Source of the DNA: Pseudacidovorax intermedius
GTDB taxonomy: Bacteria > Pseudomonadota > Gammaproteobacteria > Burkholderiales > Burkholderiaceae_C
Assembly: GCF_001476815.1 (NCBI RefSeq)
Contig: NZ_LDSL01000096.1
Span: 1-64,000, forward strand
Direction of reading: 5' to 3'
DNA: 64,000 nucleotides
A model generated the notes under the pieces. That model did no database searches and was not told where the DNA came from. It saw only the letters and a list, made by a program, of their open reading frames with translations. The position numbers and the translations under genes are program-made. Shown here one piece after another: positions 1 through 64,000 of this stretch; the stretch's first letter is position 1; the number at the start of each line of letters is the position of its first letter.

Positions 1-975
1 CAGGCCGTCGATGGTGGCCTGCGGCATGGGCGCGCCGCCGAAGCCAGCCACGCGCAGGCGCCGCAGGTCGGTGTGGGCCAGTGCCGGCTCGCGCAGCCAC
101 AGCGCATACATGGCCGGGACCATGAGCGTGCAGGTGACGCCTTCGCGCTCGGCCAGGGCCAGACTGGCGGCGGCCTTGAATTCGGGTAACACCACCACGC
201 AGCCGCCCACGCCGACCATGGCCAGCACGATGGCTACCAGGCCCGTCACGTGGGAGGCCGGAACCGCGAGCAGCGACCGATCTTCCGGCCGCAGCCCCAG
301 TCCATGGCGGTAATGCAGCACCGAATGCACCAGGTTCAGGTGCGTGAGCACCGCGCCTTTGGGTGCGCCCGTCGTGCCCGAGGTGTAGAGGATGACGGCC
401 GGGTCCTCCTCGTCGGGCGCGGCATCGGTGAAGCCGGTGGTGCCGCCGTCCTGGCCTGGCGACCAGGCGTCCCAGCCCACCGGCACCTGCGTGGCGTGCA
501 GCACCATCCGCACCAGCGGTGCACCGGTGCCCCCGATCGTGGGCGGGATGCGGTCGGCCAGTGCGGCATCGGCCAGCACGGCGCGTGCGCCGCACTGGCG
601 CAGCACATAGGCGATGCCCGGCGCGGCCTCGCGCGTGCTCACCGGCACGAGTACGGCGCCGAGGCGCAGCACCGCATGGCAGCCGATGACGAAGCTGGCG
701 CGGTTGTGGCACAGCAGCACCACCCGGTCGCCCCGGGTCACGCCGGCGCCGGTCAGCCGCTGCGCAAGGCTGCCGCTGTCGTCCGCCAATTGCCGCCACG
801 TCCAGCGCTGTGTGCCGTCGACCAGCGCCTCGGCGTCCGGACGGGCGTGGGCCGCCTGCGCCAGCAGGGCCACGAGATGGGGTGGTCGATCGGCGAAGCA
901 GCGCATCAGCAGGCCGCCGAAATGGCGCTCCTCGCGCAGGGCGACGGGCGGCCAGGCAGGGTGGGGTGGCGTCAT
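1..975 (-). CDS. Acyl-CoA ligase (AMP-binding), C-terminus off window
   Basis: Class I adenylate-forming enzyme that would activate a carboxylic acid with ATP and transfer it to CoA. The first 325 residues are visible; the rest lies beyond the left edge. The P-loop-like motif YTSGTTGAPKG sits at about residues 197-207, followed by the usual THLNLVHS stretch, and the N-terminal ANL fold (WTWRQLADD, GDRVVLL) is complete. The ATG at 975 overlaps the stop of the upstream ATPase gene as ATGA, so it is translationally coupled to the ABC importer operon. That placement suggests the imported substrate is a carboxylic acid converted at once to its CoA ester. The exact substrate (aromatic or aliphatic) cannot be read from the visible part. 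Confidence 0.9.
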   Translation of the reverse strand, partial: MTPPHPAWPPVALREERHFGGLLMRCFADRPPHLVALLAQAAHARPDAEALVDGTQRWTWRQLADDSGSLAQRLTGAGVTRGDRVVLLCHNRASFVIGCHAVLRLGAVLVPVSTREAAPGIAYVLRQCGARAVLADAALADRIPPTIGGTGAPLVRMVLHATQVPVGWDAWSPGQDGGTTGFTDAAPDEEDPAVILYTSGTTGAPKGAVLTHLNLVHSVLHYRHGLGLRPEDRSLLAVPASHVTGLVAIVLAMVGVGGCVVVLPEFKAAASLALAEREGVTCTLMVPAMYALWLREPALAHTDLRRLRVAGFGGAPMPQATIDGL

Positions 976-1640
976 GCGGCCTGCTCCTGAGGCTCGAGGT
1001 TGGCCCCACGCTCGATCACCACCTCCTCGTCAAGCAGGTTGCGCGAATGGTTGAGGTCGGACTGGCTGATCAGCACCGACAGCCCGGTGCCCCGGAGCTG
1101 TGCAATCACCTCGGACAGCCGCTGAGACAGGGCGGGCGCCACGCCCTCGAAAGGCTCGTCGAGCAGCAGCAGTCGCGTACCCACGCCCAACGCGCGGGCC
1201 AGGGCCACCAGCTTCTGCTGGCCGCCCGACAGCAACAGGGCCTTGCGCTGGCGCATCTCCAGCAACTCTGGCAGCACACCGTAGACGAAGGCCAGCCGCT
1301 GGTCCACGCGCAGGGTGGGCGAGACCCACAGCGGCAGGCAGATGTTCTCCTCCACCGTCATTTCGGGCACCAGGCCGCGGTCCTCGGGCATGTAGCCGAT
1401 GCCGAGCGCGGCGCGCCGATGCGGTGGCTCGGTCCCCAGGTCCCGCCCGTCGAGGCGCAGGCTGCCGCCCAGCAGCGGCAGGTGGCCCATGATGCTGCGC
1501 ATCACTGTGGTCTTGCCCGCACCGTTGCGGCCGATCAGGCCCACCATGCGGCCGCTGTCCACGCGCAGGCAGAAGCCGCGCAGCACCTCCACGGCCTGGA
1601 TGGCCACGCGGGCCTGGCTGAGTTCGAGCAGCGTGCTCAT
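972..1640 (-). CDS. livF: Branched-chain amino acid-type ABC transporter ATPase, LivF family
   Basis: Cytoplasmic ATPase of a Liv/HAAT-type importer, 222 residues, slightly shorter than the usual 233-240. Walker A GRNGAGKTT is at residues 37-45, the signature LLSGGQQK near 136-143, and Walker B LLLLDEP near 157-163. The short linker after Walker A and the 'MPEDRGLVPEMTVEENI' stretch are typical of LivF rather than LivG. It lies 70 bases downstream of livG and overlaps the acyl-CoA ligase by four bases. In Burkholderiales, Liv-type systems often import aromatic acids, urea or amides, so the amino-acid name is only a family label. Confidence 0.92.
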   Translation of the reverse strand: MSTLLELSQARVAIQAVEVLRGFCLRVDSGRMVGLIGRNGAGKTTVMRSIMGHLPLLGGSLRLDGRDLGTEPPHRRAALGIGYMPEDRGLVPEMTVEENICLPLWVSPTLRVDQRLAFVYGVLPELLEMRQRKALLLSGGQQKLVALARALGVGTRLLLLDEPFEGVAPALSQRLSEVIAQLRGTGLSVLISQSDLNHSRNLLDEEVVIERGANLEPQEQAA

Positions 1641-1710
1641 CGGTTCGGCTCCGTTGGAAAGGCGGCGGTGGTGGGGACGTTCGCGGCCGGGGCCACATTG
1701 GCGCGGCGGC

Positions 1711-2505
1711 TCATGCCGTCACCTTGGTCGCATGGGCCCCGCCGGTGACATGACGGCGCACATCGGCGTTGACCAGCACCTCGTCTGGCGCGCCCAGGGC
1801 GATGACGCGGCCACTGTAGAAGGCGGCCACGCGGTGGGCATACCGGCGCACGATGTCCATGTCGTGCTCCACGAAGATCAGCGTCACCGCGGCTTCGCTG
1901 CCGGTCCGCTCGATGGCCCGCATGACCGTGTCCATGGTGGCGAACTTCTCGTCGCCGCTAACGCCGCTCGTGGGCTCGTCCAACAGGAGCAGCAGGGGCT
2001 GCGCGGTCAGCGCCATGGCGATGTCCAGCAGCTTGCGCACTCCGCCCGGCAGCTCGCGCACCGGGCGTTGCGCGTGGGCCTCGAGCGAGAAGGCCGCCAG
2101 CAGCTCGCGGCAGCGCATCACCGACGCCGCATCGCGTGCCGGACGCAGGAAGGCGCGCTGCCCGCGGCTGCAGTGCAGCGCCAGCAGCATGTTCTCCAGC
2201 GCCGTCATCTGCAGGCACAACTGCGGGATCTGGAACGAGCGGGCCACGCCGCGCCGGGTGATCTCGCGCGGCGTGCGGGCGGTGATGTCTTCGCCTGCCA
2301 GCACGATGCGGCCCTCGGTGGGCTTGAGGTAGCCCGTGACCATGTTGACGAAGGTGGTCTTGCCGGCGCCGTTGCTTCCGATCAGGCACAGGCGCTCGCC
2401 GCGGGCCACGTCGATGTGGATGTCGGCCGCGGCGACCACGGCGCCGAAACTGCGCCGCAGACCCTGGGCGCTGAGCACCGGCATGGCCGTGTCGCGGGGC
2501 GTCAT
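1711..2505 (-). CDS. livG: Branched-chain amino acid-type ABC transporter ATPase, LivG family
   Basis: Second ATPase of the importer, 264 residues. Walker A GSNGAGKTT is at 43-51 and Walker B LLLLLDEP at 171-178, followed by TSGVSGDE. The ABC signature reads ELPGGVRK (151-158) instead of LSGGxxR: the serine is proline, unusual but tolerated in some LivG proteins. The start chosen is ATG at 2505, which overlaps the livM stop as ATGA; a second ATG seven codons later (MPVLSAQG) is the alternative. Together with LivF it should form the ATPase pair under LivH/LivM. Confidence 0.92.
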   Translation of the reverse strand: MTPRDTAMPVLSAQGLRRSFGAVVAAADIHIDVARGERLCLIGSNGAGKTTFVNMVTGYLKPTEGRIVLAGEDITARTPREITRRGVARSFQIPQLCLQMTALENMLLALHCSRGQRAFLRPARDAASVMRCRELLAAFSLEAHAQRPVRELPGGVRKLLDIAMALTAQPLLLLLDEPTSGVSGDEKFATMDTVMRAIERTGSEAAVTLIFVEHDMDIVRRYAHRVAAFYSGRVIALGAPDEVLVNADVRRHVTGGAHATKVTA

Positions 2506-3464
2506 GCCGTGCTCCCCGTGCGCCGGCGCAGGGCCAGCGAGCCCAGCCCATCGGGCAGGAAGCGGATCACCAGCAGCAGGAACACGCCCATCGCCAGCTG
2601 CCAGGTGTTGGGGAAGTACGCGCTCGAGAAGGAGCGCACCAGTTCCAGCAGCAGCGAGCCGACGAACACCGCCACCACTGAATGGTGGCCGGCCAGGATG
2701 GCCACGAAGACGAATTCGCCCGAGGTGGTCCAGTAGCTGAAGTTGGGATCGATATGACCCAGCGCCATCACTGCCAGCGCGCCTCCGGCGCCGCCCATGG
2801 CCGCAGCGATGAGGAAGTTGGAGGCCACGAGGGAGGGCACCGAGCTGCCGAGGTATTCCACCCGCAGTTCGTTCTCGCGCACGCCCAGCGACAGCAGGCC
2901 GCGCTGCGAGTCGAAGTACAGCCGCGCCAAGCCAGCGGCCAGGCAGGCCACCGTGGCGGTCACGCCCCAGAGCAGCAGGTGGGCGTGCGCGTCGGGGGCG
3001 CGCCAGCCCAGCAGCGTGGGGCGGCCCGTATTGAAGCCGTCGGAGCCGCCCAGGCTCTGCGTCTTCATCAGCAGGCCGTAGAGCACCATAGACAACGCCA
3101 GGGTCAGCATGGCGAAGAAGATGCCGCGGTAGCGGGCCAGCAGCGGCGCGAAGGGGGCCGCAAGCACGAGGGCGGCCACGGCGCCCGTCGCGGTGAGCAC
3201 CAACAGGTCGGTCACGCCGGCGAAATTGAACAGCAGCGCTGCCGCATAGCCGCCGGTCGCAAACACCAGGCCCTGCCCAAAAGGGACGACGCCGGTGCGC
3301 ATCATCACGACGATGCCCAGCGACACCAAGCCGTTGGCCAGGGCCAGCGTAGCCAGCGATGTGAGCCAGCGCGGCGCCAGCGCACCGGCCGCCAGCAGGC
3401 CCGCTGCGCACAGCAGGCCCAGACCGAACACGCGCGTCGCAGAGGGAGAGGAAGAAGTCTTCAT
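2502..3464 (-). CDS. livM: ABC transporter permease, LivM family
   Basis: Inner-membrane permease, 320 residues, very hydrophobic with about ten membrane-spanning segments. The LivM core is visible, including FAMLTLALSMVLYGLLM, the GGSDG motif at the periplasmic loop, and the C-terminal cytoplasmic LGVRENELRVEYLG loop that contacts the ATPases. The start chosen is ATG at 3464 because GAGGAG lies about ten bases upstream and overlaps the livH stop (TGAGGAG). An in-frame ATG 12 codons earlier would overlap livH and lacks a ribosome site. The stop overlaps the livG start. Confidence 0.92.
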   Translation of the reverse strand: MKTSSSPSATRVFGLGLLCAAGLLAAGALAPRWLTSLATLALANGLVSLGIVVMMRTGVVPFGQGLVFATGGYAAALLFNFAGVTDLLVLTATGAVAALVLAAPFAPLLARYRGIFFAMLTLALSMVLYGLLMKTQSLGGSDGFNTGRPTLLGWRAPDAHAHLLLWGVTATVACLAAGLARLYFDSQRGLLSLGVRENELRVEYLGSSVPSLVASNFLIAAAMGGAGGALAVMALGHIDPNFSYWTTSGEFVFVAILAGHHSVVAVFVGSLLLELVRSFSSAYFPNTWQLAMGVFLLLVIRFLPDGLGSLALRRRTGSTA

Positions 3465-3477
3465 GTCGCGCGGCTCC

Positions 3478-4374
3478 TCAGATCTTGCGTGCCTGCACAC
3501 GCTGGAACAGGCCTTCGGGCCGCACGAGCAGGATGAGCGCCATCACCACATAGATGCTGAACAGCTCGGCCGCCGGCCACAGGTGCACCGAGGCCGCCCG
3601 TGCCAGGCCCACCACCAGCGCGCCGATGGCGGCGCCTTCGATGCTGCCCAGGCCGCCGATGATGACCACGGCGAAGCTCACCACGATGACCCCGACGCTG
3701 AGGCCCGGCTGCACCGAGATCATGGGCGCGGTGAGCGCGCCGCCGAGCGTCGCCAGGAAGACGCCTGCCACGAATGCGCCGGTGTAGACCCGTGAAACGT
3801 TCACGCCCATGCCCGCGGCCATCTCGGCGTTGTGGATCACGGCCGTGACGATCTTGCCCTGGCGCGTGCGGTTGAGTACCCACCAGCTCGCCAGCCCGCA
3901 GCCGATCGCCACGGCCACCAGCATCAGGTCGTAGCCCACGTAGGTCAGCGGCCCCACCTGGAGCATCCCGAATGCCTGATAGGTGTCGGCGGCGTAGTAG
4001 GGATTCACGCCCCACACCAGTTTGGTCACGTCCTCCAGGATCAGGAAGAGTGCATAGGTGACCAGCACCAGCAGCACCTCGTCGCGCTGGTAGAACATGC
4101 GCAGCAGGCCGCGCTCGGTCAGCGGCGCGAGCACTGCGGCCACACCGGCGGCGGCCAGCACCAGCGCGCCGATGGTCAGGGCCGGGGCCACCTTCATCGA
4201 CAGCAGCCAGGCCACGAGACTGGCGCCCGCGTAGGCACCCACGGCATAGAAGCTGCCGTGGGCGATGTTGAGGATCTTCAGCACGCCGAAGACCAGCGTC
4301 AGGCCCAGGGCCACGATGAAGAGCCAGGAGGCATAGGTGATGCCGTCCAGCAGGATGGTGAGCACGAGATTCAT
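3478..4374 (-). CDS. livH: ABC transporter permease, LivH family
   Basis: Partner permease of LivM, 298 residues from the ATG at 4374 (MNLVLTILLDG). Family hallmarks are the N-terminal 'GLTLVFGVLKILNIAHGSFYAVGAYAG' region (about residues 23-50) and the C-terminal 'GGLGSIEGAAIGALVVGLA' region. An upstream in-frame ATG would add 20 Ala/Pro/Arg-rich residues that look non-coding. The livM ribosome site overlaps its stop codon, so H, M and G are tightly coupled. Confidence 0.92.
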   Translation of the reverse strand: MNLVLTILLDGITYASWLFIVALGLTLVFGVLKILNIAHGSFYAVGAYAGASLVAWLLSMKVAPALTIGALVLAAAGVAAVLAPLTERGLLRMFYQRDEVLLVLVTYALFLILEDVTKLVWGVNPYYAADTYQAFGMLQVGPLTYVGYDLMLVAVAIGCGLASWWVLNRTRQGKIVTAVIHNAEMAAGMGVNVSRVYTGAFVAGVFLATLGGALTAPMISVQPGLSVGVIVVSFAVVIIGGLGSIEGAAIGALVVGLARAASVHLWPAAELFSIYVVMALILLVRPEGLFQRVQARKI

Positions 4375-4438
4375 GGGTGGCGTCCGGGCAGGGCCGGCGG
4401 CGCAGCCAGGGCGCGCGGCCGGCCGGGCGGTCACAGGG

Positions 4439-5776
4439 TCAGCACTTGGCGCCGGGGAAGCCGGCCTTGATCCAGTCCTCGCTCTTCATGGTGGCCGGCG
4501 GGTTGACGCATTCGGCCGGGAAGCGCTGGATGTCCTCGATGACCACCATCTTCTTGCCGGCGTCCCAGCGGGTGCGGCCGATGGCGGTCTCCTGGATGGC
4601 CTGCTGGCCATTGCCCAGGGCCATAGTGATCGGCCCGCCCGGTGCGGGCCAGTTGCTGCCGCGCAGCGCGGCGGCCAGTTGCTCGGGGGTCGGCTTCTGG
4701 CCGCCGTTGGCCGCCATGGCCTTCTCGGCTGCCAGCTTGAGGCCCAGCAGGGCTTGCGCCATGCGGTAGGGCGCCTGCACCGGATAGACGTTCTGCGCCT
4801 TCGAATAGATGTCCCACCACCAGTCGTTGAGGGCGGACTTGGGCGACATCAGACCATAGGCGCCGCGTGCGCCCACGATGGCGCCGTTGGGGAATTTCTC
4901 GCCCAGGCCGGGCAGCACATGGTCGGCGGCGGAGAACACCGGCGTCTGCTTCTGGAACACGCCGCGCGCGCCGGCCTGCAGCACGAAGGCCTGCAGGTCG
5001 CCGCCCCAGAGGCTGGAATGGAGGATGTCGGCTGGACGCGCAGCCAGGGCCGAGATCTCGGTGCCGTACTGGCCGGCGCCGAACTTGGGCAGCAGATCGG
5101 CCTGCATCTGCGCGCCCTTGTAGAGCTGCTCCATGGACTGGATGAAGTCCTTGCGGCTGTCCTGGCCCCAGGCATAGTCCTGGTTGATCATGTTGTAGCG
5201 CTCGACCTTGACGTTGCGCGCCTTCAGGTAGCGGGCCAGCGCCACGTTGTCCATGGTGGCATGAGCGGCGGTGCGGAACACGTAGCTGTACTTGCCGTCT
5301 TCGAAGATGCGGGGCGTGCCGCAGTCGTAGAGGATCAGGAACTTCTTCATCTCCTCGGCCACCGGCGCCACCGCCAGGCAGTCGCCCGAGCCCACGTAGC
5401 CCACCACGGCGTCGACCTTCTCCCGCTCGTAGAGGTTGCGCAACTCCTGCACCTGCTTCGTGGCACCGCCGTTTTCGTCGACGTAGACGGCCTCGATCTT
5501 CATGCCGCCGAAGCCGGCCTTGTCGAACGGGGCCGGCGCCTTGCCGTTGTTGAAGGCCTCGATCAGCACCTTGGCGCCGTTGACGGCAGGCACGCCGAAG
5601 CTCTCGGCCGCTTGGCCGGACAGGAAGCTCACCACGCCGAGCTTGAAGGTCGGCGCCGCTGTCTGGGCCAGCGCGGGCGCGCCGGCCAGGGCCAGCACGG
5701 CAGCAGCAAGGCCGGCCAGGCGCGTCGGAAGCCGTCGGCGGCCGCCGGATGCATGCAGAGGGGAAGTCACCGTCAT
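4439..5776 (-). CDS. ABC transporter substrate-binding protein, LivJ/AmiC-like
   Basis: Periplasmic ligand-binding protein of the importer, 445 residues. The start ATG at 5776 is preceded by AAGGAGA about ten bases upstream, and is followed by a signal peptide (basic RRRLPTRL, then an Ala/Leu core ending ALA-QTAAP). The mature protein shows the type I periplasmic-binding fold: FKLGVVSFLSG at the start, PVNGAKVLIEAFN, and the hinge sequences VDAVVGYVGSGDCLAVAP. It is longer than LivJ (about 370) and nearer in size to AmiC/UrtA-type receptors, so the ligand is probably not a branched-chain amino acid. It is first in the transport genes, 85 bases after the regulator gene. Confidence 0.9.
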   Translation of the reverse strand: MTVTSPLHASGGRRRLPTRLAGLAAAVLALAGAPALAQTAAPTFKLGVVSFLSGQAAESFGVPAVNGAKVLIEAFNNGKAPAPFDKAGFGGMKIEAVYVDENGGATKQVQELRNLYEREKVDAVVGYVGSGDCLAVAPVAEEMKKFLILYDCGTPRIFEDGKYSYVFRTAAHATMDNVALARYLKARNVKVERYNMINQDYAWGQDSRKDFIQSMEQLYKGAQMQADLLPKFGAGQYGTEISALAARPADILHSSLWGGDLQAFVLQAGARGVFQKQTPVFSAADHVLPGLGEKFPNGAIVGARGAYGLMSPKSALNDWWWDIYSKAQNVYPVQAPYRMAQALLGLKLAAEKAMAANGGQKPTPEQLAAALRGSNWPAPGGPITMALGNGQQAIQETAIGRTRWDAGKKMVVIEDIQRFPAECVNPPATMKSEDWIKAGFPGAKC

Positions 5777-5861
5777 CGCTCTTGTCTCCTTCTGTGTGGT
5801 GGCGGTCGTTGCCGCCGGGTGAACGAACGCAAAAAAGGGGCACGGCCAGCGGCCCGAGGGC

Positions 5862-6593
5862 TCAGGCCGGCAGGTGATCGGGCTCCAGCGCGGTGTCCAT
5901 GGGAATGCCTGCGAGCGCATAGCCGCGCTGGAAGTCCACAAGGTGCTTGCGCATCCATTCGGCGGCACCGCGCCCGTCGCCTGCAGCGATGGCCTCTATC
6001 AGCCGGGTGTGTGCCTGGACGTTGCGCGACTGGGTCTGCGGCAGCACCCGCTGCAGCCGCACCAGCGTTGGACGGTAGAGCAGGTTGATGGGCTCGCGCG
6101 CCATCATCAGCACGCGGTTGCGCGACGCGGCGGCCACTTGGGCATGAAAGGCCACATCGAGCTCGGCATGGCGTTGCGCCGTGCCGCCTTCGTCGTGGCA
6201 TTGTTCGAGCTGGGCGGCCAGGGTACGCAGCGCAGTCAGCCCGGGCGCGTCGATCGCGGCGGCGGCCAGTTCGGCGGCCTGGGGCTCGAGCACCATGGCG
6301 ACCTGCCAGAGCTCATGGAACGTCACCTGCTGCAACATCAGGGCGCGGGCCGTGCGCGCGCCCACGTCCTCGGCGCCGGGAAGGCGGACATACAGGCGAC
6401 GGCCGCCCTGGCGCACGAGGAAGCCTTCCTGCTCCAACTGGCGGATCGCTTCGCGCACGGTCGAGCGGTTGACGCCCAGTTGTTGGGCCAGCTCGAGCTC
6501 GGTCGGCAGCAGCATGCCGGCCTGAAGCTCGCCCCGGACGATGCGCTGCTCGATGGCGCTGGACAACGCCCGATAGCCGGGCACCAGCTTCAT
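5862..6593 (-). CDS. GntR-family regulator, FCD (FadR-like) subfamily
   Basis: DNA-binding regulator, 243 residues from the ATG at 6593 (MKLVPGYRALSS). The winged helix-turn-helix covers about residues 8-70 (LPTELELAQQLGVNRSTVREAI), and the all-helical FCD ligand domain follows, with candidate metal ligands in AELDVAFHAQVA and QAHTRLIEAI. Reading could begin as far up as 6677, but that would place a perfect operator-like palindrome (6654-6666) inside the coding region, so the shorter start is preferred; no strong ribosome site settles it. The gene heads the Liv importer-ligase operon on the same strand and very likely controls it in response to the imported acid or its CoA ester. Confidence 0.85.
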   Translation of the reverse strand: MKLVPGYRALSSAIEQRIVRGELQAGMLLPTELELAQQLGVNRSTVREAIRQLEQEGFLVRQGGRRLYVRLPGAEDVGARTARALMLQQVTFHELWQVAMVLEPQAAELAAAAIDAPGLTALRTLAAQLEQCHDEGGTAQRHAELDVAFHAQVAAASRNRVLMMAREPINLLYRPTLVRLQRVLPQTQSRNVQAHTRLIEAIAAGDGRGAAEWMRKHLVDFQRGYALAGIPMDTALEPDHLPA

Positions 6594-6653
6594 GGGCTGG
6601 AATGCAATGGCGTCGCTGTTGGCGTGGATGACCATGACTGCGGCAGAGATCCG

Positions 6654-6666
6654 TTTGTCCGACAAA
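6654..6666. promoter_or_regulatory. Palindromic operator candidate, FadR/GntR type
   Basis: TTTGTC-C-GACAAA is a perfect 6+1+6 inverted repeat lying 60 bases upstream of the chosen regulator start. Operators of FCD-type GntR proteins typically read TNGTNNNACNA, which this fits. It is the likely autoregulatory site. No second copy was seen before the binding-protein gene. Confidence 0.55.
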
Positions 6667-6677
6667 CCAACTTTCAT

Positions 6678-7575
6678 GCAATTGGCGCCAGTCGTGGGGC
6701 GGGTGAATCCCTATCGTGCGGTGCAGCAAGCCGACGGCGGGTAGGGCAGGAACTGCGAACTGCAGAAAGAGAGTCGCGGGCCCGCCCAAGAAACCCGATC
6801 TCGTTCCAGCCGTGCCGATGCGGTGCCGGTGCGGGCGTCCAAACCCGCATCAAAGCCGACGCTTTGACGCTTCGGCTGGGTGTGATGGATGGCTCTGACA
6901 GCGCTCGCGGTGCTGGTCATCGCCCCGGCCGGCCCCACCACACCGCGCGCAGTCAGATCGACGAGATCCGCCGCGCTGCGGAGGTCCAACCCTTTGGATT
7001 GCGCGACGCTAACGGCATCTGCGCTTCACTGCCGCCCTGCACCCCGTGTTACTGGCGCTGTTGAACTCGCCGGGGCAGGCTGCACTCGGCGCAGCGCGCC
7101 AACCACTTGGCCGCGGACATCGGTAGCGACGACGCAACGATGCTGCGCATGCTGGACCCGGGCAGTTGCCATGTGCCGACGACGATCCCAGGCAGTGGGC
7201 CGAGCATCTGATGCTTCTGGCCGGCCGCATGAGCCTCAAGCAACTGGCCACATCCATGCTCAAGCCCACTGCTGCCCAGGCCAAAGGCTACGTGGACGGC
7301 TCCATCGCACGCTCATACGTCACCACTGCTCGGATCCTCAATCTGGCCGCGGGGAAAAGATCTTGAAAGGGATGGTCTTCAGACGCTGCACGCACGTTGT
7401 GGCGCTGCAGCAGGGGCTGGAAGTCCGTTAGCAGGGCGGGAGGGTTACGAACGAAGCGCGGGCTGGGTGCCGCGCTACAGCGCAAGGGCCGTCGGCGACC
7501 CGCGACTTCGCCAATTACTCAGTTCGGTCCCGACGCTGGCCGGCTGAGCGCTCCTGCATGTCGGCCTTTCCGTCG
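6678..7575. other. About 900 bases without a recognised gene
   Basis: Lies between the GntR regulator and the SDR promoter. Short open frames exist in several phases but none shows a known domain. The most protein-like is 7166-7366 on the plus strand (TTG start, 66 residues, containing AGRMSLKQLATSMLKP and KGYVDGSIARSYVTTARIL), which has no visible ribosome site and is preceded in frame by stops. It reads like a decayed remnant of a helix-turn-helix or recombinase protein, but this is a guess. Confidence 0.4.
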
Positions 7576-7604
7576 TTGACAGCACTTCAATCGATTTCTA
7601 TAGT
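7576..7604 (+). promoter_or_regulatory. Sigma70-type promoter of the SDR gene
   Basis: A perfect -35 TTGACA (7576-7581), a 17-base spacer and -10 TATAGT (7599-7604) lie in an AT-rich patch 53 bases before the SDR start. This is the clearest promoter in the window. Confidence 0.75.
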
Positions 7605-7625
7605 TCCATTTATTAAATTAAAAAG

Positions 7626-7640
7626 TTCCGAATCACGGAA
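7626..7640. promoter_or_regulatory. Inverted repeat between promoter and SDR start
   Basis: TTCCG-AATCA-CGGAA forms a 5+5+5 inverted repeat between the -10 box and the ribosome site, where a bound repressor would block transcription. It could be a site for the IclR protein encoded just downstream (8504-9364). That link is inference only. Confidence 0.45.
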
Positions 7641-7656
7641 ATAATGGAGACGAGGC

Positions 7657-8451
7657 ATGCGTGCCAGGTTCAAAGACAAGGTGGTCCTGATCTTCGGCGC
7701 CGGTTCGTCCGGGCCGGGTTGGGGCAATGGCAAGGCGGCGGCTGCCGTGTACGCCCGCGAGGGCGCGCTCGTGGTCGGAGTTGATCTGCATCTGGACGCT
7801 GCCCAGGAGACCGAGGCCGCACTGCGGCAGGAAGGCCTGAGCATGACCGCGATGGCGGCCGATGCCAGCACCAGTGCCGAGGTAGCCGACGTGGTGGCGC
7901 AGACACTGAAGCTTCATGGCCGCATCGACGTGCTTCACAACAACGTGGGCGTCACCGTCATGGGAGATCCGGTGGAGCTGAGCGAGCAGGACTGGCAGCG
8001 CAGCCTGGACATCAACCTGTCCAGCGCCTTCCTCACGTGCAAGCACGTGCTGCCGGCCATGCTGGCGCAGGAAAGCGGCGCCATCGTCAACATCTCCTCG
8101 CTGGCGTCGCTGCAGATCAACCAGTACCCCTACTTCGCCTATCAGACGGCCAAGGCCGGTCTGAACCATTTCACCCGCGCCATCGCGGTGCGTTATGCGG
8201 CGCGAGGCATCCGCGCCAATGCAGTGCTGCCAGGCGTGATGGACACGCCGCTGATCTACCAGCAGATCGCGGGCAACTTCGAGGATGTCGAAGCCATGCG
8301 GCGTGCGCGCCATGCCGCCAGTCCCATGGGCCGCATGGGCACCGCATGGGACGTGGCGAACGCCGCCGCCTTCCTGGCCTCTGACGAGGCCGCGTACATC
8401 ACCGGCGTGGTGCTGCCTGTGGACGGAGGCAAAAGTTGCGCCGCGCGCTAG
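7657..8451 (+). CDS. Short-chain dehydrogenase/reductase (SDR)
   Basis: Classical SDR oxidoreductase, 264 residues. The cofactor-binding glycine motif is GAGSSGPGWGNG (14-25), longer than the usual TGxxxGIG. NNVG follows, and the catalytic Ser...Tyr-x3-Lys is SSLASLQ...YQTAK with Tyr162 and Lys166. The ending (AAYITGVVLPVDGG) is standard. An aspartate ends the second beta strand (VVGVDLHLD), pointing to NAD rather than NADP. The start ATG has GGAGACGAGG just upstream. It stands alone behind its own promoter and converges with the IclR gene; the substrate is unknown but could be a ketone or alcohol of the neighbouring ThDP-enzyme pathway. Confidence 0.93.
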   Translation: MRARFKDKVVLIFGAGSSGPGWGNGKAAAAVYAREGALVVGVDLHLDAAQETEAALRQEGLSMTAMAADASTSAEVADVVAQTLKLHGRIDVLHNNVGVTVMGDPVELSEQDWQRSLDINLSSAFLTCKHVLPAMLAQESGAIVNISSLASLQINQYPYFAYQTAKAGLNHFTRAIAVRYAARGIRANAVLPGVMDTPLIYQQIAGNFEDVEAMRRARHAASPMGRMGTAWDVANAAAFLASDEAAYITGVVLPVDGGKSCAAR

Positions 8452-8503
8452 GCGGCCGGGCCGCTGCTTCCGAGCGCGCTGCCGGTGCGGCGTCGCGGCC
8501 CAC

Positions 8504-9364
8504 CTACGCCGGCTGGTCCTCCGCCATGCGCGCGGCCAGCAATCGGGCTTCGGCCTGCAGGAGCCCGGCGATCTCCAACGCCCGAGGCCGGGCCATGCGG
8601 TCGGTGATGGCAGCCACGCTCAACGAGGCCAGCACCTGTCCCTTGGCATCGACCACTGGCACGCCCACCGCCAGCATGCCGGGCACGATGCGGCCGGTGT
8701 TGAAGGAGAAGCCGTCGCGCCGGGTCTGCGTGACCAGCTCGCGGATCACCGTCGGCGTGTGGGAAGGAAAGTCCTCCAGCCATCGGAGATTGCGCTCCAG
8801 CACCTTGGCCACGTCGGCATCGGGCATGGCCGACAGCAGCGCAAGGCTGCCGGCACCCACGCCCAGTGGGCGCCGGTCGCCCACATCCAAGGTAAGGGTA
8901 CGAATCGGAAAACTGCCCGTGGCGCGACCGATGCACACGGCGGCCGTGCCTTCGGTGACTTGGGCGAAGACCGTGTCTTGCGTGGCTTCGGCCAGCCGTT
9001 GCAGCGAGGGCTGGCAGGCCGCGACGCGCCACTGTGCAAGCGCCCCCGCCGCGAGCATGGCGACCGCGCTCCCCAGTCGATACCTGCGGCTGCCGATGTC
9101 CTGGAAGGCCAGCCCGGTGTCGACCAGGGCCGCCAGAAGACGGTGGGTGGTCGACTTGCCCAGGCCCGTGCTTTCCATGAGCTCCGTGAAGCTGGCCCCC
9201 TGGTGCGGATGCTGGGCCAGCGCGCGCAGCATGCGCGCGGCGCGATCAATCACCTTGACGGGGGGCTCGCGGCTGTCCTCGTCCTGCGAGCCGGCCGGTC
9301 TTTCTGCGGATGCCATGGGAAGGGGCGTTGCGCCCTGTTCTGCGGAAGCGCCGATGGTAGCCAT
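8504..9364 (-). CDS. IclR-family transcriptional regulator
   Basis: 286 residues from the ATG at 9364 (MATIGASAEQ); a second ATG at 9316 (MASAERPAG) is possible, and neither has a strong ribosome site. The N-terminal winged helix (VIDRAARMLRALAQ ... LGKSTTHRLLAALVDTGL) is followed by an IclR effector domain (RTLTLDVGDRRPLGVGAGSLALLS, and GVPVVDAKGQVLASLSVAA near the end). It is divergent from the operon starting at 9443, with 78 bases between, and convergent to the SDR gene, the usual layout for an IclR regulator of a catabolic operon. Confidence 0.92.
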   Translation of the reverse strand: MATIGASAEQGATPLPMASAERPAGSQDEDSREPPVKVIDRAARMLRALAQHPHQGASFTELMESTGLGKSTTHRLLAALVDTGLAFQDIGSRRYRLGSAVAMLAAGALAQWRVAACQPSLQRLAEATQDTVFAQVTEGTAAVCIGRATGSFPIRTLTLDVGDRRPLGVGAGSLALLSAMPDADVAKVLERNLRWLEDFPSHTPTVIRELVTQTRRDGFSFNTGRIVPGMLAVGVPVVDAKGQVLASLSVAAITDRMARPRALEIAGLLQAEARLLAARMAEDQPA

Positions 9365-9368
9365 GGGT

Positions 9369-9388
9369 TTCGCTACGCAGCCTGCGAA
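9369..9388. promoter_or_regulatory. Inverted repeat in the IclR-operon divergent gap
   Basis: TTCGC-N10-GCGAA lies in the 78-base gap between the IclR gene and the divergent operon. The size (20 bases) and location fit an IclR operator, but five-base arms can occur by chance. Confidence 0.35.
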
Positions 9389-9442
9389 TGCCCGCCCACG
9401 GGAAACCGCGCGTGGCATGCGGTTGGCAGGAGGCCGCAGCCG

Positions 9443-10276
9443 ATGACCAGGCAGACTCCCCTGAACCCGCTGGTCGTGGCCGACTCGGTCACCAAGCTGC
9501 AGGCCGACGCTCGTGGCGCCGTGGCGGTGGCGGCCTCGCACGCCGGCCTGTTTGCCGCGCACGAGGCCCTGGCGGCGGGCGTGGTCGCTGTCGTGCTCAA
9601 CGACGCAGGCGTAGGGCTGGCACAGGCTGGCATCGGCGGGCTGGCACTGTGTGACCGCCACGGCGTGCCCTGTACGGCCGTCGACCATCGCAGCGCACGC
9701 ATCGGCGACGGCGCCGACCACCTGCGGCGCGGCCGGCTCTCGCATGTCAACAGCGCCGCGGCGCACCTGGGCCTGCACGTTGGCATGTCAGTGGCCGACG
9801 CCATCGAGCGATTGCGGATTGCCAAACTGGCCGCTGCCGATCCCGGCGATCCACCCCAGGAAGCCCGCGAGAACCGTGCGCTGCCCGGCGCGCTGCGGAC
9901 GCTGGTGCTGATGGATTCGGCCTCACTGGTTACACCGCGGGACGCGGGTGCGGTGGTGCTGACCGGCTCCCATGGCGGCCTGCTCGGCGGCCAGGCCTCG
10001 ACCGCCATCAAGGTGGATGTCTTCGCCGCGGTCTACAACGATGCAGGCGTGGGCATGGACGACGCCGGCATCTCGCGCATGCCGGCGCTGGACGCGCGCG
10101 GCATTGCGGGCGCCACCGTCGCGGCCGGCAGCGCCCGCATCGGTGATGGCCGCTCCACCTACGAGAGCGGCGTGCTCAGCCACATCAACCACCGTGCCCG
10201 CGCGCTGGGCGCGCGCGTGGGCATGCGCGCCGATGCCTTTGCGGACCTCATGGGCCGCGCGACGGCGGGCACCTGA
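9443..10276 (+). CDS. Uncharacterised protein made of two tandem copies of one domain
   Basis: 277 residues, not recognised as a characterised family. Reading the protein shows an internal duplication: copy A (about 14-123) and copy B (about 159-270) share the same ordered motifs, SHAG (32-35)/SHGG (176-179), NDAGVG (53-58)/(199-204), SARIGDG (84-90)/(230-236) and SHVN (100-103)/SHIN (246-249), at an offset of about 145 residues. There is no signal peptide or membrane segment. The conserved His, Asn, Asp and Arg residues look like an active or ligand site. AGGAGG lies nine bases before the ATG. It is the first gene of the operon with the ThDP enzyme, alcohol dehydrogenase and Bug receptor, so a role in the same small-molecule pathway is likely; the reaction is unknown. 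Confidence 0.85.
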   Translation: MTRQTPLNPLVVADSVTKLQADARGAVAVAASHAGLFAAHEALAAGVVAVVLNDAGVGLAQAGIGGLALCDRHGVPCTAVDHRSARIGDGADHLRRGRLSHVNSAAAHLGLHVGMSVADAIERLRIAKLAAADPGDPPQEARENRALPGALRTLVLMDSASLVTPRDAGAVVLTGSHGGLLGGQASTAIKVDVFAAVYNDAGVGMDDAGISRMPALDARGIAGATVAAGSARIGDGRSTYESGVLSHINHRARALGARVGMRADAFADLMGRATAGT

Positions 10277-10328
10277 TCCACCCCGCCGTCCTTTCATTCC
10301 ACCCCCTCACTCCAGAAGCACTCTCTCC

Positions 10329-12080
10329 ATGTCCAACGTGAACGCATCCACAGCCGGCACCCTCGTCATGAGCGGCGGCGAAGCCATCGCCCGCATCATC
10401 AAGGCATTCAATGGCGGGCCCATGTTCGGAATGGGCGGCTTCCAGGTACTCCCGCTGTACGAGGCCGCCCGTGTGCTGGAGATGGAGCACCATCTGATCC
10501 ACGACGAGCGCAATGCCGTCTTCGTGGCCGATGCCTATGCCAAGGTTTCCGGCCGCGTGGGCCTGGCGGACGCCACGGTCGGCCCCGGTGCCACCAACAT
10601 GCTCACCGCATTGGCCGAGTCCCTTAACGCCGGCACGCCCGTGGTCTGTGTGGTGGGCGACACGCACCGGGACCACTCCTGGAAGAACATGACGCAGGAG
10701 TCCCGCCAAGTCGATGCACTGCGGCCCATGTGCAAGGAGATCATTCGCATCGAGTCCATCAAGCGCGTGCCTGAGCTGATGCGCCGTGCTTTCATGGTGG
10801 CGACCACGGGCCGCCCGGGGCCGGTGGTGGTCGACGTGCCGGAAGACCTGATGCACGACACGCATACGTTCGACTTGGCGGACTTCGCGGTCAACCCGAT
10901 CTACGAGGCCGCGCCCGCCCTGCGCAGCCGGCCCGATGGCGACTCGGTGGCGCAGGCGGCCGCCCTCATTGCTGCAGCGCAAAAACCCATCATCCTCGCT
11001 GGCGGTGGCGTGCACCTTTCCGGCGCCGCGCCGACCCTGCATGCCTTCGCGCAGGCCCTGAATGTCCCCGTGGCCCACACCCTCACGGGCAAGGGGGCCA
11101 TCCCCTGCACCGACCCGCTGAGTGCCGGCCTGTTCGGCCGCTACGACCGCATCGCCAACGCGCTGATCGACGAGAGCGACCTCATCGTGGTCGTGGGCTG
11201 CAAGCTCGGCGAGATCGCCACCAAGCGCTACACCGTGCCGGCACCGGGCAAGCGCATCGTGCACATCGACATCGTGGCCGAAGAGTTCGGGCGCACGCTG
11301 ATGCCCGAGATCATGCTGTGGGGCGATGCACGCCTGGCGCTGCAGGACCTGCACGCCGCGCTTGGCGACCAGGCCGCCGCCGTCCGCCAGCGCCTGTCGG
11401 ACTGGGCGGCCGAAGTGCCCCGGCGCATGGCCAGGTGGCGCGACGAGGTGGCCGAGCGTCTGAATTCCCAGGACCGGCCGATCAACGTGGCCAGGCTCAT
11501 CACCGCCATCAACAAGGTGCTGCCGGGCGACGGCTACCTGGTGGCCGACGGCGGCTTCGCCGCGCACTGGGCCGGGCTGCTCTTCGACACCAAGGAGGCA
11601 GGCCGGCGCTTCGTGCCCGACCGGGGCTTCGCCTCCATCGGCTACGGCCTGCCCGGCGCCATCGGGGCGGCGCTCGCGGCACCTGGCAAGACGGTGTTCA
11701 GCATGACCGGCGACAGCGGCTTCTGCATGGTGATCGGCGACCTGGAGACGGCCAAGCGGCTGAAGCTCGACATCACCCTCATCGTGGTGAACAACGCTGC
11801 CTCGGGCTACGTCAAGGCGCTGCAACACCTGGTCTACGGCGCGGGCAAGCACATCGCGGCCGACCTGGAGGAGGTCAACTTCGCCCGCGTGGCCGAAGCC
11901 TTCGGCTGCACCGGCATCCGGGTCGAAGATCCGGAGCAGATCGAGGCTGCGCTGCGCCAGGCCATGGCGACCAAGGGGCCGGTAGTGCTCGATGTGGTCG
12001 TTACCCGCGACCCTGCCAAGATGCTGCCCGGCGTGGACAGCCGCGCGGCAGTCATCAAGAAAGGCGACCGCATCGCCTGA
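10329..12080 (+). CDS. ThDP-dependent enzyme, acetolactate synthase-like
   Basis: 583 residues with the three-domain architecture of the acetolactate synthase/benzoylformate decarboxylase superfamily. The catalytic glutamate that activates the cofactor is Glu60 in HHLIHDERNA. The ThDP-Mg motif runs from GDSG (461-464) to NN (488-489); the usual GDG is GDS. The central domain is typical (KPIILAGGGVHLSGA, PVAHTLTGKGAIP). It makes or breaks C-C bonds next to a keto group; synthase, decarboxylase or carboligase activity cannot be told apart by eye. It follows the duplicated-domain gene by 52 bases and precedes an alcohol dehydrogenase, which could act on the aldehyde or hydroxyketone made. Confidence 0.92.
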   Translation: MSNVNASTAGTLVMSGGEAIARIIKAFNGGPMFGMGGFQVLPLYEAARVLEMEHHLIHDERNAVFVADAYAKVSGRVGLADATVGPGATNMLTALAESLNAGTPVVCVVGDTHRDHSWKNMTQESRQVDALRPMCKEIIRIESIKRVPELMRRAFMVATTGRPGPVVVDVPEDLMHDTHTFDLADFAVNPIYEAAPALRSRPDGDSVAQAAALIAAAQKPIILAGGGVHLSGAAPTLHAFAQALNVPVAHTLTGKGAIPCTDPLSAGLFGRYDRIANALIDESDLIVVVGCKLGEIATKRYTVPAPGKRIVHIDIVAEEFGRTLMPEIMLWGDARLALQDLHAALGDQAAAVRQRLSDWAAEVPRRMARWRDEVAERLNSQDRPINVARLITAINKVLPGDGYLVADGGFAAHWAGLLFDTKEAGRRFVPDRGFASIGYGLPGAIGAALAAPGKTVFSMTGDSGFCMVIGDLETAKRLKLDITLIVVNNAASGYVKALQHLVYGAGKHIAADLEEVNFARVAEAFGCTGIRVEDPEQIEAALRQAMATKGPVVLDVVVTRDPAKMLPGVDSRAAVIKKGDRIA

Positions 12081-12097
12081 AGGTCGCAGGACACGCC

Positions 12098-13171
12098 ATG
12101 CAGAAGCCCTCCGACGCACCCGGCACGGCCGGCGACAGCTACTCACTGGTCATGAAGACCGGCCCCGAATGGTCCGACCTGGCGCGGGTCCGGCGCCCGC
12201 TGAGTGCACCCAGGCCGGGCAGCGCCCTGGTGAAGATCCACCGCGCCGCCGTATGCGGCACAGACCTGCACATCCTGAAATGGAACGACTGGGCGCAGCA
12301 GCATTACCGCCTGCCCCTGCCGCTGGGGCATGAGTTCAGCGGCGTCATCGCGGCCATCGGCGCGGATGACGCGTCCGCGCACCATGGCCTCGCGGTAGGC
12401 GACAGCGTTACGGTCGAAACGCACTTGGCCTGCGGCCACTGCGACCAATGCCTGCGTGACCGCGGCCACACGTGCCTGAACCTGAAGGTCTTCACCCGGC
12501 TGGGCGAGGGCGCCTTCGCCGAATACGCCACGGTGCCCCTGGCCATGCTGCGGCGCCTGCCGGCCGGCATGTCGCACCGCCACGGCTGCCTGCTCGAGCC
12601 GCTGGGCATCGCGCTGCGGGCGGTGGAGGAGTGCCGGGTCACCGGCGGCGTCCTGTTCGTCAGCGGCTGTGGCCCCATCGGCCTGCTGGCCGTGGCGGCG
12701 GCGCGGCAGACGGGCGTGGCACGCGTGCTGGCCGCCGACCTCTCGCCCGCACGCCGCGAACTGGCGCTGGCGCTGGGCGCCGAGGTAGCGGTCGACCCGC
12801 GCGACGGAAGCGATCGCGCGCTGGTGGGCACAGGCGTGGACGCGGTGATCGAGGCCAGCGGCAGTCCCGCTGCCATCGAGAACGCTCTGAACCTGCTGCG
12901 GCCGGGCGGCACGCTGATGCTGGCGGGCATGCCCGCCCAGAACCTGGCGCTGGACCTGTCGCGCCACGTGGTGCTGCGCGAGATAGCGATACGCGGGGTC
13001 TATGGACGGCACCTGCAGGGCACCTGGGCACGTCTGCAGGAGATCGCGCCGCGCATGCAGTCCGCGCTGGACCGGCTCATCACCCACGAGTTTGCGCAGG
13101 ACGACTTCGCCGAGGCGTTCCGCGTTGCGATGGACGGACAGGCCGGCAAGGTCGAACTGATTTTTTCCTGA
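12098..13171 (+). CDS. Zinc-dependent alcohol dehydrogenase (MDR family)
   Basis: 357 residues. Catalytic zinc ligands are Cys53 (VCGTDLH) and His78-Glu79 (LGHEF); the structural zinc site is Cys112, Cys115, Cys118 and Cys126. The Rossmann glycine motif SGCGPIGLLAV is near 188-198 and is followed by AADLSPARRELA, whose acidic residue favours NAD. It resembles threonine/sorbitol dehydrogenases. It starts 17 bases after the ThDP enzyme, and the two probably handle successive steps. The substrate is not determined. Confidence 0.92.
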   Translation: MQKPSDAPGTAGDSYSLVMKTGPEWSDLARVRRPLSAPRPGSALVKIHRAAVCGTDLHILKWNDWAQQHYRLPLPLGHEFSGVIAAIGADDASAHHGLAVGDSVTVETHLACGHCDQCLRDRGHTCLNLKVFTRLGEGAFAEYATVPLAMLRRLPAGMSHRHGCLLEPLGIALRAVEECRVTGGVLFVSGCGPIGLLAVAAARQTGVARVLAADLSPARRELALALGAEVAVDPRDGSDRALVGTGVDAVIEASGSPAAIENALNLLRPGGTLMLAGMPAQNLALDLSRHVVLREIAIRGVYGRHLQGTWARLQEIAPRMQSALDRLITHEFAQDDFAEAFRVAMDGQAGKVELIFS

Positions 13172-13197
13172 TTGCCGCTTCAACCAAGGAGACAGAC

Positions 13198-14181
13198 ATG
13201 AGCCTTCACCCCACCCGCCGGGACACCATGAAACTTCTGGCCGCTGCCACCGCACTGCCCTGGGCCGATGCGCGCGCGGACGACTTTCCGAACAAGCCGA
13301 TCCGCATGATCCTGCCCTTTCCTCCGGGCGGGACCACCGACGTCGTGGGCCGGGTCTTCGGAGAGGCCTATGGCAAGGTGCTGGGGCAGCCGGTGATCAT
13401 CGACAACCGGGCTGGCGCTGGAGGATCGGTGGGCGCGCGTGCCATCGCTCAGGCGGCGCCCGACGGCTACACGATCGGCCTGGTCACCATCAGTACCCAC
13501 GGCACCAACTCGGCGGTCTACAAATCCTTGCCTTATGACCCGGTGAAGGACTTCACGGCCATCACCAAGCTGTCTGCCTTTCCTGGGGTGATCGCGGTCA
13601 ACCCCGCGTTTCCTGCAAAGAACTTCAAGGAGTTCATGGAGACGCTCAAGGCTGCGCCGGGCCGCTACAGCTATGCCTCGTCCGGTGCTGGCGGCGCCAC
13701 CAACCTCTGCATGGAATTGTTCAAGTCCAAGACCGGCGTCTTCATCACGCACATTCCCTACCGCGGCTCTGGCCCGGCCATCAACGACGTGATCGCCGGG
13801 CAGGTGCCGATCCTTTGGGATGCGCTGCCCTCGGCGCTGCCATTCATCAAGGCAGGCAAGCTGGTGGCAATCGGTGTGGCGAGCGACCGCCGCAGTCCGC
13901 AACTGCCCGATGTGCCCACCTTTACCGAACTGGGCGTCAAGGACTACGAGCCTGACCTGTGGAACGGCATCGTGGGCCCGGCCAGGATTCCGCCGGAGAT
14001 CTTCAAGCGCCTGCAAAGTGCCGCGGTCGAGGCGGCCGGCAATCCCGAGTTCAAGGCGCGCATGAGCGAACTTGGCGCCAACGTCGTGGCCAGTAACTCG
14101 CCGGGCTTCAGCCAAGCCATCGCCAAGGACGTCGCGCTGTGGAAGGAAGTAGCGAAGTTCGCAAACATCTCGCTGGATTGA
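13198..14181 (+). CDS. Bug-type tripartite tricarboxylate receptor, periplasmic
   Basis: 327-residue periplasmic solute-binding protein of the Bug/TctC family. The N-terminus has a twin-arginine-like start (TRRDTMKLLAAA) and a cut after ARA. Family hallmarks are PIRMILPFPPGGTTD, QPVIIDNRAGAGG, APDGYT, the THIPYRGSGPA loop and GIVGPARIPPE. AAGGAG lies ten bases before the ATG. No TctA/TctB genes are near, as is usual for the many orphan Bug receptors of Burkholderiales. As last gene of the IclR-linked operon it probably captures that pathway's substrate. Its end is nine bases from the convergent defence-like gene. Confidence 0.93.
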   Translation: MSLHPTRRDTMKLLAAATALPWADARADDFPNKPIRMILPFPPGGTTDVVGRVFGEAYGKVLGQPVIIDNRAGAGGSVGARAIAQAAPDGYTIGLVTISTHGTNSAVYKSLPYDPVKDFTAITKLSAFPGVIAVNPAFPAKNFKEFMETLKAAPGRYSYASSGAGGATNLCMELFKSKTGVFITHIPYRGSGPAINDVIAGQVPILWDALPSALPFIKAGKLVAIGVASDRRSPQLPDVPTFTELGVKDYEPDLWNGIVGPARIPPEIFKRLQSAAVEAAGNPEFKARMSELGANVVASNSPGFSQAIAKDVALWKEVAKFANISLD

Positions 14182-14190
14182 TCGATTGAG

Positions 14191-16029
14191 CTATCGCGTC
14201 CGGACGCACAGCCCTGATAGCACCAGGACCTGCTCAGCAACGATTACATCGCTCTCTATGGTGAAGCCGATAGCCCGCAACGCTGTGAACACCGACGCGG
14301 CTTCCGCGCGATGCCGCTCGGCGACGATCAATACGTCTTGAGCGCCCGCGTTCGTGAAGCGAAGGTCCGGGGGCCGCTTGTCGCCGTAGCGAGCCATCAA
14401 AAGCACAATGTTAGGCGGCTCGAATGGAAAGTGACGCCAAGCAATACGCTGGGAAACCTGCTCAATCGCTGCGGTGATGGCCTGATCCTTCACGGCTTTT
14501 GCTTGCCGCGCTCGCCCTGCCTGCACGAGCTTGATGCGTCCGCTGCGAACCTTGGCCAGGCGCTCCTTCTCTGTCCTGATATTGCGCATCTTCGCGTAGT
14601 GGGCTTCGGTGCCGTAGCACGCCAGGGCCGGCGCCGCCAACGCGGGAATCAGCAATGTGTGCAGCCGCTGCCGTTGGGGATCACGCAGAAATTTTGGGTT
14701 TTCCGCTGCAACCTCTTTCTTGATCGACGCGCAGCATCGGTCGTACGCGTGCTGCTGGTCATTCGTCATCTCCGGCCTTCGGGAGGCGAGTGCGGCCATC
14801 AAGTCAATTGCGTACCGGCTGTTGTCAGAGGGGCTGGCGGCGCGTGCCAAGCTTGTCAGCGCCTTGTCTCCGTACTCCGACCATTCTCCCCTGCGTGCCA
14901 TTACAAGTTCGTAGAAGCTGCCGAAGCGGGACTCCAGCGCCGAGGCTGGTTTGGTCCATATCTGGCGCTCTCGCATGGCTGCCACCACTGATCGGTGGCG
15001 TGACGCGCTTGGTTCGATGGAGAAGGTTGTGTCGCCTGACCAAAGGGCGAGCATGATCTTGACGTAGGCGCGAATGAGGTCAGTGTCAGTGCTGTTTGCT
15101 ACCCACCTTTTGACCTCCTCTGCCTTCTGCTGCCGCTGCCTTTGTTCTTGGGCGAGCCTCTTGGCTTGCCTTTCCTGTTCACGCTGCTGCGCTTCCAACT
15201 GCTGAGCAATCGCATTGGCCTTTGCCGATAGGCGGCGCTTTGCGTCTTCGTGGGCAAGGGGAAAGTAGATCCACTGCTTTGCCACAGTGCTCGAACAGAC
15301 CAAGTCCTCGATCTCTCTTGCGGGTACGTGCCCAACCCGATCAAAGTGACTCGTCACAATCTCGATGCACGCGACTTTCGCGGCTCGGATCTTGGCTGCC
15401 TTCTGCACATCGACCAGATGCGTTACTGCCCCTTCGATCATCAAGTCGAAAGTCGGCTCTGCACAGTGGGCGCGCCGGGCGCGACAGATGACATCGGGCA
15501 CCATGCTTCCAAGCTGCCTTTCCAGCCGCACGTCTTCGAGCACGAGCGCGCACGCTGGCCAGCTTGCCGATTCGATCGTCTCACCGCCATCGGGCATCAC
15601 TTCGCTCTCGGTCGCCCGATAGGCCGGGACGCTGATAGAGCCGCGTTTGGCAATGGCTTTCTTGATCAGGAAGTGGAGAAGTGTCTCGTTAAACTGCTTT
15701 CCCGATAGGCCCTCAAGCCATTCGGCCGGAATGCCGCCAAGGAGCTCCGCCTCACCATCGGCGAGCAGCTGATCTGCGTCTGCAGATGCTCTTTCATCGT
15801 CCCAGTGGCGATGCCATGAAACTTTGCTGTCAGGTGCGCGCAGATGAGCAAGGATTTCCTCCTTGCCCCAACCTACGATCCTGGGGTCACAGGCCTGTGC
15901 CAGAGAAAGCACGCAGCTCGAACCATGCTGCAGATCGAAAGTTTGCACAGTCTTTACCGTGACGGCGAGCTGCCGTCCGTCGTCCAGTTCAAGAAGGGCG
16001 GTCCAGTCATCGACCCAGGTTCGGTTCAA
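14191..16029 (-). CDS. CoiA-like protein, large (nuclease-like) part
   Basis: 612 residues read from a TTG at 16029 that overlaps the stop of the upstream frame (TTGA). Residues 177-224 (VPDV..., MIEGAVTHLVDVQK, ...VACIEI) resemble the PD-(D/E)xK-type core of CoiA-like proteins, with candidate residues Asp179, Glu199 and Lys210. A highly charged coiled coil follows (about 278-320), then a long unrecognised C-terminal region. The upstream frame (16026-16442) supplies the CoiA-like zinc N-terminus, so the two pieces look like one gene split by a one-base shift around 16060-16085. The region is visibly richer in A/T than its neighbours. The CoiA assignment is moderate; the function could be in competence, recombination or defence. 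Confidence 0.7.
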   Translation of the reverse strand: MNRTWVDDWTALLELDDGRQLAVTVKTVQTFDLQHGSSCVLSLAQACDPRIVGWGKEEILAHLRAPDSKVSWHRHWDDERASADADQLLADGEAELLGGIPAEWLEGLSGKQFNETLLHFLIKKAIAKRGSISVPAYRATESEVMPDGGETIESASWPACALVLEDVRLERQLGSMVPDVICRARRAHCAEPTFDLMIEGAVTHLVDVQKAAKIRAAKVACIEIVTSHFDRVGHVPAREIEDLVCSSTVAKQWIYFPLAHEDAKRRLSAKANAIAQQLEAQQREQERQAKRLAQEQRQRQQKAEEVKRWVANSTDTDLIRAYVKIMLALWSGDTTFSIEPSASRHRSVVAAMRERQIWTKPASALESRFGSFYELVMARRGEWSEYGDKALTSLARAASPSDNSRYAIDLMAALASRRPEMTNDQQHAYDRCCASIKKEVAAENPKFLRDPQRQRLHTLLIPALAAPALACYGTEAHYAKMRNIRTEKERLAKVRSGRIKLVQAGRARQAKAVKDQAITAAIEQVSQRIAWRHFPFEPPNIVLLMARYGDKRPPDLRFTNAGAQDVLIVAERHRAEAASVFTALRAIGFTIESDVIVAEQVLVLSGLCVRTR

Positions 16030-16442
16030 TACCGTGGCGGCCTCTGACCCGCTGAAGGTGGCGACGAGACTTCCTTTCCGTTCCCAAGCTTGCGCATCGT
16101 TGGATGTCGCCGCTCTGGCAGATAGATCACGTCTTGCTCAACATAGAGTTGGATGGCGAGCAGTTGCGCGACCTTTCGAAGGCAGCGTGCTTGGGCGGCG
16201 TCTACGCAGCGATGCTTGAAATGCTTGCGTTGCACCCCTCGGCGCACGAAATGCTCAGGCGGCTTACTGACATTGACGGCCAACAAGCTCTGCCCGCATG
16301 CGCGGCACACGCATGCGCAAGCTGCGCCGTTTTCGTGAGCCTCCAGCAACCCCACGTGTACAAACTTTGTCGTGTCTTCGGCACGGACTGCCCAGAGCAT
16401 CAGTGGCTCTTCACAGGGCGGCGAAGACTGGGTTGCGGCCAT
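16026..16442 (-). CDS. CoiA-like zinc-binding N-terminal part
   Basis: 138 residues from ATG 16442; a start at 16400 (MLWAVRAEDT) would be closer to the family. It carries CRAC (Cys46, Cys49) and HFKH (His74, His77), the Cys-Cys-His-His arrangement found at the N-terminus of CoiA-like proteins, then a YLPERRH stretch that in the family leads into the nuclease core. It ends at a TGA overlapping the TTG of the 612-residue frame. Continuing the larger frame upstream of that TTG also gives plausible protein back to about 16085, so a frameshift mutation, a sequencing error or genuine translational coupling are all possible. Confidence 0.6.
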   Translation of the reverse strand: MAATQSSPPCEEPLMLWAVRAEDTTKFVHVGLLEAHENGAACACVCRACGQSLLAVNVSKPPEHFVRRGVQRKHFKHRCVDAAQARCLRKVAQLLAIQLYVEQDVIYLPERRHPTMRKLGNGKEVSSPPSAGQRPPRY

Positions 16443-16615
16443 GACTGTCTGCTCTTTACTTCGATTCGCGGACGGAGATGGACTGTCCTGTGTCGATCCA
16501 ATCGGATGATTCTGAGCGAGTGGTGGTCCGTGCCACGGCAGCGGTGGCCGCTTGAATAGTCATCGGCAAGGCTGCGTCAGCGAAGTCGTGCGCGAGGTTC
16601 TGGTTCAATAACGTC

Positions 16616-17416
16616 ATGGACATCCACGTATTGAATACTGACAGGGGCCACGGCGCGGTTGGGGCAGATGCCGAGTGGCTCCGTAGAGGGGTCGCAGTAA
16701 CAAGCGGTGGCGAGAACTACGCGGCCAAACTCCGCCAGATCCGAAGTGGCGACTGGATTCTGATGTGGCTGAATGGTAGGGGAGTGGTCGCTGCGGGGCG
16801 AGCTGTTGACGATCGCGTTCAGCACGTGTACCCGCCGAATGTCGTGAACTCTTCCGAGCCTGAGGAGTATCACCGCCTGATGGACTGGCGACTTGACCTG
16901 CGCAGTAATCCAATCTCAGCTGCGGAGTTCACTGCGCTTTCGGGGGTTCGGCCAACATCCGCTCGCGTGCGTATTCGCGATCCGGAGCGCAGAGCGGCAG
17001 TACTGGCACGGCTGGCTGAGCTTGAGAGGACCGCAGACCCGACGCAGTACGAGATGATTGCTGATTCCATGTTGGCATTGGGGCCTGTCTCCAAGCCCAT
17101 CGGCTTTCCAATTCCTACGCGAATCGAAGGCACGACAAACTGCTTTTATCGATCACCATGGGTGCGAGCTTGGACGCTGCAGCGAGCCGGGCGTCACTGC
17201 GAACTGTGCAAGTCTGCCGCGCCATTTTTGAAAAGCTCAGGACTTCCTTATTTGGAGTCGCACCACGTCGTCCCTATGAGCGAAGGTGGAGGTGATACAC
17301 CTGAGAACACGGCGGCACTATGTCCTAATTGCCATCGAGAGTTGCATTGCGGCGCAGAACGGATTGGGAAGCGTGAAGAGCTGAAACGGATCGTGTTGGG
17401 CCAGGAAATGAAATAG
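16616..17416 (+). CDS. HNH endonuclease with N-terminal PUA/EVE-like region
   Basis: 266 residues. The C-terminal HNH motif is clear: CELC (195-198), HH (216-217), Asn231, and CPNCH (236-240), giving a four-cysteine zinc knuckle with His217/Asn231/His240 as the catalytic set. The N-terminal 90 residues (LRQIRSGDWILMWLNGRGVVAAGRAV) look like a PUA/EVE-type fold that can read modified bases, as in McrA-like restriction enzymes. That reading is inference. It is divergent from the CoiA-like pair with a 173-base gap, and its composition is low-GC like its neighbours. A role in restricting modified foreign DNA is plausible. Confidence 0.85.
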   Translation: MDIHVLNTDRGHGAVGADAEWLRRGVAVTSGGENYAAKLRQIRSGDWILMWLNGRGVVAAGRAVDDRVQHVYPPNVVNSSEPEEYHRLMDWRLDLRSNPISAAEFTALSGVRPTSARVRIRDPERRAAVLARLAELERTADPTQYEMIADSMLALGPVSKPIGFPIPTRIEGTTNCFYRSPWVRAWTLQRAGRHCELCKSAAPFLKSSGLPYLESHHVVPMSEGGGDTPENTAALCPNCHRELHCGAERIGKREELKRIVLGQEMK

Positions 17417-18377
17417 GGTAGTCATGACAGCGTGCCTCCAAAAGCACGCGAGGCTGACGGCGGCGCAGCCTTAGATATTGCTGGAGGGCACCGACTGCCG
17501 CATGCCCGCCAGGACGCACACGCCACCGCTGGCAGCCTGAGCCCTGAGGCCGAGGGCCCGCATCTCCACACGAGCACGCGTAACGCAGCGCCGAACCTCG
17601 GGCACATTACGGCCCGTGCCCAACCCCAGCGCCCATCCCGACCGACTGCTCGACGACCCACAGTGGCTCAATGGCGAGATCAAGCGGATGCAGCTGATGG
17701 TGCAGAAGCTGACGCTTTAGCTGGCACGTCAGCAGCGCGCGCGATTCGGCGCGAGCGGCGAACGCCACGCCGACCGCCAGGCAAGCCTGATCAAGGCAGA
17801 GCTCGCGCGGGCAGCGCGCCCCGCAGCCCCCTCGTCGGAGCCGGCACCCGCCGTCGCTGACCCGCCGTCGAAACCCGTATCAGTCTCTTCGAGAGCTCCG
17901 CTCGGTTGAAGGAGATTACTCCTGGTTTGCTGCTGCGCTTACACACCGCCGCTAGTCGTTCGACGCTGCTGCTTGGCGAACTTAGGTGGCGGCACGATGC
18001 CGCAGTAGCGCAACTACGGAGGCCGGATTTGATCCCATACAGCGCACCGATTGTTGTGCCAACGAGCCCGGCGCATGGCCCTAGCTCTCGTGCAGATACC
18101 GGAACCGCCTGCGCACAGCCGAGTGACTCCTTCTCGCAGCGTTTGCGAATTCTCCGGTCCATAAAGTTCGCCATGCTTCGACCCTCCCAAGCCGCGATCA
18201 GAGCAGCGCCGCCTTTGTAGTCGGGTCGAACCGGAAGGCGGCCGCTGCGCTTCGGGACGGTCTGATGGCCCGTTTGCTCCTGCGATATGCATGCAATACG
18301 ATTGTCAAGCCGGCACTTCGAAGTCGAGCGCGCGGCCCCGAGCACCGGGGCGATAAACCAGTTTTGGATAGGAGACC
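17417..18377. other. About 960 bases without an intact gene
   Basis: Holds the IS66 remnant described separately and little else. A minus-strand frame starting near 18174 (MANFMDRRIRKRCEKE) is protein-like for about 50 residues, but no family is recognised and no ribosome site is evident. Confidence 0.5.
17646..17860 (+). pseudogene. IS66-family transposase (TnpC) N-terminal remnant
   Basis: Translation gives LNGEIKRMQLMVQKLTL, an amber stop at 17718-17720, then LARQQRARFGASGERHADRQ. This matches the start of IS66 TnpC proteins, where a leucine-rich helix is followed by an RxxFGxxSE motif (RARFGASGE here). The rest of the transposase and its partners are absent, so this is a short decayed piece marking past insertion beside the defence genes. 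Confidence 0.6.
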
Positions 18378-19901
18378 ATGGCGAGCACGCCGGAGGAGGA
18401 CAGCGACGACGACATCGACGGCCTATCGGAGGAGGCGGGCAGCGGGCCGGAACGCCCCGAGTCCGAACAAGAGTGCGCCGTCAGCCTTGGCGTAGTCGAG
18501 ATCGGCGACCAAGAGCTGGCCGAGGTCTTCGCGCACGGCGAGCTCGACGGCGAGGCCGGTGTCCAATCCGAGCGGCAAGTCCTTATCGCGCACGTGAGCG
18601 CCGACCAGATCATCATGACTCCCGTAGTCGCCGCCTCCTACCGCGATGACTTCCTAGGCCCCAAGTACCGTCAGATCCGACGCATCCGCATCCCGGGCGA
18701 GTGGGAGGTACCCAAGGACGTCTACGGCTTCGACGAATTGCTGGAGCAGCTTCCGATAGGCTTCTCCCGCCACGCGCGAAGAGGGCTCGGGCTGCGCTTC
18801 GAACATCGACTGATTATCGAGGCGATCGAGGAAGCCACCGACGCAACGGAACTGCTTCTGGTGGAAGGCGACGCCGCATTCATCTCAGGAGACACCTTTA
18901 CGCTCGGCCTGAGGCGGTTCGAGCGCGCCCGAAAGGCGCTGGATCAAATCGGACGGCGCTCGCAGCGGCGCGCTCTCGAGGACCGCAGGATGCTCGCGCA
19001 CAACGAAGTCGTGCATCCTGCTGACGCCGAGCGCTTTCCGCAGCAGGAGCGGCAGCCGCAGCCGGGCGAGATCTATAAACTCGTCCAGCTGAGCTTGCGC
19101 GAGCCGACCAGATCGCAGAACGACCGCAGCGCGGCCACCGACCTGGTTCGTCGCGACGTGCCGCAGATCGCGCGAGAGAACCCGCGGGCGCTGCTCGAGT
19201 TGCGTTCGGAGATCGAGCGCGTGACCCTCGCCCAGCTTATAGAGCGGTTCGATGAGAATCTGCGGCGCGACCCCGATGAACGCATCTGGCAACGCTTCTT
19301 CGAGGAGCATCCGTTCGTTCTGGCGATGGCGTTCCCCTACCCCGTGCTGTTGGTGCGCGGCCAGGCTCACGTCGGAGGCGTGACTATGGATGGGCGCGGC
19401 GAGAGCATCGCCGACTTTCTGTTCCGGCAGCGGCTCACCGGCGGCGTGGCCCTCGTCGAAATCAAGACGACTCGCACGCGACTGCGCCAAACGAACCCAT
19501 TCCGCGGGAACGTCTACGCGGCGCACACGGAGCTCTGCGCCGCGATTTCGCAGGTACTGGACCAGCGCTCGGAGCTGACAATGAACTTCCACGCCCGCGC
19601 GCGCAGCCCAGGCATGGAGGACGCGCACGTAGGGCACGTGCAATGCCTGGTGATCGTTGGCCGCGACCCAGACTCCGCGGACAAGCGCCGGTCTCTCGAC
19701 TTGTTCCGGCACGCCACGAAAGACGTGGCGGTGGTCACGTTCGACGAACTCCTCGAGAAGCTCCGGGGAATCCATCAACTGATGTCTCCGCTCGGCGCGG
19801 AAGCTCGCGGCGCGATCCGTCCGGAATCGGCGGATGGCAAGGCCGGCGCCGTTCCTCCGGCGCCAGACGCTCCCCTAGCGCCGACAGCGCCTACGGAATA
19901 A
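18378..19901 (+). CDS. sduA: Shedu-type nuclease (SduA, DUF4263)
   Basis: 507 residues. The C-terminal half carries the DUF4263/Shedu core: an ERIWQRFFEEHP lead-in, SIADFLF with Asp346, VALVEIK with Glu361 and Lys363 (a PD-(D/E)xK arrangement, D-x14-E-x-K), and the hallmark NPFRGNVY...AISQVLDQR segment. Shedu is a known single-gene anti-phage system in which SduA is a nuclease. The first 290 residues are the variable sensor region and include an acidic N-terminus (EEDSDDDIDG); the last 50 are Ala/Pro-rich. TAGGAG precedes the ATG at suitable spacing. It lies downstream of the HNH gene on the same strand, with the IS66 remnant between. Confidence 0.85.
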   Translation: MASTPEEDSDDDIDGLSEEAGSGPERPESEQECAVSLGVVEIGDQELAEVFAHGELDGEAGVQSERQVLIAHVSADQIIMTPVVAASYRDDFLGPKYRQIRRIRIPGEWEVPKDVYGFDELLEQLPIGFSRHARRGLGLRFEHRLIIEAIEEATDATELLLVEGDAAFISGDTFTLGLRRFERARKALDQIGRRSQRRALEDRRMLAHNEVVHPADAERFPQQERQPQPGEIYKLVQLSLREPTRSQNDRSAATDLVRRDVPQIARENPRALLELRSEIERVTLAQLIERFDENLRRDPDERIWQRFFEEHPFVLAMAFPYPVLLVRGQAHVGGVTMDGRGESIADFLFRQRLTGGVALVEIKTTRTRLRQTNPFRGNVYAAHTELCAAISQVLDQRSELTMNFHARARSPGMEDAHVGHVQCLVIVGRDPDSADKRRSLDLFRHATKDVAVVTFDELLEKLRGIHQLMSPLGAEARGAIRPESADGKAGAVPPAPDAPLAPTAPTE

Positions 19902-20335
19902 GGCCGGGGCGTCCGCCTACATCTACCGGCGGCCTATGGCTCCGCCCGCGAGTCGATATGGGAGATATTGAGGCCATTCGCCGAGCGAAAAGCGCTAGGG
20001 CCGTCGTCGCCAAGCGATTGAAGATGTCTCTCGATCTCGATCTCGCGCGCTGTCGGCTGCGCCGGAACGATGATCTTTGCCATTGCTCCTGCCCCGTCAA
20101 ACTACGTCAACCCGTCCCAACAAGCTCGCCTCGTAGGCCTGGCCTTCGCGGACGAAGCCGCGCTGCTCTCAGTCGACGCCACCTTCTGTATCGGCCAATA
20201 TCACTCGGCCTTCTGGTGTTCCCTTTCCCAACAGTGTCCGCGTATTCCCTCTGCTTGCCGCGTAATGCATCGCAGTTGCTACATTGCCCATGTGCCGCCG
20301 CTCCGAGGGGCGGTTGGTTATGCTCCTTTGCTCCG
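19902..20335. other. Gap between sduA and dnaE2
   Basis: 434 bases. Apart from the doubtful small minus-strand frame at 19934-20083, no gene, strong hairpin or promoter was recognised. Confidence 0.5.
19934..20083 (-). CDS. Small hypothetical protein (49 aa)
   Basis: ATG at 20083 with AGGAG directly upstream (spacing only two bases). The product starts MAKIIVPAQPTAREIEIE and is amphipathic and charged, with no recognised family. It faces the sduA end convergently. It may be a real small gene, for example an antitoxin-like peptide, or chance. Confidence 0.25.
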   Translation of the reverse strand: MAKIIVPAQPTAREIEIERHLQSLGDDGPSAFRSANGLNISHIDSRAEP

Positions 20336-23300
20336 TCATCGAAAATCCCGGCTTTCCGCGGAATCCGCCAGCCGCCCCAGCATCGGCGACAAATCGGCAA
20401 GCCGATGTGCAATGAGATTCCGCACCTCACTCTCCCGCTGCCACTCGCCCCGAACGGCCAGCAGCCTCGACCGCAGCAGCACCTCGCGCTGCTGCTCTCG
20501 CAGGCTCTTCCAGCAGATCACCTGCACCACACCCGTCTCGTCCTCGAGGGACACAAAGATCGTTCCATTGGCCGTGTCCGGCTGCTGGCGCAGCGTCACG
20601 ATGCCGCAGTAGCGCACTTGGCGCCCACTGGGCAGATGGTGCAGATCGGCTGCAGTGCTTAGGCCCTTGGCCTTGAGCTTCTCCCGCAGCAACGCCAGCG
20701 GGTGGCGACGCAGCGTCAGACCGAGCGACCGGTAGTCCCACACGATCTCTTCGCCCTCGGGCGCTTCGGGCAGTTCCAGACAGTCCTCGTCAACCGGTGC
20801 ATCCTGCAGCAGCACCGGCGCTCGTCGCAGCGCTGCCGCATCCCACACCTGCTGGCGCCGATGTCCGGACAGGCTCATCAGCGCATCGGCTGCCGCGAGG
20901 ATCTTCAGTTCATGCTGTTCAAGGCCTGTCCGCCGGGCCAGGTCTTCTGCGCTGTCGAACGGTGCCTGCTCCCGCGCCTGAACTATTCGCTGCGCCGACT
21001 CGCCCTTGAGCTTGTCGATCATGCGCAGACCCAGCCGCACGGCCGGCGGGTGCGGCAGGCCCTCCAGCGAGCAGTCGACCTGGCTGTGCATCACGTCCAC
21101 GGGCCGCACAACGACGCCGTGCCGCTTCGCGTCCTGCACGAGTTGCGACGGCGAATAGAACCCCAGCGGCTGGCTGTTGAGCATGGCCGCCAGGAACTCT
21201 GCCGGGTGATGGCACTTGATCCAGCAGCTGGCGTAGACCAGCAGCGCGAAGCTGGCTGCGTGGCTTTCCGGAAAGCCGTACTCACTGAACCCCTTGATCT
21301 GCTCAAAGATGCTCTTGGCGAAGGCCTCGTCGTAGCCACGGTCCGTCATGCCATTCACGATCTTGTCGTAGTACTGCTGCAGCCCGCCCTTGCGCTTCCA
21401 CGCCGCCATCGAGCGCCGCAGCCCGTCCGCCTCGCCGGGCGTGAAGCCCGCGGCGAGGATGGAAATCTGCATCACCTGCTCCTGGAACACTGGGACACCC
21501 AGCGTCCGACCCAAGGCCTCCTTCAAGGCTTCGCTCGGATAGGTCACCGGCTCCTTGCCCTGGCGCCGGTTCAAATAGGGATGGACCATGCCGCCCTGGA
21601 TGGGCCCAGGCCGCACGATGGCAACCTCGATCACCAGGTCGTAGAAGCAGCGGGGCTTCAAGCGCGGCAGCATGCCCTGCTGGGCACGGCTCTCGATCTG
21701 GAATACACCCACCGTGTCGGCCTCGCAGATCATGTCGTAGGTGGTGCTGTCTTCGGCCGGGATGTCCTGCATCTCGAAGCGGTAGCCCCTGCGCTCGCCG
21801 ATGAACTCCAACGACTTGCGGATGGCTGTGAGCATGCCCAGGGCCAGGCAGTCCACCTTGAGTAGGCCGACGGCATCCAGATCGTCCTTGTCCCACTCGA
21901 TCACCGTGCGGTCCACCATCGAGGCGTTCTCGATGGGGACCATGCGGGCGAGCGGGCCCCGCGTGAGCACGAAGCCGCCCACGTGCTGCGACAGGTGACG
22001 CGGAAAGCCCATCAGCTGCTGCGTAATCGCCGCGAGCTGGCGCACCTGCAGGTCGTCGGGATCGAGGCCGACCTCGGCCCAGGCCTCCGGCCGCACCTCG
22101 CGGCCATCCCACCACTGGTGGCCCTTGGCCAGGGCGTCCACCGTCTCCAGGTCGAAGCCGAGCGCCTTGCCCACGTCCCGGATGGCCGAGCGCGGCCGGT
22201 AGCTGATCACCGTCGCCACGAGGGCGGCGCGGTCGCGGCCGTACTTCTGGTACAGGTACTGCATGACCTCTTCACGGCGCTCGTGCTCGAAGTCGATGTC
22301 AATGTCCGGCGGTTCGTTGCGCTCCCGGCTGATGAAGCGCTCGAAGAGCACGGACATGCGCGCCGGATCCACTTCGGTGACCCCCAGGCAATAGCAGACG
22401 ACCGAATTTGCCGCCGAGCCCCTGCCCTGGCAAAGGATGTGCCGGGAGCGGGCGAAGCGCACGATGTCGTAGACGGTCAGGAAGTAGTGGTCGTAGTGCA
22501 GCTCCGAGATGAGCGACAGCTCGTGCTCGATCTGCTGCTGCACCTTGGCAGAGATTCCCTCCGGCCACCGGCGGCCGGCGCCTTCGTAGGTGATGCGCCG
22601 CAGGTAGCAGGCTGGGGTCTCGCCTGTCGGTACCACCTCGTCGGGGTACTGGTAGCGCAGCTCGTCCAGCGAGAAATCGCAGAGCTCGGCCACGCGCAGG
22701 GTTTCGCGCAGCAGTGAGGCAGGGTAGAGCTGGGCCAGGCGCAGCCGGGTGCGCAGGTGGCGCTCGGCGTTCGGTTGAAGGGCCAGGCCGCATTCCGTGA
22801 GCGGCTTGCCGATGCGGGTGGCGGTCAGGATGTCCTGCAGCGGCTTGCGGGAGCGCACGTGCATGTGGACATCGCCCCCGGCCACCACAGGCACACCGAA
22901 GGCGCTCGCGGCTTGGCGCAACTGGTGCAGCCACATCTCGTCGCCCAGCACCCGCTCGCGCAGTGCGACGAGCCAGCATCGATTCTCGAAGCTTGCCTGC
23001 AGCCAGTCGGTGAGGGCGTTCAGGTGATCGGAAGTGGTGCCGCGCGACGCGGCGAGCAGCACCAGGCAGTCCTCGAAGCGCTGCTTGGCCAAGTGGCCGA
23101 AGGTCAGCCGGTAGGTGCCCTTGTCGGCGCTGCGCCGCAAGCTGGTGATGAACTCGCACAGGTTGCCGTAGCCCTGCAGGTTGCGCGCCAGGACGATGAA
23201 GGTGAACGGGGCGTTGTGCTCGACCTTGAACTGTGCGCCGATCAGCAGCTTGAGTCCCACCTCCTTAGCCGCCACATGCGCCCGCACGATGCCGGCCATC

Positions 23301-23437
23301 GAGCACTCGTCTGTGAGGGCCAGAGCTGAGTAGCCCAGCTCGTGGGCACGCTCGACCAGTTCTTCAGGATGGCTGGCGCCGTGGAGGAAAGAGAAATTGG
23401 AGAGGCACCAAAGCTCGGCGTAATGGGAAAGCGCCAT
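20336..23437 (-). CDS. dnaE2: Error-prone DNA polymerase III alpha subunit DnaE2 (ImuC)
   Basis: 1033 residues, normal length. It copies across damaged DNA with ImuA and ImuB in SOS mutagenesis. The N-terminal PHP domain (SNFSFLHGASHPEEL ... ALTDE) is followed by the C-family polymerase core: CQGRGSAANSVVCY and PPDIDIDFEHERREEV with candidate catalytic aspartates 378, 380 and 382. The helix-hairpin-helix region (LARRTGLEQHELKILAAADAL) and the OB domain (VRYCGIVTLRQQP, IFVSLEDETGVVQVI) are intact. It starts nine bases after the imuB stop, so the three genes form one SOS operon. Confidence 0.96.
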   Translation of the reverse strand: MALSHYAELWCLSNFSFLHGASHPEELVERAHELGYSALALTDECSMAGIVRAHVAAKEVGLKLLIGAQFKVEHNAPFTFIVLARNLQGYGNLCEFITSLRRSADKGTYRLTFGHLAKQRFEDCLVLLAASRGTTSDHLNALTDWLQASFENRCWLVALRERVLGDEMWLHQLRQAASAFGVPVVAGGDVHMHVRSRKPLQDILTATRIGKPLTECGLALQPNAERHLRTRLRLAQLYPASLLRETLRVAELCDFSLDELRYQYPDEVVPTGETPACYLRRITYEGAGRRWPEGISAKVQQQIEHELSLISELHYDHYFLTVYDIVRFARSRHILCQGRGSAANSVVCYCLGVTEVDPARMSVLFERFISRERNEPPDIDIDFEHERREEVMQYLYQKYGRDRAALVATVISYRPRSAIRDVGKALGFDLETVDALAKGHQWWDGREVRPEAWAEVGLDPDDLQVRQLAAITQQLMGFPRHLSQHVGGFVLTRGPLARMVPIENASMVDRTVIEWDKDDLDAVGLLKVDCLALGMLTAIRKSLEFIGERRGYRFEMQDIPAEDSTTYDMICEADTVGVFQIESRAQQGMLPRLKPRCFYDLVIEVAIVRPGPIQGGMVHPYLNRRQGKEPVTYPSEALKEALGRTLGVPVFQEQVMQISILAAGFTPGEADGLRRSMAAWKRKGGLQQYYDKIVNGMTDRGYDEAFAKSIFEQIKGFSEYGFPESHAASFALLVYASCWIKCHHPAEFLAAMLNSQPLGFYSPSQLVQDAKRHGVVVRPVDVMHSQVDCSLEGLPHPPAVRLGLRMIDKLKGESAQRIVQAREQAPFDSAEDLARRTGLEQHELKILAAADALMSLSGHRRQQVWDAAALRRAPVLLQDAPVDEDCLELPEAPEGEEIVWDYRSLGLTLRRHPLALLREKLKAKGLSTAADLHHLPSGRQVRYCGIVTLRQQPDTANGTIFVSLEDETGVVQVICWKSLREQQREVLLRSRLLAVRGEWQRESEVRNLIAHRLADLSPMLGRLADSAESRDFR

Positions 23438-23446
23438 GGGGGTGCC

Positions 23447-24757
23447 TCACGCAAAGACGCCCTGCAGGAACCAGGCGCTGCGCTCGTCGTCCAGGCGGGT
23501 GTGGAAGACCCACAGCACGCCGGCGTGCTCGCTCAGTGCGACCCAGTAGTCGCGCAGCACATTGGCCGTTGACTGCTGGCCCTGGTCGTCGGAAAGCCGG
23601 TGCCACCAGCCGCCTTCCACGCGGTGGGGGCCCGACAGCATGATGAGTGGCCCTTGGTAGATCGGCCGGTCGCCGCGCACTGCCAGCTTCAGCGGCTGGG
23701 GCAGCATGAACGTGGGCTGCGGCAGCGAGATGTCGTGTAAGGGCCTTCGAGGCAGCGGTTGGTCGGCTGGCTGCCAATGCACCATCCACTCCATGCGGTG
23801 GTCTGCCGCGGTCACCGGGCGCAGCACGCGCTCGGGCCCCAGGCGGGCGGCGACCCGTTCCAGTACCAGCGCGAGGGACTCGCCGCTCTGCGCAGGATCG
23901 GGGAGCAGGGCGGCGCTGCGCTCCTCCATCGGTTGCACCTCGTCGGCGATCAGTTCCAGATCGCCCACTGGCGCCTTGAGCTCGACCTTGGCCAGGTGCT
24001 CGGCCAGCAGGCGCGATAGGTGCTCGATGTTGCGCGTGACCTCGGCCGTTCGCACGGTGAGTTCGCCACCGTCTCCGGCCGTCTTGCTGCGCATCACGTC
24101 GTGGCACCACTTCAACGTGATGGCGGTCGTGCCGCTGCGCCGGGCGGCGAGCCAGCCGCACAGCTGCAGCAGCAGGCGCCGCGCGCCAAAGAGCATGGCC
24201 GGGGCCAGTTCGACCCGCGACATCAGTTCCAGCCGCTGGGCGAAGCGGTCTGCGGGCTGCACCCAGGCGTGCGTCTCCGGCCGCAGGCCGTAGGCCTGGT
24301 CCATGGCGGTCAGCAGGCCCGCATCGAAGCGCCGGCTCAGGCCGCCGCGTGGCAGCGCCCGGACGTGACCCAGGTTGCGGCAGCCCAGCCGGGACAAGGT
24401 CGCCTCATGCACCCGGACGGCGCTCAGTGCATCGAAGGGCAGGGCGTCCAGCACTTCCGCCAGCGGCTTGCTGAAGCCGTTCGTCTGTCCAGCCCGGGCC
24501 AGCGCCAGGGCGGCCAGGCTCGTCGGTGCCCAGCTGGGCACGCGCAGATCGAGTTCCGCCGCCTCGTTGCGCACGCGCTCGACCAGCAGGCGCTTGCCGC
24601 CGAAGAGACGCGTGCTCGCCGACAGCTCCATCGCCAGCGCCGAGGCCTCCAGGACCGTGACGCGCGGCGTGTACTGCATGGCCCACTGCGCGGCGCCGTG
24701 CAGCAGCTCAGTGGAGGGCGTGTTCTCGAGTGCGGGGAGCAGGGCTGCCCACAGCAT
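23447..24757 (-). CDS. imuB: ImuB, inactive Y-family polymerase-like protein
   Basis: 436 residues. ImuB is a Y-family polymerase relative lacking catalytic acidic residues that links ImuA, DnaE2 and the beta clamp. Seen here: MLWAALLPALE, AQWAMQYTPRVTVLEA and MELSASTRLFGG, where an active enzyme would have a catalytic Ser-Asp-Glu. The segment between the first strand and the 'WAMQYTP' motif is much shorter than in typical ImuB (usually about 480 residues in total), so part of the N-terminal palm appears missing. No clear clamp-binding motif was spotted. It overlaps imuA by 50 bases. Confidence 0.92.
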   Translation of the reverse strand: MLWAALLPALENTPSTELLHGAAQWAMQYTPRVTVLEASALAMELSASTRLFGGKRLLVERVRNEAAELDLRVPSWAPTSLAALALARAGQTNGFSKPLAEVLDALPFDALSAVRVHEATLSRLGCRNLGHVRALPRGGLSRRFDAGLLTAMDQAYGLRPETHAWVQPADRFAQRLELMSRVELAPAMLFGARRLLLQLCGWLAARRSGTTAITLKWCHDVMRSKTAGDGGELTVRTAEVTRNIEHLSRLLAEHLAKVELKAPVGDLELIADEVQPMEERSAALLPDPAQSGESLALVLERVAARLGPERVLRPVTAADHRMEWMVHWQPADQPLPRRPLHDISLPQPTFMLPQPLKLAVRGDRPIYQGPLIMLSGPHRVEGGWWHRLSDDQGQQSTANVLRDYWVALSEHAGVLWVFHTRLDDERSAWFLQGVFA

Positions 24758-25514
24758 GCGAAGCCTCCTTGGCTTGGGTCAGGCGGCTCGGCGTCAGCAG
24801 CCGAGGCGTGAGGATGGAAGACAGGCCGCCCGGAATGGAAGGCAGGCGAAGCGGTGCGTCCATGGCGGGGCCACGGCGCTTGAAGATGTCGACCTCCAGC
24901 TCCCAGTCGAGCCGGAAGGTCGTGTGCAGGCGAAGCGGAGCGGCCGACGAGTCATGCCGGGCGGCTTCCGGCCTGCACAGGAAGACGGGGGCCTTACACG
25001 CGAGGGCACAGACCTGCAGGCGCCGAACCTGCTCCTGACGGGCCTGCGGCAGCCAGGCCACGATGGCGCCGGCGGCGTCGGACTTGATCATCTGCTCGGT
25101 AACCCACAAGCGCTCGGCAGGCGTCTCGGCCTTCACCCAGATCACCTGGGCAGCCCCAATACCGGCATGCAGAAGGCCCGGCAGGTGCGGCGGCTTGGCC
25201 GGGCCAACCAGCACCACCTGGCCGCCGGCAGCGGCGACTTGGCCAAGCACGCCACCGAGTAGGCGACATTCGCAGACGGCGGGCTGCGGCGTCAGCACCT
25301 CGGTGAGCGAGCGGCGTGGCCAGCCGCCGCCCGGCAGTTGGGCATCGAGCGCGGCCCAGCCGGACGGAACGGTTTCAGCAACCTGGCTGCCCAGCTCGCT
25401 ACCACGCCAGACGCCCTGAGGAATCTCGCCGGGCATCACAACGGGCCGCAGCCGAGCCGGCGCCTCAGTGGGCAGCTCGGGCTCGGACCAGTGGGGGAGG
25501 GCGGCGGCGGTCAT
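24708..25514 (-). CDS. imuA: ImuA, RecA-like cell-division/mutagenesis protein
   Basis: 268 residues from ATG 25514. ImuA is a RecA/SulA-like accessory protein of the ImuABC mutasome. Recognisable features are VWRGSELG, TVPSGWAALDAQLPGGGWPRRSLTEVL, QVVLVGP and the C-terminal WELEVDIFKRRGP motif typical of the family. An ATG at 25538 lies inside the LexA box, so the later ATG is preferred. The last 40 residues overlap the imuB frame. Confidence 0.92.
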   Translation of the reverse strand: MTAAALPHWSEPELPTEAPARLRPVVMPGEIPQGVWRGSELGSQVAETVPSGWAALDAQLPGGGWPRRSLTEVLTPQPAVCECRLLGGVLGQVAAAGGQVVLVGPAKPPHLPGLLHAGIGAAQVIWVKAETPAERLWVTEQMIKSDAAGAIVAWLPQARQEQVRRLQVCALACKAPVFLCRPEAARHDSSAAPLRLHTTFRLDWELEVDIFKRRGPAMDAPLRLPSIPGGLSSILTPRLLTPSRLTQAKEASHAVGSPAPRTREHALH

Positions 25515-25526
25515 GGAATCGTTAAG

Positions 25527-25542
25527 CTGTATGAACATACAG
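25527..25542 (-). promoter_or_regulatory. LexA binding site (SOS box) of the imuA operon
   Basis: On the minus strand CTGTATGTTCATACAG, a match to the CTG-N10-CAG LexA consensus with extended symmetry (CTGTATG...CATACAG). It ends 13 bases before the imuA start, so LexA would block the imuA-imuB-dnaE2 operon until DNA damage. Confidence 0.9.
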
Positions 25543-25656
25543 TATCCGATCCTGCGCCGGTGTGGGGGCGCGCCGACCTTTAAATTTCTTGTCAGCGACC
25601 TCTAGAAAGGCCTGCTGCGCGGAGCTACACCCGTGAGTCGGCGCCGCCAAGACAAA

Positions 25657-25675
25657 GGCCTGCGCGAAGCAGGCC
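25657..25675. terminator. Hairpin in the imuA-SRAP divergent gap
   Basis: GGCCTGC-GCGAA-GCAGGCC is a perfect 7-bp stem with a 5-base loop and no T-run. It may be structural or regulatory rather than a terminator. The surrounding 290-base gap holds the imuA operon promoter and, presumably, that of the SRAP gene. Confidence 0.3.
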
Positions 25676-25834
25676 GAAGGGGTTGTAAGGGAGGGGGAAT
25701 GCGCAGTCGGTTGAGACAACTGCCTTCCATGGGCAACCCGTCTAGGATGGTGGCGCGGCCGCGGCGTCGAGGGTCGACCTCGTGAGACTTCTTCAGGAAG
25801 GCGTGCCGACGTCCCGCGGCCTATCATCGATTCC

Positions 25835-26545
25835 ATGTGCGCGAACTATCTGCCCGTGACAAGCGCCGATGAGCTCCTGGCGTTCTTCGGTGTCCAGAGA
25901 GACGCGCAGGCCGAGACGCCTCCCGAGCTCTACCCCACCGGGCTGGGGCCGTTCATTCGGCTGGTGAACGGTCAACGGGAGATCGAGGCCGGCTGCTTCG
26001 GCCTGCTGCCGCCCTGGCGCCGGGAGGTGGCCTACGGTCGCAGCACCTACAACGCGCGCAGCGAGACGGTGAGCACCAAGGCGAGCTTCAAGGACAGCTG
26101 GGCACGCGGTCTGCGCTGCGTGATCCCGGCCAAGGCGGTCTTCGAGCCGAAGTACGCCGAGGACCTGACCAGCGAGCGCTGGCGCATCGAGAAGGATGAC
26201 GGCACACCCTTCGGCATCGCTGGCCTGTACAGCCAGTGGCTGGAGCATGGCGTGGAGAAGTTCAGCTACACGATGCTGACGGTGAACTGCGATGGGCATC
26301 CGTTCTACAGCCAGTTCCACGAACCGGGGACGGAGAAGAGGATGCCTGTCTTCCTGGAGCCAGACGAGTATGACCTGTGGATGTCATGCTCCTTGGCTGA
26401 TGCGCCTCGGTTCTTCCGTCAATGGGGCGGGCCCATGAAAGGGCAGCCAGATGCTAGGCAGAGGCGTTCGGTGTCGGCTAAGCCGGTTGCGGGGTCGCCG
26501 AGAAGCTCTGGCCCAGTTCCGCCATCTCAAGGCGGGCTGTTCTGA
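25835..26545 (+). CDS. SRAP-family protein (SOS response-associated, YedK/HMCES-like)
   Basis: 236 residues. SRAP proteins crosslink through Cys2 to abasic sites in single-stranded DNA and shield them. Seen: initiator Met then Cys2 (MCANY), NARSET near residue 75 (the DNA-binding Asn) and VIPAKAVFEP (the conserved Glu region). At the usual H-x-R-M-P site the sequence reads EKRMPVFLE, so the catalytic His appears replaced by Glu; a His four residues earlier (SQFHEPG) might substitute. It is divergent from the SOS-controlled imu operon, consistent with a shared DNA-damage role, but no LexA box lies directly at its start. Confidence 0.92.
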   Translation: MCANYLPVTSADELLAFFGVQRDAQAETPPELYPTGLGPFIRLVNGQREIEAGCFGLLPPWRREVAYGRSTYNARSETVSTKASFKDSWARGLRCVIPAKAVFEPKYAEDLTSERWRIEKDDGTPFGIAGLYSQWLEHGVEKFSYTMLTVNCDGHPFYSQFHEPGTEKRMPVFLEPDEYDLWMSCSLADAPRFFRQWGGPMKGQPDARQRRSVSAKPVAGSPRSSGPVPPSQGGLF

Positions 26546-26923
26546 TGGCTCAAGCTCCGCTTTAGGACTAGAGCCTATGGGTTCGCATGGGAGGCGGCTT
26601 TAGACTAGCTGCGCCTTTCACATTCGTGTCGTGGATGTCAGTTGCCGCCTGGAGCTGACCTTTAACCCGGGTGAGCTGATCGGCAGCTTCACCTAGGAGC
26701 CGTCCGTGCCCCTCCGCACAAAGACGACGGGATGCGTCAGCCACCAGACCCTATGACTGGTGCTTCTGAAGACGAACGCTGGCAGTCGACCCCGAAGCGA
26801 TTTCGATGTCCCGATGTCGCCGCGCTACAGCAGCCTGATCGCAAGGGGGTGATTGTGGGCTCTGGCGAGAGAGCACTGTGACAGCAGGACCGTCGTCAAA
26901 TTCGTGCTGGCTCGGTTTCGCAG
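26546..26923. other. Gap without recognised features
   Basis: 378 bases. No gene, hairpin or repeat was recognised. A plus-strand stretch near 26645 (AWELTFNPGELIGSF) reads like protein briefly but is not identified. Confidence 0.4.
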
Positions 26924-27523
26924 CTAGCGCTTCGTAGCGGTTGGAAGCAGTGTCGGTCGCGGGGGCTTGGGCGGCTCATTGCTGCCAGCGACAAACTTCC
27001 ACAACCCGTAACCGGCAGCGAGCCCCACACCGACACCTGCCACGATGGGCCACACTGGCGCGGAAACTAGGCCCATGGCAAGAGCAGCCGACCCCAAGGT
27101 GCTGGAGCCCATGACAGTCACAAGCGAGGGCGCGATGAGTGCTCCGGCGGTGCCAAGTCCAGCAGCACTAAGAATTGCGGCACCGCTCGCCGGGTCCTTG
27201 GCGAGCTCATCCAGAAATGGTGCGACTGGGCTGACACCGGCGCTCACCAGAATCCGCTCCGGAGCTACGCCTTCCTCTTGCTACGCCATCAGCGCGGTGA
27301 ACAACTCGTCTTTGCCCAGCGCGTTGTTGGGCATGGGAATGGGTGAGCTTCCTGTGCCTGCGCCGATCAGGGTGCCTGCATGGCCGACTCCCGGTATGGT
27401 GAAGACGCGGTGAAGCCCTTGGATAGCCAAATACCAGCTCGCGATCACGCTCGCCTGCTGGACGCGTCGGTGACCGCGGTTAGCAAGCAGCAGGCTTCGG
27501 GTACGGCAGATCGCGTTAGTCAT
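26924..27523 (-). pseudogene. Small membrane protein gene interrupted by an in-frame amber stop
   Basis: One reading frame runs from ATG 27523 (MTNAICRTRSLLLANRG) to 26924 with a single TAG at 27281-27283. The upstream part ends GKDELFTALMA, and the downstream part continues QEEGVAPERILVSAGVSPVAP in the same frame. The downstream 107 residues (from a GTG at 27247) contain a Gly/Ala-rich hydrophobic helix pair (VWPIVAGVGVGLAAGYGLWKF) and a Pro-rich tail. Either the downstream part is a real small membrane protein with its own GTG start, or the whole is a nonsense-disrupted gene. The family is not recognised. Confidence 0.4.
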
Positions 27524-27534
27524 AATGGAATGAC
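27519..27534. promoter_or_regulatory. Inverted repeat GTCAT-N6-ATGAC at the GntR start
   Basis: GTCAT (27519-27523), AATGGA, ATGAC (27530-27534) abuts the ATG of the UTRA-GntR gene. The same half-sites, fused, form the palindrome at 33900-33913, hinting at autoregulation. Confidence 0.4.
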
Positions 27535-28308
27535 ATGAGTCCTCTCGTCCCCCCACCCCGCACGTTGATCGACGGAGCGCAGCCCGTGCCGTTGTACTAC
27601 CAAGTCGCACGGGACCTGGAAAAGCGCATCACGTCGAGGCAACTCAAGCCCGGGGACCCTTTGCCTACCGAGTTGCAACTCTGCGAGAGCTATGGCGTCA
27701 GCCGCATCACCGTGCGAAAGGCCATGGAAGACCTTGTAGCAAAGCGGCTGGTGATGCGTCAGCGCGGACTGGGTACCTTCGTGGCAGAAGCCAGTTATGC
27801 GAACCGTCTCGTCAGCCACGTGGGCTCACTGCATGACGCTGTTGCGTACTCCGACGCGCTCACCTTCCGGCAGCTGTCTCGCGAAACCCTGCCGGCGTCC
27901 GGCTTCGTTGCGGAAGCTTTGCAACTGCCAGCCGACTCGCAGGTGCAGAAGATCGTTCGGGTGGGGTGTGTGGATGCCGATGCCGTTTCCCTGACCGACA
28001 TCTACGTTCCGTCCGATCTGGCAGCCAGGCTGACCAAGATCCCCACCCGAGGGAACGTCTCGATCAGCAGGCAACTGGAGGAACAACTGGGCGAGCCGTT
28101 GGTGAGGGTGGAGCAGACCGTGGTGCCCGTGGCGGTCACCGAGCTCATCGCCGAGCACATGGGCCTGAAGCTCAGAAGCCCGATTCTCCAGATCCGCCGT
28201 CTCTACACCGCGGCGTCGGGGCGCCACGTCGAACTGGCAGTGGTGCACTACCACCCGCAGCGCTACACCTTCAAAATCGAACTGGCGCGCTCCGCGGGCA
28301 GGATCTGA
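27535..28308 (+). CDS. GntR-family regulator, HutC/UTRA subfamily
   Basis: 257 residues. The winged helix is at about 18-85 (LKPGDPLPTELQLCESYGVSRITVRKAMEDL), and a UTRA ligand domain occupies about 95-250 (VQKIVRVGCVDADAVSLTDIYVP, ILQIRRLYTAASGRHVELAVV). It faces the Bug-Bug-FadJ-thiolase operon convergently and probably controls the catabolic genes at 28445-44303. A 14-bp palindrome at 33900 is the candidate target. Confidence 0.92.
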   Translation: MSPLVPPPRTLIDGAQPVPLYYQVARDLEKRITSRQLKPGDPLPTELQLCESYGVSRITVRKAMEDLVAKRLVMRQRGLGTFVAEASYANRLVSHVGSLHDAVAYSDALTFRQLSRETLPASGFVAEALQLPADSQVQKIVRVGCVDADAVSLTDIYVPSDLAARLTKIPTRGNVSISRQLEEQLGEPLVRVEQTVVPVAVTELIAEHMGLKLRSPILQIRRLYTAASGRHVELAVVHYHPQRYTFKIELARSAGRI

Positions 28309-28444
28309 TCGCGCCGTCGCGCGAACTGCCGTGTGCAGTGCAGCGGACTCAGGGAGACCATAGTCCATCAGAAAAGTGTCAGCATGCGGCCAAATCGGTG
28401 GCCTTCCCGCCCCGGCCCGCCAGCCGTGGCGTGAAGACGCCAGG

Positions 28445-29437
28445 CTATTCCGGCTTGATGCCACGCTCGGCAATGACCTTGCCCCAGGCGGCGGACTCTG
28501 CCGCCATGAAGCGGCCGAAATCTGCGGCTGGCTTGTATGCCGGTACGACGCCGGCCTGGCGCAACTTGTCCCGGACCTCAGGCGTCTCCAGGATCGCCCG
28601 GATCTCCGACGACACCCTGTCAACGATCGCAGGCGGGGTGCGGGCGGGCGCGACGAGGCCGCCCCAGGGCACGGCGACGACGCCGCTCACGCCCTGTTCC
28701 GCCATAGTCGGCACCTGGGGCAGATCGGCCTGCCGACCCTCGGAGCTCACGGCGATGGCGCGCAGCTTGCCCGAGCGGATGTGGGGCAAGGCCGTCTGCG
28801 AGTCGGCATACATCACCCCGATCTGTCCACCGAGCAGATCGGTCATGGCCGGTGCGGCGCCCTTGTACGACACATGCTGCCAGCGGATGCCCGTCGCACC
28901 CGCGATGCGCTCCATCGTCAGGTGGCCCAGACTGCCCACGCCGCTACTCGCGTAGTTGATGCCGGTGCTGTTCGCTTTAGCCTTGGCGATCAACTGGGGC
29001 AGGGTATGGACATCGGCAAACTCCGCCACCGCTGGATTGACGACCAGGACGTTGTACTGGTCGTAGATCTCGGCGACTGGTTCCACGTCCTTCTGGTAGT
29101 CGAACTTCTTGCCGTAGAAGTGAAAGAAGTTGACCGTGGGCACCACCAGCATCATCAGGGTGTGCCCGTCGGGAGCCGCTGCCTGAAGCGCGGATACCGC
29201 GATGGTGCCGACCGCACCTGCGCGGTTCTCGATCACCACGGGCTGGCCGAGGCGTCGCGCCAGCTCGTTGCCGATCACGCGGGCCACCACATCCGTGGTA
29301 CCGCCCGCGGGAAAGCCCACGAGCAGGGTGATGGGCCGGGCCGGCCAGTTTTGAGCAGCTGCGGTCGCGGAGAGCAGGCCACAGAGGCCCGCCAGCAGCG
29401 CAGCTGCCACAGTGCGCCGCGAGGGATTGTTCGCCAT
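28445..29437 (-). CDS. Bug-type tripartite tricarboxylate receptor
   Basis: 330 residues with a cleavable signal peptide (MANNPSRRTVAAALLAGL...TAAA-QNWP). Family motifs are PITLLVGFPAGGTTD, QPVVIENRAGAVG, AAPDGHT, YASSGVGSLGHLT and HVSYKGAAPAMTDLL. It lies 18 bases after the next Bug gene on the same strand. The two receptors differ at the ligand loop (HVSYKGAAPA here, HIPYKGDAQQ there), suggesting different ligands rather than a fresh duplication. Confidence 0.93.
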   Translation of the reverse strand: MANNPSRRTVAAALLAGLCGLLSATAAAQNWPARPITLLVGFPAGGTTDVVARVIGNELARRLGQPVVIENRAGAVGTIAVSALQAAAPDGHTLMMLVVPTVNFFHFYGKKFDYQKDVEPVAEIYDQYNVLVVNPAVAEFADVHTLPQLIAKAKANSTGINYASSGVGSLGHLTMERIAGATGIRWQHVSYKGAAPAMTDLLGGQIGVMYADSQTALPHIRSGKLRAIAVSSEGRQADLPQVPTMAEQGVSGVVAVPWGGLVAPARTPPAIVDRVSSEIRAILETPEVRDKLRQAGVVPAYKPAADFGRFMAAESAAWGKVIAERGIKPE

Positions 29438-29455
29438 CGAATGTCTCCTGGTTGA

Positions 29456-30472
29456 TCAGTTGTCGCGCGTGACCTTGGTCTGGCGAACCACGTCGCCCCA
29501 GCGCTTCGTCTGCTCCACGATGAAGTCGCGAGTCTGGGAGGCGGTCATGATCTGGGGCGCCATGCCCATTTCGGCATAGCGATTCTGGACCGCAGTCTTC
29601 TTCAGCGCATCGTTCAACGCCGAGTTGAGTTTGTCGCGCACCGCGGGTGGCGTACCCGCCGGCGCGACCAGCAGGGTGAAGACGTTGGCGTCGTAGCCGG
29701 GGACGCCGCTCTCCGCCGCCGTCGGTAGGTCTGGCGTGAGCCTGGACCGCCGCGCGCCCGCGGCCGCGATCTCCTTGATGCGGCCGGCCTTGACCTGGGC
29801 GATGGCCACGGTGGGCGAGAGCAGCGCGACCTCCACCTGGCCGCCCATCAGGTCCTGCAGCTGCTGCGCGTCGCCCTTGTAGGGAATGTGGGCCATGTCC
29901 ACCTTGGCCAGCAGCTTCAGGTACTCGAAGGACACGTGGATGGGACCGCCCAGGCCGGTACTGCCATAGGTCAGCGGCTTGCCCTGCGCTGCGCGCTCCT
30001 TTGCAAGGCGCAGCAGTTCCTGCATGTTGTTTGCCGGTACGTCCCTGGCCACCACGAACATCAGCTCGGTCTGGCCGGTGGAGCCGATAAAGCTCAGGTC
30101 CGTGAGCGGCTTGTAGGGCAGCTTGGGGTCGAGCAAGGACAGCAGGATGGTCGGGCCCACGCCGCTGATGCCCAGCGTGTAGCCGTCAGGAGGCGCCTTG
30201 GCCACCATGTCGATGCCCAGTGCGCCGGCTGCGCCCGGCTTGTTGTCGACGATCACGGGCTGGCCCAGGCTGGCCTGCATCTCCTGAGCGAGCAGGCGGG
30301 TGGCCGCATCCGTAGGCCCACCTGGCGGGAACGGCACCACGATCTTGATCGGGCGGGTCGGATAGTCCGATTGCGCATGCGTCGGTGCGGTGACCGACAG
30401 CGCAAGCGTGCTGAATGCGGCCGCGATCATCAGCCGCCGCCTGCTTGCGGACCGAAACTCGTGCGTTGGCAT
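29456..30472 (-). CDS. Bug-type tripartite tricarboxylate receptor
   Basis: 338 residues from ATG 30472, chosen because AGGAGA lies ten bases upstream; earlier in-frame starts would read into the neighbouring gene. The signal peptide RRRLMIAAAFSTLALSVTAPTHA-QS is followed by YPTRPIKIVVPFPPGGPTD, QPVIVDNKPGAAG and HIPYKGDAQQ. It follows the FadJ-like gene by 70 bases, so an uptake protein is co-transcribed with beta-oxidation enzymes. Confidence 0.93.
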   Translation of the reverse strand: MPTHEFRSASRRRLMIAAAFSTLALSVTAPTHAQSDYPTRPIKIVVPFPPGGPTDAATRLLAQEMQASLGQPVIVDNKPGAAGALGIDMVAKAPPDGYTLGISGVGPTILLSLLDPKLPYKPLTDLSFIGSTGQTELMFVVARDVPANNMQELLRLAKERAAQGKPLTYGSTGLGGPIHVSFEYLKLLAKVDMAHIPYKGDAQQLQDLMGGQVEVALLSPTVAIAQVKAGRIKEIAAAGARRSRLTPDLPTAAESGVPGYDANVFTLLVAPAGTPPAVRDKLNSALNDALKKTAVQNRYAEMGMAPQIMTASQTRDFIVEQTKRWGDVVRQTKVTRDN

Positions 30473-30542
30473 GTCCTGTCTCCTTTGTTGTCGATGATTC
30501 GTCACAGGCGGCCGGCCCATGGCCGCAGGGAAAGGGCCGCTT

Positions 30543-32627
30543 TCAATCTGGCCAGCGGCCCAGTTCGGCAGCCTGGACGAGGGTCGGGGAAGGCGCCCAG
30601 AGCCGACCTTGTGTCGCCTCCTGCTGCCGCACCTGCGCCAGCACCCAGTCCAGGCCGCGCCGCTGAGCCCAGAACATCGGGCCGCCCTCATGGCGCGGGA
30701 AGCCGTAGCCGTAGATATAGGTCACGTCGATGTCGCTCGCGCGTAGCGCGACGCCTTCCTCCAGGATGCGCGCGCCTTCGTTGACCATGGCCGTCAGCAC
30801 GCGGTCGACGACTTCCTGATCGGAGATCTCGCGCCGGGCGATGCCCAACTCGGCGGACACGCCCTGGATGAGGCGCTCGACCTCCGAATCCGGGCTCGCC
30901 TTGGCCGACGGCCCCTGGCCGTCGTATACGTAGTAGCCGCGACCGGTCTTTTGGCCGAAGCGGCCGGCCTCGCACAGGCGGTCGGCGATGGGCGAATAGC
31001 GCAGGGACTTGTCGCGGAACTGCTCGCGGTACTGGCGGATGCGCCAGCCCACGTCTAGGCCGGACATGTCGCGCATCAGATACAGCCCCATAGGAAAGCC
31101 GAAGCCCTGTAGCGCGCGGTCGACCTGCCATGGCGTGGCACCTTCCTCGACCAGGAAGTCGCACTCTCGCCCGTAGACCGCGAGGATCCGGTTGCCGATG
31201 AAGCCGTCCTTGTTGGCGGCCAGCACCGGCACCTTGCCGATGCGCTTGGCCAGTGCCGTCACGGTGGCGACCACCTCCGGGGCCGTCTGTTCAGTGCGCA
31301 CGTTCTCCTGCAGTTTCATCACGTTGGCGGGGCTGAAGAAATGCGTGCCCACCACCGAGGCCGGCCGCTTCGTGGCCTGTGCGATCTGTGCGACGTCGAG
31401 CGTCGAGGTGTTGGTGGCCAGGATGGCGCCCGGCTTCATCACCTCGTCCAGCCGGCCGAAAATCTGCTGCTTCAGGGCCATGTCCTCGAAGGCGGCTTCG
31501 ATGACGATGTCGGCATCGGCGGCGCTGCCGAGATCCAGGCCAGTGGTGATGCAGGCACGCGCCCGCTGTGCCTTGTCTGCCGACAGGCTGCCTCTTCGCA
31601 CGGAGTTCTCATAGTTGCGCTCGACGATGCCGATGCCGCGCGCCAAGCCTTCCTGCGTTGTGTCGATTAGGGTCACAGGAATGCCGGCGTTTGCCAGACT
31701 CATGGCGATCCCGCTGCCCATGGTGCCTGCACCGACCACGGCCGCGCGATGGATAGGCTTCGGCGCCACGCCCTCCAGCCCAGGGATGCGCGCAGCGGTG
31801 CGCTCGGCCTGGAAGACGTGGATCAGCGCCGCGCGCTGGGGGCTGCCCACGCAGCGCTTGAAGGCCTCCGCTTCGAAGGCGAGGCCCTGCTCGATGGGCA
31901 CGCTTATGGCCTTTTCGACGCAGTCGACGATCAGTCCGGGCGAGAGCAGGCCGCGCCACTTGCGCGCGTTCTGCCGGCGCAGGTCGGCGAAGAGCGCGGG
32001 GTCGGTATCCTGCAGCCGGTCGCGGCGCGCGTCCACGCTGGGCAGTGGCAGGGCCGCATCGACCATGCGCCGGGCGAAGGCAAGGGCGTCCTGCAGCAGG
32101 TCGGCCTGAGCGACGGCATCCACCAGGCCCAGCGTCAGGGCCTCGCTCGCACCGATGGACTTGCCGTCGAGCATCAAGGCCAGCGCCCGCTCGGCGCCGA
32201 TCACGCGCGGCAGGCGCTGGGTGCCGCCGCCCCCGGGCAGCAGGCCGATGTTGACCTCGGGCAGCCCAAGCTGGCAGTCGGGCGTGGCGATGCGGTAATG
32301 GGCGCCCAGCGCCAGTTCCAGACCCCCGCCGAGGGCGTGCCGCGCGAGCGCGGCGATCACCGGCTTGCCCGACGCCTGCATGCAGCGCACCGAGACGTTG
32401 ATGCCCGGCGCGCTCAGGCCCTTGCCGAACTCTCGGATGTCGGCGCCCGGCACGAAGCGACCCTCGGCGCCGATGAGTACCGCGGCGCGGGCCGCGTCAT
32501 CACCGGCGAAGCGCGTCAGCGCTTCCACCAGCTCTGTGCGCATGGCGGCATTGAGCGCGTTCATGGGTGGGTTGCTGAGTGTGATGACGGCGACGTCGCT
32601 GTCGAGCATGTACTGCACGGTGGTCAA
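30543..32627 (-). CDS. Enoyl-CoA hydratase/3-hydroxyacyl-CoA dehydrogenase (FadB/FadJ-like)
   Basis: 694-residue fusion covering two beta-oxidation steps. The N-terminal crotonase domain has GADIREF, GGGLELAL with Glu104 and GLPEVNIGLLPG with Glu124, so both catalytic glutamates are present. The dehydrogenase domain has the NAD motif GAGTMG (299-304), and the C-terminal domain contains GFIGNRILAVYGREC. The start is a TTG at 32627 with GGAG eight bases upstream; the first ATG is six codons later. It starts 30 bases after the thiolase, forming a compact module with it. Confidence 0.95.
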   Translation of the reverse strand: MTTVQYMLDSDVAVITLSNPPMNALNAAMRTELVEALTRFAGDDAARAAVLIGAEGRFVPGADIREFGKGLSAPGINVSVRCMQASGKPVIAALARHALGGGLELALGAHYRIATPDCQLGLPEVNIGLLPGGGGTQRLPRVIGAERALALMLDGKSIGASEALTLGLVDAVAQADLLQDALAFARRMVDAALPLPSVDARRDRLQDTDPALFADLRRQNARKWRGLLSPGLIVDCVEKAISVPIEQGLAFEAEAFKRCVGSPQRAALIHVFQAERTAARIPGLEGVAPKPIHRAAVVGAGTMGSGIAMSLANAGIPVTLIDTTQEGLARGIGIVERNYENSVRRGSLSADKAQRARACITTGLDLGSAADADIVIEAAFEDMALKQQIFGRLDEVMKPGAILATNTSTLDVAQIAQATKRPASVVGTHFFSPANVMKLQENVRTEQTAPEVVATVTALAKRIGKVPVLAANKDGFIGNRILAVYGRECDFLVEEGATPWQVDRALQGFGFPMGLYLMRDMSGLDVGWRIRQYREQFRDKSLRYSPIADRLCEAGRFGQKTGRGYYVYDGQGPSAKASPDSEVERLIQGVSAELGIARREISDQEVVDRVLTAMVNEGARILEEGVALRASDIDVTYIYGYGFPRHEGGPMFWAQRRGLDWVLAQVRQQEATQGRLWAPSPTLVQAAELGRWPD

Positions 32628-32657
32628 AGCAGGAACTCCAGAGAGGTTTGGTGGGAT

Positions 32658-33866
32658 TCAGGCGCGCGCAGGCGGCGGAAGGACTTCGAACATGGCCGCG
32701 GCACCCATGCCGCCGCCCACGCACATCGTGACCACCACGTGGCGGGCACCGCGGCGCTGGCCTTCGAGCAGCGCATGGCCCACCAGGCGCGCGCCGCTCA
32801 TGCCGAAGGGATGGCCTAGGGCGATAGCGCCGCCATCGACGTTCAGCCGATCGTCTGGGATGCCCAGGCGGTCGCGGCAGTGCAGCACCTGCACGGCGAA
32901 TGCCTCATTGAGCTCCCACAGGTCGATGTCGGCCACGCGCAGGCCGCATTGACGCAGCAGCTTTGGCACGGCCAGCACGGGTCCGATGCCCATTTCGTCG
33001 GCGGCGCAGCCGGCGACGGCGTAGCCGCGGTAGATGCCCAGCGGATGGGCTCCGGCACTGGCGGCGGCCCGTTCGCTCATCAGCACTACTGCCGAGGCGC
33101 CATCGGACAGCTGGCTGGCATTGCCGGCAGTGACGGTGCCCTCGGCTCCCACCACGGGCGTCAGGCGCGCCAGGCCATCTGCCGTGGTGTCCGGCCGGTT
33201 GCCTTCGTCCCGCGCGAATTGCCTCGCGACCGTGCCGAGGTCGGTGCCGTCCTTTGCCAACTTGCGCTGCTGCACGTCGATGGGGCAGATCTCTGCATCG
33301 AACCGGCCTGCCTCCTGGGCGCGCGCCGTGCGCCGCTGGCTCTCCAGCGCATAGGCGTCCTGGGCCTCGCGGCCGATGCCGTAGCGGCGCGCTACGGTCT
33401 CCGCCGTGGCGATCATGCTGTGATAGAGGCCTGGCACATGCTCCGCGAGCCATTCGTCCTGTACGCGATGACGGCCTCGGTGGTCCTGCACCAGCGACAC
33501 GGACTCCACGCCGCCTGCGGCCAGGATGTCCGCTTCACCCGATCGAATGCGCGCGGCCTGCTGCGCTATCGCCTGGAGGCCCGACGCGCACTTGCGATCG
33601 ATGGTGGCGCCGGCCACCGCTTCCGGCCATCCGGCGCGCAGCAAGGACTGCCGCGCGATGTTGCTGCCCGTTGCACCTTCCTGCCAGGCGCAGCCCAGCA
33701 CGACGTCTTCGACCTGCGCGGCCTCGACGGTGCCGGCGCGCGCCAGCGCATGCTGGAGCACGTGCGCGCCGAGCACCGCGCCATGGGTGTCGTTCAATGC
33801 GCCGCGCCCGGCCTTGCCGATGGGCGTCCGAGCCGTCGAAACGATAAGAGCGTCGTGGATCGTCAT
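32658..33866 (-). CDS. Acetyl-CoA acetyltransferase (thiolase)
   Basis: 402 residues, full-length degradative-type thiolase that cleaves 3-ketoacyl-CoA with CoA. Catalytic Cys93 is in RKCASGLQA; the His is in [10 protein letters not shown], and the second Cys in [12 protein letters not shown] near the C-terminus. It starts 33 bases from the palindrome in the divergent promoter region shared with the operon at 33945, and leads the minus-strand thiolase-FadJ-Bug-Bug operon. Confidence 0.95.
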
Positions 33867-33889
33867 GAAGCGTCGCGTCGTTGAAATGC

Positions 33890-33918
33890 TTGCGATTTAA
33901 ATGTCATGACATTATGCT
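33890..33918 (+). promoter_or_regulatory. Candidate promoter with embedded 14-bp palindrome
   Basis: TTGCGA (33890-33895), a 17-base spacer and TATGCT (33913-33918) match the sigma70 consensus at 4/6 and 4/6. The spacer contains the perfect palindrome AATGTCATGACATT (33900-33913). A dimeric repressor there would shut both the plus operon and the divergent thiolase operon. The GT-N4-AC core (TGTCATGACA) suits HutC-type GntR proteins such as the one at 27535. Confidence 0.6.
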
Positions 33919-33944
33919 ATCAGCACCGAAATCGAAAGCAAGCC

Positions 33945-34724
33945 ATGGCAAGCCCCTATCTCATCCAGACCGTCTCGGACGGCGTAGCCCACATAGAACT
34001 GAACCGGCCAGACAAGAAGAACGCCATGCTGCTGGAGATGCGCGACGGCCTCGCGCAGATGTTCGAAGCGCTGGCCGACAACGACGAGGTGAGGGCGGTC
34101 CTGCTTACCGGCGCGGGCGGCGACTTCTGTGCCGGGGCGGACATCGGAGAGATGGGAAAGGGCGGCCTGGGCGGCTCTCTCTACCGGGTGCGGCACATGC
34201 AGCGCCTGATGCGCGCCATGGTGCGCCTGCAGAAGCCGGTGGTGGCGGCGGTGCAGGGGGTCGCGGTCGGCATGGGCCTGTCGATGGCGCTGGCGTGCGA
34301 CGTGGTGCTGGCCGGCCAATCGGCCCGCTTCGGCCAAGTGCAGCGGCGAATCGCCCTGCCGCCGGATGCCGGCGCCGTCTGGTTCCTCACCCGCTACCTG
34401 GGCGTACTGCGTGCCAAGGAGCTGGTCCTGTCGGGCCGGATGTTCCCAGCCACCGAGGCGCTCGCGATGGGGCTGGTTAGCCGTGTCGAGCCCGATTCGC
34501 AGCTGCTCGATGCAGCACGCTCCATCGCACGAGAGTACGCCCGAGGCCCCACCATCGCCTTCGGCATCGGCAAGCGCATGTTCGACCTCGCGCCCTCGTC
34601 GAGCTTCGACGATTTCATGGAGCACGAGGCCAGCATGGTGCCGCTTTCGGTCACGTCGGAGGACTTCCGGGAAGGCACCCGCGCCTTTCTGGAAAAGCGC
34701 CAGGCCTGCTGGACCGGCCAGTGA
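33945..34724 (+). CDS. Enoyl-CoA hydratase/isomerase, PaaG-like
   Basis: 259 residues from ATG 33945. The crotonase fold is clear (VAHIELNRPDKKNAM, GAGGDFCAGADIGEM). The classical glutamate pair is absent: the first position reads GMGLSMAL, and the second region FGQVQRRIALPPDAG keeps an Asp in PPDAG, as in PaaG-type isomerases/hydratases. First gene of a ten-gene operon. Confidence 0.9.
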   Translation: MASPYLIQTVSDGVAHIELNRPDKKNAMLLEMRDGLAQMFEALADNDEVRAVLLTGAGGDFCAGADIGEMGKGGLGGSLYRVRHMQRLMRAMVRLQKPVVAAVQGVAVGMGLSMALACDVVLAGQSARFGQVQRRIALPPDAGAVWFLTRYLGVLRAKELVLSGRMFPATEALAMGLVSRVEPDSQLLDAARSIAREYARGPTIAFGIGKRMFDLAPSSSFDDFMEHEASMVPLSVTSEDFREGTRAFLEKRQACWTGQ

Positions 34725-34764
34725 ACGGGGCTCTTTCATCCATCACACAGAACCAGGAAAGCTC

Positions 34765-35553
34765 ATGAAAACAGACAAGATCCTCGTGCGCAAGCACGGC
34801 CCTATCGGCCATATCGTTTTCAACAATCCGTCCAAGCTCAACGCGATATCGCTGGAGATGTGGGAAGGCCTGGGCGACGCCGTTGCCGCCTTCGACGCGG
34901 ACGACGAGGTGCGCGTGATGGTCGTGAGCGGTGCGGGCGGCAAGGCCTTCGTCGCCGGTGCCGACGTCTCGCGCTACGAGGAGGAGCGCATGGGCGATGG
35001 TGCCCAGGAGCACTACGCGCGGACCGGCGAGCGCGCGCTGCGTCTTCTGTACGACACGCCCAAGGCCACCATCGCGGCCATCGACGGCTACTGCATCGGG
35101 GGCGGTATCTCGGTCGCCGTGTCCTGCGACCTGCGCCTGGCGACGCCGCCATCCACCTTCGCGCAGCCGGCCATGCGCTACGGCATCGGCTACCGCTACA
35201 AGAGCCTGCGCCGGGTGAGCGACCTTATCGGCCCAGCCGCGACCAAGGAACTGCTGATCGGCGGCAAGACCTTCGACGCGGCCACGGCCTGCGCAAAGGG
35301 CCTGGTGGGTGAGGTACTACCACAGGAAGGCTTCGCCGCGGCCATCGACCAGATGGCGCAGAAGATTGCGGCGGGTGCGCCGCTGACGCTGAAACAGGTC
35401 AAGCATGCCATCGCGCAGATCGTGCGGGACCCGGCAGATCGCGAGCTCGACGAGGCCGAGGCGCTCTTCCTCGCGTGCTACGCCAGCCAGGACTACCGCG
35501 AAGGCATCCGGGCCTTCGCCGAGAAGCGCAAGCCGGTCTTCGTGGGACGCTGA
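34765..35553 (+). CDS. Enoyl-CoA hydratase/isomerase family protein
   Basis: 262 residues, with AGGAAA before the ATG. Crotonase motifs are IGHIVFNNPSKLNAI and GAGGKAFVAGADVSRYEEE; the oxyanion region is IGGGISVAVSCDLR with Ser at the usual first Glu. The segment FAQPAMRYGIGYRYKSLRRV is atypical, and no catalytic glutamate is obvious there, so the reaction may be isomerisation or hydrolysis rather than simple hydration. Confidence 0.9.
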   Translation: MKTDKILVRKHGPIGHIVFNNPSKLNAISLEMWEGLGDAVAAFDADDEVRVMVVSGAGGKAFVAGADVSRYEEERMGDGAQEHYARTGERALRLLYDTPKATIAAIDGYCIGGGISVAVSCDLRLATPPSTFAQPAMRYGIGYRYKSLRRVSDLIGPAATKELLIGGKTFDAATACAKGLVGEVLPQEGFAAAIDQMAQKIAAGAPLTLKQVKHAIAQIVRDPADRELDEAEALFLACYASQDYREGIRAFAEKRKPVFVGR

Positions 35554-35559
35554 GGCACC

Positions 35560-36783
35560 ATGCAGCAAGCGCTGAACAAGCCGTTGGCCGGCATCCGCGT
35601 CCTGGACCTGAGCCGCATCCTGGCCGGTCCCATGACGGGCCAGTGGCTGGCCGACCTGGGCGCCGACGTCATCAAGGTCGAGCGGCCTGGCAAGGGTGAC
35701 GAGTCCCGCACCTATGGCCCGCCCTTCCTGCGCGACCGCGACGGCAAGCCGACCGACACCGCCGCGTTCTACCTTGCCTGCAACCGCGGCAAGCGATCCA
35801 TGACGATCGACCTGGGCTCGGCCGAGGGCCAGGACATCGTGCGAGGACTGGCGGCGCAGAGCGACGTGCTGATCGAGAACTTCCGCGCCGGCACGCTGGC
35901 GCGCTACGGCCTGGGCCACGAACAGCTGCGCGCACTGAACCCGCGCCTGGTGTACTGCTCCATCACGGGCTTCGGCCAGGACGGCCCCTATGCACGTCGC
36001 CCGGGCTACGACGGCATCTTCCAGGCGCTGGGTGGCCTTATGGCGACAAGCGGCCATCCGGAGGAGCCCATGAAGGTCGGCATGAGCATCGTCGACGTGA
36101 TCACCAGCCTGTATGCGGTCATGGCCATCCAGGCCGCGCTGCGCCAGCGCGACCAGGCTACCGGCTTGGGCCAGCACGTCGACATGGCGCTGCTGGACTG
36201 CACCGTCGCGACGCTCTCCCACTATGCGATGAGCTACCTGACAACCGGCGAGGCGCCGCTGCGGCGCGGCAACGGCGGCTATGGTGGCGTGCCATCGCAA
36301 GCCTTCCGGTGCAAGGACAGGTCCATCTTCCTGGTGGCGGCAAATAACGCACAGTTTGGCCGCCTGTGCGAGGCCATCGGCCTGCCCCAGTTGCCCGGGG
36401 ATCCGCGTTTCGACAGCACGTCCCGCCGCATCGCCAACCGTGCCGTGCTCGTCGATCTGCTGGCGGCCACATTGGCGCAGATGGAGTCGACCGACGTGCT
36501 GGCCCGGCTGGAACTGGCCGACGTGCCTGCCAGCCCCGTCAATGAGTTGCCGGAGGTCTTCGCCGATCCGCAGGTGCGCCACCGGGGCATGTTGCAGCAG
36601 GTCGACCATCCGCTCGGCGGTTCGATGTATCTGGTGGCCAACCCGCTGCGGATGTCGTGCTCGGCCGTGGGCGCATCGCGGCCGCCGCCGCTCGTCGGAG
36701 AGCACACCCGCGAGATCCTGAAGGAGCTCGCGGGGATGGACGACGTGCACATCGATGCCTTGATGGCCCAGGGCGTGGTCTGA
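35560..36783 (+). CDS. Class III (CaiB/BaiF) CoA-transferase
   Basis: 407 residues. Moves CoA between carboxylic acids. Seen: GIRVLDLSRILAGPMTGQWLADLGADVIKVERPGKGD, the NRGKRS motif, the catalytic aspartate region VGMSIVDVITSLYA, and the C-terminal PPPLVGEHTREIL ending. It would activate the pathway acid using a CoA ester, possibly succinyl-CoA or acetyl-CoA. Six bases follow the previous stop. Confidence 0.94.
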   Translation: MQQALNKPLAGIRVLDLSRILAGPMTGQWLADLGADVIKVERPGKGDESRTYGPPFLRDRDGKPTDTAAFYLACNRGKRSMTIDLGSAEGQDIVRGLAAQSDVLIENFRAGTLARYGLGHEQLRALNPRLVYCSITGFGQDGPYARRPGYDGIFQALGGLMATSGHPEEPMKVGMSIVDVITSLYAVMAIQAALRQRDQATGLGQHVDMALLDCTVATLSHYAMSYLTTGEAPLRRGNGGYGGVPSQAFRCKDRSIFLVAANNAQFGRLCEAIGLPQLPGDPRFDSTSRRIANRAVLVDLLAATLAQMESTDVLARLELADVPASPVNELPEVFADPQVRHRGMLQQVDHPLGGSMYLVANPLRMSCSAVGASRPPPLVGEHTREILKELAGMDDVHIDALMAQGVV

Positions 36784-36786
36784 ACG

Positions 36787-37989
36787 ATGGACTTCGACTT
36801 TACGCCCGAGGAGCGCGCCTTCAGGACGCAGGTTCGCGACTTCATCGCCTCGAACCTGGATCCGCAGGTCCAGGCCAAGCTCGCCGAACACCGCTCGTTG
36901 ACGCGCGACGAGATCGTTGCATGGCAGCGCACCCTCGACGGCCGCAACTGGGCCACGCCCAGCTGGCCGGCCGCGTGGGGCGGGCCGGGCTTCACGCCGG
37001 TGCAGCGCTACATCTTCTTCGACGAACTTCACCAGGCCCCGGCGCCCGAGCCGCTGTCCTTCAACGTCGCCATGATCGGCCCCGTGATCGCCACTTTCGG
37101 CACGGATGCGCAGAAGCGCCGCTTCCTGCCGCGGATCCGCCGGCTGGACGATTGGTGGTGCCAGGGCTTCTCGGAGCCCGGCGCCGGTTCGGACCTGGCC
37201 TCGCTCAAAGCCTCCGCCCGGCGCGATGGCGAGCACTACGTGGTCAACGGCAGCAAGATCTGGCAGGGCATGGCGCACTATGCCGACTGGATGTTCACGC
37301 TGGTGCGCACCGATCCCACGGCGACCAAGCAGGCAGGCATTTCGATGCTGCTCATCGACCTTCGCCTGCCCGGAGTGGAGGTGCGTCCCATCGTCACCAT
37401 GGATGGTCGCCACGAGGTCAACGCCGTCTTCCTGGACGAGGTGCGCGTGCCGGTGGATTGCCGGGTCGGCGAGGAGAACGGCGGCTGGGCCATCACCAAG
37501 TTCCTGCTGGGCAACGAGCGCACCGGCATCGCGCGCGTCGGCATGTCACGCCATATCCTGAGGCGGGCGCGCACGCTGGCGCAGCAGCGCATTGCGTCCG
37601 GGGGCGAATGCCTGGCCGACGACCCGGTGTTTCGGCAGGCCGCGGCCGCGCTGGAGATAGAACTGCATGCGCTGGAGATCACGCAGATGCGGCTGATCGC
37701 CGAAGCGGATGCTCACTCGGGCACACCCGATCCGCGCTCCTCGATCCTCAAAATTCGGGGCACCCAACTGCGGCAGCAGGCGTCTGAACTGATGCTGTCG
37801 GCCGCCGGCCCTAGCGCACTGGCCGCTGCGGGCGAGTTTCAGGCCTTCGCGGACGGGCAGTGGCCTGCGCAGGCGCCCTGGTCGACTACGGTAGCGCCCG
37901 TCTACCTCTCGCTGCGCGCCGCATCCATCTACGGCGGCAGCACGGAGGTCCAGAAGAACATTCTGGCCAAGACGGTCCTGGGACTTTGA
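36787..37989 (+). CDS. Acyl-CoA dehydrogenase, GG(S/T)-type subunit
   Basis: 400 residues, full-length. The FAD-binding middle domain has WCQGFSEPGAGSDLASL and VNGSKIWQ; the C-terminus has SIYGGSTEVQKNILAKTVLGL, typical of FadE26/FadE28-like alpha subunits. It is immediately followed by a second, divergent dehydrogenase gene, the arrangement known for alpha2-beta2 heterotetramers in steroid side-chain degradation. Confidence 0.94.
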   Translation: MDFDFTPEERAFRTQVRDFIASNLDPQVQAKLAEHRSLTRDEIVAWQRTLDGRNWATPSWPAAWGGPGFTPVQRYIFFDELHQAPAPEPLSFNVAMIGPVIATFGTDAQKRRFLPRIRRLDDWWCQGFSEPGAGSDLASLKASARRDGEHYVVNGSKIWQGMAHYADWMFTLVRTDPTATKQAGISMLLIDLRLPGVEVRPIVTMDGRHEVNAVFLDEVRVPVDCRVGEENGGWAITKFLLGNERTGIARVGMSRHILRRARTLAQQRIASGGECLADDPVFRQAAAALEIELHALEITQMRLIAEADAHSGTPDPRSSILKIRGTQLRQQASELMLSAAGPSALAAAGEFQAFADGQWPAQAPWSTTVAPVYLSLRAASIYGGSTEVQKNILAKTVLGL

Positions 37990-37994
37990 ATAGC

Positions 37995-39143
37995 ATGGAC
38001 TTCTCATTCACGGAAGAGCAGCGCGCCCTGCAGGACGCGGTTTCGCGCTATTTGCGCCAGTCCTACGGCTTCCTGCAGCGCGAGGCGCGCCGACGCAGCG
38101 AGCGCGGATGGGACGACGGCACCTGGCGGGCGCTGGGCGAACTGGGTGTGCTGGCACTGCCCTTCGACCAGCAGCATGGCGGCCTGGGCGGCGGCACTGT
38201 CGAGACGATGCTGGTGGCGCAGGAGCTGGGTCGCGCGATGGTGATGGAGCCGTGGTTCGCCTCGGTGGTGCTGGCGGGCGGCACCCTGGCCGCCCTGGGC
38301 GGCCGCGACGCCGAGCGCTGGCTGCCATCGATCGCGTCGGGCGAGCAGATCTTCGCCCTCGCGCTGGAGGAGCCGGACACGGCATGGCGGCCTGCGCACA
38401 GCAGGCTGGCTGCGACCCGCGATGGCGAGGGCTACCGCGTGGACGGCAGCAAGATCCTCGTGGAGCACGGCGCGAGTGCAGACGTGCTGCTGGTGCTGGC
38501 CCGCACCTCGGGCGCCGTCGGCGAGGGCGCGGGTCTCAGCCTGTTCGCCATCGCCGCCGATCATCCCGGTATCCGGCGCAGCGGTTACCGACGCCACGAC
38601 GGCGTCCCAGTGGCCGACCTGGAGTTCGATCAGGTGCGACTCCCGGCGAGCGCTTTGCTCGGCACGGAGGGCGCGGCCCTCGCCGCCGTGGAACAGGCCA
38701 TCGACCGCGCCATGGCCGTACAGGCGGCCGAAGCGCTCGGACTCACTGAGTCGCTGCTTGCGCTCACGATCGAGCACCTGCAGACGCGCCAGCAGTTCGG
38801 TCGGCCGCTCGCGACCTTCCAGGTTCTGCAGCACGGTGCCGTCGACATGCTCGTGGCCATCGAGCAGGTGCGCAGCATGGCCTGGTTCGCTGCCAGCGCG
38901 GCAACCGGGCAAGACGCGGCGGCTCGCCGCCGGGCGATGTCCTCCGTGAAGTACCTGGTGGGGCGCAACGCTCGCATGGTGGCGCAGATGGCGGTGCAGC
39001 TGCACGGTGCGATCGGCCTCACCGACGAATGCGTGGTCAGCCACGCGTTTCGGCGCCTGATGTCGCTGGAGCTGCAGTTCGGCGACGCGCAGCATCACTT
39101 GGCGGCCTACGCAGTCGATGACAGGGTGGGAGCACAGCCGTGA
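37995..39143 (+). CDS. Acyl-CoA dehydrogenase, second (beta-type) subunit
   Basis: 382 residues from ATG 37995, five bases after the previous stop. The N-terminal MDFSFTEEQRALQDAVSRYL is typical. The C-terminal half has RQQFGRPLATFQVLQH and LHGAIGLTDECVVSHAFRRL but lacks the GG(S/T)xE motif of its partner. It looks like the non-catalytic half of a heteromeric dehydrogenase. Its stop overlaps the next gene as GTGA. Confidence 0.92.
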   Translation: MDFSFTEEQRALQDAVSRYLRQSYGFLQREARRRSERGWDDGTWRALGELGVLALPFDQQHGGLGGGTVETMLVAQELGRAMVMEPWFASVVLAGGTLAALGGRDAERWLPSIASGEQIFALALEEPDTAWRPAHSRLAATRDGEGYRVDGSKILVEHGASADVLLVLARTSGAVGEGAGLSLFAIAADHPGIRRSGYRRHDGVPVADLEFDQVRLPASALLGTEGAALAAVEQAIDRAMAVQAAEALGLTESLLALTIEHLQTRQQFGRPLATFQVLQHGAVDMLVAIEQVRSMAWFAASAATGQDAAARRRAMSSVKYLVGRNARMVAQMAVQLHGAIGLTDECVVSHAFRRLMSLELQFGDAQHHLAAYAVDDRVGAQP

Positions 39144-40306
39144 CATCCGCCGCGTTGGCCTGCATCGCAGGCGCCTTCGAGCATCCGCTGCGCAACACTC
39201 CTCATCTGAGCCTCGCACAGATCCACGAACAGGTCGCACGCGGCGCTTTGGCGGATGCGGGGCTGAGCTTCTCCGACGTCGACGGTTACTTCTGCGCCGG
39301 CGATGCGCCGGGCCTGGGACCGCATTCGATGGTGGATTATCTGGGCCTTCAGGTGCGCCATGTAGACACGACGGACACCGGCGGCTCGGCGCCCCTTCTG
39401 CATGCCGCCCACGCAGCCCAGGCCATTGCCCAGGGCCGCTGCCGGGTTGCCCTGGTGACGATGGGCGGGGTGCCCCGCTCGCAGCCCCGGCTGTACGGTG
39501 CCACGGTCCGGCCGGCGGACGCCACGCCGGAAGGTCCGTTCGAGTCACCTTACCGCGGCGCGGTCGCACCGATGTATGCGCTGGTGGCACGACGGCACAT
39601 GCATGAGTACGGCACCACCCCTCGCCAGCTCGCCTGGATCAAGGCGGCCTTTTCACAGCACGCCCAGCACAACCCCCATGCCATGCTGCGCCAGGTGGTG
39701 ACGCCCGACGACGTGCTGGCCTCGCCGCTGGTGGCCGATCCGCTGCATCGGCTGGACTGCTGCGTGGTGAGCGACGGCGGAGGCGCGCTGGTGGTCGTCC
39801 ATCCCGACGTGATGAAGTCCCTTGCCAAGCCGCGGATCGAGATCCGGGGCAGTGGCGAGTCGGTCAAGGGCCAATTGGGCGGAGACGTGGACCTGAGCTG
39901 GTCGGCCACGCGGCACGCGGGCGCCGCCGCCTTCGCCCACGCAGGTCTGGGCACGCAGGACATTGATTACGCCTCGCTATACGACAGCTTCACCATCACG
40001 GTCCTGATGCAGCTCGAAGACCTAGGCTTCTGCGCAAAGGGCGAAGGCGGCCGCTTCGTGGAAGAGGGCGGTCTGCTTGCCCGCGGCGGCCGCCTGCCGG
40101 TCAACACCGATGGCGGCGGGCTGTGCAACAACCATCCCGCCAACCGCGGAGGCATGGTCAAAGTGATCGAGGCCGTCCGCCAGTTACGCGGGGAGGCCCA
40201 CCCCGCCGTGCAGGTGCCGGGCTGCGAGCATGCCCTGGTCAGCGGTGTTGGAGGACTGCTGGGCTCCCGGCACGGCAGCGCCGTGCTCATCCTCACCCGC
40301 ACGTAG
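39140..40306 (+). CDS. Thiolase-like protein, SCP-x/Ltp2 type
   Basis: 388 residues from a GTG at 39140 overlapping the previous stop. It has a thiolase fold but lacks the nucleophilic cysteine: the segment reads DTTDTGGSAPLLHAAHAA. The C-terminal GGGLCNNHPANRGG stretch is typical of the lipid-transfer thiolase group. Paired with the DUF35 protein that follows, it resembles the Ltp2-ChsH2 aldolase of steroid catabolism, which cleaves a beta-hydroxy acyl-CoA by retro-aldol reaction. That activity is inferred from family and pairing. Confidence 0.88.
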   Translation: MTSAALACIAGAFEHPLRNTPHLSLAQIHEQVARGALADAGLSFSDVDGYFCAGDAPGLGPHSMVDYLGLQVRHVDTTDTGGSAPLLHAAHAAQAIAQGRCRVALVTMGGVPRSQPRLYGATVRPADATPEGPFESPYRGAVAPMYALVARRHMHEYGTTPRQLAWIKAAFSQHAQHNPHAMLRQVVTPDDVLASPLVADPLHRLDCCVVSDGGGALVVVHPDVMKSLAKPRIEIRGSGESVKGQLGGDVDLSWSATRHAGAAAFAHAGLGTQDIDYASLYDSFTITVLMQLEDLGFCAKGEGGRFVEEGGLLARGGRLPVNTDGGGLCNNHPANRGGMVKVIEAVRQLRGEAHPAVQVPGCEHALVSGVGGLLGSRHGSAVLILTRT

Positions 40307-40317
40307 GACCGACAGAC

Positions 40318-40728
40318 ATGAACAGCACCATCGACGATCCCGTCAGGACGGCCGCGTCCATACCCTGGCTCGACGCCTGTGCGCAGAGCGCGTTGACTTA
40401 TGGCCATTGCGCCGCCTGCGGCAAGGCGCATTTCTATCCCCGGCCCCACTGCCCGCATTGCCATGCATCCGACACCGGCCGAGCGACGTCTGCCGGCATC
40501 GGCGCGATCTATTCGTGGACGACGGTGCATTCCAAGGCTGCCTCCTACACGCTGGCCTACGTTCGGCTAGAGGAGGGCTTCACGATGCTGACCCACCTAG
40601 TAGGCGATCCACCCGTAGACGGCTGGCATGTCGGCTTGTCGGTGGTGCTGGGATGGGTGGTGACGGCCAACGGCCAGAACATGCCGGTGTTCCAGCAGAA
40701 CCGGACCAACAAGGAGCAGGCCGCATGA
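40318..40728 (+). CDS. Zn-ribbon/OB-fold protein (DUF35)
   Basis: 136 residues. The N-terminal rubredoxin-like zinc ribbon has Cys31, Cys34, Cys45 and Cys48, then an OB fold (IGAIYSWTTVHSKAASYTLAYVRLEEG). DUF35 proteins bind acyl-CoA and partner thiolase-like proteins. It sits 11 bases after its partner and overlaps the next gene as ATGA. Confidence 0.92.
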   Translation: MNSTIDDPVRTAASIPWLDACAQSALTYGHCAACGKAHFYPRPHCPHCHASDTGRATSAGIGAIYSWTTVHSKAASYTLAYVRLEEGFTMLTHLVGDPPVDGWHVGLSVVLGWVVTANGQNMPVFQQNRTNKEQAA

Positions 40729-41501
40729 GTTTCATCGAACAGGCGCGTGACGGCGATGTCGTAACGCTGACCATGAATCGGCCGCAGACGCGCAATGCCC
40801 TTGGGCACGCCGACGCCGAGGAGTTCGTGCGTGTTCTAGAGACCGTCGCCCTCGATCGATCCGTCAAGGCGTTGATCTTGACTGGTGCAGGCAGTGCATT
40901 TTCTGCGGGCGGGGACATCAAGGCCATGGCATTGACTATTGAGCTACGCCAGGCGGCGGCCGCTACGCGCCTGGACTATCGCGAGGGCATCCAGCGCATC
41001 CCTGCTGCGCTCCACGCGCTGGAGATCCCGACGATCGCTGCGGTCAACGGGCCAGCCATGGGCGTGGGCTGCGACCTCGCCTGCATGTGCGACCTGCGGC
41101 TCGCCGCACCGTCAGCGCGCTTCGCGCAGAGCTTCATCAAGGTGGGGCTCATTTCCGGCGACGGCGGCCTCTGGTTTCTCCAGCGGGTCGTTGGGCCACA
41201 GCGCGCCGCGGAGATGGCCTTCACGGGCGATCCTATCGATGCTGCCAAGGCGCTGGCGTGGGGCCTCGTCGCCGAGGTTGTTGAGGCCGAAAAGCTTCTC
41301 CCCGCCGCGCAGCGTCTGGCTCAGCGCATCGCCGCCAATCCCGCGGCGACGCTGCGCATGAGCAAGCGACTCATGAGGGAGGCACCGTTTACCTCTCTCG
41401 ACACCTTTCTGCAGCTTTCGGCCGGCCTGCAGGCATTGGCACAGGACAGCCCTGAGCATGCCGCGGCCGTCCGAGCTTTTCTCGAAAGAGGCAAACTATG
41501 A
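40725..41501 (+). CDS. Enoyl-CoA hydratase/isomerase, PaaG-like
   Basis: 258 residues. Crotonase motifs are VVTLTMNRPQTRNAL, GAGSAFSAGGDIKAM, GVGCDLACMCDLR (Asp at the first catalytic Glu position) and FIKVGLISGDGGLWFL, again of the PaaG type with an Asp in SGDGG. It is coupled by overlap at both ends, and probably supplies the beta-hydroxy acyl-CoA for the neighbouring aldolase-like pair. Confidence 0.92.
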   Translation: MSFIEQARDGDVVTLTMNRPQTRNALGHADAEEFVRVLETVALDRSVKALILTGAGSAFSAGGDIKAMALTIELRQAAAATRLDYREGIQRIPAALHALEIPTIAAVNGPAMGVGCDLACMCDLRLAAPSARFAQSFIKVGLISGDGGLWFLQRVVGPQRAAEMAFTGDPIDAAKALAWGLVAEVVEAEKLLPAAQRLAQRIAANPAATLRMSKRLMREAPFTSLDTFLQLSAGLQALAQDSPEHAAAVRAFLERGKL

Positions 41502-42640
41502 CGACCGACCTGTCGATTTCCCGCAGCGATTCGAGCGCCGCTGGCGAAGCGCTGCGCACGGAGGTGCGCCGCTTCCTTGAAAAGCATGTGGCAAACCTTT
41601 CTCCGCGCAAGAAGGCGGAGAGTTGGACCGCCTTCGAACCCAGTTTCAGTCTTGCTTTGGGCGAGCGCGGATGGATTGGGATGACTTGGCCTGCGCGCTA
41701 CGGCGGCCACGATCGATCTGCACTGGAGCGCTACGTCGTGCTGGAAGAGTTGCTGGCCGCCGGGGCACCCTGTGGCGCGCATTGGATTGCCGATCGGCAA
41801 AGCGGCCCGCTTCTGCTGCGCTACGGCACTGAGGCGCAGAAAGAGCGGCTGCTGCCGCGCATGGCGCGCGGCGAACTCTATTTCTGCATCGGCATGAGCG
41901 AGCCCGACGCCGGTTCCGACGTGGCTGCCTTGCGCACCCGCGCCGAGCGCGTCGCCGACGGATGGCGGATCAACGGAACCAAGCTGTGGACGACCAACGC
42001 CCATCGTGCCCACTACATGATCGCGCTGGTTCGTACCGATGCGCAGGCCAAGCGGCATGACGGGCTGTCACAGCTGCTCATCGACCTGAAGACGCCGGGG
42101 ATCACCATTCGCCCCATCCGCAATCTCGCGGGCGAAAAAGACTTCAACGAGGTCGTTTTTCAGGATGCCGTGGTGCCGCACGATGCACTGCTCGGCGAGG
42201 AAGGCCATGGCTGGGCGCAGGTGACCGCCGAGCTGGCGCTGGAGCGCAGCGGGCCGGAACGTTACCTCAGCAGCCTGCAGCTGATGGTGCAGATGGCCGA
42301 AGCCGCGGACGCTTCGGATGCCGGACAGGTCGAGGCCATCGGTCGGCTGATGGCCGAACTCGCCACCTTGCGCGCCATGTCCTTCGGCGTGGCAGGCATG
42401 CTGACCCGAGGGGAGCGGCCCAACGTCGTGGCAGCGATCGTCAAGGCCTTGGGCAACGACATCGAGCAGCGCCTGCCCCAGGTGGCGCACGACCTCTTCG
42501 GGGGCGGCGCACAAGCGGCGCATCCAGCGCTCGCCGAGGTGGCGCAGTACCTGACACAGGTCGCGCCCTCGTTCTCCTTGCGGGGGGGAACGCGGGAGAT
42601 CCTCCGCGGGATCATCGCCCGTGAACTGGGCCTTCGCTAA
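41498..42640 (+). CDS. Acyl-CoA dehydrogenase, GGT-type subunit
   Basis: 380 residues; ATGA overlap with the previous gene. Motifs are CIGMSEPDAGSDVAALRT, INGTKLWTTNAHRA, GEKDFNEVVFQDAVVP and the C-terminal SFSLRGGTREILRGIIARELGLR. It forms a pair with the following gene, repeating the arrangement at 36787-39143. Confidence 0.94.
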   Translation: MTTDLSISRSDSSAAGEALRTEVRRFLEKHVANLSPRKKAESWTAFEPSFSLALGERGWIGMTWPARYGGHDRSALERYVVLEELLAAGAPCGAHWIADRQSGPLLLRYGTEAQKERLLPRMARGELYFCIGMSEPDAGSDVAALRTRAERVADGWRINGTKLWTTNAHRAHYMIALVRTDAQAKRHDGLSQLLIDLKTPGITIRPIRNLAGEKDFNEVVFQDAVVPHDALLGEEGHGWAQVTAELALERSGPERYLSSLQLMVQMAEAADASDAGQVEAIGRLMAELATLRAMSFGVAGMLTRGERPNVVAAIVKALGNDIEQRLPQVAHDLFGGGAQAAHPALAEVAQYLTQVAPSFSLRGGTREILRGIIARELGLR

Positions 42641-42653
42641 CAGGATGAAAGCC

Positions 42654-43733
42654 ATGACCCAAGACGACTCCGTGGTCCTCCAGGTTCGAGATGCCGCGCA
42701 CCGGCTCTTCGCTGATCTCGCCGAACGGCAGAAGAAGGCGCAACGCGCGGACGTGCAGGCGCAGCGCTTGTCCGTGCCGCTGTGGAACGACGTGGAGGCC
42801 GCCGGTTTTGACCGTCTGCTGGCCGGCGACATGGACGGGGAGGGCTGGCCCTGTGCTGCAGAGGTCCTGATGGCCCAGGGCTACCACGGCGTCGCCCTGC
42901 CGCTGGCCGAGACCTTGGTGGCGCGTGGACTTCTGCAGCAGGCCGGACTTTCTTCCGAGGTACCGGGACCCCTGTCCGTCGTCCAGGTCTGCGCGGGCGG
43001 CCCGGAGCAACGCGATGTATCTGCGGCCGGCGTACGACTGAATGCTACGGGTCTGGTGATGCCCTGGGGCATGGACGCGCGGCGCTTGCTGGTCACCTGG
43101 GCGAGCGACGATGGTCGCGGCAACGGTGTGGCGCTCTTCGAGCCTCCAACGGCAGCCGATGCGTGGGCTGTCAGTCGAAACACGGCAGGCGAGCCCCGCG
43201 CCACGCTGCTGCGCATGGCGGGGTGGTCAGTATGCGACGGCCGGCTGCCGATGCATGCCGATGTGCGCGGCTGGTGTGCGCTGGCGACGTCGAGTCTCAT
43301 CGTCGGCGCCGCCCGTCGTGTGCTCGATCTTTCCATTTCTTACGCCAACGACCGGGTCCAGTTCGGCCGGAACATCGGCAAGTTCCAGGCACTGCAGCAT
43401 GCGCTCGCCGAGCTGAGCTGCGAAATCGCCGCCGCGACCATGGCGGTGAACGTTGCCGCCCACGGCATGGAAACGCGCATCGCCATCGATGAGGTCGCTG
43501 TCGCCAAGATCCGTGCGGGGAGATGCGCTGGCATTGCCGCTGCGGTCGGCCATCAGGTCCACGGCGCCATCGGTTTCACCGACGAGCATTCCCTGCATCA
43601 CTTCACTCGCCGCCTGTGGTCCTGGCGCGGCGAGTGGGGGACGGAGCGGGAATGGGCACTCCAGCTCGGTGATCGCACCATTCGATCCGGCGGAGCGCAA
43701 GTTTGGCCGCACATCGTCGAGATGTCCCGTTAG
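42654..43733 (+). CDS. Acyl-CoA dehydrogenase, second (beta-type) subunit
   Basis: 359 residues from ATG 42654 (AGGA about eight bases upstream); a GTG at 42621 and an ATG at 42645 are alternatives. It lacks an obvious GGT motif. The C-terminal RVQFGRNIGKFQALQH and HGAIGFTDEHSLHHFTRRL resemble the beta-type subunit at 37995. The N-terminus is less conserved, and the FAD-domain motifs are weak, as expected for a structural subunit. Confidence 0.88.
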   Translation: MTQDDSVVLQVRDAAHRLFADLAERQKKAQRADVQAQRLSVPLWNDVEAAGFDRLLAGDMDGEGWPCAAEVLMAQGYHGVALPLAETLVARGLLQQAGLSSEVPGPLSVVQVCAGGPEQRDVSAAGVRLNATGLVMPWGMDARRLLVTWASDDGRGNGVALFEPPTAADAWAVSRNTAGEPRATLLRMAGWSVCDGRLPMHADVRGWCALATSSLIVGAARRVLDLSISYANDRVQFGRNIGKFQALQHALAELSCEIAAATMAVNVAAHGMETRIAIDEVAVAKIRAGRCAGIAAAVGHQVHGAIGFTDEHSLHHFTRRLWSWRGEWGTEREWALQLGDRTIRSGGAQVWPHIVEMSR

Positions 43734-43799
43734 CGGTTCGCGCCACGGAGCCGGGTCGAATCTCTCTCCGCCCATTGCCTTTTCAACGAGAACAGACTT

Positions 43800-44303
43800 A
43801 TGAGCATTGCAGCCGCTCTTCCCCGTCCGACCTTTGCAGTCCCTGCTCACGGTGTGCCCGAGGCCCTTCACAGAGGGCAGGATGACCTTCCCTTCGTCGA
43901 ATTCGACCACGGCGTCGAGATGCAGGTCTTGCAGGTCGATATTCCGACCGGCCTATGGATCGTCAGGATGCGGATGGCGCCTGGCACGACGTTGCCGACG
44001 CACAAGCACACGGGCGAGGTCTACGCCTTCACGATTGCCGGATCGTGGCGCTACCTCGAATACCCCGAGGTGAATGTCGCCGGCTCCTATCTCTACGAGC
44101 CGGCCGGCTCCGTCCATACCCTGCATGTGCCGGCAACCAACAAGGAGCCGACGGATGTGTGGTTCGCCATACGTGGGCCGAACCTGAACCTGGACGAGGA
44201 CGGCAATGTGTCGCTCGTCTTCGATGCGGCCTTCGTTCTGAGCGTCTACCGTTCTCGGTGCCGGAAGATGGGGCTTGCGGTTCCCAAGGTGATCGGCGCG
44301 TGA
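43800..44303 (+). CDS. Cupin dioxygenase, 2,4'-dihydroxyacetophenone dioxygenase-like
   Basis: 167 residues with one cupin domain. The metal ligands fit His68, His70, Glu73 (PTHKHTGE) and His106 (GSVHTLH). The run HTGEVYAFTIAGSWRYLEYP is typical of the 2,4'-dihydroxyacetophenone dioxygenase/ChrR-like family, which cleaves a C-C bond of an aromatic ketone side chain. It ends the operon 66 bases after the last dehydrogenase, suggesting an aryl or cyclic ketone intermediate in this pathway. Confidence 0.85.
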   Translation: MSIAAALPRPTFAVPAHGVPEALHRGQDDLPFVEFDHGVEMQVLQVDIPTGLWIVRMRMAPGTTLPTHKHTGEVYAFTIAGSWRYLEYPEVNVAGSYLYEPAGSVHTLHVPATNKEPTDVWFAIRGPNLNLDEDGNVSLVFDAAFVLSVYRSRCRKMGLAVPKVIGA

Positions 44304-44596
44304 GCAACCGATCAGGCGTCGCAAGCGCCAACCTGGGCTCTCGCTCCGCCAGACCTTCAGTTGGACTTGATCTGGAACGGCCGAATATTCTGCTGGTCCC
44401 GTGCCGATTCTCGCTTCATGCGTGGTTCAAATGACGCGGGCGGTCGTGGGGCATTGGAGAATCGTTTGCGCATTTCGGTGCCGCTCACCTTTTAGTAATC
44501 AGTGGCGTCTCAGTAATAGTCGCGTGCTGATCATCGAGTCGGCACGGGCAGATCCAAACCTGAATTGCAACACCTGCTCTCCGCTAATGTAAGGAG
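44304..44596. other. Gap after the catabolic operon
   Basis: 293 bases, no gene recognised. It is more A/T-rich toward its right end, where the IS30 fragment begins. Confidence 0.4.
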
Positions 44597-44722
44597 ATGC
44601 CAATTGCCTCGAAGACATACCGCCAATTCCAGCCCGAAGACCGTGTGACGCTGGCGAGCTCGCGCCAGCAGGGCGTAGGCGGCGCGCACGCTCAACTATC
44701 GGAATCGGGATTTTGCCGATGA
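44597..44722 (+). pseudogene. IS30-family transposase N-terminal fragment
   Basis: ATG with AAGGAG directly before it. The 41-residue product starts MPIASKTYRQFQPEDRV and continues TLASSRQQGVG, matching the start of IS30 transposases (YxxLxxxxRxxLAxLRxxG) before a frameshift and stop. It marks the left edge of the element-derived block. Confidence 0.6.
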
Positions 44723-44788
44723 CTGAACAAGGAAGAGGTAACACAGCAGTATGCGAGACCCCGATACGGTGTATTGCCCGCGGCTGCT

Positions 44789-45196
44789 TCAGCACTTCGC
44801 TCTCTTAGCCTTCACGCGCGGATCTGTCCCGATCACGTGGCCGCCGCTTCGGGTGAAGCAGACGCCGTCGGCACAGTGGTACTTCGGATCCTTCAGCACC
44901 TCAATGGGCGCATCGCCGATCTCGCAGCGCAGTTCAGGGAAGTTGAATTCGGCGTAGTTCTGCGCGCGGGTGCTGGTGTTGTACCAAACGCCTGATGAAC
45001 CTGTGCGTACCTCAATGGGATAGATCGGATAGCGCAGGTCCGGGGTCCACCCCTGGATCTGCACCTTCATGGCACTGCGATCGATCTGATGCGCCACCGC
45101 GTCGGGGTTGGTTGTTGGATCCCTGCTCGGGCCCGCCGCCCACGTGGCGCTGCAAAGCGCCAGCGTGAATGCAAGTGTTGAGATGGCTGCTTTCAT
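44789..45196 (-). CDS. Secreted hypothetical protein
   Basis: 135 residues with a clear signal peptide (MKAAISTLAFTLALCSATWA-AG). The mature part has four cysteines (ELRCEIGD, YHCADGVCFT and the C-terminal Cys), likely disulfide bonded in the periplasm. GGAGGAAACGCAGC before the ATG is a good ribosome site. The family is not recognised. It is first on the left of the minus-strand element genes. Confidence 0.75.
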   Translation of the reverse strand: MKAAISTLAFTLALCSATWAAGPSRDPTTNPDAVAHQIDRSAMKVQIQGWTPDLRYPIYPIEVRTGSSGVWYNTSTRAQNYAEFNFPELRCEIGDAPIEVLKDPKYHCADGVCFTRSGGHVIGTDPRVKAKRAKC

Positions 45197-45235
45197 GCTG
45201 CGTTTCCTCCTGAGGTTGTGTTGAAGCGCTTTGCG

Positions 45236-46399
45236 CTAGCGTTGAAAAAACTGTCGAGCCTGGGCCGACCGATGGTTCTGATCACTGCCTTCCACAATGC
45301 CCCGAACGATCTGGCGCAGGTTGCGCACGGCCTGCGGTTCCTGCAGCCGCCCGTTGAGCGCATTGCGGTCTGAAGGAGGCTGCTCTTCCTCGAAGCACTC
45401 GATGGCCAACTCGCACAGCGATCCGGTGTCGATCAGGAACTGAAAGGCTCTCTGCGCCTTGCCAGGATCCTGGATGGCTGCGCCGGCGGTCGAGAAGAAC
45501 TCGGCCAGCTCTTCCCGGTTCAGGACCTCTTCCCCAAGTTCGTTCTCCAGCGGCTCCATCAGATCCGATAGCTGTAGCACCCGCTGCCTGGCGATGCTGA
45601 AAATCTCCTGGCAGACCACCGGGTTCGTCCAGGGTGTGTCCGACTGCTGCGCCCGTCGCATCATCTCGGCCGTTTGGGCAGGCGAACTCGCCGCCGCATG
45701 CCGGGCCAGCAGGAACTCGCGGACCACGGCGAAGACCTGCATCAGTTCGCGCTTCTCGCAGAAGTTGCAGTCCACAATGGCGCCGCCATTGACGAGCACC
45801 TTGGTGCCTCGCACCTCGACCTCGCGGACGTCCTCCCAGAACCGTCGCTCCGCAGACGAACCCAGCTCCTTGAAGTGGATGCCTTCCTCCGTGAGCGCGA
45901 GGCCTTCCTTGCCTCCGCCAAAGACCGTGGCATCGATCAGCACCAGCACCTTGTCGTTGCCTTCACCGAGCACGAAGCTGCTGCCGGCGCCGGTCAGCTT
46001 CTTGGGCGGGATGTACGGCGTCACGTAGATCCGGGTGAACGTCGCACCGCGAAGCCGCCGCTGCAGCAGATCGTTCAACGAGACCTTGGGTGGCGCTGGT
46101 GCAGATGCGGACGCCGCGGCCCGGGCAGCGGCAGAGTGCCGCGGCTCACGGGCCGCGCTGCCTTGGGGCGCCTCCTGCTCGACCTGACTGGCGTCATACC
46201 GCTCCCGAGTCTTGGCGTTGGAAAGCACCGCATACGCCTCGTTGACCCGCTGCATCTGCTGCGTCGCCCAGCTCACCGTGGCCTCATCGGCCTGCGGGTA
46301 CTTGTCCGGGTGGTACTGCGTACGCCGAGCCCGGTAGGCGAGGTCGATCTCCTGATTGGATGCCGTGGGCCGGACGCCCAGCACGTCGTAGTGGTTTAT
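45236..46399 (-). CDS. J-domain protein with PH-like domain
   Basis: About 387 residues. The N-terminal J domain is complete (NHYDVLGVRPTASNQEID, then YHPDKYP with the HPD motif, ending AKTRERYD), so it should stimulate an Hsp70. After a linker rich in Ala/Pro comes a domain with DATVFGGGKEGLALTEEGI, resembling a bacterial PH-like fold, then a charged C-terminal region. No ATG, GTG or TTG lies in frame just before the J domain: the codons there are CTC-ATA-AAC, and no ribosome site is visible. The start given (ATA at 46399) is therefore a guess. The upstream lipoprotein's terminator-like hairpin lies directly before it. Confidence 0.75.
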   Translation of the reverse strand: MNHYDVLGVRPTASNQEIDLAYRARRTQYHPDKYPQADEATVSWATQQMQRVNEAYAVLSNAKTRERYDASQVEQEAPQGSAAREPRHSAAARAAASASAPAPPKVSLNDLLQRRLRGATFTRIYVTPYIPPKKLTGAGSSFVLGEGNDKVLVLIDATVFGGGKEGLALTEEGIHFKELGSSAERRFWEDVREVEVRGTKVLVNGGAIVDCNFCEKRELMQVFAVVREFLLARHAAASSPAQTAEMMRRAQQSDTPWTNPVVCQEIFSIARQRVLQLSDLMEPLENELGEEVLNREELAEFFSTAGAAIQDPGKAQRAFQFLIDTGSLCELAIECFEEEQPPSDRNALNGRLQEPQAVRNLRQIVRGIVEGSDQNHRSAQARQFFQR

Positions 46400-46402
46400 G
46401 AG

Positions 46403-46462
46403 GCAAAAAAAGAAGAGAGATGAAGCGCGCCCACCCCCCCGGACGAACCGGGAGGGGCGGGC
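46403..46462 (-). terminator. GC-rich hairpin followed by T-run, end of lipoprotein gene
   Basis: On the minus strand, GCCCGCCCCTCCCGG, a TTCGT loop and CCGGGGGGGTGGGC pair into a long stem with wobble pairs and one bulge (46429-46462). A T-rich tail with seven T follows, 10 bases on. It starts six bases after the lipoprotein stop, and fits a rho-independent terminator. Confidence 0.6.
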
Positions 46463-46467
46463 GGCCT

Positions 46468-46797
46468 TTATGACGGCGCGTAGAGCTTGGCGCAGGTACT
46501 GGAGTCGTAGACGTCCAGCAGCGCACGGGCCTGACCGGAGGGACTCAGCTTGTGCAGCGCCAGGTCGTCGTCCAGGCGCTGCGCCATGCGGCTCATGTTG
46601 ATGTTGCTGACATCCTTGGTCTCGACCAGCACGGCGAACCGAGTCATGGCCATGGCGGCCTCGGCCGGGCGCGCCATCATGGTCGCCACCTTGGCGCATT
46701 TGTAGGCCTCGTAGAAGCGGCGCTCGTCGCTGGAGCAGCTGGCCACGAGCAGTGCCGCCGAAGCGAGCGCTGTGACAGGAGAAAAAGCGCGTCGCAT
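46468..46797 (-). CDS. Small lipoprotein
   Basis: 109 residues from ATG 46797. The signal sequence ends in the lipobox LVAS-Cys21, so the protein is lipid-anchored. The rest is helical and charged (FYEAYKCAKVATMMARPAEAAMAMTRFAVL). No family recognised. It follows a small membrane protein gene by eight bases, and both may belong to an envelope function of the mobile element. Confidence 0.7.
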   Translation of the reverse strand: MRRAFSPVTALASAALLVASCSSDERRFYEAYKCAKVATMMARPAEAAMAMTRFAVLVETKDVSNINMSRMAQRLDDDLALHKLSPSGQARALLDVYDSSTCAKLYAPS

Positions 46798-46805
46798 GCC
46801 GCCGC

Positions 46806-47015
46806 TCACCGGTAGATCAGAACGATGGCCCCGATGATCAGCAGCAGCACGACAACGCCCATGAAGGCGCCCAGGGCGGGGAACATGGTCAGAGGCCAGA
46901 CGAGCGCCTTGCCGAAGGCGAAGGCAGCGCGGTGGCCGTCCACGAGAACAAAGTAGGCCCAGAAGAGCAGGCCGATGGCGCCGTAGCCGGAGAAGATTTT
47001 TCCTTTGAGAGTCAT
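46806..47015 (-). CDS. Small inner-membrane protein (69 aa)
   Basis: Two hydrophobic helices (GYGAIGLLFWAYFVLV and GAFMGVVVLLLIIGAIVLIYR) with short polar ends. No family recognised. It has no Shine-Dalgarno sequence, since the minus-strand sequence before the ATG is pyrimidine-rich. The spacing to the lipoprotein gene supports it as a real gene. Confidence 0.6.
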   Translation of the reverse strand: MTLKGKIFSGYGAIGLLFWAYFVLVDGHRAAFAFGKALVWPLTMFPALGAFMGVVVLLLIIGAIVLIYR

Positions 47016-47165
47016 GGTGGTGGAGGTGAAGTGAAGGGTTGTTGACGGAAGCGAGAAGAGGACAGAGACCGGGAGTGGGCGCGCAGAAAGACCAGCCTTT
47101 CTTTGACTTTAAATGGTACCTAAACACAGTGTATTCAAACGCAACAGCGCTGGACCATCGGCGCG

Positions 47166-47498
47166 ATGCCAGCAGTCAAGCCACCCTCAAAGACGTTGCG
47201 CGAGGTGTTTGCCCGCAACGTGCGGCTCGTGCGGGTCAGCAAGGAGATGTCGCAGGAGGCGATGGCGGCGGAGGCGCAGCTGGACCGCACCTTCATCGGC
47301 TCGCTGGAGCGGGGGGAGCGCAACATCTCGATCGACAACATCGAGCGTCTGGCCAAGGCCATCGACACGCTGCCGCACGAGTTGCTCGATCCCGCGCTGC
47401 CGAAACTGCGCGGGCTGGACGAGACGGCGACGCGCGCGCCCCGCAAGGCGCGTGTCTATCCGGCTGCGCGTCGACCGCGCGCTAAGCCGGCGGAGTAG
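47166..47498 (+). CDS. XRE-family helix-turn-helix regulator
   Basis: 110 residues. The HTH_3 domain (about 11-68) reads LREVFARNVRLVRVSKEMSQ, EAMAAEAQLDRTFIGSLERG and ISIDNIERLAKAI. The C-terminal tail is basic (RKARVYPAARRPRAKPAE). It is the only plus-strand gene in the element block, and lies between the small membrane genes and the recombination module; it probably controls the element. Confidence 0.92.
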   Translation: MPAVKPPSKTLREVFARNVRLVRVSKEMSQEAMAAEAQLDRTFIGSLERGERNISIDNIERLAKAIDTLPHELLDPALPKLRGLDETATRAPRKARVYPAARRPRAKPAE

Positions 47499-48123
47499 GG
47501 CGGCGCTCCAGGCAAAGCGTGCCTTCCACCTCGACCGCGAGCGCCAGGCCGTCGATGCCGCGGTAGGCCAATGGCAGCTTCAGCGGGTTGGCGCGTGGGC
47601 CCAGCGTCAGACCCGAGCCAGGCAGCAATTCCAGCCGGCAGTTGTAGCCCGTGCCCCAGGGCGTGGCGAGTAGCGCATCCAGCAGCAGAAGCGCCCGAGG
47701 GCGTTCCTGCCGGCCGGTGAGCCATTCCTCGCCTGTGACCAGCGCCCCGCGCAGGCCGTCCTGGTGACGCACGCAGACCAGCATCACCCGGAAGGCGCAG
47801 GTGCTGAGGCGGGGCAATCCCTTTTCCCAGCGGCAGTCGAGCTCCGGCAGCCAGCGCGCTGCCAGTGCCTGAACGCTGTCTGGGTTGGACGGATCGATGA
47901 CGACGTCGCTTGGCGGGCGCCGCGGCGGCAACGCCAGGCAGGCGGTCGCGGCGCTCAGCAGACCCCGGATGGCGTCGGCTTCGTCAACGTGTTCCTGCAG
48001 GCGAAGGCGGTTCCGCTGGGGATCTGCAGGACGCTCCAGCGCCAGCATGGTGTCGAAGCGCAGGCCAGGGAGGTACCGGTGCAGAACCTGCGCTGGCACC
48101 TGATCAGGCCGTTGGCTGTCCAT
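47482..48123 (-). CDS. Hypothetical protein of the recombination module
   Basis: 213 residues from ATG 48123, overlapping the upstream gene by 20 bases. Leu/Arg-rich, no signal peptide, no recognised domain. Segments such as GVRHQ-free FRVMLVCVRHQDGLRGALV and LLLLDALLATPWGTGYNCRL look like a compact alpha/beta fold. Its fixed place behind the gp3-like gene suggests an accessory DNA-handling role. It converges with the XRE gene, and the two overlap by 17 bases. Confidence 0.7.
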   Translation of the reverse strand: MDSQRPDQVPAQVLHRYLPGLRFDTMLALERPADPQRNRLRLQEHVDEADAIRGLLSAATACLALPPRRPPSDVVIDPSNPDSVQALAARWLPELDCRWEKGLPRLSTCAFRVMLVCVRHQDGLRGALVTGEEWLTGRQERPRALLLLDALLATPWGTGYNCRLELLPGSGLTLGPRANPLKLPLAYRGIDGLALAVEVEGTLCLERRPTPPA

Positions 48124-49069
48124 CCGGTGCCTCCGACTGCGTGAGCAGTCGATCCATCCGCGCAGCCAAAGAAGGTGCCTGCGTTGGGTCAGAACGGCTG
48201 GTGCTGAAGCCACGGGTGGTCGACGCATCCGGGTAGAACTCGTCCACCACGGCAGCGCCGTCCTCCTGCGACTCCTCGAACGCCCCGGCGGCGAAGCCAT
48301 CCCGTGCTGCCTGGTCCAGCGCGTCCTGGTCGAAGCCCGCTTCCTCGCGCTGGCGCCAGATTGCCTGTCCGGCCTCCAGCGTCTGCGCCAGGCTGCTGCC
48401 TGCCCGCACCGTGAGGTCCACGTAGTAGATCGGCGTGCGGTGCGAGCGTGTCGTGGACTTGCCGCGCAGGCGCAGTTCCAGTGCAAGCGCGGACAGGTGT
48501 CCGCCCGACAGTGCCTGGAAGTACTTCAGGCGCGCCGACAGCGTCCGGATGCTGTTGAAGCCCGTGGTGCGGAAGATGAACGAGCCCAGCTCATCCTCGT
48601 CACCGATGCGCACGTTGAGTCGCCCGTAGGGCTTGCAGCCCGACTTGGCGCCCAGCTCGCAACCCTCTGGCGCAGGGCAGGGCAGAGCCTGGATGCCGGA
48701 CGGTGTGGCCCGCTTGCAGCTCTGGCCGTTGCCGACGCACAGCGGCCGGCCGGTGGCCCGGTCGAAGACGCTGTAGTTGGCGCGCAGGTTGAGGTCCGGA
48801 TCGTCGAAGAGGAAGCGCACCGGGATGGCTCGCAGCTTGGCCTCCTTCTTGGCAGGCTCCTTGTCGGCGTCAGCCTTTGAGCCTTCCGCAAGCTTTGCAC
48901 GCAGTTGCTGGTCCAGCGGGTGCAGCACCCAGCCGTCCTGGCGCTGGACCTGTGTGGTGATGGTGAATTCGTCGTCCCTCTCGGGCAGGCGCTTGCCGTC
49001 TTTCATGACGACCTTGCCGATGGCGATGCGCCCGATGACGGGCGGCGTGAGTGCCAGTCCTTTGAGCAT
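48104..49069 (-). CDS. Phage gp3/RDF-like protein ('hydrolase or metal-binding protein')
   Basis: 321 residues from ATG 49069 (AAGGACCCCAC upstream). The layout matches recombination-directionality-factor-like phage/ICE proteins: IGRIAIGKVVMKDGKRLPE, then IPVRFLFDDPDLNL, a cysteine cluster (PLCVGNGQSC, LPCPAPEGCELG, SGCKPYGRLNV), then FRTTGFNSIRTLSARLKYF and LRLRGKST. The cysteines probably bind zinc. It lies between the YqaJ exonuclease and an unknown gene, as in many integrative elements. The exact role in recombination is not shown. Confidence 0.75.
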   Translation of the reverse strand: MLKGLALTPPVIGRIAIGKVVMKDGKRLPERDDEFTITTQVQRQDGWVLHPLDQQLRAKLAEGSKADADKEPAKKEAKLRAIPVRFLFDDPDLNLRANYSVFDRATGRPLCVGNGQSCKRATPSGIQALPCPAPEGCELGAKSGCKPYGRLNVRIGDEDELGSFIFRTTGFNSIRTLSARLKYFQALSGGHLSALALELRLRGKSTTRSHRTPIYYVDLTVRAGSSLAQTLEAGQAIWRQREEAGFDQDALDQAARDGFAAGAFEESQEDGAAVVDEFYPDASTTRGFSTSRSDPTQAPSLAARMDRLLTQSEAPDGQPTA

Positions 49070-49276
49070 GTGGGGTCCTTGGGAAGTTGAGGAAAGTTGT
49101 GGAAATCGAGGGAAGAGAACCGAGGGCCGCGGAACGGCCGCCTCGGAAACTCTGGAAAAGTCGGAAATGGCGGGCGCTGCCTTGCACAAGCCCGCCCCTT
49201 CAATCCGCTGGGGCGGGCCGCTGTGTTCCCTCGCGGCAGAGGGTTCGTCACTGGGCGGGCGGCGACGGGTGGGCTG

Positions 49277-49393
49277 TCAAAGCGGCTGACTGCGGCGCAG
49301 CGCCAGGCCGTAGCCCAGCACCACGCCGATCCCCAGCACGAGCGCATAGGCCGCCAGGAACTCCAGCGGGCTCGCACCGACGGTGGTGCTCAT
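49277..49393 (-). CDS. 38-residue membrane peptide coupled to the YqaJ gene
   Basis: ATG at 49393 overlaps the YqaJ stop as ATGA. The product starts MSTTVGASPLEFLAAYALVL and continues GIGVVLGYGLALRRSQPL, a single hydrophobic helix with a positive C-terminal end. The stop-start overlap and the clean transmembrane helix make it likely to be translated despite its size. Family unknown. Confidence 0.6.
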   Translation of the reverse strand: MSTTVGASPLEFLAAYALVLGIGVVLGYGLALRRSQPL

Positions 49394-50409
49394 GGCAGCT
49401 CCTTGACGGTGAAGCGGCGGGTGCCGGCCTTTGGGACGCCGTAGGTCGCCAGCAGCTCAGGGTGATCGGCCAGGAGCCGATCCACGTCCAGGGCTGTGCC
49501 GTCCTTGCTGCGCTTCCAGCGGACTTCGCCGCCGTCGAAACGGGCGACGGTGGCTTCACCCATGCGCTGCTGGATCCGCTGGCGCAGGATCTCCTGCTGC
49601 TGTTCGGCTTCGGCGATGGTCTGCCGCAGCGCCAGAAGGTCAGCGAACGCGCCGCCGAACTCCAGGTCGTCCGCAAGATCCAACACCGTGCCGCTGTCGC
49701 GGGGCCACAGCGCCTTGAGCGCCAGGGCCGCAGACTCCGACCCGTCCGCCGGCGGCGCCGTGTCCGTCTCCACGTGCCGCCAGAACCGCGCCTCCAGCTG
49801 GATCAGCTTCGGGATGAGTTCGTCATCGCGCTCGATCCGGTAGATGCGCAGCTCCTGCCCGCAGATCAGCACCGCCACGTCCGCCGCCTGCTTGCCAGTG
49901 ACGGCGAGCTGGTGCATCACCTGCAGCTGGATGTACTCGGGCACGCCGTCTTCCCAGAGACGTGCCCCGTGGTAGCCGGCGGTCTTGCACTCCAGGATCT
50001 GGACATCCGGCGCGCCCAGGACCTCGCGGTCCAGGTTCGCCAGCATCCAGGGGTGTTCCGGGTGCTGCAGCACAGCGTTGATCCGGCGCACCTTGTGCCC
50101 GGCGCGCCGGGTGTAGTGCGCCGCCACGATGGGCTCCAGCAACGTGCCCCAGTACATGGGGCTGGTCTCGTCGTTCGGATCCACCTTCGGCAGCTCGGCA
50201 TCGCGGCCGGTCTTGTCCAGCCACAGCTCCAGCGGTGAGGTGTACGGGCTCAGGCCGATGGCGGCCGCGGCGTCGGAGCCGCCGATGCCTTGCTTGCGCA
50301 TGTCGAGCCACTGGGCACGATCCAGCTTACGGAAGTCCTGCGGCTTCACCAAGCGCAGGGCAGGGCGGGCACGAGCCGAGGGCTCGCCCGCCCGATGGGC
50401 TTCTGCCAT
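49390..50409 (-). CDS. YqaJ-family viral recombinase/exonuclease
   Basis: 339 residues from ATG 50409 (AAGGAGAACCCC upstream). The lambda-Exo-like YqaJ nuclease motifs are present: GIGGSDAAAAIGLSPY (41-56), WGTLLEPIVAAHY with Glu92, the Asp127 region LANLDREV, and the LECKTAG motif with Glu140 and Lys142. It resects DNA ends for annealing-type recombination. The C-terminus is a coiled coil (EAEQQQEILRQRIQQRMGEA). It follows the DUF932 gene in the same orientation. Confidence 0.92.
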   Translation of the reverse strand: MAEAHRAGEPSARARPALRLVKPQDFRKLDRAQWLDMRKQGIGGSDAAAAIGLSPYTSPLELWLDKTGRDAELPKVDPNDETSPMYWGTLLEPIVAAHYTRRAGHKVRRINAVLQHPEHPWMLANLDREVLGAPDVQILECKTAGYHGARLWEDGVPEYIQLQVMHQLAVTGKQAADVAVLICGQELRIYRIERDDELIPKLIQLEARFWRHVETDTAPPADGSESAALALKALWPRDSGTVLDLADDLEFGGAFADLLALRQTIAEAEQQQEILRQRIQQRMGEATVARFDGGEVRWKRSKDGTALDVDRLLADHPELLATYGVPKAGTRRFTVKELP

Positions 50410-50494
50410 GGGGTTCTCCTTGGGTTGAAAGAAATGTTCAGAAAGAAGGAAGGCCAGCCGCCGCATCACCCCCGCCGCGCACCGACGCCCAGAA

Positions 50495-50536
50495 GCACAA
50501 AGCCCCGGTCCCTTGTGGGGAGCCGGGGCTTTGTGC
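50495..50536. terminator. Perfect 14-bp stem terminator
   Basis: GCACAAAGCCCCGG (50495-50508) pairs perfectly with CCGGGGCTTTGTGC (50523-50536). The loop itself can pair in part (TCCC/GGGA-like). It lies between the DUF932 stop and the YqaJ start and probably reduces read-through between them. Confidence 0.75.
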
Positions 50537-50608
50537 CGTCGGGATGCCGTGATGGCAGTGATCCGGGTCGTCGCCGGAAAGGTGGAGGGGATGAGGACTG
50601 CGGCATGT

Positions 50609-51574
50609 TCAGGCCACCAGTTGCAGGGCAGCGTCGAGGGCGCGCTGCTTGATGCCAGCGCCTTGGCCGAACCAGGCGCTGTCTAGGCGGTATTCCTGGC
50701 TGCGGGCTCGGCGTTCGTGGTCGACGTACTCCGTCACCGCGCACAGCAGGCCCCAGGCGGTTCCCTTGGCGGCCTGCAGCTCGGCGCCGCGGCCCTTGCC
50801 TTCGTAGAGCTCCTGCACCTTCTTGAGGGCGCGCTCGTTGGTCAGGGCCTGCGGCTCGGCATGGCCGTCCGCTTGGCACATGACCTTCAGGAAGTAATTG
50901 AGCGACTCGTGCGTCTTGACCTTGCGCTCGGACAGCGTCTTCATGCGGTACATGAAGGCATCCCAGCTGGAGACGGCGATGCCGAGTTGCTTCTTGACGG
51001 CCTGCGCGTCGAAGCTGGTGCTGTGGGGCACCTTGACGGCATTGACCGCGCCCTGCAGGGCGATGGACAGCGTGTTGTTGCAGACGACCCGGATGGTGGT
51101 GGGCGTGGCGGTGGTCGCCAGCGTACCGTCGCAGGACGTGGCCAGCAGGATGTAGCCCTTGACGGTGTCGTTGCCCTTGAGCGCCGACTCCTTGCCGGTG
51201 CGCGCCAGCGCCCAGAACTTGCGGCCGGCCTTGAGGACGCCGGCAGTCTCCAGCTCGAAACCGGAAACCTCGGTCAGGTCCCGGTAGAACTCGAGGACTT
51301 CGCGAGGCTGCACGACCTGGTAGCGGCCGCCGACGACGGACAGCGGGGCCTTGGTGTCGCTGCGGTAGAGCACCTTCTGGTCGTCGAAGGTCATGATGGA
51401 GCCGAGGGCGCCGGCCTGCTCGGCCATGTAGCGCACGGGCGTCTCGCAGATGGTCCAGTCCATGCCGGCCTGCTCGGCCCAGACTTCGATGGGCTGCTTG
51501 GGCGGCAACTGGTTGCCGAGTTCGTGCCAGGGGGTTTGGCCGACGTAGGCCATTTGTTGGAGGAGGTGTGCCAT
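50609..51574 (-). CDS. DUF932 family protein
   Basis: 321 residues from ATG 51574 (MAHLLQQMAYVGQTPWHELG). DUF932 hallmarks are TPWHELGNQL, LYRSDTKAPLSVVGGRYQVVQPREVLEF, GRKFWALARTGKE and NDTVKGYILLATSCDGTLAT with NNTL. These proteins are common on plasmids, phages and ICEs and are linked to recombination. AGGAGG is just upstream of the ATG. The gene is followed by a strong hairpin. Confidence 0.92.
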   Translation of the reverse strand: MAHLLQQMAYVGQTPWHELGNQLPPKQPIEVWAEQAGMDWTICETPVRYMAEQAGALGSIMTFDDQKVLYRSDTKAPLSVVGGRYQVVQPREVLEFYRDLTEVSGFELETAGVLKAGRKFWALARTGKESALKGNDTVKGYILLATSCDGTLATTATPTTIRVVCNNTLSIALQGAVNAVKVPHSTSFDAQAVKKQLGIAVSSWDAFMYRMKTLSERKVKTHESLNYFLKVMCQADGHAEPQALTNERALKKVQELYEGKGRGAELQAAKGTAWGLLCAVTEYVDHERRARSQEYRLDSAWFGQGAGIKQRALDAALQLVA

Positions 51575-51648
51575 GGGGTAAAGATGAAGTGGTGGGGGAA
51601 GGACGAGGAGTGATGAGGATGCGGGCGAGGAAACGCCCATCGCCGAGA

Positions 51649-52086
51649 TCACGCCCGGTGGTGCGAGAAGACGTGACCGCAGTTGAGGCAGCGGCAGTTA
51701 CTCAAGATGGAGCCATCAATGGCTTCGCCTAGCGCTGCGCCGACTGCGCAGCCAGCGATACCGCCGCTCAGTCCGCCCAAGATGGCGCCAGCGACGGCGC
51801 CGAGCGGCGGCATGGAAGGCACGGCCTCGACACCGAGGCCCATGCCGACGTGCGCACCAGCAGCGGCGCCCGAGAGCGCAGCGGACATGCCGCCGGCTGC
51901 ACCGGCCAAGGTGCCGATGGTGGCGCCGGTCCTCTTGCCGAGTTCGCGAGTGCATAGGCGCGGGGAACCGCAAGATGGGCAGACGGGCGCCGACGCGGTG
52001 TCGTTTGCAGCACGCTCGAACAGGGGCTCGTCGTCGTAGAGGTTTGAGGTGGATGGCATAGGCAGGGTCGTTGAAGAGGAGGCCAT
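51649..52086 (-). CDS. Zinc-ribbon/glycine-zipper protein
   Basis: 145 residues from ATG 52086, or 136 from ATG 52059 (MPSTSNLYDDEPL). A zinc-ribbon pair brackets the protein: CPSCGSPRLC near the start and NCRCLNCGHVF near the end. Between them lies a long Gly/Ala zipper (GTLAGAAGGMSAALSGAAAG, then AVAGAILGGLSGGIAGCAVG) that could insert in a membrane. Such proteins are small accessory genes of plasmids and ICEs; function unknown. Confidence 0.75.
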   Translation of the reverse strand: MASSSTTLPMPSTSNLYDDEPLFERAANDTASAPVCPSCGSPRLCTRELGKRTGATIGTLAGAAGGMSAALSGAAAGAHVGMGLGVEAVPSMPPLGAVAGAILGGLSGGIAGCAVGAALGEAIDGSILSNCRCLNCGHVFSHHRA

Positions 52087-52113
52087 GCTGCGTCGAGCAG
52101 CCGGCCAGACGGC

Positions 52114-52152
52114 AAAAAGCCCCAGCTCGCTTTGGAGCGAGGCGGGGGCTTG
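52114..52152 (-). terminator. Hairpin with TTTTT on the minus strand
   Basis: On the minus strand GCCCCCGCCTCGCTC, loop, GCGAGCTGGGGC then TTTTTGCC: a stem with wobble and a T-run. It lies just upstream of the zinc-ribbon gene start, so it would end a transcript coming from the right (no gene is left there) or act as a leader attenuator. Confidence 0.5.
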
Positions 52153-52159
52153 GCGAAAG

Positions 52160-52755
52160 CTAGGCAATTACGGGCGCCTGCTCGTCAACAACATATGTGG
52201 TTGAAAGAATCTGGGATCAGCGAGAGGTGCGTTGGCGGACAGCTATGCAGCGGAAGTAGACCTTCGGGCTACCCTCCAGACCAGCCGGTTCCGGCCAACT
52301 GCGGTCAGTGCGGCTTGAGCATCGCCGCGCGCGTCAAGCTGTTGCGCCCACTCGAGGATGGAGCGGTCTTCGAGTCAGGTAGCAAAGCACGATGAGTCGG
52401 CGCACTGGTCGGTTCACGCCCTTTTTTTGGCCCCTCGGCGTCGGACTGACTAAAGCAACCAGAGATCGCGGGCGGAGCAGCTGGGCATACATAGCGCCCC
52501 ACACTGCGTCGAACTGAGCGAACTGATCAAGGAAGGCGGCCCAGAGAAGGCCTCGCACAGGCACTAAAGCATCATTCCAAGTTTGCGCTTCCCTTAGGGA
52601 TGCTCTTCACCAAACGTTCCACCGCGCGCTGAAGCGGTTTGGAAGGCCTTTGTGTGGCGGATGACTGCACCGCATGGGTCTGTATGGTGAGCAATGGCGC
52701 GCGAGGTGGGGCCGAGAAGGCGCCCAGATCACCAGTTTCGCGGCTACATGGCCGC
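52160..52755. other. Gap before the IS5 fragment
   Basis: About 600 bases. No intact gene or recognised domain. A minus-strand frame ending at 52334 (VRGLLWAAFLDQFAQFDAVW) is protein-like for 40 residues, but its family is unknown. Probably scar sequence next to the truncated insertion element. Confidence 0.4.
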
Positions 52756-53200
52756 TCATGCCGTCGCCAGGCGCACCTCGGTCACCACGACTCGCCTGAC
52801 CATCCACAGATTGCTCAGCGCAAACAGCACCTTCAACTGCGCCGTGTTCTTCGCCAGCCCCCGATAGCGCACCTTCACATGCCCGAACTGGCGCTTGATC
52901 ACCCGAAACGGGTGCTCTACCTTTGCGCGCACGCTCGCCTTTATTCGCTCGATCTTGTCAGTCAACGCGGCGACCGCTTTGGTCGCCGGCTCCAGCGCTC
53001 GGCGCAGTCCCGGGCGCATCGCCACATGCCAGCGCACCTGTGCCTTCGCGTCCGGGCGCTTGTCTACGCCCTGGTAGCCCGCGTCGCCGAAGGCAAACTT
53101 CTCCTGCCCATGCAGCAGGCTGTTGCCCTCGACCACGTCGTTGACGTTGCCGGCGGTGCCCTTCACCGTGTGCACCAACCCCGAGTCGGCAGATGCGGAC
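52756..53200 (-). pseudogene. IS5-family transposase, C-terminal fragment
   Basis: About 145 residues of an IS5-type transposase: GLVHTVKGTAGNVND, AFGDAGYQGVDKR (a catalytic Asp) and KVEHPFRVIKRQFGHVKVRY (the catalytic Glu of the YREK-like motif). The N-terminal half with the first catalytic Asp is missing; the frame runs into unrelated sequence near 53200. It marks the right edge of the element-derived block, 100 bases before the next catabolic operon. Confidence 0.85.
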
Positions 53201-53303
53201 GCCAGCGCAGACAGCGCCGTTGACCGCGGCACTCCAAAAAATGTCTTCCCTTCCAAACAATATACTGTATGCTAATGCTCAATTTCTTTGATTTTGCACT
53301 GTC

Positions 53304-54908
53304 ATGAACCTTACTCATCCTGCAGCAGCGGGCCATCGCCATCTGATTCCGCTGTTGCGCGCTCGCGTGGCCTCCACGCCGCACACGGAACTGCTGCGGT
53401 GCGGCGGGCGCGCGTTGTCGGCAGAGGAGTTGCTGGACGAAGGCGCTCGCTATGCTGCGGCCTTTGGTCGCGCCGGGCTGCGGGAGGGTGATCGCGTCGC
53501 CATGCAGTGCGGCAACCGCCACGAATTCATCGCCGTAGTCGTAGCCTGCGCGCTGTCGGGCATCGTGCTGGTGCCGATCAACACCGCCTCGCGGGGCAGC
53601 CAGCTGGCCTATTACGTGCGCAACTCGCGGGCCCGGCTGCTGCTGTGCGAATCCGCCTTGCTGCCCAACGTCGAGAGCGCCCATCTGGCCGATGCCGAGG
53701 CCATTTCGGCGCTGCAGGCCATCTGGTCCTTTGATCTGCCGCCAGCCATCGCGGAACTGCCGCGGCTGACGTCGGTGCCGCTGGCCGATGGGGCCGGGCC
53801 TGTACATGACGTCGCACCCGAGCCGGCACTGCCGAGCTTGGTCATGTACACGTCGGGGACGTCCGGCCCATCGAAGGGGGTCGTCTGTTCCCATGCGCAG
53901 CTGTACTGGTGGGGCCACCACTCCGTGCGCAACATCGGTGTGCTGCCCAGCGACGTGCTCTACACCTGCCTACCGCTCTTCCACATCAACGCGCTCAACA
54001 CCTTCTTTCAGGCGCTGATCAGCGGCGCACGCGTGGTGGTCGGACCCAGGTTCTCAGTCTCTCAGCTGTTCGGCGAACTGGCGAAATCCGGTGCCACCGT
54101 AACCTTTCTTCTGGGCGCCATGGTGCCGATGCTGCTCTCGCGCAAGCCGGACGCGAGCGAGCGTGCCCACTGCGTGCGGGTCGCGCTGGCGCCGGGTGCT
54201 TCGGCGCAGCACTACGAGGAGTTCGAAGGTCGCACGAACATCCGCATGCTCGACGGCTTCGGCTCGACCGAATCTAACTTTGTGATCTGCTCTTCCCTCG
54301 AGGACCGTCGTCCGGGATGGATGGGTAAGGTGGCCGCCGGCTTCGAGGCGCGCGTCGTCGACGAACTGGACAACGAGGTTCCGCACGGCACTCCGGGGGA
54401 ACTGGTGCTGCGCCACGACGAGCCCTTTGCGTTCGCCTCCGGCTACCTGGACATGCCGGAGAAGACGGTCGAGGCCTGGCGCAACCTTTGGTTCCACACC
54501 GGCGATCGTGTGCTTCGTGACGAAGACGGCTTCTTTCGCTTCATCGATCGCATCAAGGACAGCATCCGCCGCCGCGGCGAGAACATCTCGTCCTACGAGG
54601 TCGAGCAGGTGATCGGCGCCCATCCCTGCGTGGCCGAGGTCGCGGTTTACGCGGTGCCCTCCGAACTGGCGGAAGACGAGGTGATGTGCAGCCTCGTGCT
54701 GCGCGAAGGCAGCACGTACAAGCCGCTGGAACTTGTCGAATGGTGCGAGGCGCGGCTGGCCTATTTCGCGATCCCGCGCTTCTGGCGCACGATGGCCGAG
54801 TTGCCAAAGACCGAGAACGGCAAGATTCAGAAGTACAAGCTGCGGGCCGAAGGCCCCACCCCCGACAGCTGGGAGCTGGCAGCCAGCGGCTACAAGGTCA
54901 AGCGATGA
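53304..54908 (+). CDS. Acyl-CoA ligase (AMP-binding, CaiC-like)
   Basis: 534 residues, complete. ANL motifs: MYTSGTSGPSKGVVCSH, GFGSTES, the HTGD motif, RRGENISSYEVEQ and the catalytic lysine near the C-terminus in PKTENGKIQK. Similar to carnitine/crotonobetaine-type ligases and to ligases of aromatic side-chain degradation. It is the first gene of an operon and probably activates the pathway acid for the thiolase-like/DUF35 pair that follows by ATGA overlap. The region before the start is A/T-rich and contains ATACTGTAT at 53262-53270. Confidence 0.94.
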   Translation: MNLTHPAAAGHRHLIPLLRARVASTPHTELLRCGGRALSAEELLDEGARYAAAFGRAGLREGDRVAMQCGNRHEFIAVVVACALSGIVLVPINTASRGSQLAYYVRNSRARLLLCESALLPNVESAHLADAEAISALQAIWSFDLPPAIAELPRLTSVPLADGAGPVHDVAPEPALPSLVMYTSGTSGPSKGVVCSHAQLYWWGHHSVRNIGVLPSDVLYTCLPLFHINALNTFFQALISGARVVVGPRFSVSQLFGELAKSGATVTFLLGAMVPMLLSRKPDASERAHCVRVALAPGASAQHYEEFEGRTNIRMLDGFGSTESNFVICSSLEDRRPGWMGKVAAGFEARVVDELDNEVPHGTPGELVLRHDEPFAFASGYLDMPEKTVEAWRNLWFHTGDRVLRDEDGFFRFIDRIKDSIRRRGENISSYEVEQVIGAHPCVAEVAVYAVPSELAEDEVMCSLVLREGSTYKPLELVEWCEARLAYFAIPRFWRTMAELPKTENGKIQKYKLRAEGPTPDSWELAASGYKVKR

Positions 54909-56047
54909 GCGCGACCCTGATCCGTGGCAGCGTCGAGGTGCCATACGCCCGGCGCTCCATCGAGCCAACGGCCCATTGGCTGGGCCGGGCATTCGAGGCG
55001 CTGATGCAAGAGCTGGACTTCGACGCGGCGCGTGTCGACGGCCTGGGCGTGGCCTCCTTCACGCTGCGCCCGGACCGTGCAATCGACATGGCCTGGCGGC
55101 TGGGACTGCGTGTGTCGTGGTTCATGGACGACGGCAACGGCGGTGCGTCTGGCCTGAACCTGCTTCAGCATGCGGTGGCTGCCATAGAGACCGGCCAGGC
55201 CCGCCATATCGTGCTGATGGCGGGAGACGCGTTCCAGCCTGCTGACTTCCAGGCGCTGCAGGACAACTACAACGTCACCACGCGCGATCTGCTGCGGCCG
55301 CTGGGCATCGCTAATCCCAACACATTGTTCGCCCTGGCCACGCAGAAGCACATGCACCGGCATGGCCTGCGCCGGAGCGATTACGGCGAGCTCGTGCTCT
55401 CGCAACGACGCCATGCCGCGCGCAACCCGAATGCGGTGTACCGCGCGCAGATGACGATGGACGACTACCTCAATGCGCCGCAAGTGGCTAGCCCGCTCGG
55501 GCTCTACGACTGCGTGCCCGTGGTGGCAGGTGCTAACGCCATCCTTCTGAGCCATGCCGACGAGGCTGGATCACACCACGGCTGCGTGCGCGTGCGCGCC
55601 GTCCGAGGTCTGCACAACCACGACCAACACCAGGGAGACGGCTTGCAGACGGGCTTGGCTGAGATCGCCCCGCGCCTCTTTGCCGACGCGGGGCTGCGGC
55701 CATCCGACATCGATTTGGTGTCGGTCTACGACGACTACCCGGTTATGACGCTAGTGCAATTGCAGGATCTCGGCCTGGTGGGCGACGCTGGCCTGCAGCG
55801 CTTCGTGCGCGAAACGGTGCCCGAAGGCCGGATTGCCCTCAACACGTCCGGTGGCCAGCTGTCCGCTGGACAGGCTGGCACTGCCGGTGGCATGCATGGG
55901 CTGACAGAAGCCATTCGCCAACTAGGCGGCCGCTGCGCCGAGCGCCAGTTGCCCCGCGCGCGCACGGCGGTAGTGTCTGGCTACGGCATGGTCGAGTACC
56001 GCTACGGCATGTGCGCGGCCGCCACCATACTGGAGGCTGTGGCATGA
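54905..56047 (+). CDS. Thiolase-like protein, SCP-x/Ltp2 type
   Basis: 380 residues; starts by ATGA overlap. It has a thiolase fold without the nucleophilic Cys (the position reads MDDGNGGASGLNLLQH). The C-terminal region LNTSGGQLSAGQAGTAGGMHG is characteristic of the lipid-transfer thiolase group. It is followed directly by a DUF35 gene, repeating the 39140/40318 arrangement, so a retro-aldol role is the best inference. The two thiolase-like proteins in this window are clearly diverged. Confidence 0.88.
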   Translation: MSATLIRGSVEVPYARRSIEPTAHWLGRAFEALMQELDFDAARVDGLGVASFTLRPDRAIDMAWRLGLRVSWFMDDGNGGASGLNLLQHAVAAIETGQARHIVLMAGDAFQPADFQALQDNYNVTTRDLLRPLGIANPNTLFALATQKHMHRHGLRRSDYGELVLSQRRHAARNPNAVYRAQMTMDDYLNAPQVASPLGLYDCVPVVAGANAILLSHADEAGSHHGCVRVRAVRGLHNHDQHQGDGLQTGLAEIAPRLFADAGLRPSDIDLVSVYDDYPVMTLVQLQDLGLVGDAGLQRFVRETVPEGRIALNTSGGQLSAGQAGTAGGMHGLTEAIRQLGGRCAERQLPRARTAVVSGYGMVEYRYGMCAAATILEAVA

Positions 56048-56358
56048 CGCTTGAAATCCTGGCTTGCAGCCGATGCGCTGCCGAGTACTTTCCGCGGCCC
56101 ATGCGCTGCGCCGCCTGCGGTGGCCGCCACTTCGATACCCAGGCAATCCACACGGCAGAGGTGGTCGCCGTCACTCAGGCCCACCGCGTGCCCGAGGGCT
56201 GCGCCTACCGCTACTTGGTCGAACTGGCTGGTGGACGCGGAGTCCCGGTGATCGCTGCCAGCCCGCAACTGCTGCAAGTCGGCGCTCATGTCCTGGTGGA
56301 CCAGGATGACCACGGTGCCGTCTTCATTCCCGCCAACCCCGCCAATACCCACCCATGA
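56044..56358 (+). CDS. Zn-ribbon/OB-fold protein (DUF35)
   Basis: 104 residues; ATGA overlaps at both ends. The zinc ribbon uses Cys8, Cys11, Cys22 and Cys25, then a short OB fold (HTAEVVAVTQAHRVPEG, VPVIAASPQLLQVGAHVLVD). It is shorter than typical DUF35 proteins and forms a unit with the preceding thiolase-like gene. Confidence 0.88.
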   Translation: MTLEILACSRCAAEYFPRPMRCAACGGRHFDTQAIHTAEVVAVTQAHRVPEGCAYRYLVELAGGRGVPVIAASPQLLQVGAHVLVDQDDHGAVFIPANPANTHP

Positions 56359-57554
56359 GTTCCCTGATCCCCATCGGCCAGGACGGCCTGAGCGTCCACA
56401 TGTCGCTGCCAGCCTCTGGCTCCGGCCCGCTGCTGCTGGTATTGCAGGAAATCTTCGGCATCAACGCCAACATTCGAGCGCTGTGCGACGAGTTCGCTGC
56501 CGAGGGCTATGTGGCCGTGGCACCGGATCTGTTCTGGCGCCAGGGCCGCGGCATCGACATCGATCCGGCTGCGCCTGACGCCATGGCGCGCGCCCTTGCA
56601 CTGCTGGAGCGCTTCGACGACGGCGAGGCTATGCGCGACATCGATGCGGCCATCAGCTTTGCCCGTTCGCAGTACGGCTGCAGCGGCCCCGTGGCGTCCG
56701 TGGGCTACTGCCTGGGCGGGCGGCTGGCCCTGCGTGCATTGTTCGACACCGAGATCCAGGCCTCCGTGTCGTACTACGGTGTGGGGCTGGAAACACTGGT
56801 CGAACAGCCGCTGCCGCCCAGCAAGGCCGCGCTGCTGCATGTGGCGGCGCTGGATGCCCATTGCCCGCCTACTTCGCAGGCGCGGATCCGCGCCGCGGCC
56901 ACTGGGGCCGTCAAAGCCCATGTCTATGCGGGCTGCGACCATGCTTTCGCCCGCGCCGGTTCGGCGCATCATGACGCCGACGCCGCCCGACTGGCCTATG
57001 ACCGCACGCTGAGCTTCCTGGTGCCGCGAGTCGGTCCCTCCTACGACCTTGAGGCGCTGTGGGAGGCTCACCTGGACTACGAGTTCAGCACCCGCAATGT
57101 GGACCTCACCATGGCCACGATGGTCGCCCAGCCCTACGTCAACCACGTTCCCACGATGACTGGCGGTGTGGGCCACGACAGCCTCCGGCGCTTCTACCGC
57201 GACTACTTCATCGGCGCAAATCCCGTGGACACGCACCAGGTCTCGGTTTCGCGCACGATCGGTGCCCGCCAGGTGGTCGATGAAGTGATCTTCAGCTTCA
57301 CCCATGACCGGCGCATTGAATGGCTTCTGCCCGGCGTCGAGCCCACCGGTCGCAAGGTGCGCTTTGGGTTGGTCGGCGTCGTGCGCTTCCGCGGCGACAA
57401 GCTGTGTCACGAGCACATTTACTGGGACCAGGCCACGGTGCTGGTGCAGGTCGGCCTGATCGGCACGCAGGGCCTGCCGGTGGTCGGCGCGGAAGGCGCG
57501 GACAAGATCACCGACAACCGCATCCCCAGCAACCGCCTCATCGCCAGCTGGTAA
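56355..57554 (+). CDS. Dienelactone hydrolase fused to a SnoaL/NTF2-like domain
   Basis: 399 residues. The N-terminal dienelactone hydrolase domain (about 1-225) has the Cys-Asp-His triad: GYCLGG with Cys119, LHVAALDAHC with Asp167 and AGCDHAF with His196, plus the QEIFG motif with Glu32. The C-terminal 165 residues (LEALWEAHLDYEFSTRNVDL ... FRGDKLCHEHIYWDQATVLVQ) form an NTF2/SnoaL-like cone. The hydrolase may open a lactone or ester intermediate. ATGA overlap with the DUF35 gene. Confidence 0.9.
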   Translation: MSSLIPIGQDGLSVHMSLPASGSGPLLLVLQEIFGINANIRALCDEFAAEGYVAVAPDLFWRQGRGIDIDPAAPDAMARALALLERFDDGEAMRDIDAAISFARSQYGCSGPVASVGYCLGGRLALRALFDTEIQASVSYYGVGLETLVEQPLPPSKAALLHVAALDAHCPPTSQARIRAAATGAVKAHVYAGCDHAFARAGSAHHDADAARLAYDRTLSFLVPRVGPSYDLEALWEAHLDYEFSTRNVDLTMATMVAQPYVNHVPTMTGGVGHDSLRRFYRDYFIGANPVDTHQVSVSRTIGARQVVDEVIFSFTHDRRIEWLLPGVEPTGRKVRFGLVGVVRFRGDKLCHEHIYWDQATVLVQVGLIGTQGLPVVGAEGADKITDNRIPSNRLIASW

Positions 57555-57559
57555 GTGTC

Positions 57560-58171
57560 ATGGATGACCGCTACTTTTACGAGCCGCGGCACGGCCACGG
57601 GCTCGCGCACAACCCGATCGCTTCCATCGTGGGGCCGCGTCCCATCGGGTGGATCTCGACAGTGGGCGAGGACGGTCGCCTGAACCTGGCACCTTACAGC
57701 TTTTTCGGCATCTTCAACTACGCGCCGCCGATCGTGGCCTTCGCCAGCGACGGCGTGAAGGACTCGTTGGCCAATGCGTTGCGACTTGGCGAGTTCGTTG
57801 TCAACACGGTGACCGAGGAATTGGCCGAGGCCATGAACGTGAGCAGTACTTCGGCGCGGAAAGACGAGTTCGTGCTGGCCGGGTTGGCCAGTGCACCCTC
57901 GCGTTTGCTGCGCACGCCACGCGTGGCGCGCTCGCCGGTGGCGCTGGAGTGTCGCGTGATCGAAGGTAAGCAACTGCGCGACGTACACGGTGACACGGTG
58001 GATAGCTGGTTGCTGATGGGCGAGGTAGTGGGTGTCAGCGTGGACTCTCGGCTGGTGGCGTCGGGTACCTTCGACTGGACGGATATCCGCCGAGTGCTCC
58101 GCGCCGGCGGCCCTTCGGACTACCACTGGGTCGGGAGTGAAAACCTGATGCGCATGAGGCGTCCGGGCTGA
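57560..58171 (+). CDS. Flavin reductase-like (FMN-binding) protein
   Basis: 203 residues. The flavin reductase-like split-barrel is seen in NPIASIVGPRPIGWISTVGEDGRLNLAPYSFFGIFNYAPPIVAF and the NTVTEELAEAMN stretch. It may supply reduced flavin to a monooxygenase, or act itself on an aromatic substrate; no partner oxygenase is in view. It starts six bases after the previous stop. Confidence 0.9.
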   Translation: MDDRYFYEPRHGHGLAHNPIASIVGPRPIGWISTVGEDGRLNLAPYSFFGIFNYAPPIVAFASDGVKDSLANALRLGEFVVNTVTEELAEAMNVSSTSARKDEFVLAGLASAPSRLLRTPRVARSPVALECRVIEGKQLRDVHGDTVDSWLLMGEVVGVSVDSRLVASGTFDWTDIRRVLRAGGPSDYHWVGSENLMRMRRPG

Positions 58172-58279
58172 CCGGCCCAGCGTGCTTGTCCGCCGCCTTG
58201 CGTTTCCTCTAGATTGATTCGTCGACGCGCACCAAATCGCGCGTCACCGCGCTTAACCAAAGAGAATACTGAATTCAAT

Positions 58280-59419
58280 ATGACGTCAGAAGCTCATTAC
58301 TACGAACAGTTCCGGGAGAACGTCGCGGGTCGTGCCAACGTCGAGACGACCCCCGAGCTGGTCGCGTACTACCGTGAACTGGAGCGATTTGAGGCCGGTG
58401 CGCTCTGGACTGTGGCCAACAAGATCGAGCCTTGGGAACCGGCTTCCACCTCAGTGCCGGTGCTCTGGCGATATCGCGACCTGCGCGAGCACGTGCTGCG
58501 CTCGGTGGCGCTGGTGACGCCAGAAAAGGCGGGCCGGCGTGTGATCTACCTGAACAACCCGGGCCGCCGCGATGTGTCGGCCGCTGTAGGCTGGCTTTAT
58601 TCAGGCCTGCAGGTGATGAATCCCGGCGAATGCGCATCCACCCACCGGCATTCGGCCTCGGCGCTTCGCTTCATCATGGAGGGGCAGGGCGCCTACACCA
58701 TCGTCGACGGTCACAAGATGACCCTGGGCGCCAACGACTTCGTGCTGACGCCCAACGGCACCTGGCACGAGCACGGCGTGGACGCCGCAGGTACGCCGTG
58801 CATATGGCAGGACGGCCTCGACATCCCCTTCGTCAATGCGATGGAGGCGAACTTCTACGAGGTCCATCCCGAATTGCACCAGGCCGTGGGATACCCGGTG
58901 GACGACGCCACCGCCACCTGGTCGGGCACTGCGTTGCTGCCACACGGTCACGGCTGGAACAAGCCCTACTCGCCTCTGTTCAAGTACGAGTGGGGCCCCA
59001 CCTACGAGGCGCTGCAGCGCCTGTGCGGCGCGACCGAAGGCAGCCCCTTCGACGGCGTTTTGATGCACTACATCAATCCGATCACGGGCGGCCCGGTAAT
59101 GCCCACCATCGGCGCGAGTATGCAGATGCTACGGCCGGGCTTCCACAGCCGCGCTCACCGGCACACGGGAAGCACGGTCTACCAAGTGGCCAAGGGCCAG
59201 GGCCATTCCGTCATCGGCGGACAGCGCTTCGACTGGCAGGAGCGCGACATCTTCTGCGTGCCGTCCTGGGCTTGGCACGAGCATGCCAACGGCTCCGCGA
59301 CCGACGACGCCTGCCTCTTCAGCTTTCACGACCTGCCCGTTATGCACGCCCTGCGCCTCTACCGCGAGGAGGCGCTGCACGACCACGGCGGTCACCAGCC
59401 GGTCGCCGCATCCCGCTAA
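58280..59419 (+). CDS. Gentisate 1,2-dioxygenase-like bicupin
   Basis: 379 residues from ATG 58280. Bicupin ring-cleaving dioxygenase of the gentisate/salicylate/1-hydroxy-2-naphthoate family. The iron ligands fit His122 and His124 (STHRHSASALRF) and His163 (GTWHEHG). The second cupin carries RAHRHTGS and PSWAWHEH. It would open a hydroxylated aromatic ring with O2, giving a maleylpyruvate-type product for the FAH hydrolase and isomerase that follow. Which hydroxy-acid it prefers cannot be read. Confidence 0.92.
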   Translation: MTSEAHYYEQFRENVAGRANVETTPELVAYYRELERFEAGALWTVANKIEPWEPASTSVPVLWRYRDLREHVLRSVALVTPEKAGRRVIYLNNPGRRDVSAAVGWLYSGLQVMNPGECASTHRHSASALRFIMEGQGAYTIVDGHKMTLGANDFVLTPNGTWHEHGVDAAGTPCIWQDGLDIPFVNAMEANFYEVHPELHQAVGYPVDDATATWSGTALLPHGHGWNKPYSPLFKYEWGPTYEALQRLCGATEGSPFDGVLMHYINPITGGPVMPTIGASMQMLRPGFHSRAHRHTGSTVYQVAKGQGHSVIGGQRFDWQERDIFCVPSWAWHEHANGSATDDACLFSFHDLPVMHALRLYREEALHDHGGHQPVAASR

Positions 59420-59438
59420 CCACTTCGAAAGAACTCCC

Positions 59439-60350
59439 ATGCGTCTTGTTACTTACCGCGCCCACATCGAAGCGCCTGCGCGCCTCGGCGCTCTCTACGG
59501 CGACGAAGTCGTCGACGTCCAACGCCTGGCGGCCAGCCAGGCCACGGACCTGCCGGCCTCCATGCTCGAGCTCATCGACCTCGGCCCCGGCGGCCTGCGT
59601 ACCTTGCGTCGACTGCTGGAGGCCGCCGGTGACACGTTGCCGCCCGGCTGCGCCGTGCCCGCCAGCAATGTGCAGCTGCTTGCGCCCATTCCGCGGCCGC
59701 GCAAGAACATCTTTGGTATCGGACTGAACTACGTGGAGCATGTGGCCGAATCCAGCCGAACGCTGGACACGGCCAAGGACCTGCCCAGGCAGCCTGTGAT
59801 CTTCTCCAAACCGCCCACCACCGTGATCGGCCCTGGCGAGCCGATCCGTCACGACGCCGGAATCACGCAGCAGATGGACTGGGAGGTGGAGCTGGCCGCG
59901 GTCATTGGGCGGCGGGCGAGTAGGGTGCGCGAGGACGACGCGCTGGCCCACGTCTTCGGCTACAGCGTGATGATCGATATCAGCGCCCGCGACTGCCGGC
60001 GGGCCGGCCAGTGGATCTATTCCAAGGGCCAGGACAGCTACGGCCCCTTCGGCCCCTGCATCGTCACGGCCGACGAGATCCCCGATCCGCAGTGCCTCGA
60101 CCTGTGGCTCACGGTCAACGGGCAGATCAAGCAGAAGTCCAACACACGCCACATGCTGTTCAAGGTGAACCAGCTGGTGGCCGACATTAGCGCTGGCATT
60201 ACGCTGGAACCCGGCGACATCATTGCCACAGGCACGCCCGAGGGTGTGGGCGCCGGCCGGACGCCGCAGGAGTGGCTCAAACCGGGCGACGTGGTCGTAG
60301 CCTGTGTCGAAGGCATTGGCCAAATCCGCCATCCGGTGGTCGCGGTTTAA
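59439..60350 (+). CDS. FAH-family hydrolase (fumarylpyruvate/maleylpyruvate hydrolase-like)
   Basis: 303 residues. The FAH fold is seen in FGIGLNYVEHVAES, QMDWEVELAAVIG (metal ligands Glu149 and Glu151), VFGYSVMIDISARDC, KGQDSYGPFGPCIV and the C-terminal TGTPEGVGAGRTP. It hydrolyses the ring-cleavage product to pyruvate plus a four-carbon diacid. It follows the dioxygenase by 19 bases. Confidence 0.92.
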   Translation: MRLVTYRAHIEAPARLGALYGDEVVDVQRLAASQATDLPASMLELIDLGPGGLRTLRRLLEAAGDTLPPGCAVPASNVQLLAPIPRPRKNIFGIGLNYVEHVAESSRTLDTAKDLPRQPVIFSKPPTTVIGPGEPIRHDAGITQQMDWEVELAAVIGRRASRVREDDALAHVFGYSVMIDISARDCRRAGQWIYSKGQDSYGPFGPCIVTADEIPDPQCLDLWLTVNGQIKQKSNTRHMLFKVNQLVADISAGITLEPGDIIATGTPEGVGAGRTPQEWLKPGDVVVACVEGIGQIRHPVVAV

Positions 60351-60364
60351 GAAAGAGGTCCGAC

Positions 60365-61399
60365 ATGCGATCCCTGCCCAAGAGCAAGGTGGCGGCCGTC
60401 CAGGCCTCGCCCGTGTTCCTCGACACCACGGCCACCATCGACAAGGCCTGCCGGCTGGTACGCGAAGCCGCCGCCCGTGGCGCGGCGCTCGTGGTCTTTC
60501 CCGAGGTCTTCGTCTCGGCCTATCCCTACTGGAGCTGGCTGGGCAGCCCATTGGCTGGCAGCCCCTGGTTTCAGCGCCTGTGCGAGTCGGCCGTGGAGGC
60601 GACCGGCCCCGAGATGGCACGGATCGCCGACGTGGCTCGTGAATGCGGCGTCTACGTGGCCATCGGCATCAACGAACTGGCCGCGCGCAGCGTCGCCACG
60701 GTCTACAACACGCTGCTGTTCTACGGATCGGACGGCCGATTGCTGGGCCGCCACCGCAAGCTGGTACCCACCTGGGCCGAGAAGCTGACCTGGGCTCCTG
60801 GCGACGGCGCCGGCCTGCAGGTGCACGACACGACCATCGGCCCGGTTGGCATGCTGGCCTGCGGCGAGAACACCAACACGCTCGCTCGCTTCTCGCTGCT
60901 GGCGCAAGGCGAGCTGATCCACCTCGCGAGCTACATCTCGCTGCCCGTGGCACCGCCCGACTACGACATGGCGGAGGCCATCAAGGTGCGTGCGATGGCG
61001 CATTCCTTCGAGGGCAAGGTCTACACCGTCGTGGCCTGCTCCACCATCGCGCCGGAGACGGCGGCACAGCTGGAGGACGCCTTTCCCGGCGCCGCAGCGC
61101 TGCTGTCACGCCGCAACAGCGCCTTCTCAGGCGTCATTGGCCCCGACGGCCGTGTGGCGGGCACACCGTTGATCGACGAGGAGGGCATCGTCTACGCCGA
61201 CATCGACCTGGCGCGCTGCATCCAGCCGCGTCAGATGCACGACATCACCGGTCACTACAACCGCTTTGACGTCTTCGATCTGCGGGTGAACCGCCGCGGC
61301 CTGCGCCCCGCCACCTTCGACGACAGTGCTCGCGGCGAGGAGGCGGCCTCGGCCATCTCCACCGCCGCCGAGGCGGCCCACACGGAGAGTGCGGCATGA
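60365..61399 (+). CDS. Nitrilase
   Basis: 344 residues. The Glu-Lys-Cys triad is complete: Glu47 (FPEVF), Lys132 (RHRKLVPT) and Cys166 (ACGENTNT). The CGENTNT motif is the hallmark of true nitrilases (branch 1) converting a nitrile to an acid plus ammonia. It sits 14 bases after the FAH gene in a ring-cleavage operon, so the natural substrate could be an aromatic or arylaliphatic nitrile feeding the pathway. Confidence 0.93.
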   Translation: MRSLPKSKVAAVQASPVFLDTTATIDKACRLVREAAARGAALVVFPEVFVSAYPYWSWLGSPLAGSPWFQRLCESAVEATGPEMARIADVARECGVYVAIGINELAARSVATVYNTLLFYGSDGRLLGRHRKLVPTWAEKLTWAPGDGAGLQVHDTTIGPVGMLACGENTNTLARFSLLAQGELIHLASYISLPVAPPDYDMAEAIKVRAMAHSFEGKVYTVVACSTIAPETAAQLEDAFPGAAALLSRRNSAFSGVIGPDGRVAGTPLIDEEGIVYADIDLARCIQPRQMHDITGHYNRFDVFDLRVNRRGLRPATFDDSARGEEAASAISTAAEAAHTESAA

Positions 61400-62151
61400 A
61401 CCGCCCCGCCTATCGCATCGGGCAGATCGTGCCCTCGTCAAATACCACGATGGAGACCGAGATCCCGGCGATGCTGCTGGCACGCCAGGCGATCCGGCCG
61501 GAGCGCTTCACCTTCCACTCGAGCCGCATGCGCATGAAGAAGGTGGTCAAGGCCGAACTTGAGGCCATGGACCGCGACAGCGACCGCTGTGCCGCCGAGT
61601 TGAGCGATGCGCGCGTGGACGTGCTCGGCTATGCCTGCCTGGTCGCCATCATGAGCATGGGCCTGGGCTACCACCGCCAGTCCGAGCAGCGCCTGCATGC
61701 GCGCACGGTAGAAAACGGCGCGCCCACTCCGGTCGTCACGAGTGCGGGCGCGCTGATGGAGGGCTTGAAGGTCTTGGGCGCTCGCCGCATCGTGCTGATC
61801 TGTCCATACCTCAAGCCGCTGACGCAACTGGTGGTCGACTACCTGCAGGCCGAAGGCTTCGAGGTGCTGGACCACATCGCGCTGGAGATTCCTGACAACC
61901 TGGAGGTCGGCCGCCATGACCCCGCTCGGCTGCTGGAGATCTACAAGCGCCTGGATGCTACCGGCGCGGATGCGCTGGTGCTCTCGGCCTGCGTGCAGAT
62001 GCCCTCGCTGCCGGTGCTGGCGCAGGTAGAGGCCCAGGCGGGCATTCCGGTCGTCTCCGCAGCGGTCTGTACCACCTACATGATGCTCAAGGCACTGGGC
62101 CTGGAGACAGTGGTGCCCGAAGCCGGAGCGCTTCTGAGCGGCCGCTACTGA
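61396..62151 (+). CDS. Maleate cis-trans isomerase-like (Asp/Glu racemase superfamily)
   Basis: 251 residues; ATGA overlap with the nitrilase gene. Two catalytic cysteines fit Cys81 (YACLVAIMS) and Cys199 (LSACVQMPS), with VPSSNTTME at the start, as in maleate isomerases (MaiA/NicE) and arylmalonate decarboxylase relatives. Converting maleate to fumarate would complete a gentisate-type route in which maleylpyruvate is hydrolysed without isomerisation. Confidence 0.9.
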   Translation: MNRPAYRIGQIVPSSNTTMETEIPAMLLARQAIRPERFTFHSSRMRMKKVVKAELEAMDRDSDRCAAELSDARVDVLGYACLVAIMSMGLGYHRQSEQRLHARTVENGAPTPVVTSAGALMEGLKVLGARRIVLICPYLKPLTQLVVDYLQAEGFEVLDHIALEIPDNLEVGRHDPARLLEIYKRLDATGADALVLSACVQMPSLPVLAQVEAQAGIPVVSAAVCTTYMMLKALGLETVVPEAGALLSGRY

Positions 62152-62232
62152 CGCATTTCCCTTCCCGTCGGGACCGGCCCCGGCCGGGTCAGACGGTTTC
62201 GTTGCCCTTACCTTTACCCACGGAAACTTGTC

Positions 62233-63204
62233 GTGAAAAAGCTCCTTCAGATCTTTGCCGGCGCGCTGCTCGGCTGCCTGTGCCTCGGCGCCTCCGCCGC
62301 CGACGCCTACCCATCCAAGCCGATCCGCGTGGTCATTCCCTTTCCGCCGGGCGGGGCGGTGGACACGCTGATGCGCAGCATCGGTCCCGCGCTCAGCGCG
62401 GAGCTCGGCCAGCCTCTGGTCATCGACAACCGGCCGGGTGGGGGTGCGCAGATCGGCGCCTCCGTCGTCCTGGGCGCGCCGCCTGACGGCTACACCATGT
62501 TCGTTGCAGAGATCGGTGCGTTCGCCATCAACCCCAGCCTCTACCGCAACATCAGCTACCAGCCGGTCCGCGACTTCGAGGGCGTGGACATGCTTACGCG
62601 CACGCCGATGGTCATGTACGGTAGCCCGACCGGCAAACTGCCCAGCTTCAAGGCGCTGAAGGATGCGGTGGCCGCGGGCGCCGACATCAGCTACGGCTCC
62701 TTCGGCCCAGGCACGGCGCCCCATATCCTGGGGCACCAGCTCTCGCGCGCGCTTCCCAAGGGCAAGTTCACTCACATTCCATACAAGGGTGCGCCGCCGG
62801 CCCTGCAAGCCATGATGACCAACGAGATCGATCTGCTGTTCGACGGTGTGCCGGGCGTACTCAACATGGTCCGCAGCAGCAAGGGCGTGCCTCTAGCGGT
62901 TGCGGCGGCGCAGCGAAGCGAGTACCTGCCGCAGGTGCCGACCACGGCCGAGCTTGGACTGCCGCAATTGCAGATGGACCTGTGGATCGGTGCCGCTGTG
63001 AAGAAAGGCACACCGCCTGCCATCGTGAACCGGCTGCATGCCGCCTTCGAGAAGGTGCTGGCCGACCGCGAGATCTGGAAAAAGCAGGCCGATCTCGGCT
63101 ACAGCAAGGCATCGATGACGCCGGCCCAGTTCGACGCGTTCATCAAGTCGGAGATCGAGCGTTACCGGCCGGCCATCGTGGAGTCGGGCGCGACCGTCGA
63201 ATAA
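62233..63204 (+). CDS. Bug-type tripartite tricarboxylate receptor
   Basis: 323 residues from a GTG at 62233. The signal peptide VKKLLQIFAGALLGCLCLGASAA is followed by YPSKPIRVVIPFPPGGAVD, QPLVIDNRPGGGAQ, PPDGYT and THIPYKGAPPALQAM. It is the presumed uptake protein of the ring-cleavage operon and comes 81 bases after the isomerase. No membrane partners are adjacent. Confidence 0.93.
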   Translation: MKKLLQIFAGALLGCLCLGASAADAYPSKPIRVVIPFPPGGAVDTLMRSIGPALSAELGQPLVIDNRPGGGAQIGASVVLGAPPDGYTMFVAEIGAFAINPSLYRNISYQPVRDFEGVDMLTRTPMVMYGSPTGKLPSFKALKDAVAAGADISYGSFGPGTAPHILGHQLSRALPKGKFTHIPYKGAPPALQAMMTNEIDLLFDGVPGVLNMVRSSKGVPLAVAAAQRSEYLPQVPTTAELGLPQLQMDLWIGAAVKKGTPPAIVNRLHAAFEKVLADREIWKKQADLGYSKASMTPAQFDAFIKSEIERYRPAIVESGATVE

Positions 63205-63340
63205 GAAAGCAGCGGCACCGCCGCGCCGAGACGGCACTCGACCTACGAACGCAGGGCGGGCTCCAGCCAAGGGGTCCGCCCTTCTGCATGCCAGGCATGC
63301 CTGCCGCTGCTTCCGGCTCAGGCCCGCACGCAGCGGGGAG

Positions 63341-64000
63341 TCATAGGTCGACCGTCAGGGTGTCCGAGAGCGCTCGCGAGCAACAGGGCGTGAAGCAGCG
63401 CGTGCGGTCGGCATCGTCCAGGCATTCGTCCCGGTGGTCCACCTCCCCGTCCAAGACGTCGGTGAGACAGGTGCCGCACATGCCCTGTTCACACGAGGTA
63501 GGCAGTGCGATGCCTGCTGCCTGCACCACGGACGCCGCGCTTCGGTCGGCGGGCACGTTGAGCGAGAGGCCGCTGCGTGCCAACACCAGGCGAAACGCTC
63601 GGTTGATGCCTGGCTCGAGCGGGGCGGACGTGAAGCGCTCATGGTGCAACCGGGCCGCTGGCCAGCCGGCCTCGCGGCCAGCAGTCAGCACATGGTCGAT
63701 CAGGCCTGCCGGCCCGCAGACGTAGATGTGGGTGCCCGGCTTGCTCGCCGCGATGAGGGCGGGCACGTCCAGCAGGCCTTCGTGGCTGCCGTCGTCCAGG
63801 TGCAGCTGGACCCGCTGCTTGAAGGGCGAGTGCCGCAGCGCATCCAGAAATGCGCAGTGCGCGGCACTGCGGGCCGCGTGATGCAGCGACCACGAGGCGC
63901 CGATGGCGTGCAGCCGCCAGGCCATCGCAAGCAGCGGCGTAATGCCGATGCCTCCCGCGATCAACAGCGTGTGCGGCGCCGCTTCGTCCAGCGGGAAATG
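63341..64000 (-). CDS. Oxygenase reductase (FNR plus plant-type 2Fe-2S), N-terminus off window
   Basis: 220 residues seen; the N-terminal flavin domain continues beyond the right edge. The NAD-binding part shows LIAGGIGITPLLAMAW and IYVCGPAGLIDHVL. The C-terminal plant-type ferredoxin has the 2Fe-2S cysteines in SCEQGMCGTCLTDVLDGE and a final cysteine in RCFTPCCSRAL. It resembles phthalate dioxygenase reductase/VanB, which feed electrons to Rieske oxygenases. It converges with the Bug gene; the partner oxygenase is probably just outside the window. Confidence 0.92.
   Translation of the reverse strand, partial: HFPLDEAAPHTLLIAGGIGITPLLAMAWRLHAIGASWSLHHAARSAAHCAFLDALRHSPFKQRVQLHLDDGSHEGLLDVPALIAASKPGTHIYVCGPAGLIDHVLTAGREAGWPAARLHHERFTSAPLEPGINRAFRLVLARSGLSLNVPADRSAASVVQAAGIALPTSCEQGMCGTCLTDVLDGEVDHRDECLDDADRTRCFTPCCSRALSDTLTVDL

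Follow-up and report, generated by a model that had tools for sequence, protein, structure and literature searches.

A two-domain protein family co-inherited with two kinds of ThDP enzymes and its possible role in an undescribed proteobacterial carboxylate pathway

The stretch of Pseudacidovorax intermedius DNA analyzed here (64,000 nucleotides; hereinafter, the window) encodes, at positions 9443-10276, a two-domain protein that represents an uncharacterized family inherited, in many bacteria, together with ThDP enzymes. Members of the same type as this protein share their inheritance with one discrete subfamily of acetolactate-synthase-like ThDP enzymes and, in the sample from Alphaproteobacteria, also with the alpha and beta subunits of a second ThDP enzyme, a relative of pyruvate dehydrogenase E1; that these genes constitute a co-inherited module is very probable. 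As the best explanation, which we offer tentatively, the family protein acts in carboxylate catabolism as a small soluble enzyme serving a carbon-carbon-cleaving one, e.g., as an isomerase or tautomerase. In a broader sense, this new enzyme family could possibly form the core of a widespread, undescribed carboxylate pathway of proteobacteria that uses two different ThDP enzymes, namely the acetolactate-synthase-like one and an E1 pair seen without E2 or E3 alongside, with cousins serving RuBisCO-like and other carbon-carbon-cleaving enzymes in bacteria and haloarchaea.

The features of the window to which the analysis refers are the following:

7657-8451, plus strand: SDR oxidoreductase gene, beyond the IclR gene, in the identical place in two Pseudacidovorax relatives (L031, L032)
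8504-9316, minus strand: divergent IclR-type regulator (PF09339 and PF01614)
9443-10276, plus strand: two-domain protein of the uncharacterized family, 277 aa (ATG-to-stop open frame; halves alike at E 1e-19)
9470-9811, plus strand: Domain 1 (N-half) of this protein, residues 10-123, with SHAG, NDAGVG, SARIGDG and SHVN (profile bounds)
9860-9868, plus strand: linker E-x-R, residues 140-142 (E in 52/63 and R in 58/63 two-domain proteins)
9902-10246, plus strand: Domain 2 (C-half), residues 154-268, with SHGG, NDAGVG, SARIGDG and SHIN (profile bounds)
10329-12080, plus strand: acetolactate-synthase-like ThDP enzyme of a discrete subfamily, 583 aa (three TPP_enzyme domains: PF02776, PF00205, PF02775)
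12098-13171, plus strand: zinc alcohol dehydrogenase (by model scores, nearest to threonine 3-dehydrogenase models, below their cut-offs)
13198-14181, plus strand: TctC/Bug-type substrate-binding receptor (PF03401, 253 bits)
16616-17416, plus strand: HNH endonuclease gene (PF01844, 41.5 bits, cut-off 21.4)
18378-19901, plus strand: Shedu-type anti-phage defence protein, 507 aa (PF14082 SduA_C, 76.6 bits, cut-off 27)

From the 9443-10276 gene downward, the intergenic gaps are 52, 17 and 26 bases, which makes the arrangement operon-like; that this gene heads the operon is our inference, because no promoter-like site was found in the stretch between it and the IclR gene. The first-pass annotation had placed the gene next to a divergent IclR gene, a ThDP enzyme, an alcohol dehydrogenase and a Bug receptor, and domain or model matches bear out each of these neighbors. 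The closest named relatives, from Pseudacidovorax sp. RU35E (93% identity) and NFM-22 (91%), are both found in an identical gene order, and the source genome contains a single family copy at E <= 1. Farther downstream, the G+C content is 0.58-0.61 at 13500-17500 versus 0.69-0.71 in the preceding operon, and a 612-aa frame at 14191-16029 (minus strand) matches no Pfam family at E <= 1e-5; given the low G+C and this frame, the 13500-17500 region looks like acquired DNA. The HNH gene lies close to the Shedu gene, and the two perhaps belong to one defence or mobile island.

The two halves of the 277-aa protein, compared as sequences, are similar far beyond chance: in a BLASTP alignment of half versus half, 51 of 120 positions are identical (43%; 65.9 bits, E 1e-19), in agreement with the initial description of the protein as two copies of one domain. 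The four motifs that had been noted about 145 residues apart do recur in the same order, with a measured spacing of 144 for SHAG (32-35) and SHGG (176-179), and of 146 for NDAGVG (53-58 and 199-204), SARIGDG (84-90 and 230-236) and SHVN (100-103) versus SHIN (246-249). Structure prediction yielded a mean pLDDT of 29.6 with three near-identical rows as input, and of 40.6 (pTM 0.39) with six half-protein rows; the latter model found no match at E <= 0.001 with Foldseek, a result given no weight at this model quality.

Beyond a borderline match to DUF1805 (considered below), the family is absent from the libraries searched. NCBIfam assigned the 277-aa protein to no family, and PDB searches returned nothing credible with the single protein, with a 29-row family profile (best E 0.18) or with a 99-row profile (best E 0.089). 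No ACT domain or other acetolactate-synthase small-subunit domain of the IlvN type was found in Pfam at E <= 1, nor any curated isomerase family, including the hydroxypyruvate isomerase type, in Pfam or NCBIfam at the same threshold. Several matches were set aside: those to DinB/IMS (in Pfam, below the cut-off, and also profile versus PDB), taken as a short common motif; DepH (E 0.089) in the PDB profile search, which is isolated and weak; and isolated weak NCBIfam matches of single family members, such as ProV (E 0.00016) and LarB. No characterized relative of the family was thus found in Pfam, NCBIfam or the PDB, by sequence or profile. The literature that our search covered, to which most subscription papers did not belong, contained nothing on this protein family.

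Relatives were detected in the taxonomic family (37 of 200 genomes), the order (33 of 399) and the phylum (6 of 398) of the source, tallies that count the source genome itself, and in one class that is presumably Alphaproteobacteria (36 of 337). Thirteen plasmid records hold the family, including five haloarchaeal and three Rhodococcus ones, and the product is given as 'hypothetical protein' in the 12 of them that are annotated; phages had no family match at E <= 0.001, and viral sequences likewise contained no relative. The family comes in two forms, a one-domain form of about 130 aa and a two-domain form of about 270 aa, which account for 47 and 63, respectively, of the genes in 110 gathered loci. 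These loci include near-copies (e.g., the source locus with L031 and L032, and L171 with L172 and L178), their genes were called by a custom script other than a standard gene finder, and the Pfam and NCBIfam scans covered selected representatives of the neighbor clusters. A few of the genes called as one-domain might be truncated or disrupted two-domain genes: L130 is close to the end of its contig, and the neighbors of L089 are those of the two-domain L088. The member encoded on an Aminobacter aminovorans plasmid (L038:7653-8606) has an N-terminal extension that, by eye, resembles a signal peptide; the other members read seem cytoplasmic.

The duplication behind the two-domain form is old, and each half has since diverged in its own way. 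A tree of 104 non-redundant domains unites most C-halves (36 of 42) in one starred group and most N-halves (35 of 41) in another, with Domain 1 of the 9443-10276 protein placed among N-halves of other species. A third starred group comprises six N-halves and six C-halves, which split by half (both halves of L038, L039, L082, L198 and L200, the N-half of L098 and the C-half of L199), and the 21 one-domain proteins in the tree sit with the main N-halves, at a weakly supported fork. With 116 columns and a bootstrap that has not settled, the details are unsure, and the tree is compatible with one duplication or with two. The separate N-half and C-half clades rule out that the duplication is a recent, local event in the source lineage.

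Conservation was assessed in 71 earlier-gathered proteins, 41 of the one-domain and 30 of the two-domain form. The one-domain proteins (n = 41) retain S-H-G-G (100%), the N and D (100% and 98%) and the third and fourth histidines (98% and 95%). In the C-halves, the first histidine is invariant (100%), and the third and the fourth are mostly gone (H in 17% and 27%), so that a catalytic set common to all members would be putative; the N-halves have the first, third and fourth histidines in 80%, 63% and 57%, respectively. This uneven loss would fit one site common to two unlike halves. Among all 63 two-domain proteins, H177 is conserved in 62, D200 in 63, N103 in 62 and N249 in 61.

Within seven genes of the family gene, an acetolactate-synthase-like ThDP gene of one cluster is present in 23 of the 63 two-domain loci and in none of the 47 one-domain loci; by chance, any acetolactate-synthase-like paralogue would fall within this distance of a given gene with a probability of about 0.03 (estimated from 21 genomes, assuming a gene per kilobase). 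The corresponding counts are 24/63 and 3/47 for an E1 alpha and beta pair, 32/63 versus 3/47 for either kind of ThDP gene and 15/63 versus 0/47 for both kinds. Thus, the association with a ThDP partner recurs beyond chance in other genomes (for proximity, by a test that counts the loci as independent, although they are not); it is not constant, and the notion that the family gene always accompanies a ThDP enzyme is refuted by the 31/63 two-domain and 44/47 one-domain loci with neither kind. A RuBisCO-like gene is found nearby in nine of the 110 loci (3/63 two-domain, 6/47 one-domain), and a citryl-CoA-lyase-like gene accompanies a family member in five (one of these scanned); in haloarchaea, RuBisCO-like and kinase genes are also seen alongside. 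Within the source's taxonomic family, one-domain genes adjoin branched-chain-type ABC genes, an AMP-binding ligase and a flavin-oxidoreductase fusion, company that suggests CoA-linked aromatic degradation. At some loci, e.g., L085 and L086, the family gene stands without a clear catabolic operon.

The ThDP protein of the source operon scores 383 bits against the biosynthetic acetolactate synthase model, for which the cut-off is 538, and stays below every curated cut-off among 25 listed of 49 families; among solved structures, plant acetolactate synthases come closest to it (E 2e-68). The designation 'acetolactate-synthase-like' in the first-pass annotation is therefore sound for the fold family and need not extend to the reaction. 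Across 21 genomes selected because they show this arrangement, the best match to the source ThDP protein is the copy adjacent to the family gene, with 56-68% identity in the 20 other genomes; among the matches listed (6-17 per genome), the next one does not exceed 37%, except for a fragment in G1168 (38%), which defines the ThDP protein as a member of a discrete subfamily. Among the 337 genomes, the family is present in 36, the ThDP subfamily in 28 and both in 26 (Fisher p 1.9e-28, with kinship ignored and the two counts taken as drawn from identical genomes, given that parameters and handles agree). These 26 genomes span 15 numbered families; the two genes lie at most 10 kb apart in 20 of them and not in the other six. 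In G1008 and G1038, which carry the ThDP subfamily, the 19.5 kb surrounding the ThDP gene contain no family gene, and 10 of the 36 family-positive genomes are without the subfamily, three of these (G1138, G1223 and G1226) with the one-domain form.

The E1 beta subunit, sought in 270 genomes, gave 21 matches at E <= 1e-90, 19 of them with at least 61% identity, and all 19 genomes concerned (that of the query included) also have the family and the ThDP subfamily. The two weaker matches (51 and 53%, in G1081 and G1173) are in genomes without the family; the co-occurrence of E1 beta and the family has p 2.6e-24, or 5.3e-22 if the weaker matches are counted against it, where the p values and the family-positive membership assume that the 270 genomes lie within the 337, as judged by the order of the genome handles. 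Neither G1008 nor G1038 belongs to the 19; their presumed inclusion in this search follows from the same order. The nearest solved structures to the E1 pair are pyruvate and 2-oxo acid dehydrogenases, the beta subunit of L097 matches NCBIfam PRK09212 above its cut-off, and within the cluster, identity to the L093 subunits is no lower than 48% for alpha and 54% for beta. No E2 or E3 gene was recognized beside the E1 pair in the loci read, the neighbors of which were partly scanned; in L251, the order is IclR, E1 alpha, E1 beta and TRAP P-Q-M. In the source genome, an E1 beta of 59% identity is encoded on another contig. In L184 and L197, a single acetolactate-synthase-like gene lies between two E1 alpha/beta pairs, with the family gene adjoining; the two E1 betas of each genome are 63 and 61%, and 63 and 59%, identical to that of L171. 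In L250 and L253, an E1 pair is located away from the family gene, and its neighbors are a gene resembling that for 3-hydroxyisobutyrate dehydrogenase and a third gene that recurs (367-390 aa). In betaproteobacteria, the parts of the module occur separately: in G882, the family and the ThDP gene are accompanied by an E1 beta of only 41%, and G633, G832, G742 and G588 have the family and the E1 pair without the subfamily ThDP gene (no match at E <= 1e-80 in three of the four; 33% in G588).

That the family protein is catalytic seems to us somewhat likely; the narrower assignment as an isomerase or tautomerase is less likely than not. Bug and TRAP receptors import carboxylates, and ThDP enzymes form or break bonds adjacent to a carbonyl. 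The family protein, the ThDP enzyme and the dehydrogenase would together convert an acid imported via a Bug or TRAP receptor, with the family protein preparing or finishing the substrate of the carbon-carbon-cleaving enzyme, e.g., by isomerizing or tautomerizing a hydroxy-oxo acid. The conserved S-H, N-D, S-A-R and S-H-N stretches might lie at strand ends, around a site common to both halves, and in the one-domain form the corresponding site would lie between two subunits. The recurrence of the family beside RuBisCO-like and citryl-CoA-lyase-like genes fits an enzyme that serves different carbon-carbon-cleaving enzymes, and a small enzyme in this position would most simply interconvert isomers or tautomers of their hydroxy-oxo acid. 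The co-inheritance and the conserved polar residues (H177, D200, N103 and N249) also speak for this reading; against it count the 10 family-positive genomes that lack the ThDP subfamily, the two with the subfamily and no family gene close by, the separated parts in betaproteobacteria, the two-domain loci with neither ThDP gene, the loci without an evident catabolic operon and the histidines missing from most C-halves.

The same neighborhoods bear on the possibility that the family protein is a non-catalytic, regulatory or assembly subunit of the ThDP enzymes, analogous to IlvN. In 12 loci, the family gene immediately precedes the acetolactate-synthase-like gene; this position and the near-strict co-inheritance with ThDP enzymes are compatible with such a partner, but the absence of an ACT or other small-subunit domain at E <= 1, the separation of the genes in six of the 26 genomes and the members that adjoin unrelated RuBisCO-like and citryl-CoA-lyase-like enzymes, which one subunit would hardly fit, make this an improbable reading. 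Somewhat less probable still is a role in uptake (with TRAP, Bug or branched-chain-type ABC receptors) and not in ThDP chemistry, the protein being a sensor or accessory that binds carboxylates: TRAP receptors are encoded within seven genes in 23 of the 110 loci (14 two-domain and 9 one-domain) and Bug receptors in 29 (14 and 15), and branched-chain-type ABC genes at several one-domain loci, but transport genes are common in catabolic operons, these are raw counts, not set against a background rate, and the link to two ThDP subfamilies would be left unexplained.

With comparably low probability, the family could be a divergent branch of DUF1805 (PF08827), which includes Bacillus subtilis YunC, with the function of that family. 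The whole protein just passes the Pfam gathering cut-off (29.9 bits versus 29.5), and some family domains scanned singly also match (9/29 at E <= 0.1, 9/99 at E <= 0.001); however, the match is limited to profile positions 32-64 of 64, about half of the domain, the matching stretch also resembles DinB polymerases, 90 of the 99 domains have no match at 0.001 and, even if true, the relationship would yield no mechanism. A DUF1805 search matched none of 21 genomes and, among 14 control genomes, Bacillus subtilis and Methanosarcina acetivorans.

The co-inheritance with two ThDP subfamilies has practical consequences: it is a concrete handle, with three gene sets to co-express and a short list of residues to change, and could open a pathway in which enzymes automatically annotated as acetolactate synthase or pyruvate dehydrogenase E1 do something else.

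Among known systems, DUF1805 resembles the family in that the C-terminal half of its model matches residues 92-124; the first half of the model is unmatched, and the SH(A/G)G-NDAGVG core and the tandem duplication lie outside the match. The loci with a RuBisCO-like cluster, usually accompanied by a kinase and a PGDH_C gene, resemble the D-apionate degradation genes OiaX and OiaK, but at the one locus scanned (L103) the scores are 447 (OiaX) and 505 (OiaK) against cut-offs of 700 bits, so that these are not the named equivalogs, and none of these genes is in the source operon. Acetolactate synthase with its small subunit, IlvN, also pairs a partner with an enzyme of this kind, although the source enzyme is below the 538-bit cut-off and its partner has no ACT domain. 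Finally, hydroxypyruvate isomerase works beside glyoxylate carboligase, in one operon. The family protein has no isomerase-family match at E <= 1, and the source ThDP enzyme scores 279 bits against a glyoxylate carboligase cut-off of 791; nevertheless, both operons combine an acetolactate-synthase-like ThDP enzyme, a small partner gene and a dehydrogenase nearby, and by this analogy the family protein may play a role akin to that of hydroxypyruvate isomerase.
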